Source: Paracoccus nototheniae (GTDB taxonomy: Bacteria; Pseudomonadota; Alphaproteobacteria; Rhodobacterales; Rhodobacteraceae). From it: a DNA stretch of 64,000 nt. Positions 1 through 64,000 of this stretch are shown here, one piece after another. A program made the translations under genes and the position numbers. Location: assembly GCF_004335005.1 (NCBI RefSeq), contig NZ_RQRT01000015.1, positions 1 to 64,000 on the forward strand. The letters are read 5' to 3'. Below the pieces are notes generated by a model, which saw nothing but the letters and a program-made list of their open reading frames with translations, had not been told where the DNA came from and did not search any database. Numbering within the stretch: position 1 is the first letter of the stretch; each line of letters opens with the position of its first letter.

Positions 1-60
1 AGGGGGGGGCGCTGCCCCCGTCCTGCGGACTCCCCCGGGATACTTGGGCCAAGATGAAAG
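1..60 (+). repeat. Dispersed intergenic repeat, copy 1
   Basis: A G-run/C-run hairpin (about 1-20) is followed by a small GTCC/GGAC hairpin, a second C-run, the core GGGATACTT (one base off the usual GGGATATTT) and the tail CCAAGATGAAAG. The left edge coincides with the window edge, so the element may extend further. It lies beyond the 3' end of the small minus-strand ORF at 68-232. Confidence 0.8.
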
Positions 61-67
61 GGTCGGG

Positions 68-232
68 TCAGAGGCCCATCGGGGTCAGGCGGGCCGGGGT
101 CAGGCGGGCGATGGGCCAGCCGGTCAGCGTGCCGCGCCCGGTCGAGATGGTGACGCGGCCATCGGGATGCTGGGCCAGGCGGGGGCCCTGGGCGCTGGAG
201 CGGGTGCCGGTCTGGATGGTGACGATGGTCAT
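68..232 (-). CDS. Small hypothetical protein, 54 aa
   Basis: This is a short open frame that starts MTIVTIQTGTRSS and ends LTPMGL. I do not recognise a family. The start is supported by AGGAA eight bases upstream of the ATG. It lies 37 bases downstream of, and on the same strand as, the 70-codon gene at 270-482, so the two could form one small operon. It contains a tandem nine-base duplication (two copies of ARLTP near the end). Coding status rests only on the ribosome binding site, strand context and codon use, so it may be spurious. Confidence 0.4.
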   Translation of the reverse strand: MTIVTIQTGTRSSAQGPRLAQHPDGRVTISTGRGTLTGWPIARLTPARLTPMGL

Positions 233-269
233 GATGGGGTTTCCTGGCGAATGGATCGGATCGCGGGCG

Positions 270-482
270 TCAGTGGGCGAAGGTGCCGGGCAGCGGCAGG
301 ATGCGGGTATGCCACAGGCTGGGGTCGCGCCCGGTCAGCAGGTCGCGGGCCGCCTGTGCAGGATCGCGGCTGAAGGCGGTCAGGGCGGCGCCATTGACGC
401 GGTGCGGGTAACCCGTACGGCGGTCGATCAGCGTGACCGCGTAAAGCGGCGGGCGGGTCGGGGGCGTCTGGTGCAGGCTCAT
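270..482 (-). CDS. Small hypothetical protein, 70 aa
   Basis: The protein begins MSLHQTPPTRPPLYAVTLID and has no membrane segment, signal peptide or cysteine. Its start has a good ribosome binding site (GGAAAGGA, six to seven bases upstream). An AT-rich stretch at about 530-600, unusual for this window, lies upstream and probably holds the promoter. I do not recognise the family; the sequence looks like a small basic cytoplasmic protein. The 54-codon frame downstream may be cotranscribed. I rate it as a real gene because the RBS, AT-rich promoter region and strand agree, but I cannot give a function. Confidence 0.6.
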   Translation of the reverse strand: MSLHQTPPTRPPLYAVTLIDRRTGYPHRVNGAALTAFSRDPAQAARDLLTGRDPSLWHTRILPLPGTFAH

Positions 483-541
483 CGGTCGTCCTTTCCGTTA
501 TGCCGCTTGGGGCGTGGCGATGAGTTAATATCGACAGGAAA

Positions 542-590
542 AGTCGTGTTTAGCAATAGAATAAAAACAGCTGATTTAGTCGTGATTTTA
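542..590. promoter_or_regulatory. AT-rich control region with AGTCGTG direct repeats
   Basis: The 253-base gap between the Rrf2 gene and the 70-codon gene has a pronounced AT-rich core. AGTCGTG occurs at 542-548 and again at 578-584, each followed by a TTTAG motif and 36 bases apart, with AATAGAATAAAAAC between them. This resembles a promoter for the minus-strand gene at 270-482 with paired regulator sites. The regulator is unknown; the adjacent Rrf2 protein is one candidate. The rest of the gap shows nothing I can name. Confidence 0.35.
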
Positions 591-735
591 GGATGATCTT
601 CTCTGAAGGGGGGTCGGGGTTCTGTAGGGAATTGTTATCAAATCGTATTAGCAGTCATGAACCGTCCGGCGATCCGGCGGGAAAGCGTTCGGTTGGGGTG
701 CGAACCGGGTGATTTGTTCGGGCCAGAGGCCGGAG

Positions 736-1188
736 TCAGGCCCCGGTGACCTGCGCTGCGACGGTTTCCGAGCCCAGCATATCGGCCAGCGACAGCGATT
801 CGATCAGGATCAGATAGGACCAGAACACCTCCGAGAACACGCGCCGCAACCGGCAGGTGGCCTCGTCGGTGCAATCCTCGCAGCGCTGATAGGCGCGGCG
901 CGACAGGCAGGGCAGCGGCGCGATCGGCCCGTCGATCAGCCGCAGCAGTTCCGAGATCGACACGTCCTCGGGGCGCTTGATCAGGCTATAGCCGCCCGAG
1001 CGCCCGCGGATCGAGGCGACGATCCCGGCATTGCGCACCTCGAGCAGGATCTGTTCCAGAAACCGCTTGGGCGTGCCCGAGCGTTTGGCGATCGCCTCGA
1101 TGGTCAGCGCCTCGGGGCGGTCACGGCGCGCCTCGTCGCCCAGCACCAGCAGGGCCTTCAGCGCGTATTTCATCTTTTGCGTGATCAT
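736..1188 (-). CDS. Rrf2 family transcriptional regulator
   Basis: This is a DNA-binding regulator of the Rrf2/IscR superfamily, 150 aa, the usual family length. The N-terminal winged helix shows the signature order: ALKALLVLG, then IAKRSGTPKRFLEQILLEVRNAGIVAS, then the wing RGRSGGYSL. The dimerisation helix is followed by four cysteines at 94, 103, 106 and 112 (CX8CX2CX5C), so it could carry an Fe-S cluster as IscR, NsrR and RirA do. The spacing is not the classic three-cysteine pattern of IscR. GGAGG lies seven bases before the ATG. It could be an iron, redox or NO sensor; the sequence alone does not say which. Confidence 0.9.
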   Translation of the reverse strand: MITQKMKYALKALLVLGDEARRDRPEALTIEAIAKRSGTPKRFLEQILLEVRNAGIVASIRGRSGGYSLIKRPEDVSISELLRLIDGPIAPLPCLSRRAYQRCEDCTDEATCRLRRVFSEVFWSYLILIESLSLADMLGSETVAAQVTGA

Positions 1189-1309
1189 CGCCCGGCCTCC
1201 GCATGCGTTGGTGTCAGACGGCTATAAGGCAGATCGAGGGTACGGGAAAGAAAAGACGACCAGAGGCCGGGGGTTTTGGCAAAGGGCGTGGCAAGGGGGC
1301 GACGATCCG

Positions 1310-1783
1310 TCACTGTCCCGGCGGACCACCCAACGGCCCCGGACGCCGTTCTTCGGACAGCATCACATTCGCCTCGACCTGCCCCACGCCGGGCAGGGTC
1401 ATGATCCGGCGCCGCAGGATGCGTTCGAAATCGCTGATGTCGCGGGCGGTGATGCGCAGGCGATAGTCGAACTGCCCCAGCACATGCTGAACCAGCTGCA
1501 CCTCGGGGATGGCGGTGACGGCGCGTTCGAAATCCTCCAGACTGGTCCGGCCCTTGGCGGCCAGCTTGATGCCCAGAAACACCGTCACGCCAAAGCCGAG
1601 CGCCGCCTGATCCAGCACCACCCGCCGCCCGGTCACGATCCCCTGATCAGTCAGCCGCCGGATGCGCCGCCATGCGGCAGGCTGGCCGATTCCCAAGGCG
1701 CGCCCCATATCGGCGGCGCTGGTCGTGGCATCTGTCGCCAGCACCCGCAGGATCGCCAGATCGAGGGCGTCCAGATCCTTCAC
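1310..1783 (-). CDS. Lrp/AsnC family regulator (second of a pair)
   Basis: This 157-residue protein has an AsnC-type helix-turn-helix (LDLAILRVLATDA to GRALGIGQPAAWRRIRRL) followed by the RAM ligand-binding domain (VQLVQHVLGQFDYRLRITARDI, ending in LPGVGQVEANVMLSE). The start is a GTG that overlaps the stop of the upstream Lrp gene as GTGA, so the two are translationally coupled. Lrp proteins form dimers and octamers and usually respond to amino acids. Being paired with a second, divergent paralogue and next to ilvC, it probably helps control branched-chain amino acid genes, by inference. Confidence 0.9.
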   Translation of the reverse strand: MKDLDALDLAILRVLATDATTSAADMGRALGIGQPAAWRRIRRLTDQGIVTGRRVVLDQAALGFGVTVFLGIKLAAKGRTSLEDFERAVTAIPEVQLVQHVLGQFDYRLRITARDISDFERILRRRIMTLPGVGQVEANVMLSEERRPGPLGGPPGQ

Positions 1784-2235
1784 AGCGCCAGTTCCTCGCT
1801 GTCCTTGATGGTGGCGACCAGCATCAGCGCATCCAGCTCCGAAATATGGGGCAGGGTCAGAATCCGGTCGCGATAGACCTGCTGCCAATGGGCCATATCC
1901 CGCGCGATGACCGAGGCGCGCCAGTCGACGCTGCCCAGAAAACTTTGGATTTCCGTGACCTCGGGCACCTGCCGCAGGGCCGCCAGGAATTCGTCGAAGG
2001 CGCGAGGGTTCGTCTTGTCCAGCGTGAAGCGCAGCGAGACCTCGACCTCCCACCCCAGGGCGCGCCAGTCGATGCGCGCCTGAATGCCCTTCAGCACCCC
2101 GGCCTCGCGCAGGCGTTCCTGCCGCCGCCACAGGCTGGCGGTCGTGACCCCCGCCCGCTCGGCCAGGGTGGCGGCGGGTGCGGCGGGATCAGCCAGAAGA
2201 TGGCGAAGTATGCGGCGATCGGCGGTATCGGGCAT
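1780..2235 (-). CDS. Lrp/AsnC family regulator (first of a pair)
   Basis: This 151-residue regulator has an N-terminal helix-turn-helix (ADRRILRHLLADP to GVTTASLWRRQERL) and a C-terminal RAM domain (VPEVTEIQSFLGSVDWRASVIARDM). I chose the ATG at 2235 because AGGA lies eight bases upstream; in-frame ATGs at 2244 and 2256 lack a good ribosome binding site. It is divergent from ilvC across 129 bases and overlaps the next Lrp gene by four bases. The pair differ enough in sequence that heteromers are possible. A role in sensing branched-chain amino acids is inferred from position. Confidence 0.9.
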   Translation of the reverse strand: MPDTADRRILRHLLADPAAPAATLAERAGVTTASLWRRQERLREAGVLKGIQARIDWRALGWEVEVSLRFTLDKTNPRAFDEFLAALRQVPEVTEIQSFLGSVDWRASVIARDMAHWQQVYRDRILTLPHISELDALMLVATIKDSEELAL

Positions 2236-3387
<1,152 letters not shown>

Positions 3388-3398
3388 TCTGTAGAAAG

Positions 3399-3450
3399 CC
3401 GGGGGTTTCACACCCCCGGACCCCCGTGGGATATTTCTACCAAGATGAAG
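3399..3450 (+). repeat. Dispersed intergenic repeat, copy 2
   Basis: The hairpin CCGGGGG-TTTCACA-CCCCCGG begins 12 bases after the ilvC stop, followed by ACCCCCGT, the core GGGATATTT and the tail CCAAGATGAAG. It is nearly identical to copy 7 (13699-13750). Confidence 0.9.
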
Positions 3451-3483
3451 AGGGCAGCCTTTTCATCTTGGCCTAAATATCCC
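3428..3483. terminator. Long palindrome between ilvC and yghU, likely two-way terminator
   Basis: Two oppositely oriented repeat copies meet tail to tail, so GGGATATTTCTACCAAGATG is answered by CATCTTGGCCTAAATATCCC with a loop of about 14 bases. The pairing is interrupted only in the middle (CTA against CCTA). It lies between the convergent ends of ilvC and the glutathione transferase gene. There is no long T-run, so termination by structure alone or with Rho is inferred. Confidence 0.6.
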
Positions 3484-3519
3484 GGGGGGAGTCCGAAGGA
3501 CGGGGGGCAGCGCCCCCCT
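3462..3519 (-). repeat. Dispersed intergenic repeat, copy 3
   Basis: This copy is inverted relative to copy 2. On the minus strand it reads G-run hairpin (GGGGGGCGCTGCCCCCC), GTCC/GGAC mini-hairpin, CCCCCC, GGGATATTT and then CCAAGATGAA. It lies directly after the stop of the minus-strand glutathione transferase gene. Confidence 0.9.
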
Positions 3520-3526
3520 TTCTGTT

Positions 3527-4390
3527 TCAGCCTTCCAGCTTGTCCTGCGTCCGGGTCTGGAAATCCGCCGCGTCATGGCGTTCATGCAGCTGTTTGGCCG
3601 GATCGCCAGAGACATTGTTGACCATGATGCCGCGTTGCACCGCAGGGCGGGCCGCGATCTCGGCCTGCCAGCGGTGCAGGTTGCGATAGCGTTCCGCGTC
3701 AAGGAAGGTTGCCGCATCGCCATAGGCGCCGCCGGTGATCAGCCGACCGTACCACGGCCAGATGGCAATGTCGGCGATGGTGTAATCATCGCCCGCGATA
3801 AAGCGGGTCTTGGCCAGCCGCTTGTCCAGCAGGTCCAGCTGGCGTTTGACCTCCATGGTGAACCGGTCGATCGCGTATTCGATCTTGACCGGCGCATAGG
3901 CATAGAAATGCCCGAAACCGCCGCCCAGATAGGGGCCTGCGCCCATTTGCCAGAAGAGCCAGTTCAGCGCCTCGGTCCGTCCGGCAGGATCCGATGGCAG
4001 GAAGGCGCCGTATTTCTCGGCCAGATACAGCAGGATCGATCCCGATTCGAAGACCCGCTGCGGGGGGCTGACCGAATGATCCATCAGCGCGGGGATCTTG
4101 GAATTCGGGTTCACGTCGACAAAGCCGCTGCCGAACTGGTCGCCATCGCCGATCTTGATCAGCCAGGCGTCGTATTCGGCGTCATGCCCGGCTTCGAGCA
4201 ACTCTTCGAGCAGGATGGTGACCTTTTGCCCATTGGGCGTGGCCAGCGAATACAGCTGCAGCGGGTGCTGGCCCACGGGCAGATCGCGGTCGTATTGCGC
4301 GCCTGCGGTGGGCTTGTTGATGCTGGCGAACTGGCCGCCATTGGCCGCGCCGGGGGTCCAGACCTTGGGAGGGGTGTAATCGTCGCTCAT
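3527..4390 (-). CDS. yghU: YghU-type glutathione-dependent disulfide-bond oxidoreductase
   Basis: This is a glutathione S-transferase family protein of the Nu class (YghU/YfcG), which reduces disulfides with glutathione and may act on organic hydroperoxides. From memory it matches E. coli YghU closely along its length: the N-terminal extension (PPKVWTP), LPVGKHPLQLYSL-like and TPNGQKVTI segments, NPNSKIPALMDH, ESGSILLYLAEKYG, GGGFGHFYAYAPVKIEYA and the tail LHERHDAADF. I use the ATG at 4390 (287 aa) because AGGA sits six bases upstream and the start then aligns with YghU; 4405 is also in frame. It converges on ilvC. Confidence 0.95.
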   Translation of the reverse strand: MSDDYTPPKVWTPGAANGGQFASINKPTAGAQYDRDLPVGQHPLQLYSLATPNGQKVTILLEELLEAGHDAEYDAWLIKIGDGDQFGSGFVDVNPNSKIPALMDHSVSPPQRVFESGSILLYLAEKYGAFLPSDPAGRTEALNWLFWQMGAGPYLGGGFGHFYAYAPVKIEYAIDRFTMEVKRQLDLLDKRLAKTRFIAGDDYTIADIAIWPWYGRLITGGAYGDAATFLDAERYRNLHRWQAEIAARPAVQRGIMVNNVSGDPAKQLHERHDAADFQTRTQDKLEG

Positions 4391-4452
4391 CATCTGTCCT
4401 GTCATTGTGCCTGATCAAGGATGGGGATGGGTGGCGCCAACATCAACGGGCT

Positions 4453-4481
4453 TTGCATATGTTCCCTTTGTGTTCTATATT
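4453..4481 (+). promoter_or_regulatory. LexA-type (SOS) promoter of the radical SAM gene
   Basis: TTGCAT (4453-4458) and TATATT (4476-4481) form a -35/-10 pair with 17-base spacing. The box GTTC-CCTTTGT-GTTC occupies 4461-4475, filling the spacer. GTTC-N7-GTTC is the LexA operator known from Rhodobacter and other alphaproteobacteria. The start codon at 4488 lies seven bases after the -10, where transcription should begin, and no ribosome binding site precedes it, so the mRNA is probably leaderless. Confidence 0.75.
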
Positions 4482-4487
4482 GATGTC

Positions 4488-5567
4488 ATGCTGCCACCTC
4501 GCAACCCCGACCAACGCCTGAAGGCCCGAGGCTCTGACACCCGACCATCGGGGCGGTTCGAGGCCTTGTCCCATATCCGCTGTTCGGATGGCTGGGACAT
4601 CCCCGAGGATCAGGCCTTGCTGCGGACCGAGGTCACGACCGAGCAGCCGCGCAGCATCATCACCCGCAACAGCTCGCCCGATATCGGCTTTGATCGGTCG
4701 ATCAATCCCTATCGCGGCTGCGAGCATGGCTGCATCTATTGCTATGCGCGGCCCAGCCATGCCTGGCTGGGCCTGTCGCCGGGCGCGGATTTCGAAACGA
4801 AGATCACCGCCAAGCCGGGCGCCGCCGCCTTGCTGACGCGCGAACTGGGGCGGCGCGGCTATAAGCCCGCGCCCATCGCGCTTGGGACCAATACCGATCC
4901 CTATCAGCCGGTCGAGGCGCGGCTGGCGATCATGCCGGGCATCCTGCGGGTGCTGCGCGACTGGAATCACCCGGCGACGCTGGTCACGCGCGGCTCGATC
5001 GTGCTGCGCGATCTGGATCTGTGGGCCGAGATGGCGGCCCGCGATCAGGCGATGATCGGCGTCAGCATCACCACGTTGGACGCCGATCTGGCCCGCGCAA
5101 TGGAGCCGCGCGCGCCCTCTCCCGTCACGCGGCTGCGGATGATCCGCGACCTGGCCCGCGCGGGCATTCCGGTGCGCGTCATGGTCGCCCCGGTCATCCC
5201 GGTCCTGACCGAACCCGAGATCGAGCGGATCCTGCAGGCCGCGCATGAGGCCGGGGCCACCACCGCCAGCATGATCCCCCTGCGCCTGCCGCATGAGGTC
5301 GCGCCGCTGTTCCGGGACTGGCTGGACAGGCACCGGCCCGGCATGGCCGCGCATGTCATGAACCGCGTTCAGGCCATGCGCGGTGGGCGCGACAATGATC
5401 CGCGCTTTGGTCATCGCTTCAAGGGCGAGGGGATCGAGGCGCAGCTGGCGCAGCAGCGATTCCGTCTGGCGCGCAAGCGGCTTGGCTATCGCGAAGGCAG
5501 CCCGGCGCTGGATTGCAGCCGCTTCGCCCCGCCGCCCAAGGCAGGGGATCAGTTGTCGCTGTTCTGA
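4488..5567 (+). CDS. PA0069-family radical SAM protein
   Basis: This 359-residue radical SAM protein belongs to the PA0069/Rv2578c family, which is related to spore photoproduct lyase (SplB) but has no settled reaction. The cluster motif is CEHGCIYCY (CX3CX2C) near residue 76, preceded by NPYRGC. The next conserved blocks are ALGTNTDPYQPVE, TLVTRGSIVLRDLDL and VMVAPVIPVLTE. The tail (DQLSLF) has the form of a beta-clamp-like peptide, which I cannot confirm. I place the start at 4488 (MLPPRNPDQRLKARG) because an SOS-type promoter ends there; upstream in-frame codons would run through the operator. DNA-damage induction is inferred from that operator. Confidence 0.9.
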   Translation: MLPPRNPDQRLKARGSDTRPSGRFEALSHIRCSDGWDIPEDQALLRTEVTTEQPRSIITRNSSPDIGFDRSINPYRGCEHGCIYCYARPSHAWLGLSPGADFETKITAKPGAAALLTRELGRRGYKPAPIALGTNTDPYQPVEARLAIMPGILRVLRDWNHPATLVTRGSIVLRDLDLWAEMAARDQAMIGVSITTLDADLARAMEPRAPSPVTRLRMIRDLARAGIPVRVMVAPVIPVLTEPEIERILQAAHEAGATTASMIPLRLPHEVAPLFRDWLDRHRPGMAAHVMNRVQAMRGGRDNDPRFGHRFKGEGIEAQLAQQRFRLARKRLGYREGSPALDCSRFAPPPKAGDQLSLF

Positions 5568-5600
5568 CCTTTCCGGTCTGGTGCTTTGCGTCCTATGGGA

Positions 5601-6590
5601 TCAGTGCCTGTGCCCGATGGTCAGGCCGTCCTGACCCATGCCGCCGCTAAAGGCGCCAAGGCGGGCGGTGATCTGGTCCAGCGTCGGGCGCGGACCTTTC
5701 GGGCGGGTTTCCAGCGCGCTGCGCATGGCCTGCAGATGCTCGGGCATGGTGCCGCAGCATCCGCCGATGATCCGCACGCCCATGTCGCGGGCCAGGCAGG
5801 CGTAATCGGCCATCAGGTCGGGCGTGCCGTCGTAATGCAGATGGCCGTCCTGCAGATGCGGGACGCCCGCATTGCCCTTGGCGATGATCGGGCGTTCATT
5901 GCCCGAGGCCGCAAGCCCCGCCACCGTTCGCAAGAGATCCGAGGCCCCGACGCCGCAATTCGCGCCATAGGCGACGGGGGGATTGGGCAGCTTTTCCACC
6001 GCCGCCGCTAGTTGCATGGGTGTCACGCCCATGATCGTGCGTCCTGCCGTGTCAAAGCTGAGACTGCCGCACCAGGTCATGCCGACGCGGCGCGCCGCCT
6101 CGGCCGCGGCGCGCAATTCGTCAAGCGAAGCGAGGGTTTCGATCCACAGGATATCGGCGCCGCCGTCGCGCAGCGCCTCGGCCTGTTCGTGAAACATCTC
6201 GATGGCGCGGGATTGGGTCAGGCTGCCCATCGGGGCCATGATCTCTCCGATGGGGCCCATGCTGCCGGCGACGACCAGCGGACGGTTGGCCCGGTCGGCC
6301 TGTTCGCGGGCGATCTCAGCCGCCAGACGGTTCAGCTCGGTCACGCGATCGGCGGCGCCGTGCAGCGAGAGGCGGCTGGCATTGGCGCCAAAGCTGTTGG
6401 TCAGGAACAGGTCGGACCCGGCATCGATGGCGCTGCGATACAGGGCGGCGATGCGATCCGGATGGGTGGCGTTCCAGATTTCGGCCGGGGTGGCACTGTC
6501 CAGTCCCATGTTGAACAGCGCGGTGCCCGTCGCCCCGTCGGCCAGAACATGAGGGCGGGTGGCCAGCATCCGGGTCAGCGCATCGGTCAT
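5601..6590 (-). CDS. bmt: Betaine--homocysteine S-methyltransferase
   Basis: This is a zinc-dependent methyltransferase that moves a methyl group to homocysteine to make methionine; in this family and taxon the donor is usually glycine betaine or a related methylated compound. It has 329 residues and is a single homocysteine-binding barrel, like the N-terminal part of MetH. Signatures are LADGATGTALFNMGL at the N-terminus, FLTNSFGAN, and the zinc ligands in GANCGVG and GGCCGT near the C-terminus. AAGGA lies seven bases before the ATG at 6590. It stands alone, 144 bases behind the terminator of the rplI operon. The exact methyl donor is inferred. Confidence 0.88.
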   Translation of the reverse strand: MTDALTRMLATRPHVLADGATGTALFNMGLDSATPAEIWNATHPDRIAALYRSAIDAGSDLFLTNSFGANASRLSLHGAADRVTELNRLAAEIAREQADRANRPLVVAGSMGPIGEIMAPMGSLTQSRAIEMFHEQAEALRDGGADILWIETLASLDELRAAAEAARRVGMTWCGSLSFDTAGRTIMGVTPMQLAAAVEKLPNPPVAYGANCGVGASDLLRTVAGLAASGNERPIIAKGNAGVPHLQDGHLHYDGTPDLMADYACLARDMGVRIIGGCCGTMPEHLQAMRSALETRPKGPRPTLDQITARLGAFSGGMGQDGLTIGHRH

Positions 6591-6733
6591 CGTCTTGTCC
6601 TTGCCCGGCAAAGGGGACATGGCCGCCCCGGCAGAGGTGCCGGGCAGGGCAGCGGCCCCTGCGGGGTCATATCCGGTAATCAGATCCATGCGGGATGATG
6701 CCATGTCAGGAAACAGGATGCATCCGAACAGAT
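6591..6733 (-). other. GC-rich leader upstream of bmt
   Basis: This 143-base stretch between the rplI terminator and bmt contains several G/C-rich complementary segments (for example TGCCCGGCA and TGCCGGGGCGG on the minus strand) and an open reading frame continuous with bmt. I compared it mentally with SAM-II, SAH, SAM-V and SAM/SAH riboswitch cores and found no match. It may simply be a promoter and structured 5' leader. Confidence 0.3.
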
Positions 6734-6760
6734 AAAAACCGCGCCGGTTTCCCGGCGCGG
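6734..6760 (-). terminator. Intrinsic terminator of rpsF-rpsR-rplI
   Basis: On the minus strand a perfect nine-base stem CCGCGCCGG / CCGGCGCGG with a GAAA loop is followed by TTTTT. It is placed about 30 bases after the rplI stop. Confidence 0.9.
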
Positions 6761-6791
6761 CGAAAATTTCAGGCAGTTTGACAGAAACCAA

Positions 6792-7376
6792 TCAGTTCCG
6801 GTCGTCGCTTTCGCCATCGTCGGCGCCGCCGATATCGTCGAACAGTTCGGCGATCTCGAATTCGGCTTCGGCATCGGCATCAGCGGCCATGTCCTGAATG
6901 GACTTGCCCTGTGCCTGCAGCTCGGCTTCTTCGGCCGAACGGGCGACGTTCATGGTGATCGTCGCCTCGACCTCCGGGTGCAGCACGACGGTGACGTCAT
7001 GCAGGCCCAGATCCTTGATCGGATTGCGCAGCACGACCAGCTTGCGATCGACCGTAAAGCCGTTCGCGGTGGCCGCATCGGCGGCGTCACGCGTGGTGAC
7101 CGAGCCGTACAGCGCGCCCGAATCGGAAGCCGAGCGGATGATCACGAAGGTCTGGCCTTCGAGGGTCTCGGCGATCTTCTGGGCATCGGCCTTGGATTCC
7201 GCGTTGCGGATTTCCAGCTGAGCCTTGCGGCCTTCGAATGCCTTGATATTGGCTTCCGAAGCGCGCATCGCCTTGCCCTGCGGCAACAGATAGTTGCGCG
7301 CAAAGCCCTGCTTGACGTTCACGACTTCGCCCATCTGGCCCAGCTTGGCCACACGTTCCATCAGGATGACTTGCAT
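6792..7376 (-). CDS. rplI: 50S ribosomal protein bL9
   Basis: Protein L9 binds 23S rRNA at the base of the L1 stalk. It is 194 residues. The N-terminal domain is standard: [37 protein letters not shown] long helix leads to the C-terminal domain ([19 protein letters not shown]). Beyond that is an acidic tail of about 35 residues ([24 protein letters not shown]), common in Rhodobacterales but absent from E. coli L9. It is the last gene of the rpsF-rpsR-rplI operon, 13 bases after rpsR, and ends in a strong terminator. Confidence 0.98.
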
Positions 7377-7389
7377 TGTTCAGGTCTCC

Positions 7390-7617
7390 TTACTTGATGA
7401 CATAGGGCAGCAGGGCCAGGAAACGCGCGCGCTTGATGGCACGGGCCAGCTCGCGTTGTTTCTTGGCCGAGACGGCGGTGATGCGCGAGGGCACGATCTT
7501 GCCGCGTTCGCTGATATAGCGCTGCAGCAGGCGGGTGTCTTTATAGTCGATCGCAGGTGCGTTATCGCCCGAGAACGGGCAGACCTTGCGGCGACGGAAG
7601 AAGGGTTTGTTGGCCAT
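7390..7617 (-). CDS. rpsR: 30S ribosomal protein bS18
   Basis: This is a 75-residue small-subunit protein that pairs with S6 on the 16S rRNA platform. The sequence begins [17 protein letters not shown], then [25 protein letters not shown] and [21 protein letters not shown], the family hallmark. The length is typical and the single N-terminal cysteine follows the common pattern. It sits between rpsF (13 bases upstream) and rplI (13 bases downstream) in the usual ribosomal operon. Confidence 0.98.
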
Positions 7618-7630
7618 GGGTCAGATCCTC

Positions 7631-8080
7631 TCAGTTCCGCTCGCGGCGTTCGCCGCCGTCACGGGGACGGTCGTCGCGGGGACGATCGCCACGGTCGGGA
7701 CGGTCGCCCCGGGGGCGGTCGCCGCGATCGCCACGGTCACCGCGCTCGCCACGCTCTTCGCGCTTCTGCATCTGGACCGAGGGGCCTTCCTGATGTTCGT
7801 CCACGCGGATGGTCATCACGCGCATCACGTCATCATGCAGGCGGGCCAGACGTTCCATTTCCAGCACCGCGTCCGAAGGCGCGTCGGTGCGCAGAAAGGC
7901 GTAATGGCCCTTGCGGTTCTTGTTGATCTTGTAGGCCAGGGTGCGGACACCCCAGTATTCATGTTCCACGACCTTGCCGCCGTTATCGGCGAGTACGGTC
8001 GAGAAATGTTCGATCAGCCCTTCGGCCTGCGTGTTCGACAGGTCCTGGCGGGCGATCAGCACATGCTCGTACAGAGGCAT
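7631..8080 (-). CDS. rpsF: 30S ribosomal protein bS6
   Basis: S6 binds the central domain of 16S rRNA together with S18. The first 100 residues are the conserved fold: [38 protein letters not shown] and [22 protein letters not shown]. The remaining third is a low-complexity tail of repeated RGDRGDR/RPRGDRP units (about residues 110-149), highly charged and probably disordered. Tails of this kind occur in alphaproteobacterial S6 but vary in length. The ATG at 8080 is preceded by AAAGGA; an in-frame ATG at 8134 would add unconserved residues. It is the first gene of the operon. Confidence 0.97.
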
Positions 8081-8187
8081 GGCGATCCTTTCGGGTTTGT
8101 TGCGCATTTCATCGACGGATCGTCCCTTCCGCACCCGTCACGAGAGGCTGCGCCGTTACAGAAAAGAGCATGGCGGAAGGATGGGGT

Positions 8188-8215
8188 CTTCTAGCAGCGA
8201 ATGCTGCGGATGCAA
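8188..8215 (-). promoter_or_regulatory. Probable promoter of rpsF operon
   Basis: On the minus strand TTGCAT (8215-8210) and TAGAAG (8193-8188) are separated by 16 bases, about 110 bases before the rpsF start. The spacer holds a small inverted repeat GCAGC-GAAT-GCTGC (8195-8208). The 107-base leader that would result could carry an S6:S18 autoregulatory site, but I do not see the known consensus clearly. Confidence 0.45.
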
Positions 8216-8241
8216 GGTGATTCGGCGCTGTCGATGGGGAA

Positions 8242-8303
8242 GGGGGCTGCCGCCCCCGGCCGCGATGCGGCCTCCCCCGCGGATATTGTCGTGAAGAAGA
8301 AGG
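8242..8303 (+). repeat. Dispersed intergenic repeat, copy 4
   Basis: GGGGGCTGCCGCCCCC hairpin, then a GGCCGC/GCGGCC mini-hairpin, CCCCCGC, the core GGATATT and the alternative tail GTGAAGAAGAAGG. It lies between the divergent rpsF operon and speB, so here it is not at a gene end. The rest of the 295-base gap (8081-8375) holds only the rpsF promoter. Confidence 0.85.
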
Positions 8304-8375
8304 GTCGAGGCGGCAGGGTCTTGCATGGGGGGCAGAGGGCGGGGCAGTCTGGCCCAGCATATTTTGGGGGACGTG

Positions 8376-9335
8376 ATGGCGCTGGAAGATGCGAAGACGC
8401 AAGTGGATCAGGCTTTCACGCGCGAGAGCCTGCGCGGGCTGTCGTTCGAGAATGCCTTTGGCGGGGCCACGAGTTTCCTGCGGCGACGCTATAGCAAGGA
8501 TCTGACCGGGGTCGATCTGGCGGTGACGGGCATCCCCTTCGATCAGGCGGTGACGCATCGGCCGGGCACCCGGTTCGGACCGCGCGCGATCCGCGAGGCC
8601 TCCACGCTGCAGGCTTTCGATGCGCCCTATGGCTGGGCATATGATCCGCTGGCGCTGCTGGATGTGGTCGATTACGGCGACATGGCGTTCGATTATGCCA
8701 ACATGCGCGATGTGCCGGGGCGGATCGAGGCGCATATCGGCGCCATTCTGGATGCCGGGGCGGCGCCGGTGACGCTTGGCGGGGATCATTCGATCACTCT
8801 GCCGATCCTGCGGGCGGTGGTGGCGCGGCGGGGGCCGGTGGCGCTGATCCAGTTCGATGCGCATTCCGACACCTGGGTCGATGACGATCCGGACCGGATC
8901 GATCATGGCACCTTTCTGTACAAGGCGATCCGCGAGGGCGTGGTCGATGCGGCGGCCAGCGTCGCGGTGGGCATCCGCACCGACAATCCCGACACGATGG
9001 GGGTGACGATCCTGGACGCGCCCATGGTTCATCGCGACGGCGTCGATGCGGTGCTGGCCCGGGTGCGGGCGGTGGTGGGCGAGAGGCCGGTCTATGTGAC
9101 CTTCGACATCGACGCGCTGGACCCGGCCTTTGCGCCGGGCACAGGGACTCCGGTCTGGGGAGGCCTGGCCAGCTGGCAGGCGGCGGCATTGTTGCGTGGG
9201 CTGGCAGGGGTGGATCTGATCGGCGGCGATGTGGTCGAGGTGTCGCCGCCCTATGACACGACCGGGGCGACGGCGATCGCGGGGGCGCACGTGGCGCTGG
9301 AACTGATCGCGCTGTTCGGCTGGACCCGACGGTGA
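8376..9335 (+). CDS. speB: Agmatinase
   Basis: This is a manganese hydrolase of the ureohydrolase family that splits agmatine into putrescine and urea. It has 319 residues. The metal ligands are visible in GGDHSIT, FDAHSDTW and DIDALDPAFAPGTGTP, the three family signatures, together with the N-terminal substrate loop PFDQAVTHRPGTRFGP. The GGGGGA run six bases upstream supports the ATG at 8376; a start 51 bases earlier is possible but not conserved. The urea it releases could feed the urease encoded 22 kb away. Other guanidino compounds (guanidinobutyrate) cannot be excluded as substrates. Confidence 0.92.
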   Translation: MALEDAKTQVDQAFTRESLRGLSFENAFGGATSFLRRRYSKDLTGVDLAVTGIPFDQAVTHRPGTRFGPRAIREASTLQAFDAPYGWAYDPLALLDVVDYGDMAFDYANMRDVPGRIEAHIGAILDAGAAPVTLGGDHSITLPILRAVVARRGPVALIQFDAHSDTWVDDDPDRIDHGTFLYKAIREGVVDAAASVAVGIRTDNPDTMGVTILDAPMVHRDGVDAVLARVRAVVGERPVYVTFDIDALDPAFAPGTGTPVWGGLASWQAAALLRGLAGVDLIGGDVVEVSPPYDTTGATAIAGAHVALELIALFGWTRR

Positions 9336-9338
9336 ATG

Positions 9339-9409
9339 GCGTCCCGCGACGGCCGGGGGGCTTCCTGCCCCCCGGACCCCCCTGGGGATATTTGCGGACC
9401 GATGCAGGG
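9339..9409 (+). repeat. Dispersed intergenic repeat, copy 5 (GCGTCCCGCGA subtype)
   Basis: GCGTCCCGCGAC precedes the hairpin CCGGGGGGC-TTCCT-GCCCCCCGG, then ACCCCCCT, the core GGGGATATTT and a diverged tail (GCGGACCGATGCAGG). It begins four bases after the speB stop and 46 bases before prfA. The same 5' prefix is found in copies 12 and 13. Confidence 0.85.
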
Positions 9410-9454
9410 CAAGTGGCGCTTGTCCCGTCGCGGGCGCGGGGGTAAGGCGCATTC

Positions 9455-10510
9455 ATGGTGCCCGAAGACCGTCTGATCCAGATCCTGCAGCGTTTCGAGT
9501 TTCTCGAGGCGCGGCTGAATGCCGGTGCCGCGCCCGATCAGATCGCCGCGATCAGCCGCGAATATGCCGAGCTGAAGCCGGTGGTCGAAGAGATCGGCCA
9601 ATGGCGGACGGCGCAGGACGGGCTGGCCGAGGCGCGCGCGATGCTGGGGGATCCCGAGATGCGCGGTCTGGCTGAGGAGGAGTTGCGCCGGATCGATGCG
9701 CAGTTGCCCGCGCTGGAACAGGCGTTGCGGCTGGCCTTGCTGCCCAAGGATGCCGCCGATGCGCGCCCGGCCATCGTCGAGATCCGGCCCGGAACCGGGG
9801 GCGACGAGGCCGCCCTGTTCGCCGGCGATCTGCTGGAGATGTATCGCCGCCATGCCGAGGGGCAGGGCTGGCAGTTCCAGATGCTGGATCTGACCCGGAC
9901 CGAATTGGGCGGCGTCAAGGAGGCCACCGCCCGGATCGAGGGCGAGGGGGTCTTTGCCCGGCTGAAATACGAATCCGGCGTGCACCGGGTGCAGCGCGTG
10001 CCCACCACCGAATCGGGCGGACGCATCCATACCAGCGCCGCCACCGTGGCCGTGCTGCCCGAGGCCGCCGAGGATGTGGCCATCGACATTCCCGCCGGCG
10101 ACATCCGCATCGACACCATGCGCGCCAGCGGGGCGGGCGGCCAGCATGTGAACACCACCGATTCGGCGGTGCGCATCACCCACCTGCCCACCGGCATCGT
10201 CGTCACCAGCAGCGAAAAGTCCCAGCATCAGAACCGCGCCAATGCCATGGCCGTGCTGCGCGCACGTCTGTATGACATGCAGAGGGCTGCGGCGGATGCC
10301 GAACGCTCGGCCGATCGCAAGTCGCAGGTCGGCAGCGGCGATCGCAGCGAACGCATCCGCACCTATAATTTCCCGCAGGGCCGCATGACCGATCACCGCA
10401 TCAACCTGACGCTTTACGCGCTTGACCGGATCATGGCGGGCGATCTGGCCGAGATCATCGATGCCCTGACCTCCCATGATCAGGCTGCACGGCTGGCGGA
10501 GGCGGAATGA
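9455..10510 (+). CDS. prfA: Peptide chain release factor 1
   Basis: RF1 reads UAA and UAG stop codons and triggers release of the finished peptide. The 351-residue protein has the PxT anticodon region in [24 protein letters not shown] and the catalytic GGQ in [17 protein letters not shown] (near residue 228). The C-terminal part ([20 protein letters not shown]) is also standard. It overlaps prmC by four bases (ATGA). PrmC methylates the GGQ glutamine, so the pair forms a functional operon. Confidence 0.98.
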
Positions 10511-11343
10511 ATTTGTCGCAGGCTCAGGCCGAGGGGGCGGCCCTGCTACGTGCGTCGGGGATCGAGGGCGGCGCCCGCGACGCCGACCGCATTCTGGCCG
10601 CCGTGCTGGAGATCGAGCCGGGCCAGTTGCGCATCACCGAGGATCTTACGCTGAGCGCGGATCAGGCGGCGCGGTTTCATCGCGGCATTGCGGCGCGCGC
10701 GCTGCGTCAGCCTGTGGCGCAGATCGTCGGGTTTCGCGATTTCTGGGCGCATCGCTTTCAGGTGACCCGCGACACGCTGGACCCCCGCCCCGAAACCGAG
10801 GCGCTGGTCGAGGCCGCGCTGGCTCGCCCCTGGCACAGCGTGCTGGATCTGGGGACCGGGACCGGGGCCATCCTGATCTCGCTTCTGGCGGCACGGTCGG
10901 GAACCGTCGGGCTGGGCACCGATATCTCGGAGGCCACGCTGCAGGTGGCGCGGTTCAACGCCCGGCAGATCGGCGTGAATGCGCGGTTCCGGCAGGCCGA
11001 CTGGGTCGAGGGGGTGACGGGACAGTTCGATCTGATCGTGTCGAACCCGCCCTATATTGCCGAGGCCGAGATGGCAGGCCTTGCGCCCGATGTGCGCGAC
11101 TGGGAGCCCCGCGCCGCGCTGACCGACGGGGCCGACGGCCTCAGCGCCTATCGCATCATCGCGGCGGGTGCGCGCGACCTGCTGGCCCCCGGCGGCGCGG
11201 TGCTGGTCGAGATCGGGCCGTCGCAGGGGGCGGCGGTCATGGGATTGTTCGCGGCGCAGGGCGGTGCGGCGCGGGTGCTGCCGGATCTGGACGGGCGCGA
11301 TCGCGTGGTGGTGGCGGAATTTGATGGCGCATCAGCGGTTTGA
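10507..11343 (+). CDS. prmC: Release factor glutamine methyltransferase
   Basis: PrmC transfers a methyl group from SAM to the glutamine of the GGQ motif in RF1 and RF2. It is 278 residues: a helical N-terminal domain, a linker ([12 protein letters not shown]) and a class I methyltransferase fold with [15 protein letters not shown] and the catalytic NPPYIAE motif (near residue 180). [11 protein letters not shown] is also diagnostic. Its ATG overlaps the prfA stop, so translation is coupled. Confidence 0.97.
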
Positions 11344-11598
11344 CCGCGGCTGCGCGATATTTCACGCAGTTTTCGCTTGTCTAACCCTGCGTGACATGGT
11401 TAGTCGGCGGCGTGCGACAGCCAAGCCGCCGTCGCATGGGTCAGCCACATACTGCCGATTCCGAAGGGTCGCGTCATCGCGTCCTTGCCGGGGACAGGCA
11501 GGGCTGAACGGAGAGGCTGGATGCCCCCGTAACCGTCCGACACCGCCGTCCAGTTCATTCTGGCATCCCGACGCCCGGAAACATTTACAGACAGTCTG
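11344..11598 (+). other. Intergenic region before DUF4167 gene
   Basis: These 255 bases hold a partial inverted repeat (GGCGGCGTGCGAC ... GCCGCCGTCGCA, about 11404-11438) and presumably the promoter of the downstream gene. I see no repeat copy, no convincing -35/-10 pair and no conserved reading frame. Confidence 0.3.
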
Positions 11599-12642
11599 AT
11601 GAGATCATCAAAATCCCGCTCGCGTAGCAAATCGAACCGCCAGCGCACGCTGGGAAACATCACCAATCGTGTCTTTGAAAGCTCGGGGCCCGAGGGCAAG
11701 GTGCGTGGCACCCCCCAGCAGATCATCGAGAAATACCTGACGCTGGCGCGTGACGCCCAGCTGTCCCATGACCGCGTGGCCGAGCAGAGCTTTCTGCAAC
11801 ATGCCGAGCATTACACCCGTATGCTGGGTGAGGCGAACAAGGAAATGGCCGACCGTCAGGGGCAGGGCAGACCCGAGGATGACGGCTATCAGTCCAGCAT
11901 GGGCGGTCACGGCTATCATCAGGGCGGCAACGCTCAGGGGCATGGCCAGAATGGTGGCCAGAACGGCAACCAGAACCACGGCTATCAGAGCAATGGCAAT
12001 TCAGGACAGGGCGGCCATCAGAACGATGGCGGCCAGCGTCATGACGGCAATCGGGACCGGTCGCGGGATCAGCAAAATCGCGACAGCCAGCCCCGGGACC
12101 AACAGAACCGGGACAACCAGTCCCGCGACCAGCAATACCGGGACAATGCGCCCCGCGACAGCCATCCGCGCGACCCGCAAAGCCGCGACAACCAGCCGCG
12201 CGACAGCCAGCCGCGCGACAATCAGCCCCGGGATCCGCAAAGCCGCGACGCACAGCCCCGGGACAGCCAGCCCCGCGAAAACCAGCCCCGGTCGTCGCGT
12301 TCGCGCCGCGAGCCGCGCGACAACAACGATCCGCGCAATGCCGAGGCTGCGGCTCCGGCTCAGGCCACCCTGCCGGATGTGCTGAGCGCGCGCGAGGATG
12401 ACGCTGCCGCCCCGGTGATCACGCCGGAAACCGGCGCCGCGGTCGAAACGCCCGCCAAGCCCCCCCGCGCGCGGACCCCGCGTGCCCGGACGCCGCGTGC
12501 CGCTTCGGATGCGGCTGGCGATGCGACCTCGACGGATGCGGCGCCGACCGATGTGGTGCCCGCGCCGACCCGCAGCCGCCGCAAGCCTGTGATGAAAAGC
12601 GATGCTGTGGTGTCCGATCCGCAGGACGGCAATCAGGACTGA
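11599..12642 (+). CDS. DUF4167 domain protein with long Arg/Asp/Gln repeat tail
   Basis: The N-terminal 90 residues match the alphaproteobacterial DUF4167 domain: a basic start (MRSSKSRSRSKSNRQRTLGN), FESSGPEGKVRGTPQQIIEKYLTLARDAQLSHDRV and ENYLQHAEHYTRML-like HAEHYTRMLGEANKE. The function is unknown. The remaining 250 residues are low complexity: a Gly/His/Gln/Asn-rich stretch, then about a dozen RDNQPRD/RDSQPRD-type units (about 161-238), then a Pro/Ala-rich C-terminus. The basic head and disordered charged tail suggest RNA or nucleoid binding, as inference. The start has a weak ribosome binding site. A strong terminator follows. Confidence 0.9.
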   Translation: MRSSKSRSRSKSNRQRTLGNITNRVFESSGPEGKVRGTPQQIIEKYLTLARDAQLSHDRVAEQSFLQHAEHYTRMLGEANKEMADRQGQGRPEDDGYQSSMGGHGYHQGGNAQGHGQNGGQNGNQNHGYQSNGNSGQGGHQNDGGQRHDGNRDRSRDQQNRDSQPRDQQNRDNQSRDQQYRDNAPRDSHPRDPQSRDNQPRDSQPRDNQPRDPQSRDAQPRDSQPRENQPRSSRSRREPRDNNDPRNAEAAAPAQATLPDVLSAREDDAAAPVITPETGAAVETPAKPPRARTPRARTPRAASDAAGDATSTDAAPTDVVPAPTRSRRKPVMKSDAVVSDPQDGNQD

Positions 12643-12663
12643 TCCCGACCGGATCACCACACG

Positions 12664-12695
12664 GACAAGGGCGCGCCAGACGGCGCGCCCTTTGT
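12664..12695 (+). terminator. Intrinsic terminator after DUF4167 gene
   Basis: A perfect stem AGGGCGCGCC / GGCGCGCCCT with the loop AGAC is flanked by ACA on the left and a short TTTGT run on the right, 21 bases after the stop codon. Confidence 0.85.
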
Positions 12696-12770
12696 CATTC
12701 GTCAGAGCCTTTCAACCTCTGCCAAAAGCTCCGGCGCGGGCACAAGGGGCACCAAACGCCCCCCTTTCTT

Positions 12771-12788
12771 CTTCACTCAAATATCCAT
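12771..12788 (-). repeat. Dispersed intergenic repeat, copy 6 (degenerate)
   Basis: TTCTTCTTCACTCAAATATCC is the reverse complement of the GGATATTT core plus a GAAGAAGAA tail. The C-run arms are decayed (CGCCCCCCTTT just to the left). It lies between the convergent DUF4167 gene and rsmA. Confidence 0.6.
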
Positions 12789-12839
12789 CTTTCCGGCAGC
12801 AGCCAGATGGCCCACCACCGGGGGTCGTCCAGCCCCCCG

Positions 12840-13685
12840 TCACGCCTCGCGCGCAGCCTTCAGGGCGCGCGCCAGAGCGCAGAACTGTTCCAGCTCGATC
12901 TCTTCGGCGCGGGCGGTGGGGGGGATGGCGACGCTGTCCAGCAGCGCCTCGATCTGAGGATGCAGGCCCTTGAGGCTGGCGCGCAGCATCTTGCGGCGCT
13001 GGTTGAAGCCCGCAGCGGTGATCTGGCCCAGAACGGCGGCATCGGCGGGAAAGCGGGGCTGGGGCAGGGCGGTCAGATGGACGACCGCGGAATGGACCTT
13101 GGGGGCGGGCACGAAGGCCTCGGGCGGCAGGGTCATCACGATGCGCGCATCGGCGCGCCATTGGGCCAGCAGCGCCAGCCGGCCATAGGCCTTGGAGCCG
13201 GGCGTGGCGGTGATGCGCTGCGCGACCTCTTTCTGGAACATCAGCGTCAGGGATTGCCAGAAGGGCGGCCAGTCGCGCGGCGTCAGCCAGCGGATCAGCA
13301 ATTCGGTGCCGACATTATAGGGCAGGTTCGCGGCCACCCGGATCGGCGGCGTCAGATGGGCCATCGGGTCGATGGCCAGCGCGTCGCCGGTGATGATGGT
13401 CAGGCGGCCCGGATAGGCGGCGGCGATCTGTTCCAGCGCAGGCAGGGCGCGGGGGTCTTTCTCGATCGCCAGCACGTGGCGGGCGCCGCAGGCCAACAGA
13501 CCGCGCGTCAGCCCGCCGGGACCGGGGCCGATCTCCAGCACGTCGCAGCCGGTCAGATCCCCCGCCTGACGGGCAATCTTGTGGGTCAGGTTCAGGTCGA
13601 GCAGGAAATTCTGACCCAGCTGCTTCTTGGCGCTGAGGTCGTGGGTGGCGATGACCTCGCGCAGGGGGGGGAGGTTGTCGATCAT
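12840..13685 (-). CDS. rsmA: 16S rRNA (adenine1518/1519-N6)-dimethyltransferase
   Basis: RsmA (KsgA) dimethylates two adjacent adenines in the 3' hairpin of 16S rRNA late in 30S assembly; loss gives kasugamycin resistance. It has 281 residues. The SAM-binding fold shows [41 protein letters not shown] and the catalytic NLPYNVGT. Its ATG overlaps the stop of pdxA as ATGA, so it is read from the same transcript as surA and pdxA, the arrangement known in enterobacteria. Confidence 0.97.
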
Positions 13686-14713
13686 GGCTGATGCCGGACC
13701 GGGGGTTTCACACCCCCGGACCCCCGTGGGATATTTCGGCCAAGATGAAGGGGCTGCCGGGCATTGGCCATTTGGCGGGCCATCGTCAGCGCGGCGATGG
13801 TGGAGGCCGGGTCGGCCAGCCGCTTGCCCGCGATGTCGAAGGCGGTGCCGTGATCGGGCGAGGTGCGGATGAAGGGCAGGCCCAGGGTCACGTTGACGCC
13901 GCCTGCAAAATCCAGCGTCTTGATCGGGATCAGGGCCTGATCGTGATAGGCGCAGATGGCGGCGTCATATCCGGCGCGGGCCGGGGCGTGAAACATCGTG
14001 TCGGCTGGCAGGGGGCCGGTCAGGTCCATCCCCTCGGCCCGCAGGCGGGTCAGCAGGGGGACGATCATGTCCAGTTCGGTTCGGCCCATCGTCCCGCCCT
14101 CGCCCGCATGGGGGTTCAGCCCCGCGACCGCGATGCGGGGGCTTTCAATCGCGAAATCGCGGATGAGCGCCGCATGGGTCAGGCGAATGGCCTGTTCCAG
14201 CGCGGCGGGCGTCAGGGCCGCAGGGACATCCGACAGGGGAATGTGGATCGTCGCGGGCACCACCCGGCAGGGCGGCGTCACCGTGGTCGAGGCCAGCATC
14301 ATCGCCACCGGCACATCGCCTGCCAGATGGGCCAGATATTCGGTATGGCCGGGAAAGGCGAAGCCAGCGCCCTCTTTCAGGGCCTGCTTGTTGATGGGCG
14401 CGGTGGTGATGCCCGCCACGCGGCCACTGATCGCCAGATCGACCGCCCGGGCGATGACCGCGATCACATCCGCCGCATGGGACGGGTCGGGGCGGCCCGG
14501 CGTGGCGGGACCGCTGAAATCATGGCGCAGGACCGGCAGATGGCCCGGCGGCACGGGGTCCGAGGGGTCGGCGACCACGGTCATGGCGCAGCCCGGCGGC
14601 AAATGCCGGGGATCGCCCAGCCAGACCAGATCGACGCCCGAGGCCAGCGCCAGCGGCGCCAGTTCCGGGCCCACGCCTGCGGGTTCGCCGCAGGTCAGCA
14701 GGATGCGTGCCAT
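13682..14713 (-). CDS. pdxA: 4-hydroxythreonine-4-phosphate dehydrogenase
   Basis: PdxA oxidises 4-phosphohydroxy-L-threonine with NAD+ in the DXP-dependent route to pyridoxal phosphate. The 343-residue protein has the metal-histidine motifs [21 protein letters not shown] and [11 protein letters not shown], plus [10 protein letters not shown] and [14 protein letters not shown]. The last 23 or so residues ([19 protein letters not shown] and on) are not family sequence: they are translated from dispersed repeat copy 7. The stop overlaps the rsmA ATG. Its own ATG overlaps the surA stop by one base. Confidence 0.95.
13699..13750 (+). repeat. Dispersed intergenic repeat, copy 7 (inside pdxA)
   Basis: CCGGGGG-TTTCACA-CCCCCGG, ACCCCCGT, GGGATATTT, then CGGCCAAGATGAAG. 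It is nearly identical to copy 2. It is oriented against the transcript and lies wholly within the 3' end of the pdxA frame, just before the pdxA/rsmA overlap. Confidence 0.9.
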
Positions 14714-15987
14714 CAGGGTCGCCGGATGATCGCGTCGGCGCGCAGGTCGGCCAGATAGCCCTCGGCGGCGGCATTGACCTTGAGGTTGAACAGCTGGCTG
14801 CGCACGGCCTCGCGCGTGGGGATGCCTTCGGGTTGGGATGGCTGGGGCACGGCGGCTTCGACCCCGTCCTCGGGCAGGGCAGTGGTCGCGACCTCGGCCT
14901 GCGCGGCCAAAGCGGGCTGGCGGGAACACAGCATCACCAGATCGGCACCCGCGCCGACCGGCACCACGCCCGCCTCGCCGGGGTCCAGCGAGGCCAGCCG
15001 GGCGGCGGTGCCCTGCGGGATCGCCCCCTGGCTGGCTGTCTGGCGCTGGATCTGCGGGGCGATGTCGGGGCCTGCCTGACCGTAAAGATCGTCGCAGCCG
15101 CGCACGGTTGCGGCCAGCCTTGCCGCATCGGCGACCGAGGCCAGGCGCAGCGTCATGTAATCCAGCACCTGTTCACGAGCGCCCGCGCGCACCGTCCCCT
15201 GAATGTCGCGCAGGAAGAACAGCACCACCGCGCCCTCGACCGGCAGGGGCTGGCTGACCTGCCCCGGCTGCAATGCGGTGACGATGGGGCGCAGCGAGGG
15301 CGGAAGATTGTCCAGCGCCAGCATGTCCAGCCGTCCACCGGCCTGCGCCGAAGGCGTGGCGGAATACTGGCGCGCGGCTTCGGCGAACTGCGCCTCGTTC
15401 GGGCGGGATCCGGCGATGCGTTCGGCCAGTTGCAGGGCCTGCGCCTCCTGACCCGGGGGGGCGGGGATGATCAGTTCGGACAGCAGCACCCGGTCGATGA
15501 CCGGCGTTTCGATGGCGCGCTGCAATTCCTGATCCACCTCGGCATCGGACACCCGCACCTGGGGCAGCAGGCGGGCGCGCACGACCTCGCGCCAGACGGT
15601 GCCGGCCTCGACGAAATCGCGAAAGACGCCGTCTTCGATGCCCGCGCGTTCCAGCTGGGCGATGAAGCCCGCCGCGTCCAGACCGGCGCGTCCGGCGAAT
15701 TCCTCAAGGCCTTCCTGCAGACCTTCGGGGGTGATCTCGACGCCGATCTCGGTGGCGGCCTGCACCCGCAGCCGGTCATCGATCAATGCCTGCCGGGCCG
15801 CGTCGGCATCGGCCAGCGGCGCGCCGATCGCCTGCATGAAGCGCATGCGCTGGTCCACCTCGTATCCGGTGACCGCGCTGTCGTTCACATAGACGACGGG
15901 CGCGAACAGGTTCTGCGCCATGGCGGGGGCCACCGCGCCCGTGGCGATCACCGCCGCAAGGGCGATACCCGAAAGGAAATGCCGCAT
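14713..15987 (-). CDS. surA: SurA-type periplasmic peptidyl-prolyl isomerase
   Basis: SurA is a periplasmic chaperone and prolyl isomerase that delivers outer-membrane proteins, LptD among them, to the BAM complex. The 424-residue protein has a signal peptide (MRHFLSGIALAAVIATGAV then APAMAQN), an N-terminal SurA domain (YVNDSAVTGYEVDQRMRFM) and a parvulin-like domain from about 165 to 265 (VLLSELIIP, AARQYSATPSAQAGGRL). I chose the second ATG at 15987 because GAGGG lies five bases upstream; the ATG at 15999 is the alternative. It lies between lptD and pdxA in a chain of touching genes. Confidence 0.92.
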   Translation of the reverse strand: MRHFLSGIALAAVIATGAVAPAMAQNLFAPVVYVNDSAVTGYEVDQRMRFMQAIGAPLADADAARQALIDDRLRVQAATEIGVEITPEGLQEGLEEFAGRAGLDAAGFIAQLERAGIEDGVFRDFVEAGTVWREVVRARLLPQVRVSDAEVDQELQRAIETPVIDRVLLSELIIPAPPGQEAQALQLAERIAGSRPNEAQFAEAARQYSATPSAQAGGRLDMLALDNLPPSLRPIVTALQPGQVSQPLPVEGAVVLFFLRDIQGTVRAGAREQVLDYMTLRLASVADAARLAATVRGCDDLYGQAGPDIAPQIQRQTASQGAIPQGTAARLASLDPGEAGVVPVGAGADLVMLCSRQPALAAQAEVATTALPEDGVEAAVPQPSQPEGIPTREAVRSQLFNLKVNAAAEGYLADLRADAIIRRP

Positions 15988-16019
15988 GTCTGCCCTCATC
16001 CTCGTTTGTTGGCGCCAGA

Positions 16020-18476
16020 TTAGCGCATGCAGTTCCTGCGCGCCACCGTGCCCGGCCCGTCTTGTGCCATGCCAAAGCCGCCCAAGCGCACGGAAAGATC
16101 GAAACTGGTCTCGGCCCGCAGCAGATCAGAGCTGCTGAAGCGGCGCGACAGGCCGGTTTCGACGGTGATGCATTCGTTGCGATAGGCCACCCGCAGGGCG
16201 GCGCGCTGTGCCCTGTCGGCGGCGAAATCATAGCGGGTTTCTGCCTCGCCCCACCAGCCGCGCGCGATCTGCCAGCTGAGATTGCCGGCCAGTTCGCTGG
16301 CATCAATGTCGCGGCCCTCGTCCTCGTCGCGGTCGATCCAGATATAGCCTGCCGACAATTGCAGATCCGGACGCAGCCAGCCGACCCGCAATTCGTTGCG
16401 GGAAATAGCGAAATCATCGCCGAACAAGGCCCGGTTGGCGATGGCCAGCCCGTCGCCGCTGTCGTAATGCGCCGCCAGCAACCAGTCCGAGGCGCTGCCG
16501 CCAAGCGGGCTGTCTGCGTCCAGATTGTCGGCGTCGCGCGCACGCAGCACCCGCCCGCCGGTCAGACCAAGCGACCAGCCGGTCGGGTCGATGCGCGTCC
16601 AGGTTGCGCCGATATTGGCGCGCAGCCCGGTTTCGCGGACGTCGGAACCGGGAAAGCGGTTGTCGGAAAACAGATTGCCCTCGTCGAATTCGATCAGGCG
16701 GCTGTCCTCGTTCGGGATGTCGTCATCGCGCCCGCGCGGGGAATACAGAATCTGGACCACCGGTTCGACCAGATGGGTGGCGCCCGCATGGCTGCCCGCC
16801 AGCGGCCAGCGCAATTCGACCCCCACCTGCGGGTCGACACGGGTCACCACATCGTCAAAGCGGTCGTCCTGCGCGATGCGGTACAGATCGGCATCAATGC
16901 CCGCCAGAGCCGCCGCAACCACCCCGCCGGGCAGGATCTGGCTGCGCCGCCAGTCGGCCCCGACCGAGGCCCGCGCCACGTCACGCCCGATCTGATCGTC
17001 ATCCGAGGGACGCCTGTGCGCATGGGCTGACCATTCCAGCAGCACCTCGCCGCCGATCACGCGCGGCTGCACGCGTCGCATCCAGATGACATCGGCCACC
17101 TGTGCGGGCGATGTGGCGTTGTCCTCATCCTCGCGCAGCGAATTATAGTTGCCGACCCGGCCCCAGATCATCTTGTCGCGGCGCACGCGTTCCAGCGACA
17201 GCCCGCTCCACAGCCGGTCGGCATCGGTGATGCCGTAATCCAGCAGATAGGCCCGGTCGGACGCCGTCTGCACCTGCAGCCCCAAGCGATATCCGCGCGG
17301 CAGCGCGAACTGTCCCGCGCCAAAGACATAGCCGCGCGTCTCGCCGGGATCCAGATCGTCGCGGCTGATCGCGCCGGACCATTCGGTGGCGCCATTGGCA
17401 AAGGCCTGACGATAGCGCAGCTCCAGCGTGCGGGTCCGGTCCAGCGAGACGTAGGGCGTGATGGTCAGATCCGCCTGATCGCCAAGCGTCTGGAAATAGG
17501 GCAGCTTTACCCCGAACCCCAGCCCCGAGGTGGTGCGCACCTCGGGCCGCAGAAAGCCCGACCGCCGCCGCACCGTCGGGTCGGGCGCGGTGACCTTGAA
17601 GGGCGCATAGGCCAGCGGCACGCCAAAGGCGCGCAGCTGGGGCCGGTCAAAGGTGATCAGCCGGGTTTCGGCATCATGGGTGATGCGGCGGGCGCGGATT
17701 TCCCACAGCGGCGTCGGATTTTCGGCGCAGATCTGGCAGGACGAGGCGACGACATCGCTCAGCTCGCTGATCCGGCCATCCTCGCGCCGCTCCAGCCGGG
17801 TCGAGGCCAGCTGCAATTCGCGCGCCAGCACCAGCCGTGCGCCCAGAATGATGCCGTCGCGCAATTCGCGGTCCAGCTGGGCGCTGTCGGCGATCAGGAT
17901 CGCATTGTCGGTGGGGTCGGCGGGGTCGGCATCGGCGCCTGCCGTCGTGCCGCCGGGCTGCGACAGATGGATCGGCCCCTCGATGGTCAGATCGCCCGAG
18001 GCGCCGTCGACCACGATGCGCGATGCGATCAGCCGCGACCCCTGATACCAGACCACCACCCCGCCCGAGGCGATCAGCGTCTGATCCCCCTGCAGCTGCA
18101 CGTTGTCGGCCAGCACCGTCGCCGCCGTGCCGCCATCATCGGGGCGCGCCGTGCCGGGCAGGGTCACATTGGCATCGGGGGTCAGCGCCGCCGGGTTCGG
18201 CGGCACGGGGGTGCGGTCGCTCATGGGTTGGCTGGCCAGCGCCTCGGCCTCGGGGGCCAGCGCGGTCACGCCCATATCGACGCCCATCGCGCCGGGCATG
18301 CCGGTCAGCGATGGCATGCCGCTGGCCTGATCCTCGTCGCCAAAGACCGATTGCGCGGCCAGAGGCCCGGCAAGCCCCAAGCCCAGGACCAGAGCGGCCA
18401 GCGCGGCGCCGGTCTTCAGCGTCGCCCATCCCCGGGCGGGGCGCCGGGGCGCCCGTGTCACGATCAGCGCGCTCAT
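16020..18476 (-). CDS. lptD: LPS assembly protein LptD
   Basis: LptD is the outer-membrane barrel that, with LptE, inserts lipopolysaccharide into the outer leaflet. The 818-residue protein has a signal peptide (TGAALAALVLGLGLAGPLAAQ), an OstA/LptA-like jellyroll domain (LADNVQLQGDQTLIASGGVVV to about 280) and a large C-terminal barrel beginning near RSGFLRPEVRTTSGLGFGV. Four cysteines, SCQIC in the jellyroll region and one each in NECITVE and RRNCMR at the end, fit the disulfide pattern that controls LptD maturation. The ATG overlaps the lptG stop by four bases. Confidence 0.95.
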   Translation of the reverse strand: MSALIVTRAPRRPARGWATLKTGAALAALVLGLGLAGPLAAQSVFGDEDQASGMPSLTGMPGAMGVDMGVTALAPEAEALASQPMSDRTPVPPNPAALTPDANVTLPGTARPDDGGTAATVLADNVQLQGDQTLIASGGVVVWYQGSRLIASRIVVDGASGDLTIEGPIHLSQPGGTTAGADADPADPTDNAILIADSAQLDRELRDGIILGARLVLARELQLASTRLERREDGRISELSDVVASSCQICAENPTPLWEIRARRITHDAETRLITFDRPQLRAFGVPLAYAPFKVTAPDPTVRRRSGFLRPEVRTTSGLGFGVKLPYFQTLGDQADLTITPYVSLDRTRTLELRYRQAFANGATEWSGAISRDDLDPGETRGYVFGAGQFALPRGYRLGLQVQTASDRAYLLDYGITDADRLWSGLSLERVRRDKMIWGRVGNYNSLREDEDNATSPAQVADVIWMRRVQPRVIGGEVLLEWSAHAHRRPSDDDQIGRDVARASVGADWRRSQILPGGVVAAALAGIDADLYRIAQDDRFDDVVTRVDPQVGVELRWPLAGSHAGATHLVEPVVQILYSPRGRDDDIPNEDSRLIEFDEGNLFSDNRFPGSDVRETGLRANIGATWTRIDPTGWSLGLTGGRVLRARDADNLDADSPLGGSASDWLLAAHYDSGDGLAIANRALFGDDFAISRNELRVGWLRPDLQLSAGYIWIDRDEDEGRDIDASELAGNLSWQIARGWWGEAETRYDFAADRAQRAALRVAYRNECITVETGLSRRFSSSDLLRAETSFDLSVRLGGFGMAQDGPGTVARRNCMR

Positions 18477-19582
18477 CCGTCCTCCCGCTTCAGGATCAGG
18501 CCCAGGGCCAGCATGGCGCCGACCAGCACCGGGGTCCATGCCGCCATCGGCGGTGGGATCTGTCCGTTATCGCCCAGAACCTGCGCCAGATTGCGCAAAA
18601 AGAACAGCGCGATCCCGGCGCCAAAGGCCATCAGGACCGCCGCCCCCGCATTGCGCCCGCGCATATGCTGCATGGTAAAGGCGGCGGCGATCATCACCAT
18701 CGCGGCCATCAGGAAGGGGCGGGCCAGTTCCATCTGGAACCAGACCTTGTGGCGGGCGGCGGAAAAGCCCGCACGTTCCAGCCCGGCGATAAAGGTGGGC
18801 AGTTGCCAGACGGGCACCGATTCGGGGCGTCCGAACCCGTCGCGGATGCCCTGCGCGGTCAGATCCGAGGCCAGCACCATCGCCGCGCTGCGCACCACCC
18901 GCGCCTGCGGATTTTCCTGATCCAGCGGGTAATCACTGACCTGATGCAATTGCCACGCGCCGGGCGTCAGCCGCGCCTCGCGGGCCTCGATCCGGCGGAT
19001 CGGACCTGCCTCGGCGTCAAAAACCAGAAAGCTGGCATCATACAGCGTCACCGCATCGGGGCTGGCGCGGCGCGCGCGGATGACGATCTGCCCGGCCTCT
19101 TGTCCGCCCTCCTGCATGGCCTGACGCAGCCAGACGGCGCTGTCGCCGACGCTGACGGTCTGGCTGCCCGCGCGCCCGATCTGGGCCACCGCCTCGTCAT
19201 AAAGCGACCCGGTGGCGGCGACCAAGGGGTTCAAAAGCCCCACGGTCAGCGCGCCAAGCGCCACCGCCGTGGCCACGGGCGCTGCGATCACCCGCAGGGC
19301 CGAGCGTCCCGAGGCGCGGATCGCCACCATCTCCGAACTGCGCGCCAGTCCCAGAAACAGCGCGATCCCCGCCAGCACGGTCATCAGCGGCAGAATCGCA
19401 TAAAAGCTGCCGGTGATGTTCAGCGCCGCCAGACGTGCAGCGCCCGCCAGCCCGATATCGCGGTCGGAAAAGCGGCGGATGATCTCGATCATGTCGATCA
19501 GGAACAGGATCAGCAGGAAAACCCCCGCGATCATCAGAAAACTGCGCAGGAACCGCCCCGCCACATACCATGCCAGAATCAT
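18473..19582 (-). CDS. lptG: LPS export ABC transporter permease LptG
   Basis: LptG is one of two inner-membrane permeases of the LptB2FG extractor, which lifts LPS to the LptC/A/D bridge. At 369 residues it has the family layout: three N-terminal membrane segments (FLMIAGVFLLILFLIDMIEI, GSFYAILPLMTVLAGIALFLG and a third near APVATAVALGALTVGLL), a periplasmic jellyroll and three C-terminal segments. The coupling-helix region RSSEMVAIRASG is present. The ATG at 19582 overlaps the lptF stop by four bases. The ATPase gene lptB is not in this window. Confidence 0.95.
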   Translation of the reverse strand: MILAWYVAGRFLRSFLMIAGVFLLILFLIDMIEIIRRFSDRDIGLAGAARLAALNITGSFYAILPLMTVLAGIALFLGLARSSEMVAIRASGRSALRVIAAPVATAVALGALTVGLLNPLVAATGSLYDEAVAQIGRAGSQTVSVGDSAVWLRQAMQEGGQEAGQIVIRARRASPDAVTLYDASFLVFDAEAGPIRRIEAREARLTPGAWQLHQVSDYPLDQENPQARVVRSAAMVLASDLTAQGIRDGFGRPESVPVWQLPTFIAGLERAGFSAARHKVWFQMELARPFLMAAMVMIAAAFTMQHMRGRNAGAAVLMAFGAGIALFFLRNLAQVLGDNGQIPPPMAAWTPVLVGAMLALGLILKREDG

Positions 19583-20706
19583 GAGGCCACCCTGCGCATT
19601 CTGGGGCCACGCGGTCTGGCGGCCATCCATAACAGCCCCGCGCACAGCGCCGCCCCCAAGGCTGCGGGCAGATACAGCAGCGGCCACAGGGCGACATCGC
19701 GCCCGACCTGATTGGCGGCGGCATTGGACAGGAACTGCACCCCGATCAGCGCGACGATCGCCCAGCCCACCTGCCGCCAGACGCCAAAGCGGGAAAACCC
19801 GCCGATCATCAGCGTCGCAAAGCCGATCATCGCGGCGACGGGCGACAGCAGGGGCTGGGCGATCCGCTCATGCGCCTCGCGGCGGGCATCGCCGGGCGTG
19901 GCGCCGGTCGCCTCCAGCAGGGCGGCATCGGGCGACAGCAGGCGCAGCGTGCCATAATCGCGCAGATCGCGGCCCCTTGTACCGCCGCCATGGAACATCG
20001 CCCCGATATCATAGCTGAATTCGGCAAAGCGGGTCACCGACAGAACCGGCCCGGTGGCACTGGTCCGCAGGTTCTGGGCCATCCCCTGCAACAGGACCAG
20101 CACCGGCCCGGCCTCGGCCCGGACCACCAGCGCCTCTTGCGCGGTATAGCTGACGACATTGGCCGGATCGCGGCCATCCTCGATGAACAGGTCCAGCAGC
20201 CGCCCGTCCCCCGCCACATCGCGGATGAACAGCGTCACCCCCGGCGCGGGATACTGAAAGGCGCCCGGCCGCAGGAACTGGGCGGTCACATTCTCGGCGA
20301 TCTCGGCAGAGCGGTCGGCCAGCCGGGCGCGGGCCAGAGGCACCAGCCCGTGGACCAGCACCGCCACCATCATCCCCACGAAGACCCCAAAGATCAGCAC
20401 CGGGCGGGCCAGCCGCCACGGGCCCAGCCCCGCCGCCTGCATCGCCACCAGCTCGGATTCGCCGGACAGGCGGTTGGTGCCATAGGCAGTCGCCGCAAAG
20501 GCCGCCACCGGCAGCACCACCGAAATGACCAGCGGCAGGGTCAGTGCGGTGAATTCCAGCACCACCAGCGCCGTCTGGCCATCGTTCAGCAGGTCGTCGA
20601 ACAGGCCGACCGCACGGTTGATCCAATAGACCGACACCAGCACCAGCGCAAAGAACCCGAACAGCGTCAGCAGCTGACCAAGAATATAACGGTCGATCCG
20701 GGGCAT
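19579..20706 (-). CDS. lptF: LPS export ABC transporter permease LptF
   Basis: This is the partner of LptG in the LPS extractor. The 375-residue protein starts MPRIDRYILGQLLTLFGFF, typical of LptF, and has the coupling-helix motif GESELVAMQAAGLGPW, a periplasmic domain (PGVTLFIRDVAGDGRLLDLFIEDGRD) and three C-terminal membrane helices. AAAGG lies six bases before the ATG at 20706; the ATG at 20721 lacks spacing. It is the first gene of the lptF-lptG-lptD-surA-pdxA-rsmA chain and is divergent from pepA. Confidence 0.95.
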   Translation of the reverse strand: MPRIDRYILGQLLTLFGFFALVLVSVYWINRAVGLFDDLLNDGQTALVVLEFTALTLPLVISVVLPVAAFAATAYGTNRLSGESELVAMQAAGLGPWRLARPVLIFGVFVGMMVAVLVHGLVPLARARLADRSAEIAENVTAQFLRPGAFQYPAPGVTLFIRDVAGDGRLLDLFIEDGRDPANVVSYTAQEALVVRAEAGPVLVLLQGMAQNLRTSATGPVLSVTRFAEFSYDIGAMFHGGGTRGRDLRDYGTLRLLSPDAALLEATGATPGDARREAHERIAQPLLSPVAAMIGFATLMIGGFSRFGVWRQVGWAIVALIGVQFLSNAAANQVGRDVALWPLLYLPAALGAALCAGLLWMAARPRGPRMRRVAS

Positions 20707-20818
20707 GGCTGGCCTTTGCATGCGTGACGTTCCGTCCTGCTTAGCGGCAAGGGCGGCTCTGGAAAAGGGCCGGGCGGGGGTCTAGGGTCATCCGCAACCA
20801 GACGTGAGGACCGTTTCC
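20707..20818. promoter_or_regulatory. Divergent lptF-pepA promoter region
   Basis: These 112 bases must hold promoters for the six-gene lptF chain (minus) and for pepA (plus). I see no clear consensus elements beyond the two ribosome binding sites. Confidence 0.4.
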
Positions 20819-22399
20819 ATGACCCAGCCTGTCGAAATCAACTTTACCGACGTCAATGCAGATCTGCTGGCGGACCATCCGGGGCGCGTGGCGCTGATCC
20901 TGACCAGCACCGACAAGCTGGCCGGAAAACTGCCCCGCCCCGCGCGAGAGGCGGCGATCCGCGCGCTGGCGTCCAAGGCCGGCAAGGCACTGAAACCCGG
21001 CCAATCGCTGGAACTGGCCTTCCCCGCCGGCATGGCGGCGGATGCGCTGGTGCTGGTCTTTCTGCCCAACGCCTCATCCCAGGCCGAGGCGCGGCGCGCG
21101 GGTGCGGCGCTTGGCGCGAAACTGGGCCGCAGCCACACGCTGATTCTGGCGGGCGCGCACAGGCTGGCCGGGGATGTGGCCCTTGGGCTGGCGCTGCGCG
21201 GCTATGATTTCTCGGTCTATCAGACCAAACCGTCCGAGGCGGGGGCCACCGCGCAGTCGGGCGGTCTCATGCCCGAATCAGAGGGTCAGGCCCCCGATGC
21301 CCTTCTGGGCGATGCGCAAGCCGATGACCGGCTGGAAGCGCCCGCCGCCGAGGTGTCCGACAAGGCCCGCGTCACGATGATGGTCAAGGATCCCGAAGGT
21401 CTGGCCAAGGTCGCAGGGTCCGCCGCAGCCGTGGCCGAAGGTGTGTTCTTCACCCGCGATCTGGTCAACGAACCCGCCAACGTCCTGACCACCAGCGATT
21501 TCGCCGACCGCCTGCTGGCGATGCGCGAACTAGGGTTGGACGTCGAGGTGCTGGACGAGCCGGAATTGGCGAAACTGGGCATGCGCGCGCTGCTGGCCGT
21601 GGGTCAGGGCAGCGAAAGCCCCTCCAAGGTCGTGGTCATGCGCTGGAATGGCGGTGGCGATCAGGCGCCTCTGGCGCTTGTCGGCAAGGGCGTCGTTTTT
21701 GACACCGGCGGCATCTCGATCAAGCCCGGCGCCGGGATGGAGGAGATGACGATGGACATGGGCGGTGCGGGCGTCGTGGCGGGCGTCATGCGCACGCTGG
21801 CCCTGCGCCGCGCCAAGGCCAATGTCGTCGGTCTGGTCGGTCTGGTCGAAAACATGCCCGACGGTCGCGCCTATCGCCCCGGCGACATCCTGAAATCGAT
21901 GAAGGGCGACACGATCGAGGTCGTGAACACCGATGCCGAAGGCCGGCTCGTTCTGGCCGATGTGATGTGGTACGCGCAGGACCGCTTCAAACCCTCGGCG
22001 ATGATCGATCTGGCGACGCTGACCGGGGCGGTGATCATCGCGCTTGGCCATGACAATGCCGGGGTCTTCTCGAATGACGACACGCTGTCCGACCAGATCC
22101 TGCAGGCCGCCCGGGCCGAGGGTGAGGGCGCGTGGCGCCTGCCTCTGGGGCCGTCCTATGACGGGCTGATCAAGTCGCGGCTGGCTGATATGAAGAACTC
22201 GGGCGGTCGTGCCGCAGGCTCGATCACCGCTGCGCAGTTTCTGGCCCGCTTCGTGCGTGATGGCCAGCCCTGGGCGCATATCGACATCGCGGGCGTGGCC
22301 CTGCCGCCCGCCGCCACCGATCTGGCCCCGCGCGGCGCGACGGGCTGGGGCGTGATGACGCTGGACCGTCTGGTGCGCGACAGCTTCGAACGCCCGTGA
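20819..22399 (+). CDS. pepA: Leucyl aminopeptidase (cytosol aminopeptidase, M17)
   Basis: PepA is a hexameric two-metal aminopeptidase that removes N-terminal leucine and other residues; some family members also bind DNA. The 526-residue protein has the variable N-terminal macro-like domain and the M17 catalytic domain: GKGVVFDTGGISIKPGAGM, DMGGAGVV, NMPDGRAYRPGD and the signature NTDAEGRLVLAD. GAGGA lies eight bases upstream of the ATG at 20819. holC follows 103 bases later, an association (pepA-holC) seen widely in proteobacteria. Confidence 0.97.
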   Translation: MTQPVEINFTDVNADLLADHPGRVALILTSTDKLAGKLPRPAREAAIRALASKAGKALKPGQSLELAFPAGMAADALVLVFLPNASSQAEARRAGAALGAKLGRSHTLILAGAHRLAGDVALGLALRGYDFSVYQTKPSEAGATAQSGGLMPESEGQAPDALLGDAQADDRLEAPAAEVSDKARVTMMVKDPEGLAKVAGSAAAVAEGVFFTRDLVNEPANVLTTSDFADRLLAMRELGLDVEVLDEPELAKLGMRALLAVGQGSESPSKVVVMRWNGGGDQAPLALVGKGVVFDTGGISIKPGAGMEEMTMDMGGAGVVAGVMRTLALRRAKANVVGLVGLVENMPDGRAYRPGDILKSMKGDTIEVVNTDAEGRLVLADVMWYAQDRFKPSAMIDLATLTGAVIIALGHDNAGVFSNDDTLSDQILQAARAEGEGAWRLPLGPSYDGLIKSRLADMKNSGGRAAGSITAAQFLARFVRDGQPWAHIDIAGVALPPAATDLAPRGATGWGVMTLDRLVRDSFERP

Positions 22400-22502
22400 C
22401 CGGTGCGCCCATCGCCGGCGTCTTGCCCAGCCCCCGCGACGCCGTGGGGGCCCTCCGGCGCCGGGGCGGCCCCGGCCTGTGGCGTGCGCGGGGTCACGCC
22501 TG

Positions 22503-22952
22503 ATGGGCAAGGCGCTGTTCTATCATCTCACCCGCTCGCCTGCCGAGACGCTACTGCCGGTCCTTCTGACCAAGGCGCTGTCGGCAGGCTGGCGGGTGGA
22601 ACTGCGCGCCCCGGATGCCGCCCGGCTGGATCATCTGGACCAGCATCTGTGGCAAGGCGACGGATTTCTGCCGCATGGCCGCGCGGGCGGTGCCCATGAC
22701 GCGCGCCAGCCGGTCCTGCTGACCCTGCCCGGCCAGCCCCCCGCCAACAACCCGGCCTGCCTCATGGCGCTGGACGGGGTCGAGATCGCGCCGGCCGATG
22801 CCGCAACCCTCGACCGCACCTGCATTCTCTTCGACGGCGGCGACACCACCGCCACCGACCGCGCCCGCACCCAATGGCGCGCCCTGACCGGCGCCGGCAT
22901 CGAGGCCGAATACTGGTCCGAGGATTCGGGCCGTTGGGAACGCAAACGCTGA
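22503..22952 (+). CDS. holC: DNA polymerase III chi subunit
   Basis: The chi subunit links the clamp-loader complex (through psi) to single-strand binding protein. The 149-residue protein begins MGKALFYHLTRSPAETLLP, with LLTKALSAGWRV, DQHLWQGDGFLPHG and PVLLTL, all family features. It follows pepA on the same strand. The ribosome binding site is poor, so translation may depend on readthrough from pepA mRNA. It ends in a convergent gap with urtE that is occupied by a repeat copy. Confidence 0.94.
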   Translation: MGKALFYHLTRSPAETLLPVLLTKALSAGWRVELRAPDAARLDHLDQHLWQGDGFLPHGRAGGAHDARQPVLLTLPGQPPANNPACLMALDGVEIAPADAATLDRTCILFDGGDTTATDRARTQWRALTGAGIEAEYWSEDSGRWERKR

Positions 22953-22967
22953 CCCTCCCGATCGCTC

Positions 22968-23040
22968 TTCTTCTTCACGAAAATATCCCCGGGGGGTGAA
23001 TTGGCCGCAGGCCAAGAGGGGGGCTGGCAGCCCCCCCCCC
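22968..23040 (-). repeat. Dispersed intergenic repeat, copy 8
   Basis: Read on the minus strand: a long G-run/C-run hairpin (GGGGGGGGG-CTGCCAGCCCCCC), a GGCC-rich mini-hairpin, CCCCCCGG, GGATATTT and the tail TCGTGAAGAAGAAG. It fills the convergent gap between holC and urtE and lies downstream of urtE. Confidence 0.85.
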
Positions 23041-23074
23041 TTACTCCGCCCGCGGCCACGTTCCCGATTTGGGA

Positions 23075-23782
23075 TTACACTTCGGCATGCCCCGCCAGCC
23101 GCGCATGCAGATCCTCGCGCCGCAGACTGGCCTTGGCGCCCTGCATGACGGCGCGACCCCGCTCCATCACCAGAAACTGATCGCCCAGATCCCATGCGAA
23201 ATCGAAAAACTGCTCGACCAGCACGATGGCCATGTCGCCCCGGTCGCGCAGGGTGGCGATCACCCGGCCGATCTGGGCGATGATATTGGGCTGGATCCCC
23301 TCGGTCGGCTCGTCCAGCAGCAGCACGCGAGGTCTGGTGATCAGCGCGCGGGCGATGGCCAGCTGCTGTTGCTGACCGCCCGACAGATCGCCGCCGCGCC
23401 GATGGGCCATCTCGGCCAGCACGGGAAAGCTGTCGAAGATCTCGTCGGGGATCTTGCGGTCCGCGCGGGGCAGGCAGGCAAAGCCGGTCTCCATGTTCTC
23501 GCGCACGGTCAGCATCGGAAAGATCGCCCGGCCCTGCGGGACATAGCCGACGCCCATCCGCGCCATCTTCTGTGCCGCCAGCCGCCCCAGCTCCTTGCCA
23601 TCATAGCGGATCTCGCCGCCCGAACGGGGATGCCGCCCGGCCAGCAGGTTCATCAGCGATGTCTTGCCCACGCCATTGTTGCCCATCACGCAGGTGACCT
23701 CGCCGGGCCGGGCCGTGATGTCGATGCCATGCAGGATCTGGCTGCCGCCGTAATGCAGGGTCAGGTTCGTCGCCTCTAACAT
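23075..23782 (-). CDS. urtE: Urea ABC transporter ATP-binding subunit UrtE
   Basis: UrtE is one of two ATPases of the high-affinity urea importer. The 235-residue protein is LivF-like: Walker A GNNGVGKTS, the family sequence YVPQGRAIFPMLTVRENMETG, signature LSGGQQQQLAIARAL, Walker B VLLLDEPTEGIQPNII and H-loop-like region VLVEQFFDFA. PQGRAIFPMLTV and EGIQPNII separate UrtE from amino-acid LivF proteins. It is the last gene of urtABCDE, one base after urtD. Confidence 0.96.
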   Translation of the reverse strand: MLEATNLTLHYGGSQILHGIDITARPGEVTCVMGNNGVGKTSLMNLLAGRHPRSGGEIRYDGKELGRLAAQKMARMGVGYVPQGRAIFPMLTVRENMETGFACLPRADRKIPDEIFDSFPVLAEMAHRRGGDLSGGQQQQLAIARALITRPRVLLLDEPTEGIQPNIIAQIGRVIATLRDRGDMAIVLVEQFFDFAWDLGDQFLVMERGRAVMQGAKASLRREDLHARLAGHAEV

Positions 23783-23783
23783 C

Positions 23784-24524
23784 TCATCGCCCCAGATAGA
23801 CGTCGATGACGTCGGGATTGCGGGTCACATGGTCCAGGCTGCCCTCGGCAAGCACGGACCCCTGATGCAGCACCGTCACCTTGCAGTTCAGGCGGCGCAC
23901 GAAATCCATGTCATGTTCCACCACCACCACCGCCCGCGTCTCGGCCAGACGGCACAGCAACGAGGTGGTCTGTTCACGTTCCGCCAGCGTCATGCCCGCC
24001 GCCGGTTCATCGACCAGCAGAAGGCGTGGCGCCGAGGCCAGCAGCATGCCGATCTCCAGCCATTGTTTCTGGCCGTGGCTCAGCTCGCCCGCCTTGCGGT
24101 CGACGGCGTCGGACAGGCCCACCTCGGCGGCCAGATCGGCCACACGCGCCGCAGATTCGCCGGACGGGCGCCAGCCCAGCACCGAAAACGGGCTGCGGTC
24201 GGCCTTCAGCGCCATGATCAGATTGTCGGCGACCGACTGATCCTCGAACACGGTGGGGCGCTGGAACTTGCGGCCGATCCCCTCGCGGGCGATCTGCGCC
24301 TCGTTCATCTTCAGCAGCGACTTGCCCGTCTCGCCGAACCGCACCTCGCCTTCGTCGGGGCGGGTCTTGCCGGTGACGATATCCATGAAGGTGGTCTTGC
24401 CCGCGCCATTGGGGCCGATCACCGCACGCAGTTCGACCTCGTTGATGGAAAAGGACAGATTGTTGATCGCCTTGAACCCGTCAAAGCTTTTGCTGATCCC
24501 GTTCACTTCCAGCAGCGCGCTCAT
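23784..24524 (-). CDS. urtD: Urea ABC transporter ATP-binding subunit UrtD
   Basis: UrtD is the LivG-like ATPase of the urea importer. At 246 residues it shows Walker A GPNGAGKTT, KFQRPTVFEDQSVADNL (typical of UrtD), the signature LSHGQKQWLEIGMLL and Walker B LLLVDEPAAGMT. The ATG overlaps the urtC stop by four bases, so the two are translationally coupled. Confidence 0.96.
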   Translation of the reverse strand: MSALLEVNGISKSFDGFKAINNLSFSINEVELRAVIGPNGAGKTTFMDIVTGKTRPDEGEVRFGETGKSLLKMNEAQIAREGIGRKFQRPTVFEDQSVADNLIMALKADRSPFSVLGWRPSGESAARVADLAAEVGLSDAVDRKAGELSHGQKQWLEIGMLLASAPRLLLVDEPAAGMTLAEREQTTSLLCRLAETRAVVVVEHDMDFVRRLNCKVTVLHQGSVLAEGSLDHVTRNPDVIDVYLGR

Positions 24525-25693
24525 GCCCGGCCCCTCTTGTTCAGCAGATCGAAGATGCCCGCGATGCCCTTGGGCGCATAGAGTGTGACCAGCACGAAGG
24601 ACAGGCCAAGCGCGACCTGCCACCAGTCCACCCAGTTCACCACATAGCCGGGCAGATGGATCGAGGGTGCCCGCCCGCCGGTGAACCATGTCGACAGCAG
24701 TGACACGACAAAGGCCCCGATGACTGCGCCATAAAGCCGCCCCCGCCCGCCGATGGCCACCCAGACCGCCAGATAGATCGAGGCGATGGGCATCATCTCG
24801 GCCGGGTTGATGATCCCGGCCTGCGGATAATACAGCGCGCCTGCGATCGCGGTGATCATCGCGGCGACGGTAAAGACGACCAGCTTGAACCCCTCGACCG
24901 GATAGCCCAGAAACCGCACACGGGTTTCGTCGTCGCGGATGGCGCGGACCACGCTGCCGAACTTGCCGCTGACCAGCCACGCCGCCAGCACATAGACCAG
25001 CCCAAGCGCCCCGGCAGATGCCCACAGGAACCAGACCGACAGCGTCGCCTGATCGACCGCGTCCATGCCGGGCAGGTTCTGCAGCCCCGACAGGCCGTTA
25101 TTGCCGCGAAAGCCGCTGTCGTTCTGAAACAGCCACAACGCCAGCGCCAGCGTCATCGCTTGCGTCAGGATCGACAGATAGACGCCGTTGACGCGGCTGC
25201 GAAAGGCCAGCCAGCCGAAGACCAGCGCCAGAAGGCCCGGCACCGCGACCACAAGGATCAGCTGCAGCGGCAGGGAATGCGCGAAGCTCCAGACCAGCGG
25301 CAGATCGGCGCTGCCGACCACGCCAAAGATCTGGTTGGTGACCCCGTCGCGGATCTCTTGCGGGGTGGCGGGGATGGGGTTCTGCGCCTGCGAGGCGATG
25401 ACGATCCCCTCGGTCCGGGCATACATCAGCCATTGCCCGATCATGTAGCCGCCAAGCGCAAAGAACGCCATCTGGCCAAGCGACAGGATGCCCAGATAGC
25501 CCCAGACCAGATCCATTCCGACCGCCGCCATCGCCAGACACAGGGTCATGCCAAGCGTCTTGACCATCGAGGTGGGGATGACCCCCGTCCCATAGGCATG
25601 GCTGAGCAGGGTGACGGCGATCGTGAACACCGCCAGCACCGCCAGCATGATCAGGGTCGAGGGGGTGCGCAGGATGAAGGGAGTTCGCGTCAT
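24521..25693 (-). CDS. urtC: Urea ABC transporter permease UrtC
   Basis: UrtC is the LivM-like inner-membrane permease of the urea importer. The 390-residue protein has about ten hydrophobic segments and the family features GYLGILSLGQMAFFALGGYMIG, SRVNGVYLSILTQAMTLAL, AIRDDETRVRFLGYPVEGFK and GGRGRLYGAVIGA. It is placed three bases after urtB and overlaps urtD. Confidence 0.96.
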   Translation of the reverse strand: MTRTPFILRTPSTLIMLAVLAVFTIAVTLLSHAYGTGVIPTSMVKTLGMTLCLAMAAVGMDLVWGYLGILSLGQMAFFALGGYMIGQWLMYARTEGIVIASQAQNPIPATPQEIRDGVTNQIFGVVGSADLPLVWSFAHSLPLQLILVVAVPGLLALVFGWLAFRSRVNGVYLSILTQAMTLALALWLFQNDSGFRGNNGLSGLQNLPGMDAVDQATLSVWFLWASAGALGLVYVLAAWLVSGKFGSVVRAIRDDETRVRFLGYPVEGFKLVVFTVAAMITAIAGALYYPQAGIINPAEMMPIASIYLAVWVAIGGRGRLYGAVIGAFVVSLLSTWFTGGRAPSIHLPGYVVNWVDWWQVALGLSFVLVTLYAPKGIAGIFDLLNKRGRA

Positions 25694-25696
25694 GGG

Positions 25697-27619
25697 TTAC
25701 GCCTCGGCCGCGCGGCCCTTTTGCGGGATGATCCCACGGGGCCGGAACTGGATAAAGATGATGATGAACAGGATCATGAAGGTCTGCGCCGCCAGCGTGT
25801 TGCCGGGGTTGAAGCTTTCGATGACCTTGGACAGCCCGCCGATCAGCGTGGCGCCCGCCAGCGTGCCCCAGATATTGCCGACCCCGCCCACGACCACGGT
25901 CATGAAGCTTTGCACGATATATTGCTGGCCGATCTCGGAGGTGACCTGTGCGAACAGACCGATCGCCACGCCGGCGATTCCCGCGATCCCGGACCCCAGA
26001 CCAAAGGTCATCATCGCGATGCGGTCGGGGTTGATGCCCATTGATGCGGCCATGCCGGGGTTCTGGGTCACGGCGCGGACCTCCAGCCCCAGTCTGGTGC
26101 GCTTCATGATGAACAGGAACAGCCCCAGAAACAGCAGTGCCAGAACAAAGATCGCCACCCGGATCGAGCTGATGCCGATCACGTCGTTGATGATGATCGA
26201 CCCTTCCAGCCAGGGCGGGGCGGTCAGCGGGCGGGCCTGCGTGCCAAAGATGTTCTTGGCCAGCTGTTGCAGCGCGATGGACACGCCAAACGTCGCCAGC
26301 AGCGTCTCCAGCGGGCGATGCGCCAGATGGCGGATGACCAGACGATACAGAACCACCCCGGCGCCGAAGGTCACCGCAAAGGCCAGCGGCAGCGCCACGA
26401 CCAGCGACAGGGTCCGGTCCGCGATCAGCGTCTGCACGGTATAGCCGGTATAGGCGCCCATCATGATGAATTCGCCATGCGCCATGTTGATCACCCGCAT
26501 GACGCCAAAGGTCACGGCCAGCCCGATGGCGGCCAGAAAATAGATCGAGGCCAGCGACAGCGCGTCCAGCCCCAGATCGATGCCCTGCATCGCGCCAAGC
26601 CGCACCTGCGCGCGGATCTGCGCGGCGCGGGCGGCATCGGTGACGGCGCTGTCGTTTTCGGCATAGAGTTCGAAGACACGATGGGCGTCCAGCGCGGCCT
26701 GAACCTCGGCCTCGGTCGCGGCGGGGGGGACGGTGCCTGCGGCCTCCAATGCCTCATAGGCGGTGTCGCGGGCGGTGGGGTCGGACAGGTCTGCCACCGG
26801 AACGCCGCCGACCATGCCGTCGCTCAGATTGGCCGCCAGCGCGCCGCGCTGCTCGATCGAGGTCAGGCGCGGTTGCAGCACGCCGTCCTGCACCAGCAGG
26901 GCGATGGCGTCATCGCGGGGCAGATCGTCGCTGTCGATGGTGACTTCGCGCGCGACATTGCCCGAGGGTTCGTCCGTCGCCACCACCCGCCGCGTGACCA
27001 GCAGCGGGTTCAGCGCGGCGCGGAAATCGAGGCTGACATCGCCGGCCATCTCCTCGATGGCGGCGACGCGTTCGGTGCTGCTTTCGCCCACCTGAATGGT
27101 CAGCAGCCGTTCCAGCCGGGCCTTGCGGGCCGCCAGCGCGGGGTCAGGATCGTCCAGTGCGGCGCGGAGCGCGGATAGCTGTTCGAATGTGCCGCCGCGC
27201 GCCAGCGAATCCAGCGCCGCGCGGCGCCGCGCGGGGTCGGGATCGTTCAGCGCCCCCGCCACCAGTGCCGATTCGATGACGCCGCGCACGCCCGAATTGG
27301 GGCGCAGCATCTGCGGATCGGCATCCGGGACCGGCTGGCCGGTCACCGCATCGGTGGCCGCGTCATCATCGCCGACGATGACCGCGCGCCCGTCATCGGT
27401 CAGGCCCAGCTGGCGTTCGGACCATGCCTGCAGCAGGGCCAGCCCTTCAGGCCCGGTGGCGGCGATCTGGGCCACCAAAGGCTCGACCGTCAGGCGCGAG
27501 GGACGTTCCAGCCCCTCGATATTCTCGGCGATCACGGCCTCAAGCGCCGGATTGGCCTGCACGGAGATGGGCAGCAACAGGGCCACAAGCAGCGGCAGAA
27601 CTCGTTCAAGACGGGTCAC
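25697..27619 (-). CDS. urtB: Urea ABC transporter permease UrtB
   Basis: UrtB is the LivH-like permease of the urea importer. The 640-residue form, typical of proteobacteria, has a signal sequence (VLPLLVALLLPISVQA), a periplasmic domain of about 320 residues rich in Ala/Asp helices with repeated RRAALDSLARGG / ARKARLERLLTI units, and the permease part from about 345 (LDALSLASIYFLAAIGLAVTFG, MRVINMAHGEFIMMGAYTGY, LLATFGVSIALQQL). The start is GTG with AAGGAA eight bases upstream. What the extra periplasmic domain does is not known to me; binding UrtA is a reasonable guess. Confidence 0.95.
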   Translation of the reverse strand: MTRLERVLPLLVALLLPISVQANPALEAVIAENIEGLERPSRLTVEPLVAQIAATGPEGLALLQAWSERQLGLTDDGRAVIVGDDDAATDAVTGQPVPDADPQMLRPNSGVRGVIESALVAGALNDPDPARRRAALDSLARGGTFEQLSALRAALDDPDPALAARKARLERLLTIQVGESSTERVAAIEEMAGDVSLDFRAALNPLLVTRRVVATDEPSGNVAREVTIDSDDLPRDDAIALLVQDGVLQPRLTSIEQRGALAANLSDGMVGGVPVADLSDPTARDTAYEALEAAGTVPPAATEAEVQAALDAHRVFELYAENDSAVTDAARAAQIRAQVRLGAMQGIDLGLDALSLASIYFLAAIGLAVTFGVMRVINMAHGEFIMMGAYTGYTVQTLIADRTLSLVVALPLAFAVTFGAGVVLYRLVIRHLAHRPLETLLATFGVSIALQQLAKNIFGTQARPLTAPPWLEGSIIINDVIGISSIRVAIFVLALLFLGLFLFIMKRTRLGLEVRAVTQNPGMAASMGINPDRIAMMTFGLGSGIAGIAGVAIGLFAQVTSEIGQQYIVQSFMTVVVGGVGNIWGTLAGATLIGGLSKVIESFNPGNTLAAQTFMILFIIIFIQFRPRGIIPQKGRAAEA

Positions 27620-27645
27620 GCGGGGGATTCCTTCGGCAAGGGGAA

Positions 27646-27667
27646 CCGGGCGGCGTGAACCGCCCGG
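27646..27667 (-). other. Stem-loop between urtA and urtB
   Basis: A perfect eight-base stem CCGGGCGG / CCGCCCGG with a six-base loop follows the urtA stop by nine bases and has no T-run. Hairpins at this place after binding-protein genes usually protect the upstream mRNA or partly end transcription, so UrtA outnumbers the membrane parts. Confidence 0.65.
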
Positions 27668-27676
27668 CCAAAGACA

Positions 27677-28966
27677 TCAGTAGTTCGACTGAACCTGCAC
27701 GCAGGTCTGGGTCTCGGTGTTGAACATCCCGCAATCCTTGCCCGGCCAGTCCGAATCCAGAACGGCCGATTCCGGCAGGAAATCGGTCCAGGCGTCGCCC
27801 GCCACGGGCTCTGTCTGGCTGACGATGTCGAACTGGCCGTCATCGCGGATCTCGCCGATCAGGACCGGCTTGGTGATGTGGTGGTTCGGCAGCACGGTGG
27901 CCATGGTGCCGCTGAGGTTCGGCACCTCTACGCCGACGATGGCATCCAGAACCGGGTCCACATCGGTGGTGCCCGCCGCCTCGACCGCCGCGACCCATGC
28001 GTTGAAGCCGATCACCGTCGCCTCCATCGGGTCGTTGGTCACGCGATCCTCGCCCGCGAAGCTTTTCCACTCTTCGATAAAGGCGGTGTTCACGTCGCTT
28101 TCGGCGGTCTGGAAGTAATTCCACGCGGCCAGATGGCCGACCAGATCCGCGGTATCCAGACCCGACAGTTCTTCCTCGCCGACCGAAAAGGCCATGACCG
28201 GAATGTCATCCGCCGACACGCCCGCCGCTGCCAGTTCCTTGTAGAAACCCACATTCGCGTCGCCGTTGATGGTCGACACGACGCCGACCTTCTTGCCGCC
28301 CGCGCCAAGCGCCACGACATCGGCCACGATCCGCGACCAGTCGGAATGCCCGAAGGGGGTATAGTTGACAAAGATATCCTCGGCCGCGACGCCATTATCC
28401 TTCAGATAGGCATCCAGAATGTTGTTCGTGGTGCGCGGATAGACATAGTCGGTGCCCAGCAGCGCCCAGCTTTCCACGCCCAGTTCGTCGCGCATGTAAT
28501 CGACAGCGGGGATCGCCTGCTGGTTCGGCGCGGCACCGGTATAGATGACGTTCTTGGACGATTCCTCGCCCTCGTACTGCACCGGATAGAACAGCAGGCC
28601 GTTCAGCTCCTCGATCACCGGCAGGACGGATTTGCGGCTGACGCTGGTCCAGCAGCCGAAGATCGCATCGACCTCGGACACGGTCAGCAGCTCGCGCGCC
28701 TTTTCGGCGAACATGGGCCAGTCGGATGCGGGATCGACGACCACGGCCTCCAGCGGGCGGCCCAGGACGCCGCCCTTGGCGTTCTGCTGTTCGACCATCA
28801 TCAGGACGGTGTCCTTCAGCGTGGTTTCGGAAATCGCCATGGTGCCCGACAGGGAATGCAGCACGCCGATCTTGATCGGCTCGCCTTCCGGTGTCTGCGC
28901 ATGGGCCGCCTGCGCCAGCGTCAGCGCGCTGGTCAGCATCAGGATCTTGGTCAACTTGGTCATCAT
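27677..28966 (-). CDS. urtA: Urea ABC transporter substrate-binding protein UrtA
   Basis: UrtA is the periplasmic receptor that captures urea. It has 429 residues with a signal peptide (KILMLTSALTLAQAAHAQ), then the FmdD/UrtA fold: PIKIGVLHSLSGTMAISETTLKD, VDAIFGCWTSVSRKSVLPVIEELNG, LLFYPVQYEGEE, GTDYVYPRTTN and NHHITKPVLIGEIRDDGQF. Two ATGs lie in tandem (28966, 28963); AAAAGGGG suits either. It heads urtABCDE and lies 187 bases after ureG. Confidence 0.97.
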   Translation of the reverse strand: MMTKLTKILMLTSALTLAQAAHAQTPEGEPIKIGVLHSLSGTMAISETTLKDTVLMMVEQQNAKGGVLGRPLEAVVVDPASDWPMFAEKARELLTVSEVDAIFGCWTSVSRKSVLPVIEELNGLLFYPVQYEGEESSKNVIYTGAAPNQQAIPAVDYMRDELGVESWALLGTDYVYPRTTNNILDAYLKDNGVAAEDIFVNYTPFGHSDWSRIVADVVALGAGGKKVGVVSTINGDANVGFYKELAAAGVSADDIPVMAFSVGEEELSGLDTADLVGHLAAWNYFQTAESDVNTAFIEEWKSFAGEDRVTNDPMEATVIGFNAWVAAVEAAGTTDVDPVLDAIVGVEVPNLSGTMATVLPNHHITKPVLIGEIRDDGQFDIVSQTEPVAGDAWTDFLPESAVLDSDWPGKDCGMFNTETQTCVQVQSNY

Positions 28967-29153
28967 ACCCCTTTTCCCCCCGGCTCTGGCCGGTGTCCCT
29001 GTCAGATTTCGTCAAGAGCCGGGCCCTTGCCGATGCAGGAAGACGGGAAAATCAGGCAGCTGAACAGGATTCGAGCAGGTGACGCCCCGCCTGCGCAGGC
29101 ACTGGCGCGGGCTTGGGCAGATCGGCAGGGCTTTGCCTGTCAGGCGGGCAGGA
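28967..29153 (-). promoter_or_regulatory. Gap between ureG and urtA with inverted repeat
   Basis: This 187-base gap is the only long one in the ure-urt block and probably holds a urtA promoter. CCGGCTCT (28980-28987) is matched by AGAGCCGG (29015-29022), an eight-base inverted repeat with 27 bases between arms, close to the urtA start. TTGACG lies inside the right part on the minus strand. No NtrC-type or sigma-54 (-24/-12) motif is evident. Confidence 0.4.
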
Positions 29154-29777
29154 TTAAGGCGCGGATGGTGTCAAACCGCCTTGTTCGATCAGGAAATCGA
29201 CGATCTCGGCGACGCCTTTTCCGTGCCGCAGCTGGGCCATGACGACGGGGCGCGTGCCGCGTGCATCATGTGCATCCTTTTCCAGCAGCACTGCATCGAC
29301 CCCGACATAGGGCGCCAGATCGGTCTTGTTCACCACCAGCAGGTCGGACCGCGCCAGACCGGGGCCGCGCTTGCGGGGAATGTCCTGCCCCGCCGCCGTA
29401 TCGATGACATAGATCGTCAGGTCGGCCAGTTCCGGGCTGAAGGTCGCCGCCAGATTGTCGCCCCCCGATTCGATCAGGATCAGCTCCAGATCCGGGAAGG
29501 CCGCGTTCAGATCGGCGATGGCGGCCAGATTGATGCTGGCATCCTCGCGGATGGCGGTATGGGGGCAGCCGCCGGTTTCCACGCCACGGATGCGGTCTTC
29601 GGGCAGAACCTGCGCGCGCATCAGCGCCTCGGCATCCTCGCGGGTATAGATGTCGTTGGTGATCACGGCCATGGACAGGCGCGGGGCCAGCGCACGGGCG
29701 ATCTGTTCGGTCAGGGTCGTCTTGCCCGCACCGACGGGACCGCCGATGCCGACGCGGAGAGGTCCATTCAGGCTCAT
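29154..29777 (-). CDS. ureG: Urease accessory GTPase UreG
   Basis: UreG is a SIMIBI-class GTPase that drives nickel insertion into urease with UreD, UreF and UreE. The 207-residue protein has the P-loop [11 protein letters not shown], the metal-binding CPH motif in [28 protein letters not shown] and [11 protein letters not shown]. The ATG overlaps the ureF stop by four bases. It is the last ure gene before the urt operon. Confidence 0.98.
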
Positions 29778-30415
29778 GATCGGAAAATCCTTGTTGTCAT
29801 CGTTTCATGCCGCATGGCGGCCATCTCGGCCCCCCATGCGGCGCTGGCAAGGTCGCCTTGCGTGGCGGTTGCCGCACGCGTCGCGCGGGTCAGGATCCTG
29901 GGCTGCAGGGCGGCCAGCATCCGTTGCCCCTCGACCGGGCCAAGCGGCATGAACCGCACGGCGGCGCTGATCAGGCCGGCGGCCTGCGATTGCAGAAACG
30001 CGGCTATGATCTCGGGTGCGGGCAGATTTAACGGCGCGCAGGCCTGCCCGAAGGCGACCGGCAAAGCGGCGGCGGGATGCGGCGTGCCGGTCAGTGCGGT
30101 CATGTTGGCGGCAAAGGCGGTGCCCTGTTCCACGGTTTCCACCAGGCGCTGGCGGGTCAGGCAGGCGGCGCGGGCCAGATCGTCCAGCGCCGCCGGATCG
30201 GCGCCGGGCTGCAGGGTCAGCGCGACCAGCACCCCATCTGTCCAGCCTGCGCCATGATCCAGCCAGTCGGCCAGCCATTGCGCCAGCGTGGCACGGGTCA
30301 CCAGCCCCTGATCCATCGCGTATTCCAGCCCCTGAGACCAGGCAAAGCCGCCCACCGGAAAAGCGGGCGACAGCATCTGCCACAGGCGCAGCCGGGCCGT
30401 GTCAGGCGTGATCAT
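29774..30415 (-). CDS. ureF: Urease accessory protein UreF
   Basis: UreF is a helical protein that joins UreD on apo-urease and recruits UreG. The 213-residue sequence has [23 protein letters not shown], the conserved N-terminal signature, and [21 protein letters not shown] near the C-terminus. I place the start at MITPDTAR (30415), which overlaps the end of ureE by 14 bases. A much longer frame upstream is only the reverse reading frame of the ureE histidine repeat. Confidence 0.94.
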
Positions 30416-31136
30416 GGGCCGGGTGGTCATGCCCGTGGCCGTGGCTGGCCTTGTCGGTCTGGTCATGCCCGTCGCCTGCGTGTCCGCCATCCGCATGACC
30501 GGTGCCCGTATCGCTGTGGCTGTGCGAATGGCTGTGGCTGTGGCTGTGCGCCGAGGCGTGGTTGTGGCCCGAAGCGTGACTGTGGCCGTCCGCATGGCTG
30601 TGGGCCGAGGCCTGACCATGGGCATGGCTGTGCGCCGAGGCATGGCCCGGCGCCTGTTCGCCCGCGCCATGCGGGTGGCTGTGGGCATGGTCTGCCGGAC
30701 CGTGATCATGGCCGAAGGTGCGGCCATGGCCATAGGCGCCGCCTTCGGGGCGGAATGGGATGTCCTTGCGGATCACGTTGGCGCCCAGCTGTTTCAGCAT
30801 CGCCTCCATCACGTGATCCTGCCGGATGATCAGGCGGTCGGCCTCGATCCGGCAGGGCGTGTGGCGGTTGCCAATATGCCAGGCCAGCCGCGCCAGATTG
30901 CCCCGGATCTCGATCACCGGTTCGGGGGCGGCGCGCACGACGATCTGGCGGCCATCCGACAGCTCGAACGCGTCACCGTCGTCCAGACTGGTCACCTCGG
31001 GCAGGTCGACCATGAAATGGCCCCCGTCAAAGGACAGGCGTTTGCGGCGCAGCAGGCGGCCTTCGTAATCCAGCGCGATGTCACCGTCAAAGGGCGCGGG
31101 CGCATTGCGGATGATGGTATGGGCAGTGGCGGTCAT
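30402..31136 (-). CDS. ureE: Urease accessory nickel chaperone UreE with long His tail
   Basis: UreE carries nickel to the UreDFG-urease complex. The core (residues 1-134) has the peptide-binding and metal-binding domains, including AWHIGNRHTPCRIE and DHVMEAMLKQLGANV. After it comes a tail of 108 residues (137-244) with 32 histidines in HSH, HDH and HASAH-type units, much longer than the short His tail of Klebsiella UreE. The tail is likely a nickel store or buffer. GGAGGA precedes the ATG. The repetitive DNA here may be prone to length variation. Confidence 0.95.
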   Translation of the reverse strand: MTATAHTIIRNAPAPFDGDIALDYEGRLLRRKRLSFDGGHFMVDLPEVTSLDDGDAFELSDGRQIVVRAAPEPVIEIRGNLARLAWHIGNRHTPCRIEADRLIIRQDHVMEAMLKQLGANVIRKDIPFRPEGGAYGHGRTFGHDHGPADHAHSHPHGAGEQAPGHASAHSHAHGQASAHSHADGHSHASGHNHASAHSHSHSHSHSHSDTGTGHADGGHAGDGHDQTDKASHGHGHDHPAHDHA

Positions 31137-31149
31137 GATGTGTCCTCCC

Positions 31150-32835
31150 TCAGAAGAGGAAATAGCGCTGAGCCAGCGGCAGTTCCGTCGCAGGCTCGCA
31201 GGTTAACAATTGTCCATCGGCGCGAACCTCGTAGGTTTCGGGATCGACCTCGATCACGGGCAGGGCGTCGTTCAGGATCATGTCGCGCTTGCCGATGTCG
31301 CGGGTGTGTTCCACGGCGATCAGCGTTTTCGACAGCCGGCTGGCGGCGCCCGCCTCCAGCCCCGCTTTCGACAGGAACAGCGCCGAGGCGCGGCGCGTAT
31401 GTCCCCACATGGGGCGCGAGAACATCGGCTGGACCGGAATGGACCCGTTCGGATCGCCCATCTGCGCCACGCTGATCAGCCCGCCGACCAGCACCATCTC
31501 GGGCTTGGCGGCAAAGAACGCGGGCGACCACAGGACCAGATCGGCGCGCTTGCCGGGCGTGATCGACCCGATATGCGCGCTGACCCCCTGGGCGATGGCC
31601 GGGTTGATGGTGTATTTCGCGATATAGCGGCGCGCGCGGACATTGTCGTTGTCGCCCGTTTCCTCGGGCAATCTGCCGCGCTGCTGGCGCATCTTGGATG
31701 CCGTCTGCCACGTGCGGATGATCACCTCGCCGATCCGGCCCATCGCCTGACTGTCGGATGAGATCACCGAAAACGCGCCCAGATCGTGCAGGATATCCTC
31801 GGCCGCGATGGTCTCGCGGCGGATGCGGCTTTCGGCGAAGGACACATCCTCGGGGACGCGGCGGTCCAGATGGTGACACACCATCAGCATGTCCAGATGT
31901 TCCTCGACCGTGTTGGCCGTATAGGGCCGCGTCGGGTTGGTGGACGAGGGCATGACATTCGCCATCCCCACCATGCGCATGATGTCGGGGGCATGGCCGC
32001 CGCCCGCGCCTTCGGTGTGATAGGCGTGGATGGTGCGGCCCGCGATGGCGGCCATCGTATCCTCGACAAAGCCCGATTCGTTCAGCGTGTCGGTGTGGAT
32101 CATCACCTGCACGTCCATCTGATCGGCCACGGTCAGGCAATTGTCGATGGCGGCGGGGGTGGTGCCCCAATCCTCGTGCAGCTTCATCGCACAGGCGCCC
32201 GCGCGGATCTGTTCGATCAAGGGCGCCGGAACGCTGGCATTGCCCTTGGCGGCGATGCCCACGTTCACCGGCAGGTCGGCGCAGGCCTCCAGCATGCGGG
32301 CGATGTGCCAGGGGCCCGGCGTGCAGGTGGTGGCCAGCGTGCCATGCGCGGGCCCCGTGCCACCGCCCAGGATCGTGGTGACGCCCGAATGCAGGGCATG
32401 ATCGATCTGCTGGGGGCAGATGAAGTGGATGTGACAGTCGAAGCCGCCCGGGGTCAGGATGCGCCCCTCTCCGGCGATGATCTCGGTTGCAGGGCCGATG
32501 ATCAGGGTCACGCCGGGCTGGGTGTCGGGATTGCCCGCCTTGCCGATGCCCGCGATCAGCCCGTCCTTGATGCCGACATCGGCCTTGATGATGCCCTGAT
32601 GGTCAAAAACCACGACCCCGGTGATGACCGTATCCATCGCCCCGCCATCGCGGGTGACCTGAGACTGGCCCATCCCGTCGCGTACCACCTTGCCGCCGCC
32701 GAATTTGACCTCTTCGCCCGGAATGGTCAGGTCGCGCTCGACCTCGATGATGATCTCGGTATCGGCCAGACGGATGCGGTCGCCCTTGGTGGGACCGTAA
32801 AGCGCCGCGTAATCGGCGCGCGACAGCGTCGTCAT
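31150..32835 (-). CDS. ureC: Urease subunit alpha
   Basis: UreC holds the two-nickel site that hydrolyses urea to ammonia and carbamate. The 561-residue protein has HIHFICPQQ (nickel histidines), the carbamylated lysine region [40 protein letters not shown], the flap MVCHHLD with its catalytic-site histidines and the C-terminal [13 protein letters not shown]. All active-site motifs look intact. The usual GAIGLKLHEDWG reads [12 protein letters not shown] here. The ATG overlaps the ureB stop by four bases. Confidence 0.98.
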
Positions 32836-33137
32836 AGCGCCCCCATGATCTGGCCGCGAAAGCCCTGCACGATCCGGTCGCCTGCATAGCCGACCAGAGC
32901 GACCTCGCGCGACTGGCCGGGTTCAAAGCGCACGGCGGTGCCTGCGGGAATGGCCAGCCGCATCCCGCGCGCGGCCGCGCGGTCGAAATCCAGCGCCGGG
33001 TTGGTTTCGGCGAAATGGTAATGACTGCCGACCTGAATGGGCCGGTCGCCGGTATTGGCGATCATCAGGGTCAGGGTCGGGCGCCCCTCGTTCAGGGTGA
33101 TGTCACCGTGGGCGGGAAAGATCTCTCCGGGGATCAT
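32832..33137 (-). CDS. ureB: Urease subunit beta
   Basis: UreB is the non-catalytic beta subunit of urease. The 101-residue protein begins [18 protein letters not shown] and has the signature [24 protein letters not shown] followed by [18 protein letters not shown] strong GGAGGA site lies seven bases upstream. It overlaps ureC and lies four bases after hupE, not directly after ureA. Confidence 0.97.
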
Positions 33138-33141
33138 GGGG

Positions 33142-33705
33142 TTATCCTCCGAAGGCCAGGGCAAGGCCCGCCAGCGAGGCGCCGCCGCCCAGCACGCGCA
33201 GTTCCAGCCCGCGCGACAGCAGGCGGCCGAAAGCGATGCCCGCCAGATGCAGCGCCATCGTCGCCAGCGCAAAGCCTGCCGCATACAGCGCCAGCCCCGA
33301 TCCCGGACCCTCGGCCCCATGCGCCCAGCCATGGGCGGCGCCAAAGACCGCGACCATCGGGACCAGCACCGCCAGCGGCAGCCGCGCGGCCATCGCCACC
33401 AGCACGCCGAAGATCACGACCGAGGCGAGGATCATCGGCTCGACCGCCGGAAAGCCCGTGCCGGCGGCGCCCATCGCCCCGCCCGCGACCATCGCGGCCA
33501 CAAAGGTCACCGGCAGCGCCCAGATCGCGCGACCGCCCAGCTGTACCGCCAAGAGGCCAAGCGCCACCATCGCCAGCAGGTGATCGGCGCCGCCGACCGG
33601 ATGGGCCAGACCGTGCAGGAACTGGCCCTGATCCGCGACATGGCCGGGATGCGCGACCGCGACGGACGGGATCAGCAGCGCGGCGGTAAAAGACAGGCGT
33701 TTCAT
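33142..33705 (-). CDS. ureJ: HupE/UreJ family nickel permease
   Basis: This small membrane protein of the HupE/UreJ family probably brings nickel or cobalt to the urease maturation system. The 187-residue sequence has a signal-like N-terminus and then the metal motif [28 protein letters not shown], which is diagnostic. A second His pair lies in [12 protein letters not shown] and a third in TMALHLAG. Five or six hydrophobic helices follow. It begins immediately after the ureA stop (TGAATG) and ends four bases before ureB. Nickel as the substrate is inferred from position. Confidence 0.92.
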
Positions 33706-34017
33706 TCAGGCCTCCTGACGGATGGGGTGATGGACGGTGACCAGCTTGGTGCCGTCGGGAAAGGTGGCCTCGACCTGCACCGATTCGATCATCTCGGGGA
33801 TGCCGGACATGCATTGGTCCGCGGTGATCACATGCGCCCCCGCCTGCATCAGATCGGCGACCGTGCGGCCGTCGCGCGCGCCCTCGACCACGAAATCGGT
33901 GATCAGGGCGATCGCCTCGGGGTGGTTCAGCTTGACGCCGCGCGACAGGCGGCCACGCGCCACCATGGCGGCGACCGAGACCATCAGTTTCTCGCGTTCG
34001 CGGGGGGTAAGGTTCAT
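33706..34017 (-). CDS. ureA: Urease subunit gamma
   Basis: UreA is the gamma subunit of urease. The 103-residue protein begins [20 protein letters not shown] and has [29 protein letters not shown] and [24 protein letters not shown], all conserved. It starts one base after the ureD stop and abuts hupE. Confidence 0.98.
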
Positions 34018-34018
34018 G

Positions 34019-34834
34019 TCAGACCTGCCAGATACGGGGAAGGGGATCGGGGCGAAGAACGCTCAGCAGCCGGTTGACCTGCCGTCGCAAAGGCCAGCCA
34101 TTGGCGGCCAGCAGGCGGATGACCAGCCGACCGGGCGGCGCGCTGGCCGCCCCGGTGACGCCGGGTTCGTCCAGCACGGCGCGGGTCGCAGCCAGCCGGT
34201 CGGGCGCATCGGGGGCGATCAGCGCCAGCGTGGCCAGCGCCGGGGCACCGCCCAGCAGCGCCGGGCCGTCCAGGCGCGGCAGGGTGGCATCGTCCAGCGC
34301 GAAGGCGTCGTGATGGATGACCCGCCCGTCGCGGCGCACGATGCGGCGATCGCGCAGATGCAGGCGGGCGGGACGTTCGCCCATGGCCAGACGGCCCAGA
34401 ACCAGCATCTCCAGCAGCAGGCAACCCGCATCCGGGGCAAGATCGATCCGGGTTTCCCGGTCCAGCCGGGCGCCGTCGAACAGGATGGTTTCCTGCGGCA
34501 GCCAGTCCAGCCAGCCCCCCGCGCCCACCGTCAGGGTGACGCGCGCCTGTGCGGCCGCGGCGGTGGCGCGATAGGCGCGTTCGGCGGTCTGCGTGGTGGC
34601 CAGCGCGCGGGTGCCTGCGCGCAGATCGACCGCAAAGGCCAGCCGGTCGCCCGAAGCCAGCCCGCCCGAGGTGTTCAGAAAGACGATTTCCGGCAGACCC
34701 GCCGTCATGCGCGGCAGCATCGCCTTGGCCGAGCCCGCCTGCGCCAGATCGATCAGCCCACGCGGTCCCATGACCACATGCGCCGCCCCATGGCTGCGCT
34801 GCATTCGCGGTGCTGTGTCGCTGCTGTCGAACAT
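34019..34834 (-). CDS. ureD: Urease accessory protein UreD
   Basis: UreD (UreH) is the scaffold that binds apo-urease and UreF and channels nickel to the active site. The 271-residue protein has [13 protein letters not shown] at the N-terminus, then [49 protein letters not shown] and [15 protein letters not shown], the family hallmarks. The start at MFDSS (34834) gives the usual N-terminus but has no good ribosome binding site; MQRSH at 34804 or an upstream GTG are alternatives. It is the first gene of the urease operon, so the promoter should lie in 34835-34968. Confidence 0.93.
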
Positions 34835-34939
34835 GCAGGCAAAGGGCGCCAGGCCGGGGGCAGGGTCAATCGCAGGGGGGCCGGATCTTGCTTGCAAGGC
34901 GGGCAGTACCAAAGGGTGTGCCGTCAGTTTAAACACACT

Positions 34940-34954
34940 GCCCGCAAAACGGGC
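34940..34954 (-). terminator. Weak hairpin after the OlsB-like gene
   Basis: GCCCG-TTTTG-CGGGC on the minus strand lies 14 bases after the stop, followed by AGTGTGTTT. The stem is short and the T-run poor, so some transcription may pass into ureD. Confidence 0.35.
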
Positions 34955-34968
34955 GGACCCGGTCCAGG

Positions 34969-35733
34969 TCAGGCGGGCATGTCCAAGAGCGCGCTGAGCA
35001 GGCGGCGCCGGGCGGGGGGGATGGCGCGGATCTCGACTCCGGTGAACACATGCATCGTCTTCAGCGCCTGATCGACCACGGCGTGATCGCTGACCCAGCC
35101 CCCCATCGCCAGATAGCTGCGCAGCAGCGGCGGCATCGCGGCCATGGCGCGCTTGGGGTCGGGCTGGCGCAGCCGCAGCGCGCGGGCAAAGCGGAACACC
35201 TTGGGCGCCTTGACGCGCGGCCACCAGCGGCGCGGGGCCAGATGGCGTTCCTTGAGCATGGCAAAAGCCTCGGCATGCAATTCGGGTTCGCAGCCGGTAA
35301 AGCTGGAACAGCCGAACAGCATCTCGACCCCGGTTTCCTCGACAAAACGGGTCAGGGCGGCCCAGGCAATGCGGATCACATCGGGGTCGCGGCAATCGGG
35401 ATGCAGGCAGAACCGCCCCATCTCGACCATCGGGCCATCGAAAGAGCCGAGGGCCGCCAGATCATAGAACTGCGCCGAATAGCTGCGCGCGATCTGCGAC
35501 CCGTCGGCCAGCGGTAGAAACCGGAAACTGCAGACCAGCCGACCGCTGTCGATATCCTCGACCATCATGTGGCTGCATTCTTCGTCCAGCGCGTCGATGT
35601 CCAGCCGCTGCCCGTCATCGGGCTGCCCCGTGCGGGCGATGAAGGCAATCCAACGCAGCCTTTGCGAGGCGCGCAGATCCCGTGTCGTCGCGGCCAGACG
35701 GGCACGATAGCGGCCCTTGCACAGCGGTTGCAT
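34969..35733 (-). CDS. olsB: OlsB-type ornithine-acyl N-acyltransferase
   Basis: This 254-residue protein belongs to the GNAT-like OlsB family, which transfers a 3-hydroxyacyl chain from ACP to ornithine, the first step of ornithine lipid synthesis. Supporting segments are YRARLAATTRDLRASQRLRWIAF at the N-terminus, DEECSHMMVEDIDSGRLVCSFRFL, YDLAALGSFDGPMVEMGRFCLHPDCRDPDVIRIAW and FGCSSFTGCEP, all typical of OlsB. Two tandem ATGs (35736, 35733) follow an AGGGGG run; the second has better spacing. No olsA lies nearby. A different acyl acceptor, such as glutamine or glycine, is possible. Confidence 0.87.
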   Translation of the reverse strand: MQPLCKGRYRARLAATTRDLRASQRLRWIAFIARTGQPDDGQRLDIDALDEECSHMMVEDIDSGRLVCSFRFLPLADGSQIARSYSAQFYDLAALGSFDGPMVEMGRFCLHPDCRDPDVIRIAWAALTRFVEETGVEMLFGCSSFTGCEPELHAEAFAMLKERHLAPRRWWPRVKAPKVFRFARALRLRQPDPKRAMAAMPPLLRSYLAMGGWVSDHAVVDQALKTMHVFTGVEIRAIPPARRRLLSALLDMPA

Positions 35734-35854
35734 CATCTGCCCCCTGATGGATGTTGCGCCATCATAGTCCCAACATATGACGAAAGCACGAACAGCCGTG
35801 CCCGGTGACAGACGAATCCCGCGCCATTGCCGCAGGGGAAGGCAAACGGGACGC

Positions 35855-36964
35855 CTAGTCCAGCCGGTCGCCCAGCACATCCTCGACATAGACGCGCCGT
35901 GTCAGGTGGATCGCCACGATCAACAGTGGCGTCGCCAGAATGACCGAGGCCGCGCCGAACAGCGCCCCCATTGCGACGATTGCCAGAATGGTCAGCGCGG
36001 GCGGCAATTGCACGGCATATTTCTGGATCAGGGGCATCAGCACCTCGCCCTCGAACACCTGAATGACGGTGAACAGGATCGCGACATAGACCGCCGTGTC
36101 CAGACCCTGCGGGGCCGCGACCACCACCGCGATGGCGCCCGACACGAAGGGACCGATGATCGGCACGATATTGGTCAGACCCGCGATCACCGCCAGAATG
36201 AACGCCAGCGGCACGTCCAGCAGCCACAGCCCGATCCCGGCCAGAATGGCCACGATCAGCATGTCCAGCGCCTGACCGCCCATCCAGCGGGCCAACTGGG
36301 TGCCCAGCTCGTCCAGAACCTGTGCGGCCCGCGCCCGGCGGGGCAGGGGCACCAGCCGGATCAGGCCGCCGCGATAAAGGTCCGCCTCCATCGCGACATA
36401 GATCGACAGGATCAGCAGCAGAAAGCCCGATGACAGCAGGCCAAAGGCGGATGACAGGCCCCCCATCACCATGCCGAACAGATCGGGGATGCGTTCGGCC
36501 AGCCTTGCGGCATTGTCGCCGATGCTGCCGGTCTCGCCATCCTGCACGCCGGCGATCAGGCGTTCGCCAAAGGGCAGCGAGGCGAACCAGCCCTCGACCG
36601 CGTCCCAGCTTTCGGGCAGCGCGGCGATCAGCTGGCCGAACTGGTCGGACACGGCGGGCCCTGCCAGCCGCACCATCAGGGCGACCACGGCGACAACGCC
36701 CAGCAGCACCGCCAGCACCCCCAGCTTGAGGTTCAGGCCCACCAGCCCATGCAGCCCCCGTGCCCCGGCGCGCAGCGCGATGGCGATCAGGATCGCCGCG
36801 AACGAGATCAGCAGCAGGTTCGACCAGAACCACGCCGCCGCCACGATCAGCCCGATCAGCAGGGCCGAGACCAGCGTGCCCGCCGTCACCGCGCGGCGCG
36901 GGGTGCCGTCGGTCCGGGCCACGGATGGGGGCGGGGTCGGCCTTGCGGGATGCAGGTCGGTCAT
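35855..36964 (-). CDS. AI-2E family (PerM-type) transporter
   Basis: This 369-residue inner-membrane protein is of the AI-2 exporter/PerM superfamily. Hydrophobic stretches include GTLVSALLIGLIVAAAWFW, LGVLAVLLGVVAVVALMV, LLSSGFLLLILSIYVAM, the long double segment from LDMLIVAILAG to GPFVSGAIAVVV, and a C-terminal pair ending LATPLLIVAIHL. The conserved GLTNIVPIIGPFVS and EGEVLMPLIQKYAVQLPPAL segments are family hallmarks. GGAG precedes the ATG. The substrate is unknown; members include Na+/H+ antiporters and an AI-2 exporter. It is monocistronic. Confidence 0.88.
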   Translation of the reverse strand: MTDLHPARPTPPPSVARTDGTPRRAVTAGTLVSALLIGLIVAAAWFWSNLLLISFAAILIAIALRAGARGLHGLVGLNLKLGVLAVLLGVVAVVALMVRLAGPAVSDQFGQLIAALPESWDAVEGWFASLPFGERLIAGVQDGETGSIGDNAARLAERIPDLFGMVMGGLSSAFGLLSSGFLLLILSIYVAMEADLYRGGLIRLVPLPRRARAAQVLDELGTQLARWMGGQALDMLIVAILAGIGLWLLDVPLAFILAVIAGLTNIVPIIGPFVSGAIAVVVAAPQGLDTAVYVAILFTVIQVFEGEVLMPLIQKYAVQLPPALTILAIVAMGALFGAASVILATPLLIVAIHLTRRVYVEDVLGDRLD

Positions 36965-37128
36965 GATCTCTCCTTGTCGTGATCGCTTGGGACAAGCCCG
37001 GCGCCGCGGCTGCGGTTCCCCCCCAGCATGGGCACCCCGCTTGCCGCAGACGGTCAAGCCTGCTAACCGGACGCGGATTTCATTCGTGGCGGGCCTTGAG
37101 GGGCCGCCCCACAGACAAGGTGAACACC

Positions 37129-37551
37129 ATGGCCATCGAACGCACCCTTTCCATCATCAAGCCCGACGCCACCCGCCGCAACCTGACCGGCAAGATCAAT
37201 GCCAAGTTCGAGGATGCGGGCCTGCGCATCGTCGCGCAAAAGCGCGTCAAGCTGTCGGCCGAGCAGGCAGGCAAGTTCTATGAAGTCCACAAGGATCGCC
37301 CGTTTTACGGCGAACTGGTCGAGTTCATGGCCTCCGAGCCTGTCGTCGTGCAGGTTCTGGAAGGCGAGAACGCCATTGCCAAGAACCGCGAAGTGATGGG
37401 CGCCACCAACCCGGCCAATGCCGATGCGGGCACCATCCGCAAGGAATTCGCGATCTCGATGGGCGAAAATTCGGTCCACGGATCGGACGCGCCCGAGACG
37501 GCCAAGGAAGAAATCGCCTATTTCTTCTCGGGTCTTGAACTGGTCGGCTGA
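37129..37551 (+). CDS. ndk: Nucleoside diphosphate kinase
   Basis: Ndk moves the gamma phosphate between nucleoside tri- and diphosphates through a phosphohistidine. The 140-residue protein has [24 protein letters not shown] and the active-site stretch [23 protein letters not shown] lies eight bases upstream of the ATG at 37129. It is divergent from the AI-2E family gene, and a strong terminator separates it from fabD. Confidence 0.98.
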
Positions 37552-37578
37552 ACTTTTCGGCCACATGAACGATCGGAC

Positions 37579-37602
37579 GGGGGCCCCTTGCGGGCCCCTT
37601 TT
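37579..37602 (+). terminator. Intrinsic terminator after ndk
   Basis: Stem GGGGCCC / GGGCCCC with loop CTTGC is followed by TTTT, about 30 bases after the stop. It closely resembles the gltA terminator at 58731-58755. Confidence 0.9.
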
Positions 37603-37726
37603 CCATGCGCGGGGGTCACGGCAGTTTGCACCTGCGGCAGGGGCGATCGGTTGCGGCGGTCGGTTGCGGCAGCGCCGCGCGCAGGCTATGCCCTTTTGCA
37701 ACGCAATGAATTCAGAAGGGGCGGCC

Positions 37727-38653
37727 ATGCGGGCATTCGTGTTTCCGGGGCAAGGCGCACAGACGATCGGGATGGGCCGGGAACTGGCCATGGCCTATCC
37801 TGCCGCGCGCGATGTCTTTGACGAGGTGGACGCGGCATTGGGCGAAAGCCTGTCGGCGCTGATCTGGGACGGGGATGCCGATACGCTGACCCTGACCCAG
37901 AACGCGCAGCCCGCGCTGATGGCGACCTCGATCGCGGCCTTCCGCGCCATGGAGGCCGAGGGCATCAACATCATGGACGCCAATTTCGTGGCGGGCCATT
38001 CGCTTGGCGAATACTCGGCGCTGTGCGCGGCGGGGTCGCTGACCTTGTCCGACACGGCCCGCCTGCTGCGCCTGCGCGGACAGGCCATGCAAGAGGCCGT
38101 GCCGGTGGGCATCGGCGCCATGGCCGCGATCCTGGGGCTGGATTTCGAGACGGTGGACCGCATCGCCCGCGAGATCGGCGGCGACGAGGTCGTGCAGGCC
38201 GCCAATGACAATGATCCGGGTCAGGTCGTCATCTCGGGGCACAAGGGCGCGGTCGAGCGGGCCGCCGAGGCGATGAAGGCGGCAGGCGCCAAGCGTGCGG
38301 TGATGCTGCCCGTGTCGGCCCCCTTCCATTCGGTGCTGATGCAGCCTGCGGCGGCTGCGATGGCCGATGCGCTGGCGGGGGTGGATATCCAGCCGCCCGC
38401 CGTGCCGCTGATCGCCAATGTCCGCGCCGAGGCGGTAATCGAGCCCGGCGCCATCCGCCGCCTGCTGGTCGAACAGGTGACCGGCACGGTGCGCTGGCGC
38501 GAATCCATCGCCAATATGGCCGGAGCCGGGGTGACCGAGTTCTGGGAGATCGGCGCGGGCAAGGCGCTGTCGGGGATGATCCGGAGGACGGCCAAGGACG
38601 TGACGGTCAAGAATGTGGGCGTGCCTGCGGATGTCGCGGCGCTGAAGGGATAG
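37727..38653 (+). CDS. fabD: Malonyl CoA-acyl carrier protein transacylase
   Basis: FabD loads malonyl groups onto acyl carrier protein for fatty acid synthesis. The 308-residue protein starts MRAFVFPGQGAQTIGMGREL and has the active-site GHSLGEYSALCAAG, QAMQEAVPVGIGAMAAILGL and the catalytic-histidine region LPVSAPFHSVLM. AAGGGG lies five bases before the ATG at 37727; an in-frame ATG at 37706 is a weaker choice. It is followed by fabG and acpP. Confidence 0.97.
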   Translation: MRAFVFPGQGAQTIGMGRELAMAYPAARDVFDEVDAALGESLSALIWDGDADTLTLTQNAQPALMATSIAAFRAMEAEGINIMDANFVAGHSLGEYSALCAAGSLTLSDTARLLRLRGQAMQEAVPVGIGAMAAILGLDFETVDRIAREIGGDEVVQAANDNDPGQVVISGHKGAVERAAEAMKAAGAKRAVMLPVSAPFHSVLMQPAAAAMADALAGVDIQPPAVPLIANVRAEAVIEPGAIRRLLVEQVTGTVRWRESIANMAGAGVTEFWEIGAGKALSGMIRRTAKDVTVKNVGVPADVAALKG

Positions 38654-38661
38654 CGTGGGAG

Positions 38662-38754
38662 CCGGGGGCGCTTCGCCCCCGTGCCGATCGGTTCTTGAAC
38701 CGACGGCGAACCGCTCGGCACCCCCCCGAGGATATTTAGGTGAAGAAGAAGAGG
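38662..38754 (+). repeat. Dispersed intergenic repeat, copy 9 (expanded)
   Basis: CCGGGGGCG-CTT-CGCCCCC is followed by an extra imperfect hairpin of about 40 bases (GTGCCGATCGG ... CCGCTCGGCAC), then CCCCCC, GAGGATATTT and the tail GGTGAAGAAGAAGAGG. It fills the gap between fabD and fabG, and its tail supplies the only ribosome binding site in front of fabG. Confidence 0.85.
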
Positions 38755-38762
38755 CTTTGGGC

Positions 38763-39500
38763 ATGTTCGATCTGACGGGTAAGACGGCGCTGGTGACGGG
38801 CGCTTCGGGGGGGATCGGCGGAGCGATCGCCCATGCACTGCATGGGGCGGGGGCGACGGTCGCGCTGTCGGGCACGCGCGAGGCGCCGCTGCGCGACCTG
38901 GCCGCCAGCCTGGGAGAGCGGGCGCATGTGGTCGTGGCGGATCTGAGCGATCCGGCCTCGGTCCTGACCCTGCCCAAGGCGGCCGCCGAGGCGATGGGGT
39001 CGGTGGATATTCTGGTCAACAATGCCGGGATCACCCGCGACAACCTGTTCATGCGCATGTCGGATGACGAATGGGCGCAGGTTCTGGACGTGAACCTGAC
39101 CAGCGTCTTCAAGCTGTCGCGCGGCGTGCTGCGCGGCATGATGAAGGCGCGGTGGGGGCGGATCGTCAACATCACCTCGGTCGTGGGAACCACGGGCAAT
39201 CCGGGGCAGGGGAACTATGCCGCGGCCAAGGCCGGGCTGGTCGGCATGTCCAAGTCGCTGGCCTATGAGGTGGCCAGCCGCGGCATCACCGTGAACTGCG
39301 TGGCGCCCGGCTTCATCGCCACGGCAATGACCGACAAGCTGACCGACGATCAGAAGGGCAAGATCCTGACGCAGATCCCCGCAGGCCAGATGGGCCGGCC
39401 CGAGGATATCGCCGCCGCCGTCCTGTATCTGGCCAGCCCCTCGGCCGGATATGTCACCGGGGCCACGCTGCATGTGAATGGCGGCATGGCGATGGTCTGA
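38763..39500 (+). CDS. fabG: 3-oxoacyl-[acyl-carrier-protein] reductase
   Basis: FabG reduces 3-ketoacyl-ACP with NADPH in each round of fatty acid elongation. The 245-residue short-chain reductase has TGASGGIGGAIA, VNNAGITRDNLFMRM, the catalytic triad (S in NITSVVGTTGN, YxxxK in NYAAAKAG) and the C-terminal GYVTGATLHVNGGM. The ATG at 38763 is preceded by AGAGG, which belongs to the tail of repeat copy 9. It lies between fabD and acpP. Confidence 0.97.
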   Translation: MFDLTGKTALVTGASGGIGGAIAHALHGAGATVALSGTREAPLRDLAASLGERAHVVVADLSDPASVLTLPKAAAEAMGSVDILVNNAGITRDNLFMRMSDDEWAQVLDVNLTSVFKLSRGVLRGMMKARWGRIVNITSVVGTTGNPGQGNYAAAKAGLVGMSKSLAYEVASRGITVNCVAPGFIATAMTDKLTDDQKGKILTQIPAGQMGRPEDIAAAVLYLASPSAGYVTGATLHVNGGMAMV

Positions 39501-39548
39501 ACGGGCATGCGCGGCGGCAACGCTGCGCGGGACTGTTTGCGAAAGCGG

Positions 39549-39576
39549 TTGCAAGAGGGTTCATGGGTGCTATATC
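39549..39576 (+). promoter_or_regulatory. Probable acpP promoter
   Basis: TTGCAA (39549-39554) and TATATC (39571-39576) have a 16-base spacer and lie about 95 bases before acpP, in the 171-base gap after fabG. This would give acpP its own high-level transcript. Confidence 0.5.
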
Positions 39577-39671
39577 CCCGCCTTTAGCAGCAGGGGAACC
39601 GCCCTGTGCTGAACCGGACCAGTTGCGTCCGTGAAAAACTGGGCGGATGCCCGCGAGAATGAGGATATGAC

Positions 39672-39905
39672 ATGAGCGATATCGCTGATCGCGTGAAGAA
39701 GATCGTGGTCGAGCATCTGGGTGTCGACGAGGACAAGGTGGTCGAATCCGCCTCGTTCATCGATGACCTGGGCGCCGACAGCCTCGACACCGTCGAGCTG
39801 GTCATGGCTTTCGAGGAAGAGTTCGGGATCGAGATCCCCGATGACGCCGCCGAAACCATCCAGACCGTTGGCGACGCGGTGACCTTCATCAAGGGCGCGG
39901 TCTGA
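39672..39905 (+). CDS. acpP: Acyl carrier protein
   Basis: AcpP carries growing acyl chains on a phosphopantetheine arm. The 77-residue acidic protein has the attachment serine at position 37 in [24 protein letters not shown] lies six bases before the ATG. It is followed by a strong terminator and then dps; fabF, which commonly follows acpP in related genomes, is not here. Confidence 0.98.
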
Positions 39906-39945
39906 ACCGACGCTTGACGCCGGGCCTTCGGGCGCGGCGGATCTG

Positions 39946-39976
39946 ACGGCGCCCCCGCAAGGGAGGCGCCGTTTTT
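39946..39976 (+). terminator. Intrinsic terminator after acpP
   Basis: CGGCGCC plus CCC pair with GGG and GGCGCCG around a GCAA loop, with one bulged A, followed by TTTTT. It lies about 40 bases after the acpP stop. Confidence 0.9.
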
Positions 39977-40061
39977 CGTTTCGGCAGCGTGGATTGTCGC
40001 ACAGGGGAACCCGCGCGGCCCGGGTCGTGTTGACCGGTCGAAACGAACAAAGGAGGCCGTC

Positions 40062-40535
40062 ATGGCCGTCAACGTCAAAGGGCTTGCCGACAACGCCCGC
40101 AAAACTGCAATTTCCGAACTGAACGCACGGCTGGCTGACGGGCTGGCCTTGTCGATGGCCATCAAGCAGGCCCATTGGAACGTCAAGGGGATCAACTTCA
40201 TCGCCGTGCACGAGTTGTTGGATGTGGTGAACGGCCGTCTGCAGGAGCATCTGGATATCTTTGCCGAACGCGTGCAGGTGCTGGACGGTGTGGCCGTCGG
40301 CACGGCCGAGGCGGTGGCAAAAGCCTCGACCCTCAAGGAATATCCGACCGACCTGACCAAGGCCGCCGACCATATCAAGGCGATCTGCGACCGGATGCGC
40401 GATCACGGCGCCAAGCTGCGCGCCGCCATCGATACGACGGACGAAGCAGGCGACGCCAATACCGCCGACATCTTTACCGCAGCCTCGCGGACGGCAGACA
40501 AGGATCTGTGGTTCCTGGAAAGCCACCTGGAATAA
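40062..40535 (+). CDS. dps: Dps/ferritin-like DNA protection protein
   Basis: Dps forms a 12-subunit shell that oxidises and stores iron with peroxide and protects DNA in starvation and oxidative stress. The 157-residue protein has the ferroxidase motif AIKQAHWNVKGINFIAVHELLDVV with D and E ligands continuing in LDIFAERVQVLDG, and ends in ADKDLWFLESHLE. AAAGGAGG, the strongest ribosome binding site in this region, precedes the ATG. I see no clear OxyR or Fur site upstream. Confidence 0.95.
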   Translation: MAVNVKGLADNARKTAISELNARLADGLALSMAIKQAHWNVKGINFIAVHELLDVVNGRLQEHLDIFAERVQVLDGVAVGTAEAVAKASTLKEYPTDLTKAADHIKAICDRMRDHGAKLRAAIDTTDEAGDANTADIFTAASRTADKDLWFLESHLE

Positions 40536-40562
40536 TCAGGTCTGTTACTATCAGATATGATG

Positions 40563-40587
40563 CGGCCCCGGACTGACCGGGGCCGTT
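40563..40587 (+). terminator. Terminator hairpin after dps
   Basis: A perfect nine-base stem CGGCCCCGG / CCGGGGCCG with the loop ACTGA is followed by TTGAT. It lies between convergent dps and the sulfotransferase gene; the T-run is weak. Confidence 0.55.
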
Positions 40588-40603
40588 GATCGCCGGGTGG
40601 GGA

Positions 40604-41422
40604 TCAGCGTCCCAGCTTGGCGTGAACCTCTTCCAGATCGACCTCGCCCAAGGGCATCTTGTTGTCCGGATTGTCGAAATCGTACCGGAACAGCTGGAAA
40701 TCGTCCTTGTAGATTTCCCAGATCAGATGGCGCGACAGGTCGTCGAAATAATCGCTGACCTTGTGGGCGCGCTTGGGGCCATGCCCCTCGGATTCGTTAA
40801 AGCGTGGGACGTCGGACAGGTTCAGCGGGACCGGCACCTGCGCCTCTTCCAGAACCTTTTGCATGCCGTCGTTGAACGCTTCGGTAAAAAAGATCTGGTC
40901 GTAGCGCCCGCCGTTCACGATGAAGGTCGAGATATGGCCCGACATGGCCGACCAGTGGATGTCCGGCTCCATCGGTTTGCGGAACCGGATGGTGTCGCGC
41001 GCGAACAGCAGGAACCGACGAAAGCTGGCGACCTGATCGAATTCGAACCCGTTCTCGGGCGTGCCGACATCGATCCCATAGCGCTGGACCAGCTGCGGCA
41101 CCAGATTGCCGCGATAGCGTTTGCCATTGCGCTGAATTCCGGCAATTTTATCAAAAAACGACGACAGCAGCCGTGCATAGGGATTGCGCACGCAGGTGAA
41201 GGTCACCGCATCACGGGCCCGCACGGCGCGTTCGATTGCGTCATGGCTGTGATCCTGCGCCCATTTATGCATTCCATCCTTTGAATCGTGGATGTCGCCG
41301 TCAAAGAAGCGCCCATGATCCGAATAGAACATGATCTGGCCGATCGTCGAGCATGCGCATTTCGGCACGACCCGATAGATCATGCTTTCGCTTTCTGTCA
41401 TCCAAACGCCGGGAAAACCCAT
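40604..41422 (-). CDS. Sulfotransferase family 2 protein
   Basis: This 272-residue protein resembles the sulfotransferase family that moves sulfate from PAPS to carbohydrates. The 5'-phosphosulfate loop is IYRVVPKCACSTI (residues 15-27) and the 3'-phosphate motif is FTCVRNPYARLLSSFFDKI. No signal peptide or membrane helix is seen, so it should act in the cytoplasm on a precursor. ATGs at 41401 and 41383 are alternative starts. It is divergent from a GT14 glycosyltransferase, so the acceptor is likely a surface polysaccharide or lipid-linked sugar, by inference. Confidence 0.87.
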   Translation of the reverse strand: MGFPGVWMTESESMIYRVVPKCACSTIGQIMFYSDHGRFFDGDIHDSKDGMHKWAQDHSHDAIERAVRARDAVTFTCVRNPYARLLSSFFDKIAGIQRNGKRYRGNLVPQLVQRYGIDVGTPENGFEFDQVASFRRFLLFARDTIRFRKPMEPDIHWSAMSGHISTFIVNGGRYDQIFFTEAFNDGMQKVLEEAQVPVPLNLSDVPRFNESEGHGPKRAHKVSDYFDDLSRHLIWEIYKDDFQLFRYDFDNPDNKMPLGEVDLEEVHAKLGR

Positions 41423-41533
41423 CCTGAACCTACTCCGATTTCACTGCCGACCCGGCAGATCGCGGCAATGTGCCGTCCTGCTTGTCCCAACGACAAAAAT
41501 GGTTACACACACAAAGCAAAAGACGAGGAAATA

Positions 41534-41552
41534 TTCAACGCCTTACGTTGAA
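41534..41552. promoter_or_regulatory. Palindromic operator-like site upstream of GT14 gene
   Basis: TTCAACG-CCTTA-CGTTGAA is a perfect seven-base inverted repeat, 35 bases before the glycosyltransferase start and within the AT-rich 165-base gap shared with the sulfotransferase gene. Its size suits a dimeric repressor or activator. No regulator gene is adjacent. Confidence 0.5.
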
Positions 41553-41587
41553 ACAAGTGTAATCAGTCACCGGGAACCGCGCATCAC

Positions 41588-43165
41588 ATGGCCCGCATTG
41601 CCTTTATCCTGCTCACGCACAAGGACCCTCAGGGGGTCATCGACCAGGCCCGTCGTCTGACCGCCACGGGCGATTTCGTGTCGATCCATTTTGACAAGCG
41701 CGCACCCAAGGCCATGTTCCAGCAGATCAAGGACGCGCTTGGCGACCATCCGGGCGTGGCATTTGCGCCACGGCGTCTGAAATGCGGTTGGGGCGAATGG
41801 TCGCTGGTCGCCGCCACGCTCGAGGCTCTGCGCGCCGCCGAGGCGGCGTTTCCGCAGGCCACGCATTTCTACATGCTGTCGGGCGATTGCATGCCCATCA
41901 AATCGGCCCAGTTCGCGCGCGGTTTCCTCGAGGCCGAGGAATGCGATTACATTGAAAGCTTTGATTTCTTCGACAGCGACTGGATCAAGACGGGCTTCAA
42001 GGAAGAACGCCTGATCTATCGCCACCTGTTCAACGAACGCACGCAGAAATGGCTGTTCTATACCAGCTATGAACTGCAGAAACGCCTTGGCCTGACACGG
42101 GAGGTGCCCAAGGATATCCAGGTGATGATCGGATCGCAGTGGTGGTGCCTGCGCCGCCAGACGGTCGAGGCGATCCTGGACCTGATCCGCGACCGCCCCG
42201 AGATCGTGCGGTTCTTCAGCACCACCTGGATCCCGGACGAGACCTTCTTTCAGACGCTGGTCGCCCATGTCGTGCCCAGAAAGCAGATCCGTACCCGCAC
42301 CCTGACCTTCCTGATCTTCTCGGATTACGGCATGCCGGTCACCTTCCACAACGACCAGTACGGCCTGCTGCTGCGGCAGGATTACCTGTTCGCGCGCAAG
42401 ATCAGCCCCGAGGCGCTGGACCTGCGCGAAAGGCTGGGCGCGCTGTGGCAGACCGAGGGGCATGACTTCGCCATCGCCGCCGAGGGGCGGCAGCTGTTCA
42501 GTTTTCTGACCGGGCGCGGCCGGATCGGGCGCCGCTTTGCGCCGCGCTTCTGGGAAACCGATGGCAGCCTGGGCCATGAACGGATCGTTCATATGATCGT
42601 GGCCAAGAAATGGCATATCGCCAAGCGTCTGACCGCCGCGATCCGCGACCAGACGGACATCCCGGCGGTCGATTACGTCTTCAACGAACAAGAGGCCAAT
42701 CTGCCCGACATGGGCGGCGTCGCCTCGTCGGTCGGCAAGCGCGAACGCCATCGCCGGGCACTGGTCAAGCTGATGTTCGAACAGTTCGGAACCGAACGGC
42801 TGGTCTTTTGCGTCGATCCCTCGGCGCTGGCCCTGATCGCGGATTTCGACGGCGACCGGGCGGAAACGCGGGTGCTGTTCATCGACAGCCGATTTGACGA
42901 CGATTACGTCCGTGGCCATATGAGCCGCGTGGGCCTTGTCAGCCCCGATGCCCCGCCCGAGATCGTCGATCGCCTGCTGCCGGTCATGCGCAGCGATCTG
43001 CAGCACGAGGCCGACCGGGTCCGCGAGGCCGGCTTCCGCCAGCTGTCCAGCATCTCGGAATCGGCGGGCGCCGAACGGAACGCGGCGGCGCTCGCGGCGT
43101 TTCTCGGCATCATGCCCGATCAGGCACAGGCTCTGGCCGACACGCCTTTCCTCTTCGACGACTAG
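41588..43165 (+). CDS. GT14 beta-1,6-N-acetylglucosaminyltransferase with C-terminal extension
   Basis: The first 270 residues fit family GT14 (core-2/I-branching enzyme and xylosyltransferase type): MARIAFILLTHKDP, VSIHFDKRAPK, CGWGEWSLVAATLEAL, HFYMLSGDCMPIK and IGSQWWCLRRQTVE, with PDETFFQTL as the likely acidic catalytic motif. The rest (about 280-525) resembles the extension annotated as DUF5928 in Rhodobacteraceae, of unknown role; it has VFCVDPSALALIADFDGD and many charged residues. No signal peptide is seen. The HIT gene follows 11 bases later. A role in branching a surface glycan is inferred. Confidence 0.85.
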   Translation: MARIAFILLTHKDPQGVIDQARRLTATGDFVSIHFDKRAPKAMFQQIKDALGDHPGVAFAPRRLKCGWGEWSLVAATLEALRAAEAAFPQATHFYMLSGDCMPIKSAQFARGFLEAEECDYIESFDFFDSDWIKTGFKEERLIYRHLFNERTQKWLFYTSYELQKRLGLTREVPKDIQVMIGSQWWCLRRQTVEAILDLIRDRPEIVRFFSTTWIPDETFFQTLVAHVVPRKQIRTRTLTFLIFSDYGMPVTFHNDQYGLLLRQDYLFARKISPEALDLRERLGALWQTEGHDFAIAAEGRQLFSFLTGRGRIGRRFAPRFWETDGSLGHERIVHMIVAKKWHIAKRLTAAIRDQTDIPAVDYVFNEQEANLPDMGGVASSVGKRERHRRALVKLMFEQFGTERLVFCVDPSALALIADFDGDRAETRVLFIDSRFDDDYVRGHMSRVGLVSPDAPPEIVDRLLPVMRSDLQHEADRVREAGFRQLSSISESAGAERNAAALAAFLGIMPDQAQALADTPFLFDD

Positions 43166-43176
43166 AAAGAACGTTC

Positions 43177-43557
43177 ATGGCCTTCACCTATGATGACAGC
43201 AACATCTTTGCCCGCATCCTGCGCGGCGAAATCCCGAACGACACCGTGGCCGAGAACGATCACGCGTTGGCCTTTCGCGACATCCAGCCCAAGGCGCCCC
43301 GTCATGTGCTGGTGATCCCCAAGGGCCGCTATGTCAGCTTCGACGATTTCGCCACCAACGCCCCCGAGGCCGAGATTGCGGGCTTCATGCGCCTCTGCGC
43401 TCAGGTCTGCACGCTGGAAGGCATCGGTCTGGAACAGGGCGAGGGCTTTCGCGCGATCACCAATGCCGGCCCCCATGGCGTGCAAGAGGTGCCGCATTTC
43501 CATCTTCACATCATGGGCGGTCGCGTCATGGGCCCGATGATCGGCGCCCGCGACTGA
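43177..43557 (+). CDS. HIT family protein (histidine triad nucleotide-binding)
   Basis: This 126-residue HIT/HINT protein hydrolyses purine nucleoside phosphoramidates and similar compounds. It has NIFARILRGEIP, HVLVIPKGRYVS, and the histidine triad VPHFHLHIMGG near the C-terminus. It lies 11 bases after the glycosyltransferase stop and is probably cotranscribed, though a functional link is not obvious. Confidence 0.95.
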   Translation: MAFTYDDSNIFARILRGEIPNDTVAENDHALAFRDIQPKAPRHVLVIPKGRYVSFDDFATNAPEAEIAGFMRLCAQVCTLEGIGLEQGEGFRAITNAGPHGVQEVPHFHLHIMGGRVMGPMIGARD

Positions 43558-43580
43558 CTGACCTCTCGCCCCGGCCAATG

Positions 43581-43636
43581 TCATCTTGGCAAAAATATCC
43601 CGGGGGGAGGCCGCAAGGACGGGGGGCAGCGCCCCC
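43581..43636 (-). repeat. Dispersed intergenic repeat, copy 10
   Basis: On the minus strand: GGGGGCGCTGCCCCCC, a GTCC/GGCC mini-hairpin, CCCCCC, GGGATATTTTTG and CCAAGATGA. It lies between convergent HIT and ABC-ATPase genes, just past the end of the ATPase gene. Confidence 0.9.
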
Positions 43637-43655
43637 TGCCAACCCCGCCACCGTC

Positions 43656-44579
43656 TCAGTCGCGGGTCAGTTCGACAAACACATCCTCAAGATCGGCCTG
43701 CTCGGTCGCCACATCGACGATGGGCACCCCCGCCACACGCAGCACGTCCAGAATTTGGTCGGCCCGGAGCCGGGACGGGGGATAGCTGATCGCCAGCCGC
43801 CCGTCGGGCCGGATCTCGCTGCGCGCGCCCTGCGGCAAGGGCGGCAGGGTGACGGGACCGCCGGTGTCCAGCACCAGCGTCTTGCCATCGGTGCGCGACA
43901 GCAGGGTCTGGGTGTCCTGACGGATGATGACCTGACCGTGGTTGATGATGGCGATCTCGTCGCACATCTGTTCGGCCTCTTCCAGATAATGGGTGGTCAG
44001 AATGATGGTCATGCCCTGTTCGTTCAGGCGGCGCACGTTCTTCCACAGCATCTCGCGCAGGGTGATGTCGACGCCTGCGGTCGGTTCGTCCAGAACCAGA
44101 ATATGGGGCCGGTGCACCAGCGCCTTGGCCAGCAGCAAGCGCCGCTTCATCCCCCCCGACAGTGACCGGGCATAGGCATTGGCCTGATCGGTCAGGCCCA
44201 CCAGCGCCAGCAGCTCGTCGGTCCAGCGTTCGGATTTCGGGACGCCGTACAGACCCGCCTGCACCTCGAGGCTGGCGCGGGGGGTAAAGAACGGGTCCAT
44301 GTTCAGTTCCTGCGGCATCACCCCGATGGCGGCGCGGGACTGGCGCGGGTTCACATCCTGATCGAACCCCCAGATCGTCACCTTTCCGGCGGTCTTGTTG
44401 ACCAGACCGGCCAGAATGTTGATCATCGTGGACTTGCCCGCGCCGTTCGGGCCCAGAAGGCCAAAGATGCTGCCGGTCGGGATGGCGAGATCGATGCCCT
44501 TCAGGGCCTCTTTGGCCGGGGCATTCCCCTGGGCTGCATAGGTCTTGGACAGACCGGTGATCCGGATGGCATCAGACAT
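43656..44579 (-). CDS. ABC transporter ATP-binding protein, orphan
   Basis: This is a 307-residue ATPase of the CcmA/NodI/DrrA-like export type. Walker A is GPNGAGKST, the Q-loop [10 protein letters not shown], the signature [16 protein letters not shown], Walker [13 protein letters not shown], and the H-loop [14 protein letters not shown]. After the ATPase domain, about 80 residues carry a DUF4162-like region ([20 protein letters not shown]). I chose ATG 44579, with AAGGA six bases upstream. No permease gene is adjacent, so the partner and substrate are unknown. Confidence 0.92.
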
Positions 44580-44668
44580 GGGCATTCCTTGCAGAGCTTG
44601 CGAAGCCGGGCGGCGCTGCGCTATGGGGGTTAGACCAGATGACGCCCGCCGCCACAAGAAGGCCAGCC

Positions 44669-44914
44669 ATGACACAGCACGTGACGCCCGAAACCCCGCT
44701 GTCCACCAACACCGGCACCGAGGCCGGCACCCGTCCCGCGCCGGCGACCCAGATCGTGACGCGCTGGCGGGTCAGCTGCGACGGCGATGACGGCGCCGGT
44801 CTGGGCCATCCGCGCGTCTGGCTGGCGATCTCTCCGGATCTGGGCTTCGTCGATTGCGGCTATTGCGACAAGCGTTTCGTGATCGACCGCGATCACGCCC
44901 ATGACGATCACTAA
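44669..44914 (+). CDS. Zinc-finger CHCC family protein (NDUFS6-like)
   Basis: This is an 81-residue protein with a zf-CHCC domain: [18 protein letters not shown] then [17 protein letters not shown], giving the C-H-C-C zinc ligands. The family includes the NDUFS6 accessory subunit of complex I, and bacterial members in this group are common in alphaproteobacteria that have a mitochondrial-type complex I. The N-terminal 35 residues are low complexity. AAGG lies six bases before the ATG at 44669. A role in complex I assembly is inferred from the family only. Confidence 0.9.
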
Positions 44915-44983
44915 AGACTGACCCCCCCCGCCGATTGTCCGTCCGGGCCCGGCGCGGCGCGACCGCCCCCATCGAGGGCGCCG

Positions 44984-45166
44984 TCACCCCGGGCTGGCGG
45001 CGCCAGCCTTGCCCGCCCTGTCCCTGGCGCCCTTGCCCCGGCACCGGTCCGAACAATAGCGCACCTGATCCCAGTCCCGTTCCCATTTCTTGCGCCAGCT
45101 GAACGGCAGCCCGCAGGCGGCGCAGATCTTCTGGGGCAGGTCGGATTTGCGGCGCATCTTGGGCAT
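44984..45166 (-). CDS. DUF2256 domain protein
   Basis: This is a 60-residue basic protein with two CXXC-type pairs: [31 protein letters not shown], the DUF2256 signature. It looks like a small zinc ribbon; its function is unknown. I chose the ATG at 45166 (MPKMRRKSD), with AAGG seven bases upstream; a start at 45172 is also in frame. It is divergent from polA. Confidence 0.88.
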
Positions 45167-45240
45167 GGGCATCCCTTGTGGTCTCTGGAAGATCGCGGTC
45201 AGCCGTGGCAAAAGGCGGCCTGTAGCAGGACAAGGGGCAG

Positions 45241-48045
45241 ATGATCATGGACGACGCATTCGGCAAGGGCTGTCACCTGCATCTGATCGACGGATCGGCC
45301 TTTATCTTCCGCGCCTATCACGCACTGCCGCCGCTGACACGCAAGTCGGACGGGCTGCCGGTGGGCGCCGTGGCGGGGTTCTGCAACATGCTGTGGCGCT
45401 ATGTGCAGACCGATGACGGGCATACCGCGCCGACCCATGCGGCGGTGATCTTCGACCATTCCTCCAAGACGTTCCGCAACGAGATCTATCCCGCCTACAA
45501 GGCCCAACGCCCCGAGCCGCCCGAGGATCTGCGCCCGCAATTCCCGCTGACCCGCGACGCCACCCGCGCCTTCAACATCGCCTGCATCGAGACCCAAGGC
45601 TACGAGGCCGACGACATCATCGCCGCCATGGCCTGTGCCGCGCGCAACGCCGGTGGCACCGCCACGATCATCAGCAGCGACAAGGACCTGATGCAGCTGA
45701 TCGGCGACGGGGTCGACATGCTGGACCCGATCAAGAACAAGCTGATCGGCCGCGACGAGGTGTTCGAGAAGTTCGGCGTCTATCCCGACCGCGTGGTGGA
45801 CGTGCAGGCGCTGGCCGGCGATCCGGTGGACAACGTGCCGGGCGCGCCGGGCATCGGCATCAAGACCGCCGCCCTGCTGATCCAGGAATACGGCGATCTG
45901 GAAACGCTGCTGGCCCGCGCCGGCGAGATCAAGCAGCCCAAGCGCCGGCAGACGCTGATCGACCATGCCGACCAGATCCGCATCTCCAAGCGCCTCGTGA
46001 CGCTGGATTGCGACACGCCGTTGGACGTCACGCTGGAGAGCCTCGCCGTCAAGCGCCCCGATGCCGACCGCCTGGTGGCGTTCCTGTCCGAGATGGAGTT
46101 CCGCACCCTGACGAACCGTGTGGCCGAGGTGCTGGGAACCGAGGCCCCCGCCATTCAGGCCGCCCCCGCCAGCGATGCGCCCGCAGCCCCCGATCAGCCG
46201 GCAATCGACGCGTCGGGCTATCAGACCGTCACCGACATGGAGACGCTGAAGACGTGGATCGCGGACATCCGCGACACCGGCCACGTTGCCATCGACACCG
46301 AAACCACGGGCCTGGATGAGATGCAGGCCGGGCTGGTCGGGATCTGTCTGGCGACCGCGCCGGGGCGGGCCTGCTATATCCCCATCGGCCATGTCGCGGG
46401 GGGCGGCGACCTGTTCGGCGCGGTCGAACGTGTGGCGGGCCAGTTGGACCCCGACGCGGTGTTGGCGGCGCTGAAGCCGGTGCTGGAGGATCCGTCGATC
46501 CTGAAGATCGGCCAGAACATGAAGTACGACTGGAAGATGCTGGCCCGTCACAGCATCCACGTCACGCCTTTGGCCGACACGATGCTGATGTCCTATGCCC
46601 TGAATGCGGGTACCCATAATCATGGGATGGATGAGCTGGCGGAACGCTATCTGGGCCACAAATGCATCCCGATCAAGGATCTGATCGGGTCCGGCAAATC
46701 CCAGCTAACCTTTGCGCAGGTGCCCATCGACAAGGCCGCCCCCTATGCGGCCGAAGATGCCGACATCACCCTGCGCCTGTGGCAGCATTTCGCGCCGATG
46801 TTGCCGGTGGAAAAGGTCTCGACCGTCTATCACACGCTGGAACGCCCGATGATCCCGGTGCTGGCGCAGATGGAGATGGCAGGCATCCGCATCGACACCG
46901 ACGTGCTGGGCCGCATGTCCGGCGTCTTCGCGCAGAAAATGGCGCAGCTGGAGGATGAGATCCACGGGCTGGCGGGCCAAAGCTTCAACATCGGCAGCCC
47001 CAAGCAATTGGGCGAGATCCTGTTCGACAAGATGGGCCTTGCGGGCGGCAAACAGGGCAAGACCGGCGCCTTTTCCACCAGCGCCGACGTGCTGGAGGAT
47101 CTGGCCGCCGAAGGCCATGACCTGCCCGCCCGCGTGCTGGACTGGCGCCAGATCGCCAAGCTGAAATCGACCTATACCGACGCCCTGCCGACCTATGTGA
47201 ATGCCGAAACCGGCCGCGTCCATACCAGCTATTCGATCACCGGCGCGCAGACGGGACGGCTGTCCTCGACCGATCCGAACTTGCAGAACATCCCGATCCG
47301 GACCGAGGAAGGCCGCCGCATCCGCCAGGCCTTCATCGCGCCGGAAGGATACAAGCTGGTCAGCCTCGATTACAGCCAGATCGAGCTGCGGATTCTGGCC
47401 CATGTCGCGGATATCCCGGCCCTGAAACAGGCCTTCCGCGATGGCATCGACATTCACGCGATGACCGCCAGCCAGATGTTCGGCGTGCCCGTCGAGGGGA
47501 TGGACCCGATGATCCGCCGTCAGGCCAAGGCGATCAATTTCGGGGTCATCTACGGCATCTCGGGCTTTGGCCTGTCGCGCAACCTGCGCATCCCGCGGGC
47601 CGAGGCGCAAAGCTTCATCGACACCTATTTCCAGCGCTTTCCCGAAATCCGCGCCTATATGGACAAGACCGTGGCGGATGCCAAACAGGACGGCTATGTC
47701 ACCACGCTGTTCGGTCGCCGCATCAACACGCCCGGCATCAACCAGTCCGGCCCCGCCGCAGGGGGTGCCCGCCGCGCGGCCATCAACGCCCCCATTCAGG
47801 GCGCCGCCGCCGATATCATCCGCCGCGCGATGATCCGCATGCCGGATGCCATCGCGGATCTTCCGGCCCGGATGCTGCTGCAGGTCCATGACGAACTTGT
47901 CTTCGAGGTCCGCGACGATTCGACCGACGCCCTGACCACCATCGCCCGAGACATCATGGAATCCGCCGCCGAACCTTCGGTCCGCCTGTCGGTGCCGCTG
48001 GTGGTGGATGCCGGGACCGGCGTCAACTGGGCGGAGGCGCACTGA
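45241..48045 (+). CDS. polA: DNA polymerase I
   Basis: PolA fills gaps and removes RNA primers. The 934-residue protein has an N-terminal 5' nuclease ([49 protein letters not shown]), a 3'-5' exonuclease domain with its acidic residues in place ([24 protein letters not shown]) and the polymerase domain with motif [17 protein letters not shown], motif [15 protein letters not shown] and motif [13 protein letters not shown]. Proofreading therefore looks active, which is not true of all PolA proteins. The start may be 45247, nine bases from AAGGGG. Confidence 0.98.
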
Positions 48046-48072
48046 CCCACTCCACTGACCCCCTCCTGCAGC

Positions 48073-48120
48073 GGTCCGCCAATATCCCACGGGGGTGCGG
48101 GGGTGTGAACCCCCCGCTGC
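48073..48120 (-). repeat. Dispersed intergenic repeat, copy 11 (short tail)
   Basis: On the minus strand: GCGGGGGGTTCACACCCCCGC, then ACCCCCGT, GGGATATTGG; the AAGATGAAG tail is lost. It lies 28 bases after polA and upstream of the queC riboswitch. Confidence 0.75.
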
Positions 48121-48183
48121 GGCCCTTGTGGCACCGCTCTGCGGTTCTTTTAATCCCGCAAAGTCTCTGCTAGCAGGTCGCTT

Positions 48184-48219
48184 CCCGGTCGCAGCCTACC
48201 CGGGTCACAAAAACAAGGG
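48184..48219 (+). ncRNA. preQ1-I riboswitch (type 2)
   Basis: The stem CCCGG / CCGGG encloses TCGCAGCCTAC, followed by the A-rich tail TCACAAAAACAAGG. This closely matches the type 2 preQ1-I aptamer known from Thermoanaerobacter tengcongensis (GGGTCGCAG loop and AACAAAACAAGG tail). The tail ends in the queC ribosome binding site, eight bases before the ATG, so preQ1 binding should hide the Shine-Dalgarno and block translation of the operon. Confidence 0.88.
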
Positions 48220-48227
48220 TTACGGAT

Positions 48228-48935
48228 ATGAACACCACACTCGTCTGCTCCGGCGGACTCGATTCCGTGTCGCTGGCGCATGTGCTGGCGGAACAGGGGC
48301 GCCTGTCGCGGATCGTCAGCTTCGATTACGGCCAGCGTCACCGCAAGGAACTGGACTTTGCCAAAGCCTGCGCGCGCCGTCTTGGCGTGCCCTTTCATCT
48401 GGTCGATCTGTCGGGTTTGGGGGCGGCGCTGAACGGCTCGGCCCTGACCGATGATCTGGACGTGCCCGACGGGCATTATGCCGAGGACTCCATGCGGGTC
48501 ACGGTGGTCCCCAACCGCAATGCGATCATGCTGACCATCGCCTTCGGGATTGCCGCTGCCAAAGGCGACGGGGCGGTCGCGGCGGCGGTGCATGGGGGCG
48601 ATCACTTCATCTATCCCGATTGCCGCCCGGCCTTCACGGCGTCCTTCGAGGCGATGCAGCGCGCCGCGCTGGACGGCTATGCCGATGTCGCGCTGCATGT
48701 GCCTTTCGTCCATGCGACCAAGGCCGATATCGTCACTGCAGGCGCCGCCGCAGGCACGCCCTTTGCCGACACATGGTCCTGCTACAAGGGTGGCGCGGTC
48801 CATTGCGGACGCTGCGGCACCTGCGTGGAACGGCGCGAGGCCTTTCATCTGGCGGGCCATGCCGATCCGACCGTCTATGCGGACCCCGATTTCTGGCAGT
48901 CCGCGATCGCGGCCCATGCGGCGGGGTCGGCCTGA
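48228..48935 (+). CDS. queC: 7-cyano-7-deazaguanine synthase
   Basis: QueC converts 7-carboxy-7-deazaguanine to preQ0 with ATP and ammonia, on the way to queuosine. The 235-residue protein has the PP-loop CSGGLDSVSLAHVL, FDYGQRHRKELDFA, VPNRNAIMLTIAFG and the zinc-binding tail SCYKGGAVHCGRCGTCVERREAF. It is the first gene of queC-queD-queE and lies directly behind a preQ1-I riboswitch. Its stop overlaps the queD start. Confidence 0.98.
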   Translation: MNTTLVCSGGLDSVSLAHVLAEQGRLSRIVSFDYGQRHRKELDFAKACARRLGVPFHLVDLSGLGAALNGSALTDDLDVPDGHYAEDSMRVTVVPNRNAIMLTIAFGIAAAKGDGAVAAAVHGGDHFIYPDCRPAFTASFEAMQRAALDGYADVALHVPFVHATKADIVTAGAAAGTPFADTWSCYKGGAVHCGRCGTCVERREAFHLAGHADPTVYADPDFWQSAIAAHAAGSA

Positions 48936-49288
48936 TGTTCCGGATCACCAAAGAGTTTCATTTCAGCGCCTCGCACCGGCTGGACCATCTGGCCCCCGAT
49001 CATCAATGCGCAAGGCTGCACGGGCATAACTATATCGTGGTCGTCGAACTGGCCGCAGACGATCTGAACGCCGACGGGTTCGTGCGCGATTATCACCAGC
49101 TGGCCCCGCTGAAAGCCTATCTGGACGACAGTTTCGATCACCGGCATCTGAATGACGTGCTGGACGTGCCCTCGACCGCTGAACATCTGGCGCGGCATCT
49201 GTTCGACTGGTGCCGTGCCCGCTGGCCGGAAACGCAGGCCGTCCGGGTCAGCGAGACGCCCAAGACCTGGGCGGAATACCGGCCATGA
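48935..49288 (+). CDS. queD: 6-carboxytetrahydropterin synthase
   Basis: QueD converts dihydroneopterin triphosphate to 6-carboxytetrahydropterin. The 117-residue protein has the zinc histidines in [12 protein letters not shown] and [10 protein letters not shown], the catalytic cysteine just before (HQCARLHGH), and the conserved [23 protein letters not shown] and [13 protein letters not shown]. Its ATG overlaps the queC stop (TGATG) and its stop overlaps queE (ATGA). Confidence 0.97.
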
Positions 49289-50007
49289 GCGCGACCGACA
49301 GACCCCTGCGCATCGCCGAGATCTTTGGCCCGACCATTCAGGGCGAGGGCGCGCTGATCGGCCTGCCCACGGTTTTCGTGCGCGCGGGCGGCTGCGATTA
49401 CCGCTGCAGTTGGTGCGATTCGCTGCATGCGGTGGACAGCGCCTTTCGCGACAGCTGGGCCGCCATGAGCAGCACCGAGGTCTGGGCGCGGGTGCGCGAC
49501 CTGTCGGGCGGGCGGCCTTTGACCGTGTCGATCTCGGGCGGGAACCCGGCCATTCAGGATTTCGGGCCACTGATCGCGATGGGTCGGGCCGAAGGCTATG
49601 GCTTTGCGCTGGAAACGCAGGGATCGGTCGCGCGGGACTGGTTTGCGGAGCTGTCTATGCTGGTTCTCAGCCCCAAGCCGCCCTCCAGCGGCCAGGTGCC
49701 GGATTGGGCGGTGTTCGACGATTGCCTGCGCGCCGGGCAGGGCGCCAGTGCAGTGGTGATGAAGATCGTGATCTTTGACGATACCGATTACGCTTGGGCA
49801 CGCGATGTCGCGGATAGCTATCCCGACCTGCCGTTGGTCCTGCAACCCGGCAATCCCGAGGTCGATCCGGCGGTGCCTGTCGCGGCGCAGGACGTGGCCG
49901 ACCGGCTGCTTTGGCTGGTGGACAAGGTCACCGCCGAAGGCTGGTTCCGGCCCCGTCTGCTGCCGCAGCTGCATGTGATGCTGTGGGGGAACCGGCGCGG
50001 CGTCTGA
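49285..50007 (+). CDS. queE: 7-carboxy-7-deazaguanine synthase
   Basis: QueE is a radical SAM enzyme that contracts the pterin ring to 7-carboxy-7-deazaguanine. The 240-residue protein has [35 protein letters not shown], with the cluster motif CX3CX2C, and then SISGGNPA and ALETQG. It is the last gene of the queuosine operon, followed by repeat copy 12. Confidence 0.97.
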
Positions 50008-50012
50008 CGGTT

Positions 50013-50081
50013 TGCGTCCCGCGAATGCCGGGGGCGCTTCGCCCCCCGGACCCCCCGAGGATATTTTAGGGACCGTTGCAG
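50013..50081 (+). repeat. Dispersed intergenic repeat, copy 12 (GCGTCCCGCGA subtype)
   Basis: GCGTCCCGCGAATG, the hairpin CCGGGGGCGCTTCGCCCCCCGG, ACCCCCCGA, GGATATTTT and a diverged tail AGGGACCGTTGCAGG. It lies between convergent queE and miaB and shares prefix and tail style with copy 5. Confidence 0.85.
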
Positions 50082-50090
50082 GGGCCGGGC

Positions 50091-51443
50091 TTAGGGGAGC
50101 AGTTCTCCGTGCAACGAATTTGCCGCGCTGTTCTTGATGCGGACCTGGCGCAAGTCGCCGATCTGCACGTCCGTGGTGTCGACGAAGACCGCGTGCAGAT
50201 AGTCGGATTTGCCGATCATCTGTCCGGGCTCGCGTCCGGCCTTTTCGAACAGGACGCCGACCGTGCGGCCGACCATGTCCTGTTGCACGGCTTTCTGCTG
50301 GCGGGTCAGCAGGGCCTGCAATTCCTGCAGGCGGGCATCGGCCACGGCGGGCTCGACCTCGGGGCGGTCATAGGCCGGGGTGCCGGGGCGGGGCGAATAT
50401 TTGAAGCTGTAGGCCATGCCAAAGCCAACCTGTTCGATCAGCCGCAGCGTGTCGGCATGGTCCTGATCGGTCTCGCCCGGAAAGCCCACGATGAAATCGC
50501 TGGTCAGCACGATATCGGGGCGCGCGGCCCGGATGCGGTCGATCAGGCGCAGATAGTGATCCGCCGTATGCTTGCGGTTCATCGCCTTGAGGATGCGGTC
50601 GCTGCCCGATTGCACCGGCAGGTGCAGATAGGGCATCAGCTGCGCCACATCGCCATGGGCGGCGATCAGGTCGTCGCCCATATCGTTGGGATGGCTGGTC
50701 GTATAGCGGATGCGGGCCAAGCCCTCGATCTGGGCCAGGGCGCGGATCAGCCGTCCAAAGCCCCATTCGCCGCCCGCCGGGTCGGAGGCCGGGGCCGCGC
50801 CATGCCAGGCGTTGACGTTCTGGCCCAGCAGGGTGATCTCGCGCACGCCGCGGGAGACCAGATCGCGGGCCTCGGACAGGATGCGGGGGGCGGGGCGGCT
50901 GACCTCGGCCCCGCGGGTATAGGGGACGACGCAGAAGGCGCAGAATTTGTCGCAGCCTTCCTGCACGGTCAGAAAGGCGGTGGGCGCGCGGCGCGTCGCC
51001 GGATTGAGGCTGGTGCGCGCGGGCAGGTGTTCGAACTTGTCTTCCTGAGGGAAGTCGGTCTGGATTGCGGCGATCTCGCCCCGCGCCATGGCGGGCAGGC
51101 GGTGATAGGTCTGCGGGCCGACGACCAGATCGACCAGCGGCATGCGACGGATGATCTCGGCCCCTTCGGCCTGTGCCACGCAGCCTGCCACGCCGATCTT
51201 CAGATCCGGGCGCGCGGCCTTGAGCGGCTTGAGGCGGCCAAGGTCGGAATACAGCTTTTCGGCGGCCTTTTCGCGGATATGGCAGGTGTTCAGCAGAACC
51301 ATATCGGCATCTGACTGATCCTCGGTCAGGACATAGCCTTCGGCGCCCATCGCCTCGGCCATGCGCTGGCTGTCATAAACGTTCATCTGGCAACCATAGG
51401 TCTTGATGAAAAGCTTTTTCGTGGCCGGGGTGCTGGCGGTCAT
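50091..51443 (-). CDS. miaB: tRNA-2-methylthio-N6-dimethylallyladenosine synthase
   Basis: MiaB adds a methylthio group to i6A at tRNA position 37. The 450-residue protein has the N-terminal UPF0004 domain with three cysteines ([30 protein letters not shown]), the radical SAM motif [16 protein letters not shown] and a C-terminal TRAM domain ([20 protein letters not shown]). AAGGA lies nine bases before the ATG at 51443. It is divergent from the TfoX-domain gene with only 63 bases between. Confidence 0.97.
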
Positions 51444-51506
51444 GTCATGCTGTCCTTGGAGGTCGCGCAGCGATACAGCAAGATCGGGGTTTTGGAAAGG
51501 CACGGG

Positions 51507-51851
51507 ATGGAGAGCGACCTGACAGGCATCCCCAATATCGGTCCCGCCACGGCGCGGGCGCTGATCGCTGTGGGGGTGGCGGATGCGGCCATGCTGCGGG
51601 CGATGGGGGCGGATGCGGCCTATCGCGCGCTGCTGGTCGCGGGCGAGCGGCCGCATTTCATCGGCTATTACGTCCTGCACATGGCGCTGCAGGGCCGACC
51701 CTGGAACGATTGCAAGGGCGCGGAAAAGGACGCGCTGCGGAAGCGTTTCGATGCGCTGGTGGCCGGGGTCAGGGGCGCACCGCTGAGCGGGATCGAGGCC
51801 GAGCTGGATGCGATCGGGCTGCGCCGCCCCGGGGTGAAGGCGGCGGGTTGA
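51507..51851 (+). CDS. TfoX/Sxy C-terminal domain protein
   Basis: This 114-residue protein has a helix-hairpin-helix-like start ([20 protein letters not shown]) and the TfoX C-terminal features [28 protein letters not shown]. In gammaproteobacteria this domain is part of Sxy/TfoX, the competence co-activator, but here the N-terminal TfoX domain is missing, so the function is open. AAAGG lies six bases before the ATG. comEC lies 3.9 kb downstream. Confidence 0.85.
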
Positions 51852-51976
51852 AAATGATCGGTCGATCGCGGGGCCTGCCCGGAGCGCGGGCAGGCGTGGC
51901 CCTGCGCACCGGCCCCCATTGAACGCGCCCCCGGCCCCGGATAGCCTGCGCTTCTGACCGGTTGAGGAGCCTGACC

Positions 51977-53338
51977 ATGAACACGCCGCAAAGCTGGGAA
52001 GCACGCGCCGACGAATATTCGCTTTACGGATTCACCGACCTGCCAAGCGTGCACAAACGCGGCGCCGTCGTGCTGACCCATGGCGAGGGGCCTTACGTCG
52101 TCGATGTGAACGGCAACCGCTATCTGGATGCCAATTCGGGCCTGTGGAACATGGTCGCGGGGTTCGATCACAAGGGTCTGGCGCAGGCTGCCAAGGATCA
52201 ATACGATCGCTTTCCTGGCTATCACGCATTTTTCGGGCGGATGTCCGATCAGACGGTGATGCTGTCGGAAAAGCTGGTCGAGGTGTCGCCCTTTGAACGC
52301 GGCAAGGTATTCTATACCAACTCGGGCTCCGAGGCGAATGACACGATGGTCAAGATGCTGTGGTTCCTGCATGCCAGCGAGGGCAAGCCCGAAAAGCGCA
52401 AGATCCTGACCCGCTGGAACGCCTATCACGGGGTCACCGCCGTGTCGGCCAGCATGACCGGCAAGCCCTATAATTCCGTCTTCGGCCTGCCGCTGCCGGG
52501 CTTCATCCATCTGGGCTGCCCGCATTACTGGCGCTTTGGCGAGGCAGGAGAGACGGAAGAACAGTTCACCGCGCGTCTAGCCCGCGAGCTGGAGGAGACG
52601 ATCCTGCGCGAGGGCGTCGATACCATCGCCGGGTTCTTTGCCGAGCCGGTGCAGGGCGCGGGCGGGGTCATTCCCCCATCGGCGGGGTATTTTCAGGCGA
52701 TCATGCCGGTTCTGAAGAAATACGGCATTCCGATGATCGCCGATGAGGTGATCACCGGATTTGGGCGGACGGGCAACACCTGGGGCAGCCAGACCTATGA
52801 TTTCATGCCCGATGCGATCATCAGTTCCAAGAACCTGACGGCGGGGCTGTTTCCGATGGGCGCGGTGATTCTGGGGCCGGAACTGGCCGACCGGGTTCAG
52901 GCGGCGGTCGAGATCATCGAGGAATTTCCGCATGGCTTCACCGCCTCGGGCCATCCGGTCGGCTGCGCCATCGCGCTGAAGGCCATTGATGTGGTCATGA
53001 ATGAGGGGCTTGCCCAGAACGTCATCGATCTGGCGCCGCGATTCGAGGATGGGCTGCGGCAGCTGGCCCAGAACCCCAATATCGGCGAATATCGCGGCGT
53101 GGGCTTCATGTGGGCGCTGGAGGCGGTGCGCGACAAAGCCACCAAGACCCCGTTCGAAGGGCATCTGTCGGTCAGTGAGCGGATCGCCAATACCTGCACC
53201 GATATGGGGCTGATCTGCCGTCCGCTTGGGCAGTCGATCGTGCTGTGCCCGCCGTTCATCCTGACCACCGATCAGATGGACGAGATGTTCGACAAGCTGG
53301 ACAAGGCGCTTGGCAAGGTCTTTGCCGAACTGGCATGA
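51977..53338 (+). CDS. Class III aminotransferase (omega-amine:pyruvate type)
   Basis: This 453-residue PLP enzyme is of the omega-transaminase group that moves amino groups from beta-alanine, taurine, diamines or similar amines to pyruvate. It has [73 protein letters not shown] and the PLP lysine in [22 protein letters not shown] precedes the ATG at 51977. The N-terminus ([20 protein letters not shown]) is typical of amine:pyruvate enzymes. The natural donor cannot be read from sequence. A T8 terminator follows. Confidence 0.9.
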
Positions 53339-53371
53339 CAGAAAGCACCCCCGCGTCAGGCGGGGGCAGGC

Positions 53372-53401
53372 CCGGCGGCGATACTGCCGGCGGTTTTTTT
53401 T
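53372..53401 (+). terminator. Terminator after aminotransferase gene
   Basis: A seven-base stem CCGGCGG / CTGCCGG (one G-T pair) is followed by CGG and eight Ts, the longest T-run in the window. A second hairpin, CCCCCGC / GCGGGGG, lies just before it at 53348-53366. Confidence 0.9.
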
Positions 53402-53416
53402 GCAGGAGACCGGCCC

Positions 53417-53641
53417 ATGATTCCCGCGCGCTACGCCCCGATCCTGTTCGGGCTGATCCTGTCGGGGCTGATGTCCTCGCTGGTGTCGGGCATTGCGACC
53501 TTTCGCGCGGTCGGGATGGTGCAGGGGGTGGCGGGACTGTGGCTGGGCAACTGGCTGTCCAGTTGGGCGGTCGCCTTTCCTGCGGTGCTGGTCGTGGCGC
53601 CGGTTGCGCGTCGGGTCGTGGCGCGGCTGACGCGGGCCTGA
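53417..53641 (+). CDS. DUF2798 small membrane protein
   Basis: This is a 74-residue protein with two membrane helices: ARYAPILFGLILSGLMSSLVSGIATF and WLGNWLSSWAVAFPAVLVVAP. The family is DUF2798, of unknown function, recognised by the short two-helix layout and the central LWLGNWLSSW. CAGGAG lies eight bases before the ATG. It lies after a strong terminator, so it needs its own promoter or readthrough. It converges on comEC. Confidence 0.85.
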   Translation: MIPARYAPILFGLILSGLMSSLVSGIATFRAVGMVQGVAGLWLGNWLSSWAVAFPAVLVVAPVARRVVARLTRA

Positions 53642-53644
53642 GGG

Positions 53645-55828
53645 TCACGGCGGCTTGGTGCGACCGCGCAGCGGCATGGGGCCGCTGGACCGGATCTGCG
53701 GGCCGTCCGGTCCCATGACGATGGCCAGCGCGCCGGTCCGGCGCAGCCTGTCCGGGTCCAGCAGCAGACAGGGCGCGCGGCCCTGCAGCGCCACAGGTTC
53801 CGACGCGACGACGATGCGGCGGGGGCGGCATTCCCCCGCTGCGCGGCGGCCCGATCCCTTGCCGGTCAGATGCCAGACCTGCCAGCCCTGCGGCAGATCG
53901 GCACGCCGGTCGCGATGATCCCCGGTCCAGCCGGGACGGGCGGCGGCGGCGCTCTGATCGCGCATGTCGCCGTCTTCCTGCAGCCAGACCGACACGACAA
54001 AGGCCCCGCCCGAGGGTTTCGAGATCGCCCGCCCCGCGGGGGTCATCAGCCCCACGGCCTCGCCCTCGGGGGCGATCAGCAGCAGGGGGCGGCGCGCGCT
54101 CAGCCACAAACCCGCCGCCAAGGCCAGCAGCGCCAGACCCACGGCGCAGCCTGCCGCGGTGATCAACCCGCGCTGCCCCGCCCGGCGCCAGCACAGGATG
54201 GCCAGCACCGCGCCATAGCCCATCAGCGCGACCACCGCACCGGGCGGCTTGGGGATGCCGGTGACCGCGCCCGAAAGCCCCGCGACCCAGCCCGCGACCC
54301 ACAGCATCCATTCGGTCCCCAGACCCATGACCCACAGGGCCGGAGCCTCCAGCCCGACCAGCGCCAGAAGCGCGCCGATGACGCCTGCGGGCATCACCAG
54401 CGTGCCCATGACCGGCACCGCCAGCAGGTTGGCCAGCATCCCGTATTGCGCCATGCGGTTGAAATGCGCGGCGGCGATGGGCGCGGTCGCCAGCCCCGCG
54501 ACCAGCGACGACACGAACAGCATCGCCACCGGACGCAGCCACCAGGGCAGGCGCGGCGCGATGCGCGACCACGGGCCAAAGGTCAGGATCAGCGCGATGG
54601 TGGCCGCAAAGCTCATCTGGAAACCGGCGCTGGTCACGGCCTCGGGGCTGTAGATCAGCACGATGGTCGCCGCCAGCGCCACGGTCCGCAAAGAAATGGC
54701 GCGCTGATCGGCGATGATCGCGCCCAGCATGACGGTGACCATGATGAACGACCGCTCGGTCGCGACGCCGCCGCCCGACAGCCACAGATAGGCCGCCGCC
54801 GCGAGGATCGCGACGCCCGCCGCAATCTTGTGCAGCGGGCGGGCCAGCCCGATGCCCGCGCCCTGCACCGCGACCAGAACCAGCCGCCCCGCCGCATAGA
54901 CGAACCCGGCCAGCATCCCCATATGCAGCCCCGAAATCGAGATGATGTGATAGAGGTTCGATGCCCGCATCACCGCGTTCGTCTCCTCCGCGATCCCCGA
55001 GCGGTCGCCGGTCATCAGCGCCGCAGCGACCGCGCCGGCCTGCCCGCCGATGCGGTCGCGGATCGCGGCGCTGATCTGCATCCGGGCGCGGTGCATCCCC
55101 CACAGCCCGTCCTGCGGCGGGGCGACGGCCATGATCGGCGTGCGGGAATAGCCGACCGCCCCCAGCCCGTCGAACCACGCGAACATCCGGAAATCAAAGC
55201 TGCCCGGTGCAGCGGGCGCGGGCGGCGGGCCCAGATGGCCGGTCAGCATCACCCGCTGCCCCAGGGGCGGCAAGGGATCGTCGCCCATCAGCGACAGGCG
55301 GACCTTGCCGGGGGTGCGCTGCGGAGACATATCATTCAGAACCACCCGGTCCAGCATCAGCCGCATCCGGTCGCGCCCCGATCTGTCGATCTGGATCACC
55401 CGCCCCTCAACCGGGCCGTAATAGCGCCAGTCCAGGACCGGGGCGGCGACCTGCGCCGCGCGAAAGGCGACCAGCCCCATGCCCAACACGGCGACGCACA
55501 GGGCCAGCGCGCCCAGATGCGTGGCATCCGCCAAGGGCCAGCCGATCCGCCCGCGTTCAGCCCAGCCATGCGCCTGCCACGCCACAAGGATCGCCCCCGC
55601 GAGAATGACCCCCAGCAGGGACCATTGCCCGGCATCCAGCAGGGCCGGGCGCAGGAACCACAGCCCGATCCCCGCCGACAGGCAGACCGGCACCCAAGGA
55701 AACAGCCCCGCGCGCAGCACGGCGGCGGGACGCACCCGAAGGGCATTCCGCGCAGCCACGGGCGGGCGCGCAGCCACAGGGGTGCGCGGGGGCAGGGGGG
55801 CGGCCATGACACCCGGTTCGGGCAACAT
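53645..55828 (-). CDS. comEC: ComEC/Rec2 DNA uptake channel protein
   Basis: ComEC is the inner-membrane channel for single-stranded DNA in natural transformation. The 727-residue protein has an N-terminal soluble domain with DUF4131-like and OB-like parts (DWRYYGPVEGRVIQIDRSGRD), then the competence domain with HIISISGLHMGMLAGFVYAAGR, LWLSGGGVATERSFIMVTVMLGAI and many helices. The C-terminal part (LLIAPEGEAVGLMTPAGR) is a remnant and lacks a full metallo-beta-lactamase nuclease domain. AAAGGA lies five bases upstream of the ATG. It is divergent from gltX. Confidence 0.93.
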   Translation of the reverse strand: MLPEPGVMAAPLPPRTPVAARPPVAARNALRVRPAAVLRAGLFPWVPVCLSAGIGLWFLRPALLDAGQWSLLGVILAGAILVAWQAHGWAERGRIGWPLADATHLGALALCVAVLGMGLVAFRAAQVAAPVLDWRYYGPVEGRVIQIDRSGRDRMRLMLDRVVLNDMSPQRTPGKVRLSLMGDDPLPPLGQRVMLTGHLGPPPAPAAPGSFDFRMFAWFDGLGAVGYSRTPIMAVAPPQDGLWGMHRARMQISAAIRDRIGGQAGAVAAALMTGDRSGIAEETNAVMRASNLYHIISISGLHMGMLAGFVYAAGRLVLVAVQGAGIGLARPLHKIAAGVAILAAAAYLWLSGGGVATERSFIMVTVMLGAIIADQRAISLRTVALAATIVLIYSPEAVTSAGFQMSFAATIALILTFGPWSRIAPRLPWWLRPVAMLFVSSLVAGLATAPIAAAHFNRMAQYGMLANLLAVPVMGTLVMPAGVIGALLALVGLEAPALWVMGLGTEWMLWVAGWVAGLSGAVTGIPKPPGAVVALMGYGAVLAILCWRRAGQRGLITAAGCAVGLALLALAAGLWLSARRPLLLIAPEGEAVGLMTPAGRAISKPSGGAFVVSVWLQEDGDMRDQSAAAARPGWTGDHRDRRADLPQGWQVWHLTGKGSGRRAAGECRPRRIVVASEPVALQGRAPCLLLDPDRLRRTGALAIVMGPDGPQIRSSGPMPLRGRTKPP

Positions 55829-55848
55829 CCTTGTCCTTTCGCGACCCG

Positions 55849-55859
55849 GTGATTATCAC
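55849..55859. promoter_or_regulatory. Small palindrome between comEC and gltX
   Basis: GTGATTATCAC is a perfect inverted repeat with a single central base, 20 bases before the comEC start, in a 115-base divergent gap. It could be an operator, but a site of this length can also occur by chance. Confidence 0.3.
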
Positions 55860-55943
55860 TTGGCCGCAAGATGGCACGGCGCTGCTTACCAGATCGTTAA
55901 CGCCGCCCCGTGCCCCAAGTCCTAACACCTGCTGAAAGCCCCC

Positions 55944-57341
55944 ATGTCCCAGACCGCCCCCGTCGTGACCCGCTTTGCCCCCTCGCCCACCGGTTATCTG
56001 CATATCGGCGGCGCCCGGACGGCCCTGTTCAACTGGCTGTTCGCCCGGGGCCGGGGCGGGAAATTCCTGTTGCGGATCGAAGATACCGACCGCGCCCGGT
56101 CCACGCCCGAGGCGACGGCGGCGATCCTGAAGGGGCTGGAATGGCTGGGGCTGGACTGGGACGGCGAACCGATCAGCCAGTTCGCCCGCAAGGACCGTCA
56201 TGCCGAGGTCGCGCGCCAGATGATGGATAACGGCACGGCCTATCCTTGCTTTTCCACCACGGACGAGATCGCCGCATGGCGCGAGGCGAACCCGCGCCAG
56301 CCCTTTCTCAGCCCGTGGCGCGACCGGACGGATCACCCCGATGCGCCGTTTGCGATCCGCCTCCGGGCGCCCCGGACGGGCGAGACGGTGATCGCGGATC
56401 AGGTGCAGGGCGATGTCCGGGTTGGCAATGATCAGCTGGACGACATGGTTCTGCTGCGCAGCGACGGCACGCCAACCTATATGCTGGCGGTGGTCGTGGA
56501 CGATCACGACATGGGCGTGACCCATGTGATCCGCGGTGATGATCATCTGACCAACACCGCCCGCCAGATCCAGATTCTGGACGCGATGGGCTGGCCGCGC
56601 CCGGTCTATGCCCATATCCCGCTGATCCATGGCGAGGATGGCAAGAAGCTGTCCAAGCGTCATGGCGCGGTCGGGCTGCACGAATTCGCGGCCTTGGGCT
56701 ATCCCCCGGCGGCGATGCGCAACTATCTGGCGCGGCTTGGCTGGAGCCATGGCGATGACGAGCTGTTCGGCGATGCCGAAGCCCGCGACTGGTTCGGGCT
56801 GGAGGGCATCGGACGTGCCCCCGCGCGGCTGGATTTCAAGAAGCTGGAACATGTCAGCGGCCACCATATCGGGGCGATGCCCGACGATCAGGTGCTGGCC
56901 GCGCTGCAGGACTATCTGGTCGAAACCGGCGCCCCCGCACTGACCGGGACGCAGCGTCAGCGCATCATGGGCGCCATGTCGGTGCTGAAGGAAAAGGCCC
57001 GGACATTGCCCGGATTGCTGGATCAGGCGCGCTTTGCGATGATCGAACGCCCGGTCGCGATCGACGACAAGGCCGCCAAGGCCCTGGACCCGGTATCCCG
57101 TGGTATGCTGACATCGTTGACTGCCGCAGTGCAGAATGCTAGCTGGAGCCGAGACGATCTGGAGGAGGCGGCCCAGCAGGTCGCTTCGGAAAACGGCGTC
57201 GGGCTTGGCAAGATTGCGGGGCCCTTGCGCGCCGCGCTGGCCGGGACCAGCACCACCCCCAGTGTGTTCGACATGATGACTGCGCTTGGCCGCGAGGAAA
57301 CTCTGGCCCGGCTTCAGGACCAGACCGATTTGGCAGGCTGA
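55944..57341 (+). CDS. gltX: Glutamate--tRNA ligase
   Basis: GltX charges tRNA-Glu (and in many alphaproteobacteria also tRNA-Gln, for later amidation). The 465-residue protein has the HIGH-type motif [17 protein letters not shown], the KMSKS-type motif [18 protein letters not shown] and [24 protein letters not shown]. The length fits the bacterial family. It is followed 78 bases later by gltA. Confidence 0.97.
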
Positions 57342-57419
57342 AGCCTGCCCTCACCTGCCTGGGCCGTCTGGCGGTTGACGCCGATGACCGCCCTGCCTCA
57401 GCCGGAAAGGACGCCTTGC

Positions 57420-58709
57420 ATGGCCGATAAGACCGCCACGTTGCGCATCAACGATCAGGACTATGAGCTGCCCATCCTGTCCCCCACCAAGGGCCCGGAT
57501 GTACTGGACATCCGCAAGCTGTACGGGCAGGCGGACGTGTTCACCTATGATCCCGGCTTCACCTCGACCGCCAGCTGCGATTCGACCATCACCTTCATCG
57601 ATGGCGACAAGGGAGAGCTGTGGTATCGCGGCTATCCGATCGAACAGCTGGCCGCGAAATCCAGCTATCTCGAGGTCTGCTATCTGCTGCTTTACGGCGA
57701 GCTGCCCTCGCCCGAGCAGATGGACGATTTCAGCGCCCGCGTCACGCGCCACACGATGGTGCATGAACAGATGCACAATTTCTTCCGCGGGTTCCGCCGC
57801 GATGCGCACCCGATGGCCACGATGGTCGGCGTGGTCGGCGCGATGTCGGCCTTTTATCACGATTCGACCGATGTGAACGACGAATGGCAGCGCGAGGTCG
57901 CGGCGATCCGCCTGATCGCCAAGCTGCCGACGATCGCGGCGATGGCGTACAAGTATTCGATCGGCCAGCCCTTCGTCTATCCGCAGAACGATCTGGATTA
58001 TGCTAGCAATTTCCTGAACATGTGCTTTTCGGTTCCGGCCGAAAAATACGAGGTCAACCCGGCACTGGCCCGCGCCATGGACCGGATCTTTACCCTGCAT
58101 GCCGATCATGAACAGAACGCCTCGACCTCGACCGTGCGTCTGGCGGGATCGTCGGGCGCCAACCCGTTCGCCTGCATCGCGGCGGGCATCGCCTGCCTGT
58201 GGGGGCCTGCCCATGGCGGCGCCAATCAGGCCTGTCTGGAAATGCTGCGCGAGATCGGGACCGTCGACCGGATCCCCGAATTCATCGCCCGGGCCAAGGA
58301 CAAAAGCGATCCGTTCAAGCTGATGGGCTTTGGCCACCGGGTCTACAAGAACTTCGACCCGCGCGCGACGGTGATGAAGGAATCCGCCGACGAGGTTCTG
58401 GAGCTGCTGGGCATCGGTGACAATCCGGTCCTGCAGGTTGCCAAGGAACTGGAAAAGATCGCGCTGGAGGACGAGTACTTCATCGAGAAGAAACTTTATC
58501 CCAACGTCGATTTCTATTCCGGGATCATCCTCGAGGCGATGGGTTTCCCCACCTCGATGTTCACGCCGATCTTTGCGCTGTCGCGCACGGTGGGCTGGAT
58601 CGCGCAGTGGAAAGAGATGATCGGCGACCCGCAGAACAAGATCGGCCGCCCGCGCCAGCTGTATGTCGGCAGCGACAAGCGCGACTATGTCGATCTGACC
58701 AAGCGCTGA
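57420..58709 (+). CDS. gltA: Citrate synthase (type II)
   Basis: GltA condenses acetyl-CoA and oxaloacetate, the entry step of the TCA cycle. The 429-residue hexameric-type protein has [30 protein letters not shown], the histidine in [33 protein letters not shown] and [19 protein letters not shown] lies eight bases before the ATG at 57420. A very strong terminator follows. Confidence 0.98.
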
Positions 58710-58730
58710 TCGCCCGTCAGGGTTCGGTCT

Positions 58731-58755
58731 GGGGGCCCCTTCGGGGGCCCCTTTT
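58731..58755 (+). terminator. Intrinsic terminator after gltA
   Basis: A perfect eight-base stem GGGGCCCC / GGGGCCCC capped by a TTCG tetraloop is followed by TTTT, about 22 bases after the gltA stop. Confidence 0.93.
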
Positions 58756-58812
58756 CCATGTCCGCCATCGGCCCCCTTGCAAGGGCCGCGCCCCGGTGGC
58801 AAGGGGGCGGGC

Positions 58813-59478
58813 ATGAACGATCATGATCAGGCAGAGGCGCCGAAACTGGCGCTGGTGACGGGGGCCTCACGGGGTCTGGGCGCGGCGCTGGCCGAGGGGC
58901 TGGCCCTGCGCGGCTATCATGTGCTGGCGGTGGCCCGGACCGTCGGCGCGCTGGAAGAGCTGGACGACCGCATCCGCCGCGCGGGCGGTCAGGCGACGCT
59001 GGCGCCGATGGATGTGACCGAACCCGATGCGATGCGTCAGATGGCCGGTGCCATCGCCGCGCGGTGGGGGGGCCTGGACCTGTGGGCGCATTGCGCGATC
59101 CACGCCGCCCCGATGGCCCCCGCGCCCCATATCGAGGGGCGGGACTGGGCCAAGTCGATGCTGGTGAATGTCGAGGTGACGCGCGGGCTGATCGCCCTGC
59201 TGGAACCGGGGCTGCGCCAGAAACAGGGCACGGCGCTGTTCTTTGACGATGCGCGGGGGGGGCAGAAATTCTTTGGCGCCTATGGGGCCAGCAAGGCCGC
59301 CCAGATCGCGCTGGCCCGCAGCTGGCAGGCCGAGACGATCCGGATCGGCCCGCGCATCCTGATCGATGCGCCCGCGCCGATGCCCACCGCCGTGCGCGCC
59401 CGGTTCTATCCCGGCGAGGATCGCACCGCGCTGACGCCCTGCAAGGACGAGGCCGCCCGCATCCTGACACTGCTTTAA
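58813..59478 (+). CDS. Short-chain dehydrogenase/reductase
   Basis: This 221-residue SDR-like protein has ALVTGASRGLGAALAEGLALRG at the N-terminus, then WAHCAIHAAPMAPA in place of the NNAG motif and GAYGASKAAQIALARSW with the YxxxK catalytic pair. The usual active-site serine segment reads GTALFFDDARGG, without an obvious serine, so catalysis may be altered or lost. AAGGGGG lies six bases upstream. The substrate is unknown. Confidence 0.85.
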   Translation: MNDHDQAEAPKLALVTGASRGLGAALAEGLALRGYHVLAVARTVGALEELDDRIRRAGGQATLAPMDVTEPDAMRQMAGAIAARWGGLDLWAHCAIHAAPMAPAPHIEGRDWAKSMLVNVEVTRGLIALLEPGLRQKQGTALFFDDARGGQKFFGAYGASKAAQIALARSWQAETIRIGPRILIDAPAPMPTAVRARFYPGEDRTALTPCKDEAARILTLL

Positions 59479-59517
59479 GGTCCGGCGCTGTAAGGGTCCG
59501 GGGCCGCCGCGCAGATT

Positions 59518-59563
59518 GCGTCCCGCGACGGCGCGGGGGGCTGCCTGCCCCCCGCGCCCCCCG
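59518..59563 (+). repeat. Dispersed intergenic repeat, copy 13 (hairpin only)
   Basis: GCGTCCCGCGACGG, GCGGGGGGC-TGCCT-GCCCCCCGC and GCCCCCCGG are present, but the GGATATTT core and the purine tail are missing. It lies between the convergent SDR and Xaa-Pro peptidase genes. Confidence 0.65.
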
Positions 59564-59575
59564 GTCGCCGCGCCT

Positions 59576-61375
59576 TCAGGCCAGCGGCGCGGTGGCGGCG
59601 ATCAGCCAGTCCAGATCATCGCCCTGCAGATCGGCCGACAGCGCCTCGCGGACCTCTGCGTGATAGGCATCCAGCCACCCGCGTTCGTCCGCCGACAGCG
59701 CGGCAATGTCGATCAGGCGGCGGTCGATGGGGCACAGGGTCAGGGTCTGGAACCCCATCATGCTGCGCCCCGGTTCGGCCCGGGCTTCGGCCACCACGAT
59801 CAGGTTCTCGATACGGATGCCAAAGCTGCCCTCGCGGTAATAGCCGGGCTCGTTCGACAGGATCATGCCCGGCTCCAGCGCGACATCGCCGGCGCGGCTG
59901 ATCCGGGCGGGGCCTTCATGCACGCACAGCGCCGCGCCCACGCCATGGCCGGTGCCGTGGTCGAAATCCATCCCCTCGGCCCACAGGAACTGCCGCGCCA
60001 GCGCATCCAGATGCGCCCCGGCCACGCCCTTGGGAAAGCGTGCCCGGCTGAGCGCGATCATGCCCCGCAGCACGGCGGTAAAGGGCGCCACGGCATCCGC
60101 CCGCACGGGACCAAGCGCCACGGTGCGGGTGATGTCGGTCGTGCCATCCGCATATTGCCCGCCCGAATCGATCAGCAGCAGATCGCCCGGCGCCAGCGGT
60201 CGGTTCGTGGCCCGTGTCACGCGGTAATGGATGATCGCGCCGTTGGGACCGGCGCCCATGATCGTGTCGAAGCTGATGTCCAGAATGCCTGCCTGACGGC
60301 GCAGATCCTCCAGATGCCGGACCACGTCGATCTCGGTCAGGGCGGCGGGATCATGACGATCCAGCCATGCCAGCAGCCGCACCATCGCCACGCCGTCGCG
60401 CCGGTGGGCGGCGCGCATCCCGGCCAGCTCGGCGGCATTCTTGCGCGCCTTGGGCAGGACCGCTGGATCGGGGCCGCGCGCGATGTCTGTCCCCGCGCCC
60501 TCAAGGATGCGGAACGCGGCCTCGGGCGCGCTGCCGGGGTCCACCCGGACCGGGCCCTCAAGGTCCGTCAGCGCCGAGCCCAAGGCGTCATGCGGCAAAA
60601 GAGAGACCTCATCGCCCAGATGGGCGCGCAGATCCGCATCGAACTTGGTCGGATCGGCGAAAAGGGCGACATGGCCCGTGTCAGACAGCACCGCGAAAGC
60701 CTGCACCACCGGGTTCTTGGGCAGGTCGCTGCCCCGGATGTTCAACAGCCAAGAGATCGAATCGGGCAGCGTCAGCAGCGCCGCCGCCTGTCCTGCGGCC
60801 TGCAATTCGGCGGCCAGCCGGGTGCGCTTGGCTGCTGCCGTTTCTCCGGCCAGATCGTCGGGATGGATGCGGGCGGCGCCCACCGGCGGGGCGGGGCGAT
60901 CGGGCCAGATCGCATCGACGGGGTTCGTCTCCAGCGCGATCAGGGCGATTCCGCTGCCCTCCAGCGCGGTCTCCATCCCCTCGATCTCGCGCCGGGCATG
61001 CAGCCACGGGTCAAAGCCCACGCGGCCCCCCTGCGGCAGCGCCGCGCGCAGCCAGTCCGAGGGGCGCGTCTCGGGCCAGTCGACGGGGGTGAACTGCGCC
61101 AGATCGACCTGGCCCCGCACCTGCACGCGATAGCGCCCGTCGACAAAGACGCCCGCCCGGTCCTGCGCGACGATGGCAAAGCCCGCGCTGCCGGTGAAGC
61201 CGGTCAGCCAGGCCAGCCGCGCATCGGCATCGGCCACATATTCGCCCTGATGGACATCGGCGCGCGGCACGATCACGGCGGCCAGATCCTGGCCGCGCAT
61301 CACACCGCGCAGATCGGCCAGCCGGGCGGCATGATCGCCGCCACCCGCCGGATCGTCGAACCCCTGAAAGCTCAC
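59576..61375 (-). CDS. pepP: Xaa-Pro aminopeptidase (M24B, aminopeptidase P)
   Basis: This enzyme removes an N-terminal residue that precedes proline, using two metal ions. The 599-residue protein is the long eukaryotic-like three-domain form: two creatinase-like domains (DVHQGEYVADADARLAWLTGFTGSAG; DSISWLLNIRGSDLP) and the M24 catalytic domain with IDSGGQYADGTTDITRT, HGTGHGVGAALCVHEGP, LSNEPGYY and GIRIENL. These hold the five metal ligands. The ATG overlaps the UPF0173 stop by four bases. Confidence 0.94.
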   Translation of the reverse strand: MSFQGFDDPAGGGDHAARLADLRGVMRGQDLAAVIVPRADVHQGEYVADADARLAWLTGFTGSAGFAIVAQDRAGVFVDGRYRVQVRGQVDLAQFTPVDWPETRPSDWLRAALPQGGRVGFDPWLHARREIEGMETALEGSGIALIALETNPVDAIWPDRPAPPVGAARIHPDDLAGETAAAKRTRLAAELQAAGQAAALLTLPDSISWLLNIRGSDLPKNPVVQAFAVLSDTGHVALFADPTKFDADLRAHLGDEVSLLPHDALGSALTDLEGPVRVDPGSAPEAAFRILEGAGTDIARGPDPAVLPKARKNAAELAGMRAAHRRDGVAMVRLLAWLDRHDPAALTEIDVVRHLEDLRRQAGILDISFDTIMGAGPNGAIIHYRVTRATNRPLAPGDLLLIDSGGQYADGTTDITRTVALGPVRADAVAPFTAVLRGMIALSRARFPKGVAGAHLDALARQFLWAEGMDFDHGTGHGVGAALCVHEGPARISRAGDVALEPGMILSNEPGYYREGSFGIRIENLIVVAEARAEPGRSMMGFQTLTLCPIDRRLIDIAALSADERGWLDAYHAEVREALSADLQGDDLDWLIAATAPLA

Positions 61376-62064
61376 AATGCGATCGCCTTCATCACCTCGG
61401 GTTCGATGACCCGCACATCGGGCAGGGCGTCGATCAGCACCTGAGCGGATTGTTCCAGCAAGGGGAAGGTCTTGTAATGGCAGGGGATCACCGTGCGGAA
61501 ATCGAAATAGCGCCTGGCGGCATAGGCCGCGCGCGCCATGTCCATGGTGAAATGCCCGCCCGCGCAGAGGATGCCGATATCGGGTTTGTGCAGATCGCCC
61601 ATCCAGTCCATGTCGGCCATGATGTCGGTATCGCCCGAGACATAGATCACATGCCTCTCTCCGGCGATCATATAGCCCGATTCATGACCAGCATAGACGG
61701 GCCCGTCCGGTCCGCTGATGGAACTGGAATGCGTCGCATTGACCATCGTGACCTTTGCGCCGCCCAGATCGACGGTGCCGCCCTTGTTGAAACCGATGCC
61801 CTCAATCCCCTCGGTCCCTTCCCAATGGCTGACCAGATCGAAGATGCCGACCACGGGGATCTTCAGATCGCGCGCCAGCGCCAGCGTGTCGCCGCTGTGA
61901 TCGCCATGGCCATGGGTCAGCAGGATATGGGTCGCGCCGTCGATGGCTGCCGCGCGGGCGTCTTCGGGAAAGACCGGATTGCCGCTCATCCACGGGTCGA
62001 TCAGGATCACGGCGCCTTCGATCTCAAGACGGAAGCCGGAATGGCCAAGCCAGGTCAGTTTCAT
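61372..62064 (-). CDS. UPF0173 metal-dependent hydrolase
   Basis: This 230-residue metallo-beta-lactamase-fold protein belongs to UPF0173. It starts MKLTWLGHSGFRLEIEGAVI, then has the metal motif LLTHGHGDHSGDTLALA, VSGDTDIMADM and IPCHYKTFPLL. AAGGAG lies six bases before the ATG. The substrate is unknown in this family. It is translationally coupled to the Xaa-Pro peptidase gene and lies 131 bases after recJ on the same strand. Confidence 0.93.
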   Translation of the reverse strand: MKLTWLGHSGFRLEIEGAVILIDPWMSGNPVFPEDARAAAIDGATHILLTHGHGDHSGDTLALARDLKIPVVGIFDLVSHWEGTEGIEGIGFNKGGTVDLGGAKVTMVNATHSSSISGPDGPVYAGHESGYMIAGERHVIYVSGDTDIMADMDWMGDLHKPDIGILCAGGHFTMDMARAAYAARRYFDFRTVIPCHYKTFPLLEQSAQVLIDALPDVRVIEPEVMKAIAL

Positions 62065-62195
62065 CGGGATCTCCTTGATGGGATGCTGGCCGCAGGTTAG
62101 CGGCCGCGCATGGTCCTGACCAGAACCCCCCGGACCGGGCTTGGTTGCCTTGAAGCGGGTCGCCTCGGACCCCGCTGCGTTCAGAGCTGATCCGC

Positions 62196-63932
62196 TCAGA
62201 CCGGCGCCGCGTCGTCCAGCCGCAGGCGCAGACGCTCCCGCCCGCCCCATGTGGACAGCTCCAGTTTGCCCGCCAGATGGAACCGCCGGCCCTTGGCGCC
62301 GATCAGGCCGGGACCAAGCGGCCCGTCCATCGCACCCCAGGCCACGGCCTCCATCGGCGGGGCGCCAGGGCTGCGGAAGGTCAGGCGCAGATGGCGGTCG
62401 CCCATCGTGGCGGCGCTGTCGATCAGCTGATCGGCAAAGGCAAAGCGCGGCGCGGGCGCGGCCTGCCCGAAGGGCCCGGCATCCTCCAGCATCCGAAACA
62501 TCTGCGCCGTCGCGCCCGACGGCTCCAGAAGGCCCGAGATCCGCAGATCCCCCGACCCGCTGCGCCCGGCCAGATCGCGGGCGATCAGATCGGCCAGCCG
62601 GTCCATCGCGGCGGGGATCTGCGCCTCGGCCACGGTCAGCCCTGCGGCCATCTCGTGCCCGCCGCCTTTCAGCAGCAGCCCCTCGCGCGCCAGCCGCTGG
62701 ATCGCGCGGCCCAGATCGACGCCCGGCACCGACCGGGCGCTGCCCTTGCCGATGCCATGATCGACGCCGATCACGACCGAAGGCAGGTCGGTCGCCTCTT
62801 TCACCCGCGCGGCGACGATGCCCACGACGCCGGGATGCCAACCGGGACCGGCGGCCCAGGACAGGCGCGGATCGCCCCGCGCCTCGACCTGGGCCAAAGC
62901 TTCCAGCCGAACCTCGGCCTCAATGGCCCGGCGGTCGCGGTTCAGATCGTCCAGCTGCGCGGCCAGCCGGGTCGCCTCGGACGGATCGCGGGTGGACAGG
63001 CAGCGCGCGCCCAGATCGGCGCGCCCGACCCGACCCCCGGCATTGATGCGCGGTCCCAGCAGAAAGCCCAGATGAAAGGCGCTTGGCGCCCCGTCCAGCC
63101 GCGCAATGTCCGACAGCGCGACCAGCCCCGGACGCTGCCTGCGCGCCATCACCGCCAGCCCCTGCCGGACAAAGGCCCGGTTGACGCCGACCAGCGGCGC
63201 GACATCCGCCACCGTCGCCAGTGCGACCAGATCCAGCATGGCCATCAGATCCGGCTCGGCCAGACCTCGGGCCCGCAACACCCGCCCGGCCTGCACCAGT
63301 GTCAGGAACACGACCCCCGCCGCGCACAGATGGCCAAGGCTGCCATCCTCGTCCATGCGGTTGGGGTTCACGACGGCAAGCGCTGGGGGCAGGGTCTCGG
63401 CCCCAAGATGGTGATCCAGAACGATCACGTCGCAGCCGGTGGCGGCGGCCAGCGGCTCGTGGGATAGGGTGCCGCAATCGACGCAGACGATCAGATCATG
63501 ATCCGCCGCCAGCCCGGCGATGGCGGGGGCGTTGGGGCCATAGCCCTCATCGATGCGGTCTGGAACATACAGCGTCGCCTGCCGCCCCTGACTGTGCAGC
63601 CAGTCGATCAGCAGCGCGGCGGACGACCCGCCATCGACATCGTAATCGGCAAAGATCGCGATGCGCTGACTCTGCGCCGCCGCCTCGACCAGCCGTTCGG
63701 CGGCCACCGCCATGTCGCGCAACGCCAGCGGATCGGGCAGCAGATCGCGCAGCTTCGGCAACAGGAACCCCGCCGCCTCGGCAGGATCGACCATGCGTTC
63801 GGCCAGCACCCGCGCGACCGCCAGCGGCAGCGCGGCCTGCTGCGCCAGCCCCTCGGCCCGACGCTCCAGATCGGGCGCGGGGCCGATCCAGCGCCGCCCC
63901 GTCAGCGAGCTGTCGATGCCCAGAAATCCCAC
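62196..63932 (-). CDS. recJ: Single-stranded-DNA-specific exonuclease RecJ
   Basis: RecJ is a 5'-3' single-strand exonuclease used in recombination and mismatch repair. The 578-residue DHH-family protein has ADYDVDGGSSAALLIDW, VCVDCG, VLDHHLGAETLP, the DHHA1 motif KGGGHEMAAGLT and a C-terminal OB domain (RRFHLAGKLELSTWGGRERL). I chose a GTG start at 63932 (FLGIDSSLTGRRW follows), which fits the family; the in-frame ATG at 63980 would encode residues read from repeat copy 14. Confidence 0.93.
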   Translation of the reverse strand: MGFLGIDSSLTGRRWIGPAPDLERRAEGLAQQAALPLAVARVLAERMVDPAEAAGFLLPKLRDLLPDPLALRDMAVAAERLVEAAAQSQRIAIFADYDVDGGSSAALLIDWLHSQGRQATLYVPDRIDEGYGPNAPAIAGLAADHDLIVCVDCGTLSHEPLAAATGCDVIVLDHHLGAETLPPALAVVNPNRMDEDGSLGHLCAAGVVFLTLVQAGRVLRARGLAEPDLMAMLDLVALATVADVAPLVGVNRAFVRQGLAVMARRQRPGLVALSDIARLDGAPSAFHLGFLLGPRINAGGRVGRADLGARCLSTRDPSEATRLAAQLDDLNRDRRAIEAEVRLEALAQVEARGDPRLSWAAGPGWHPGVVGIVAARVKEATDLPSVVIGVDHGIGKGSARSVPGVDLGRAIQRLAREGLLLKGGGHEMAAGLTVAEAQIPAAMDRLADLIARDLAGRSGSGDLRISGLLEPSGATAQMFRMLEDAGPFGQAAPAPRFAFADQLIDSAATMGDRHLRLTFRSPGAPPMEAVAWGAMDGPLGPGLIGAKGRRFHLAGKLELSTWGGRERLRLRLDDAAPV

Positions 63933-63944
63933 GTCGCGCCTGCT

Positions 63945-64000
63945 TTCATCTTGGCCAAATATCCCGGGGGGAGTCCGCAAGGACGGGGGGCAGCGCCCCC
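63945..64000 (-). repeat. Dispersed intergenic repeat, copy 14
   Basis: On the minus strand: GGGGGCGCTGCCCCCC, GTCC/GGAC mini-hairpin, CCCCCC, GGGATATTTG and GCCAAGATGAAAG. It is nearly the mirror of copy 1 and lies directly upstream of recJ. It is cut by the window edge. Confidence 0.9.

Follow-up and report, generated by a model that had tools for sequence, protein, structure and literature searches.

A promoter in this 64,000-nucleotide stretch of Paracoccus nototheniae DNA (hereafter the window) raises the question of what a radical SAM enzyme does when its gene appears to sit under the SOS repressor LexA. The gene at position 4488 encodes a member of the PA0069 family (NF033668), for which NCBIfam gives no reaction, just as it gives none for the Rv2578c family (NF038135). 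An earlier note on this DNA had described a LexA box between the -35 and -10 elements of a leaderless gene, a kinship of the product to spore photoproduct lyase and, from the SOS operator, a role in DNA damage repair or tolerance. A damage-response switch in the promoter, a probable start at the AUG and a tag resembling clamp-docking peptides together suggest that the product is probably a DNA-repair enzyme. We hold this reading as a whole, that of a clamp-docked, SOS-induced DNA-repair enzyme, with considerable confidence. The features concerned are collected in Table 1.

Table 1. Predicted features of the PA0069-family locus and its two neighbours (positions in the window).
Feature	Position	Strand	Remarks
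Glutathione S-transferase-like protein, divergent neighbour	3527..4405	-	Not thought to be part of the system
-35 element TTGCAT	4453..4458	+	-35 to -30, counting the ATG's A as +1
Predicted LexA operator GTTCCCTTTGTGTTC (GTTC-N7-GTTC)	4461..4475	+	-27 to -13; adjoins the -10 element, within the 17-base spacer
-10 element TATATT	4476..4481	+	-12 to -7, in the same numbering
Predicted transcription start, the A of the start codon (leaderless mRNA)	4488	+	Inferred from the register
PA0069-family radical SAM protein, 359 aa (P0001)	4488..5567	+	NF033668, 462 bits (cut-off 360); PF04055
CxxxCxxC motif for a 4Fe-4S cluster, codons 78-85	4719..4742	+	C78, C82 and C85 in 140/140
QLSLF, consensus beta-sliding-clamp-binding pentapeptide, codons 355-359	5550..5564	+	Low-confidence tail
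Homocysteine S-methyltransferase-like protein, convergent neighbour	5601..6728	-	Not thought to be part of the system

From 4453 to 4490 the window reads TTGCAT, AT, GTTCCCTTTGTGTTC, TATATT, the six bases GATGTC and the ATG, with a 17-base spacer that encloses the whole GTTC-N7-GTTC; the coordinates and spacing first described for the box are correct. The -10 element would put +1 on the A of the AUG, and no Shine-Dalgarno-like sequence is seen before this codon. A promoter scan of positions 3500-6500 returned one promoter-like site at the same spot, chosen as TTTGCA-18-TATATT (shuffle mean 0.4). Across the 4.6-Mb genome GTTC-N7-GTTC occurs at 126 sites, against 75 for the reversed pattern, and a lone occurrence is therefore weak evidence. 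The combination of a box and an immediately adjoining TANNNT is unique in the genome, at 4461-4481. A looser pattern, GTTCN7GTTCNANNNT, occurs in 8 places (control 1), and the promoter of the gene at 4488 is the one place of the 8 that has the TA. The genome contains both lexA and recA, which a LexA regulon requires. Each carries GTTC-N7-GTTC before its start codon in the orientation opposite to that at 4461-4475, and by eye each has a purine-rich Shine-Dalgarno-like sequence before its ATG. A second exact GTTC-N7-GTTC listed for the window, at 38697-38711 on the reverse strand (GTTCGCCGTCGGTTC), is G+C-rich and probably a chance match; no others were listed.

We found the family gene in 118 of 121 genus genomes and read 117 upstream regions, the present locus included. 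G001, which has a C-terminal fragment alone, was left out, and the first piece was taken for G031, where the match came in two pieces. An exact box lies within 120 bases upstream of the gene in 115 of the 117 loci (shuffles average 0.29, maximum 3), and the two remaining loci carry it at the same place with one mismatch in the first half-site. The box was found in reverse orientation upstream of 0/117 loci, and an exact box lies within the first 120 coding bases in 0/117.

Beyond the genus, NF033668 was over its cut-off in 111 of 299 phylum genomes. We surveyed 109 of these loci, the other two (the present genome and G044) belonging to the genus set. Exact GTTC-N7-GTTC occurs within 300 bases in 65 of 70 alphaproteobacterial loci; four further loci have the box with one mismatch, a count that does not exceed the chance level. 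In the 39 loci outside the class, presumed to be beta- or gammaproteobacterial, the motif CTGT-N8-ACAG is present in 29 and lacking in 10. Neither group carried an exact copy of the other's motif (70 alphaproteobacterial loci, 39 others; expected from shuffles, 0.38 and 0.18). One of the ten loci lacking CTGT-N8-ACAG instead has the palindrome TTAGTAATAATACTAA, which we take to resemble the xanthomonad LexA box. Four non-alphaproteobacterial loci without a LexA box (L289, L297, L309 and L308) show, near the start, a TGAGAC element followed after about 10 bases by GCGTA or GCTAG, possibly a different damage promoter. A named collection gave a similar picture: GTTC-N7-GTTC lies within 260 bases in 68 of 68 loci taken, by record title, as alphaproteobacterial, a count that includes one record with an actinobacterial name (Enemella evansiae), presumably contamination, and CTGT-N8-ACAG is present in 6 of 12 beta- or gammaproteobacterial loci. 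Among the six misses, by eye, L087 has a box across the aligned start and L085 a box with one mismatch.

The operator thus follows the clade across the phylum, and LexA control of this gene has apparently outlived changes in LexA's own binding motif. The operator is clade-specific, overlaps the promoter and is kept in relatives, as is expected of a member of the LexA regulon. That the box is a chance match in a promoter outside LexA control, a reading favoured by the genome-wide counts given above, in which most single sites are noise, is ruled out for practical purposes by conservation in the genus and by clade-matched operators across the phylum. On this comparative evidence we regard LexA control of the PA0069-family gene as close to certain. 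The survey of relatives that had been suggested for the box is positive at both levels, and the role in DNA damage repair or tolerance first suggested by the operator is backed by its conservation across genus and phylum. PA0069 itself presumably belongs to the LexA regulon of P. aeruginosa.

The genus loci also preserve the geometry of the promoter. Measured over 116 boxes, the distance from box start to ATG is 27 bases in 93 loci and 26-28 in 105; it is 38-39 in 8 and takes other values in 3. TANNNT ends exactly six bases 5' of the ATG in 84/117 loci, and GGAG, GAGG or AGGA occurs at -16 to -4 in just 2/117, which bears out the earlier description of an ATG close after the -10 element without a ribosome binding site. 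Where the box is at -27 (93 loci), A-11 is invariant (93) and T-12 and T-7 are each present in 84, while T-35 (85) and G-33 (79) are the commonest bases at their positions. These features predict a sigma-70-type promoter with its expected +1 on the A of the AUG. In the 8 loci with the box 11-12 bases further up, at a distance of 38-39, the TTG within the box itself falls at -35 to -33 (one base downstream in one locus), and the end of TANNNT remains six bases from the ATG (five in one locus). The -35 element, the -10 element and the AUG therefore hold the same spacing to one another even in loci with a displaced box, and a leaderless mRNA is predicted. Operator, register and their conservation can be read from the sequences themselves; from them we infer LexA binding, induction and a start at the AUG.

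The alternative is that transcription starts further upstream, with translation from a more distant codon or after a short leader. At the present locus an in-frame GTG at 4407 keeps the reading frame open to 386 codons, and in 50/117 genus loci the frame, followed upstream past the box, reaches a start codon before any stop. An N-terminal extension of this kind is not conserved, however, because an in-frame stop lies within 10 codons upstream of the ATG in 59/117 loci, and in 52 it lies four codons upstream, at the -10 element. The fixed -35/-10/AUG register and the absence of a Shine-Dalgarno-like sequence in 115/117 genus loci also stand against a leader. We consider a leadered transcript quite improbable, and a leaderless mRNA in the genus highly probable from the promoter geometry.

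The leaderless register was examined in the genus and in the alphaproteobacterial loci. In the 65 boxed loci of the class sample, an in-frame ATG or GTG lies 38-40 bases after the box start in 33, against about 2.7% of random positions, making this the commonest arrangement; a start codon lies 26-28 bases after the box start in 9, against about 2.6%. The 16 loci with a start at exactly 39 have a weaker -10 element (T-12 in 10, A-11 in 12 and T-7 in 10 of 16). In family f10, several of the 8 matches offer many in-frame ATGs to pick from. The remaining 23 of the 65 loci match neither of these two registers (27 and 39) and may be transcribed with leaders, which indicates that leaderlessness is not universal. 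In five alphaproteobacterial loci (L132, L141, L144, L146 and L148) the box is followed by a common TAGGAAT stretch, but an ATG is missing where a leaderless start would require it; translation of these genes may begin further downstream, after a leader. Operator and promoter have thus shifted against each other, and it is the promoter that has mostly held its place before the AUG. In effect the promoters form a natural experiment, in which -35, -10 and AUG are fixed and the operator varies in position, being found within the spacer or over the -35 element (in the second gene described below, also over the -10 element). Since one register is kept as the operator position varies, selection appears to act separately on initiation at the AUG. 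The class is known to produce leaderless mRNAs: the portion of PMC3616915 available to us reports 171 in Sinorhizobium meliloti, all AUG-started.

The encoded protein belongs to the radical SAM superfamily, with a PF04055 match (E 6.1e-14) and the CxxxCxxC motif. Its score against the Rv2578c family model NF038135 (239 bits) is below the cut-off of 430. We modeled the structure with AlphaFold from 34 sequences (mean pLDDT 81) and compared it with the PDB using Foldseek. Ranks 1-6 are all spore photoproduct lyase entries (E about 1e-7, TM 0.56-0.61), and weaker matches include peptide-, tRNA- and cofactor-modifying enzymes. Profile alignment with two lyase-like sequences by hhalign agrees, with a probability of 94.5% over residues 64-286. 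Spore photoproduct lyase (PDB 4fhc and relatives) is therefore the closest solved fold, and the CxxxCxxC motif is common to both proteins.

The lyase itself uses a fourth conserved cysteine, C140, as hydrogen donor. In the hhalign alignment C140, recognized by the C140S chain, falls opposite Y125, in a gapped stretch where the correspondence is uncertain. Among the 140 full-length family proteins compared, the best cysteine column after C78, C82 and C85 is C343, at 60/140, and no column outside the cluster motif exceeds 43%. The lyase's hydrogen-donor cysteine thus has no counterpart in the family, and the reaction, the least certain part of our interpretation, is probably not that of spore photoproduct lyase. 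Family models point the same way: no lyase model is among the NCBIfam matches of the protein, and the lyase family TIGR03886 is over its cut-off in 0 of 142 class genomes (4 weak matches), with no match in the present genome or in that of the P. denitrificans locus L012. A search of PDB sequences with the family profile found no spore photoproduct lyase up to E 10, its best match being SkfB (E 0.0011). Of the kinship to spore photoproduct lyase proposed in the earlier note, fold and profiles stand and the catalytic cysteine does not.

These observations bear on a published interpretation. A 2012 comparative study (PMC3323433) predicts, in the text we could consult, LexA control of a gene called 'splB' in alpha- and betaproteobacteria across divergent LexA motifs, and reads it as SOS-controlled photoreactivation. 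Paracoccus denitrificans is in its alphaproteobacterial set, and the PA0069-family gene of a P. denitrificans record (L012) has the box. As far as that account goes, 'splB' is apparently the PA0069-family gene. The two share clade-specific LexA-box control; 'splB' was named a photoreactivation enzyme on homology, whereas the gene described here falls in NF033668, lacks the catalytic cysteine and encodes a clamp motif. A true spore photoproduct lyase reversing thymine dimers under SOS control would account for the shared fold, the profile alignment and the shared cluster motif, as well as for the published name. It fails at the catalytic residue, where the three cluster cysteines alone are conserved and C140 meets Y125 (in the uncertain stretch), and it finds no lyase family model; we consider it improbable.

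The extreme C-terminus of the protein offers a different lead. A strict Q[LM]x[LMF][FL] motif stands at the very C-terminus of 125 of the 140 full-length family proteins (80 named, 30 genus and 30 phylum loci), and a similar sequence stands at the end, or a few residues before it, in most of the remaining 15. Q355 is present in 140/140 and L358 in 136/140, while much of the preceding linker is variable. No flanking ORF (0/509) ends in the motif; these ORFs, the longest non-overlapping ones of at least 150 aa, were picked mechanically, are in part homologous to one another and could in some cases be false. The window's other 45 ORFs that reach 150 aa lack it as well. In the AlphaFold model residues 351-359 have a mean pLDDT of 57 and residues 357-359 fall below 50, a low confidence that fits the expectation for a free peptide. 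The protein thus carries in a flexible place a peptide of the QL[S/D]LF type, which is given as the consensus for beta-clamp binding in the available text of PMC3716654 and PMC12309361, and as Q-L-x-L-F, often C-terminal, in that of PMC4549789. According to the same excerpts, this peptide is shared by clamp clients such as Pol II, Pol IV, PolC and transposases; unlike these, the PA0069 protein is neither a polymerase nor a transposase. A short C-terminal motif can be conserved for another reason, and still the match and its conservation make it, in our view, fairly likely that the family tail binds the beta clamp. The presence of the motif in most members suggests a site of action that can be tested with a peptide, and it points away from a light- or spore-specific job.

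A second radical SAM gene in the same genome carries the same combination. It belongs to TIGR03916 (rSAM_link_UDG; 572 bits; L249:257-1486, reverse strand; contig C133, 28890-30119), a family separate from PA0069, and its product also ends in QLSLF. TIGR03916 is present in 42 of 61 genus genomes, and in the 30 loci that were read the strict C-terminal motif ends 24 proteins, the other six ending in QLxLI or QLSLFG. In 29 of these 30 loci a LexA box is found no more than 60 bases from the ATG, either reversed within the spacer, on the -10 element or at about -39; its orientation is mostly opposite to that of the PA0069-family box. The promoter again looks leaderless: TANNNT ends six bases from the ATG in 17 loci, seven in 4 and eight in 1; it was not found there in 7, one locus has no ATG in place, and a Shine-Dalgarno-like sequence appears in 1 of the 30. 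We take TIGR03916 to be equivalent to COG4277. The Bacteroidetes provide a parallel, as the part of PMC8565304 at hand places a COG1573-COG4277 operon with uracil-DNA glycosylase in an SOS-like network. The clamp motif and the second boxed gene give the repair reading independent support.

It could still be argued that the PA0069-family enzyme is SOS-induced and acts on RNA, protein or a metabolite, its C-terminal motif serving another partner. Radical SAM enzymes are diverse; the weaker Foldseek matches modify peptides, tRNA or cofactors, and the best PDB sequence match, SkfB, is peptide-modifying. Yet the best fold match is a DNA-repair enzyme, the C-terminal peptide fits the consensus of replication and repair clamp clients, and a clamp-type tail recurs in the second LexA-boxed radical SAM protein. 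We therefore judge a substrate other than DNA unlikely, and favor with moderate confidence, from fold and tail, an enzyme that acts on DNA.

In the mechanism that we propose, LexA bound to the box would cover the space between the -35 and -10 elements and shut the promoter. Upon DNA damage LexA would be cleaved, allowing RNA polymerase to start at the A of the AUG and produce a leaderless mRNA. The product would be a PA0069-family radical SAM enzyme with a spore-photoproduct-lyase-like barrel, whose C-terminal QLSLF would dock it on the beta sliding clamp, and the enzyme would repair damaged DNA, or help to bypass it, at replication forks. The barrel's kinship and the tail motif are legible in the sequences, and it is the docking itself that is deduced from them. 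More broadly, we tentatively suggest, at slightly less than even chances, that radical SAM DNA-repair enzymes tethered to the clamp form a class within the proteobacterial SOS response (PA0069 and, in the genus, also rSAM_link_UDG), acting by direct reversal or lesion processing at the fork and expressed in many alphaproteobacteria from leaderless promoters with the LexA box built in at several places. The point matters for a family that lacks an assigned reaction and whose relatives have been named photolyases in published work, as far as the consulted portions of that work show.

SOS control of a PA0069-family gene is apparently not new in kind. Among the sources for which we had partial text, a radical SAM protein is assigned to the LexA regulon of Gram-positives and Balneolaeota (PMC7739468), SplB/COG1533 to that of Bacteroidetes (PMC8565304) and vnz_31145, a radical SAM protein, to that of Streptomyces venezuelae (PMC9380542), and gene context ties SplB-like proteins to SOS operons (PMC3765255); these proteins are known here by description and may not belong to the PA0069 family. 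Radical SAM genes are not mentioned in the main-text portions available of SOS papers on Caulobacter and Dinoroseobacter (PMC12700426, PMC13384398, PMC6473078), and the accessible parts of PMC8407463 and PMC5552922 hold nothing on a PA0069-family gene. A literature search for PA0069 together with LexA found none, and in one paper matched by PA0069 alone the term belongs to a strain name. Likewise, among the matches listed, there was no paper on leaderless control of a PA0069-family gene, none linking radical SAM proteins with the clamp and no radical SAM clamp client. As far as these searches go, the conserved leaderless design and the C-terminal clamp-binding peptide are new.

The neighboring genes gave no functional lead. 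Among phage records, 11 had a match and none covered 80% of the query; among plasmid records, 77 had a match and 26 covered at least 80%. In two Paracoccus records (H12 and H13) the orthologue is carried by a replicon of about 1.5 Mb that is catalogued as a plasmid. Other boxed genes of the present genome were drawn from a part of the 126 sites, and within that part from those with less than 60% G+C in 65 bases. Two of these loci, L240 (contig C33, 62536-62550) and L356 (contig C213, 79773-79787), are near-identical and have GTTCCCGTATTGTTC just before an ORF; the ORF in L240 is UmuD-like (104.7 bits, just under the cut-off of 110). ImuA-like ORFs lie near LexA boxes in L354 (contig C202) and L263 (contig C184), scoring 61 and 39 bits against the NF033429 cut-off of 150.
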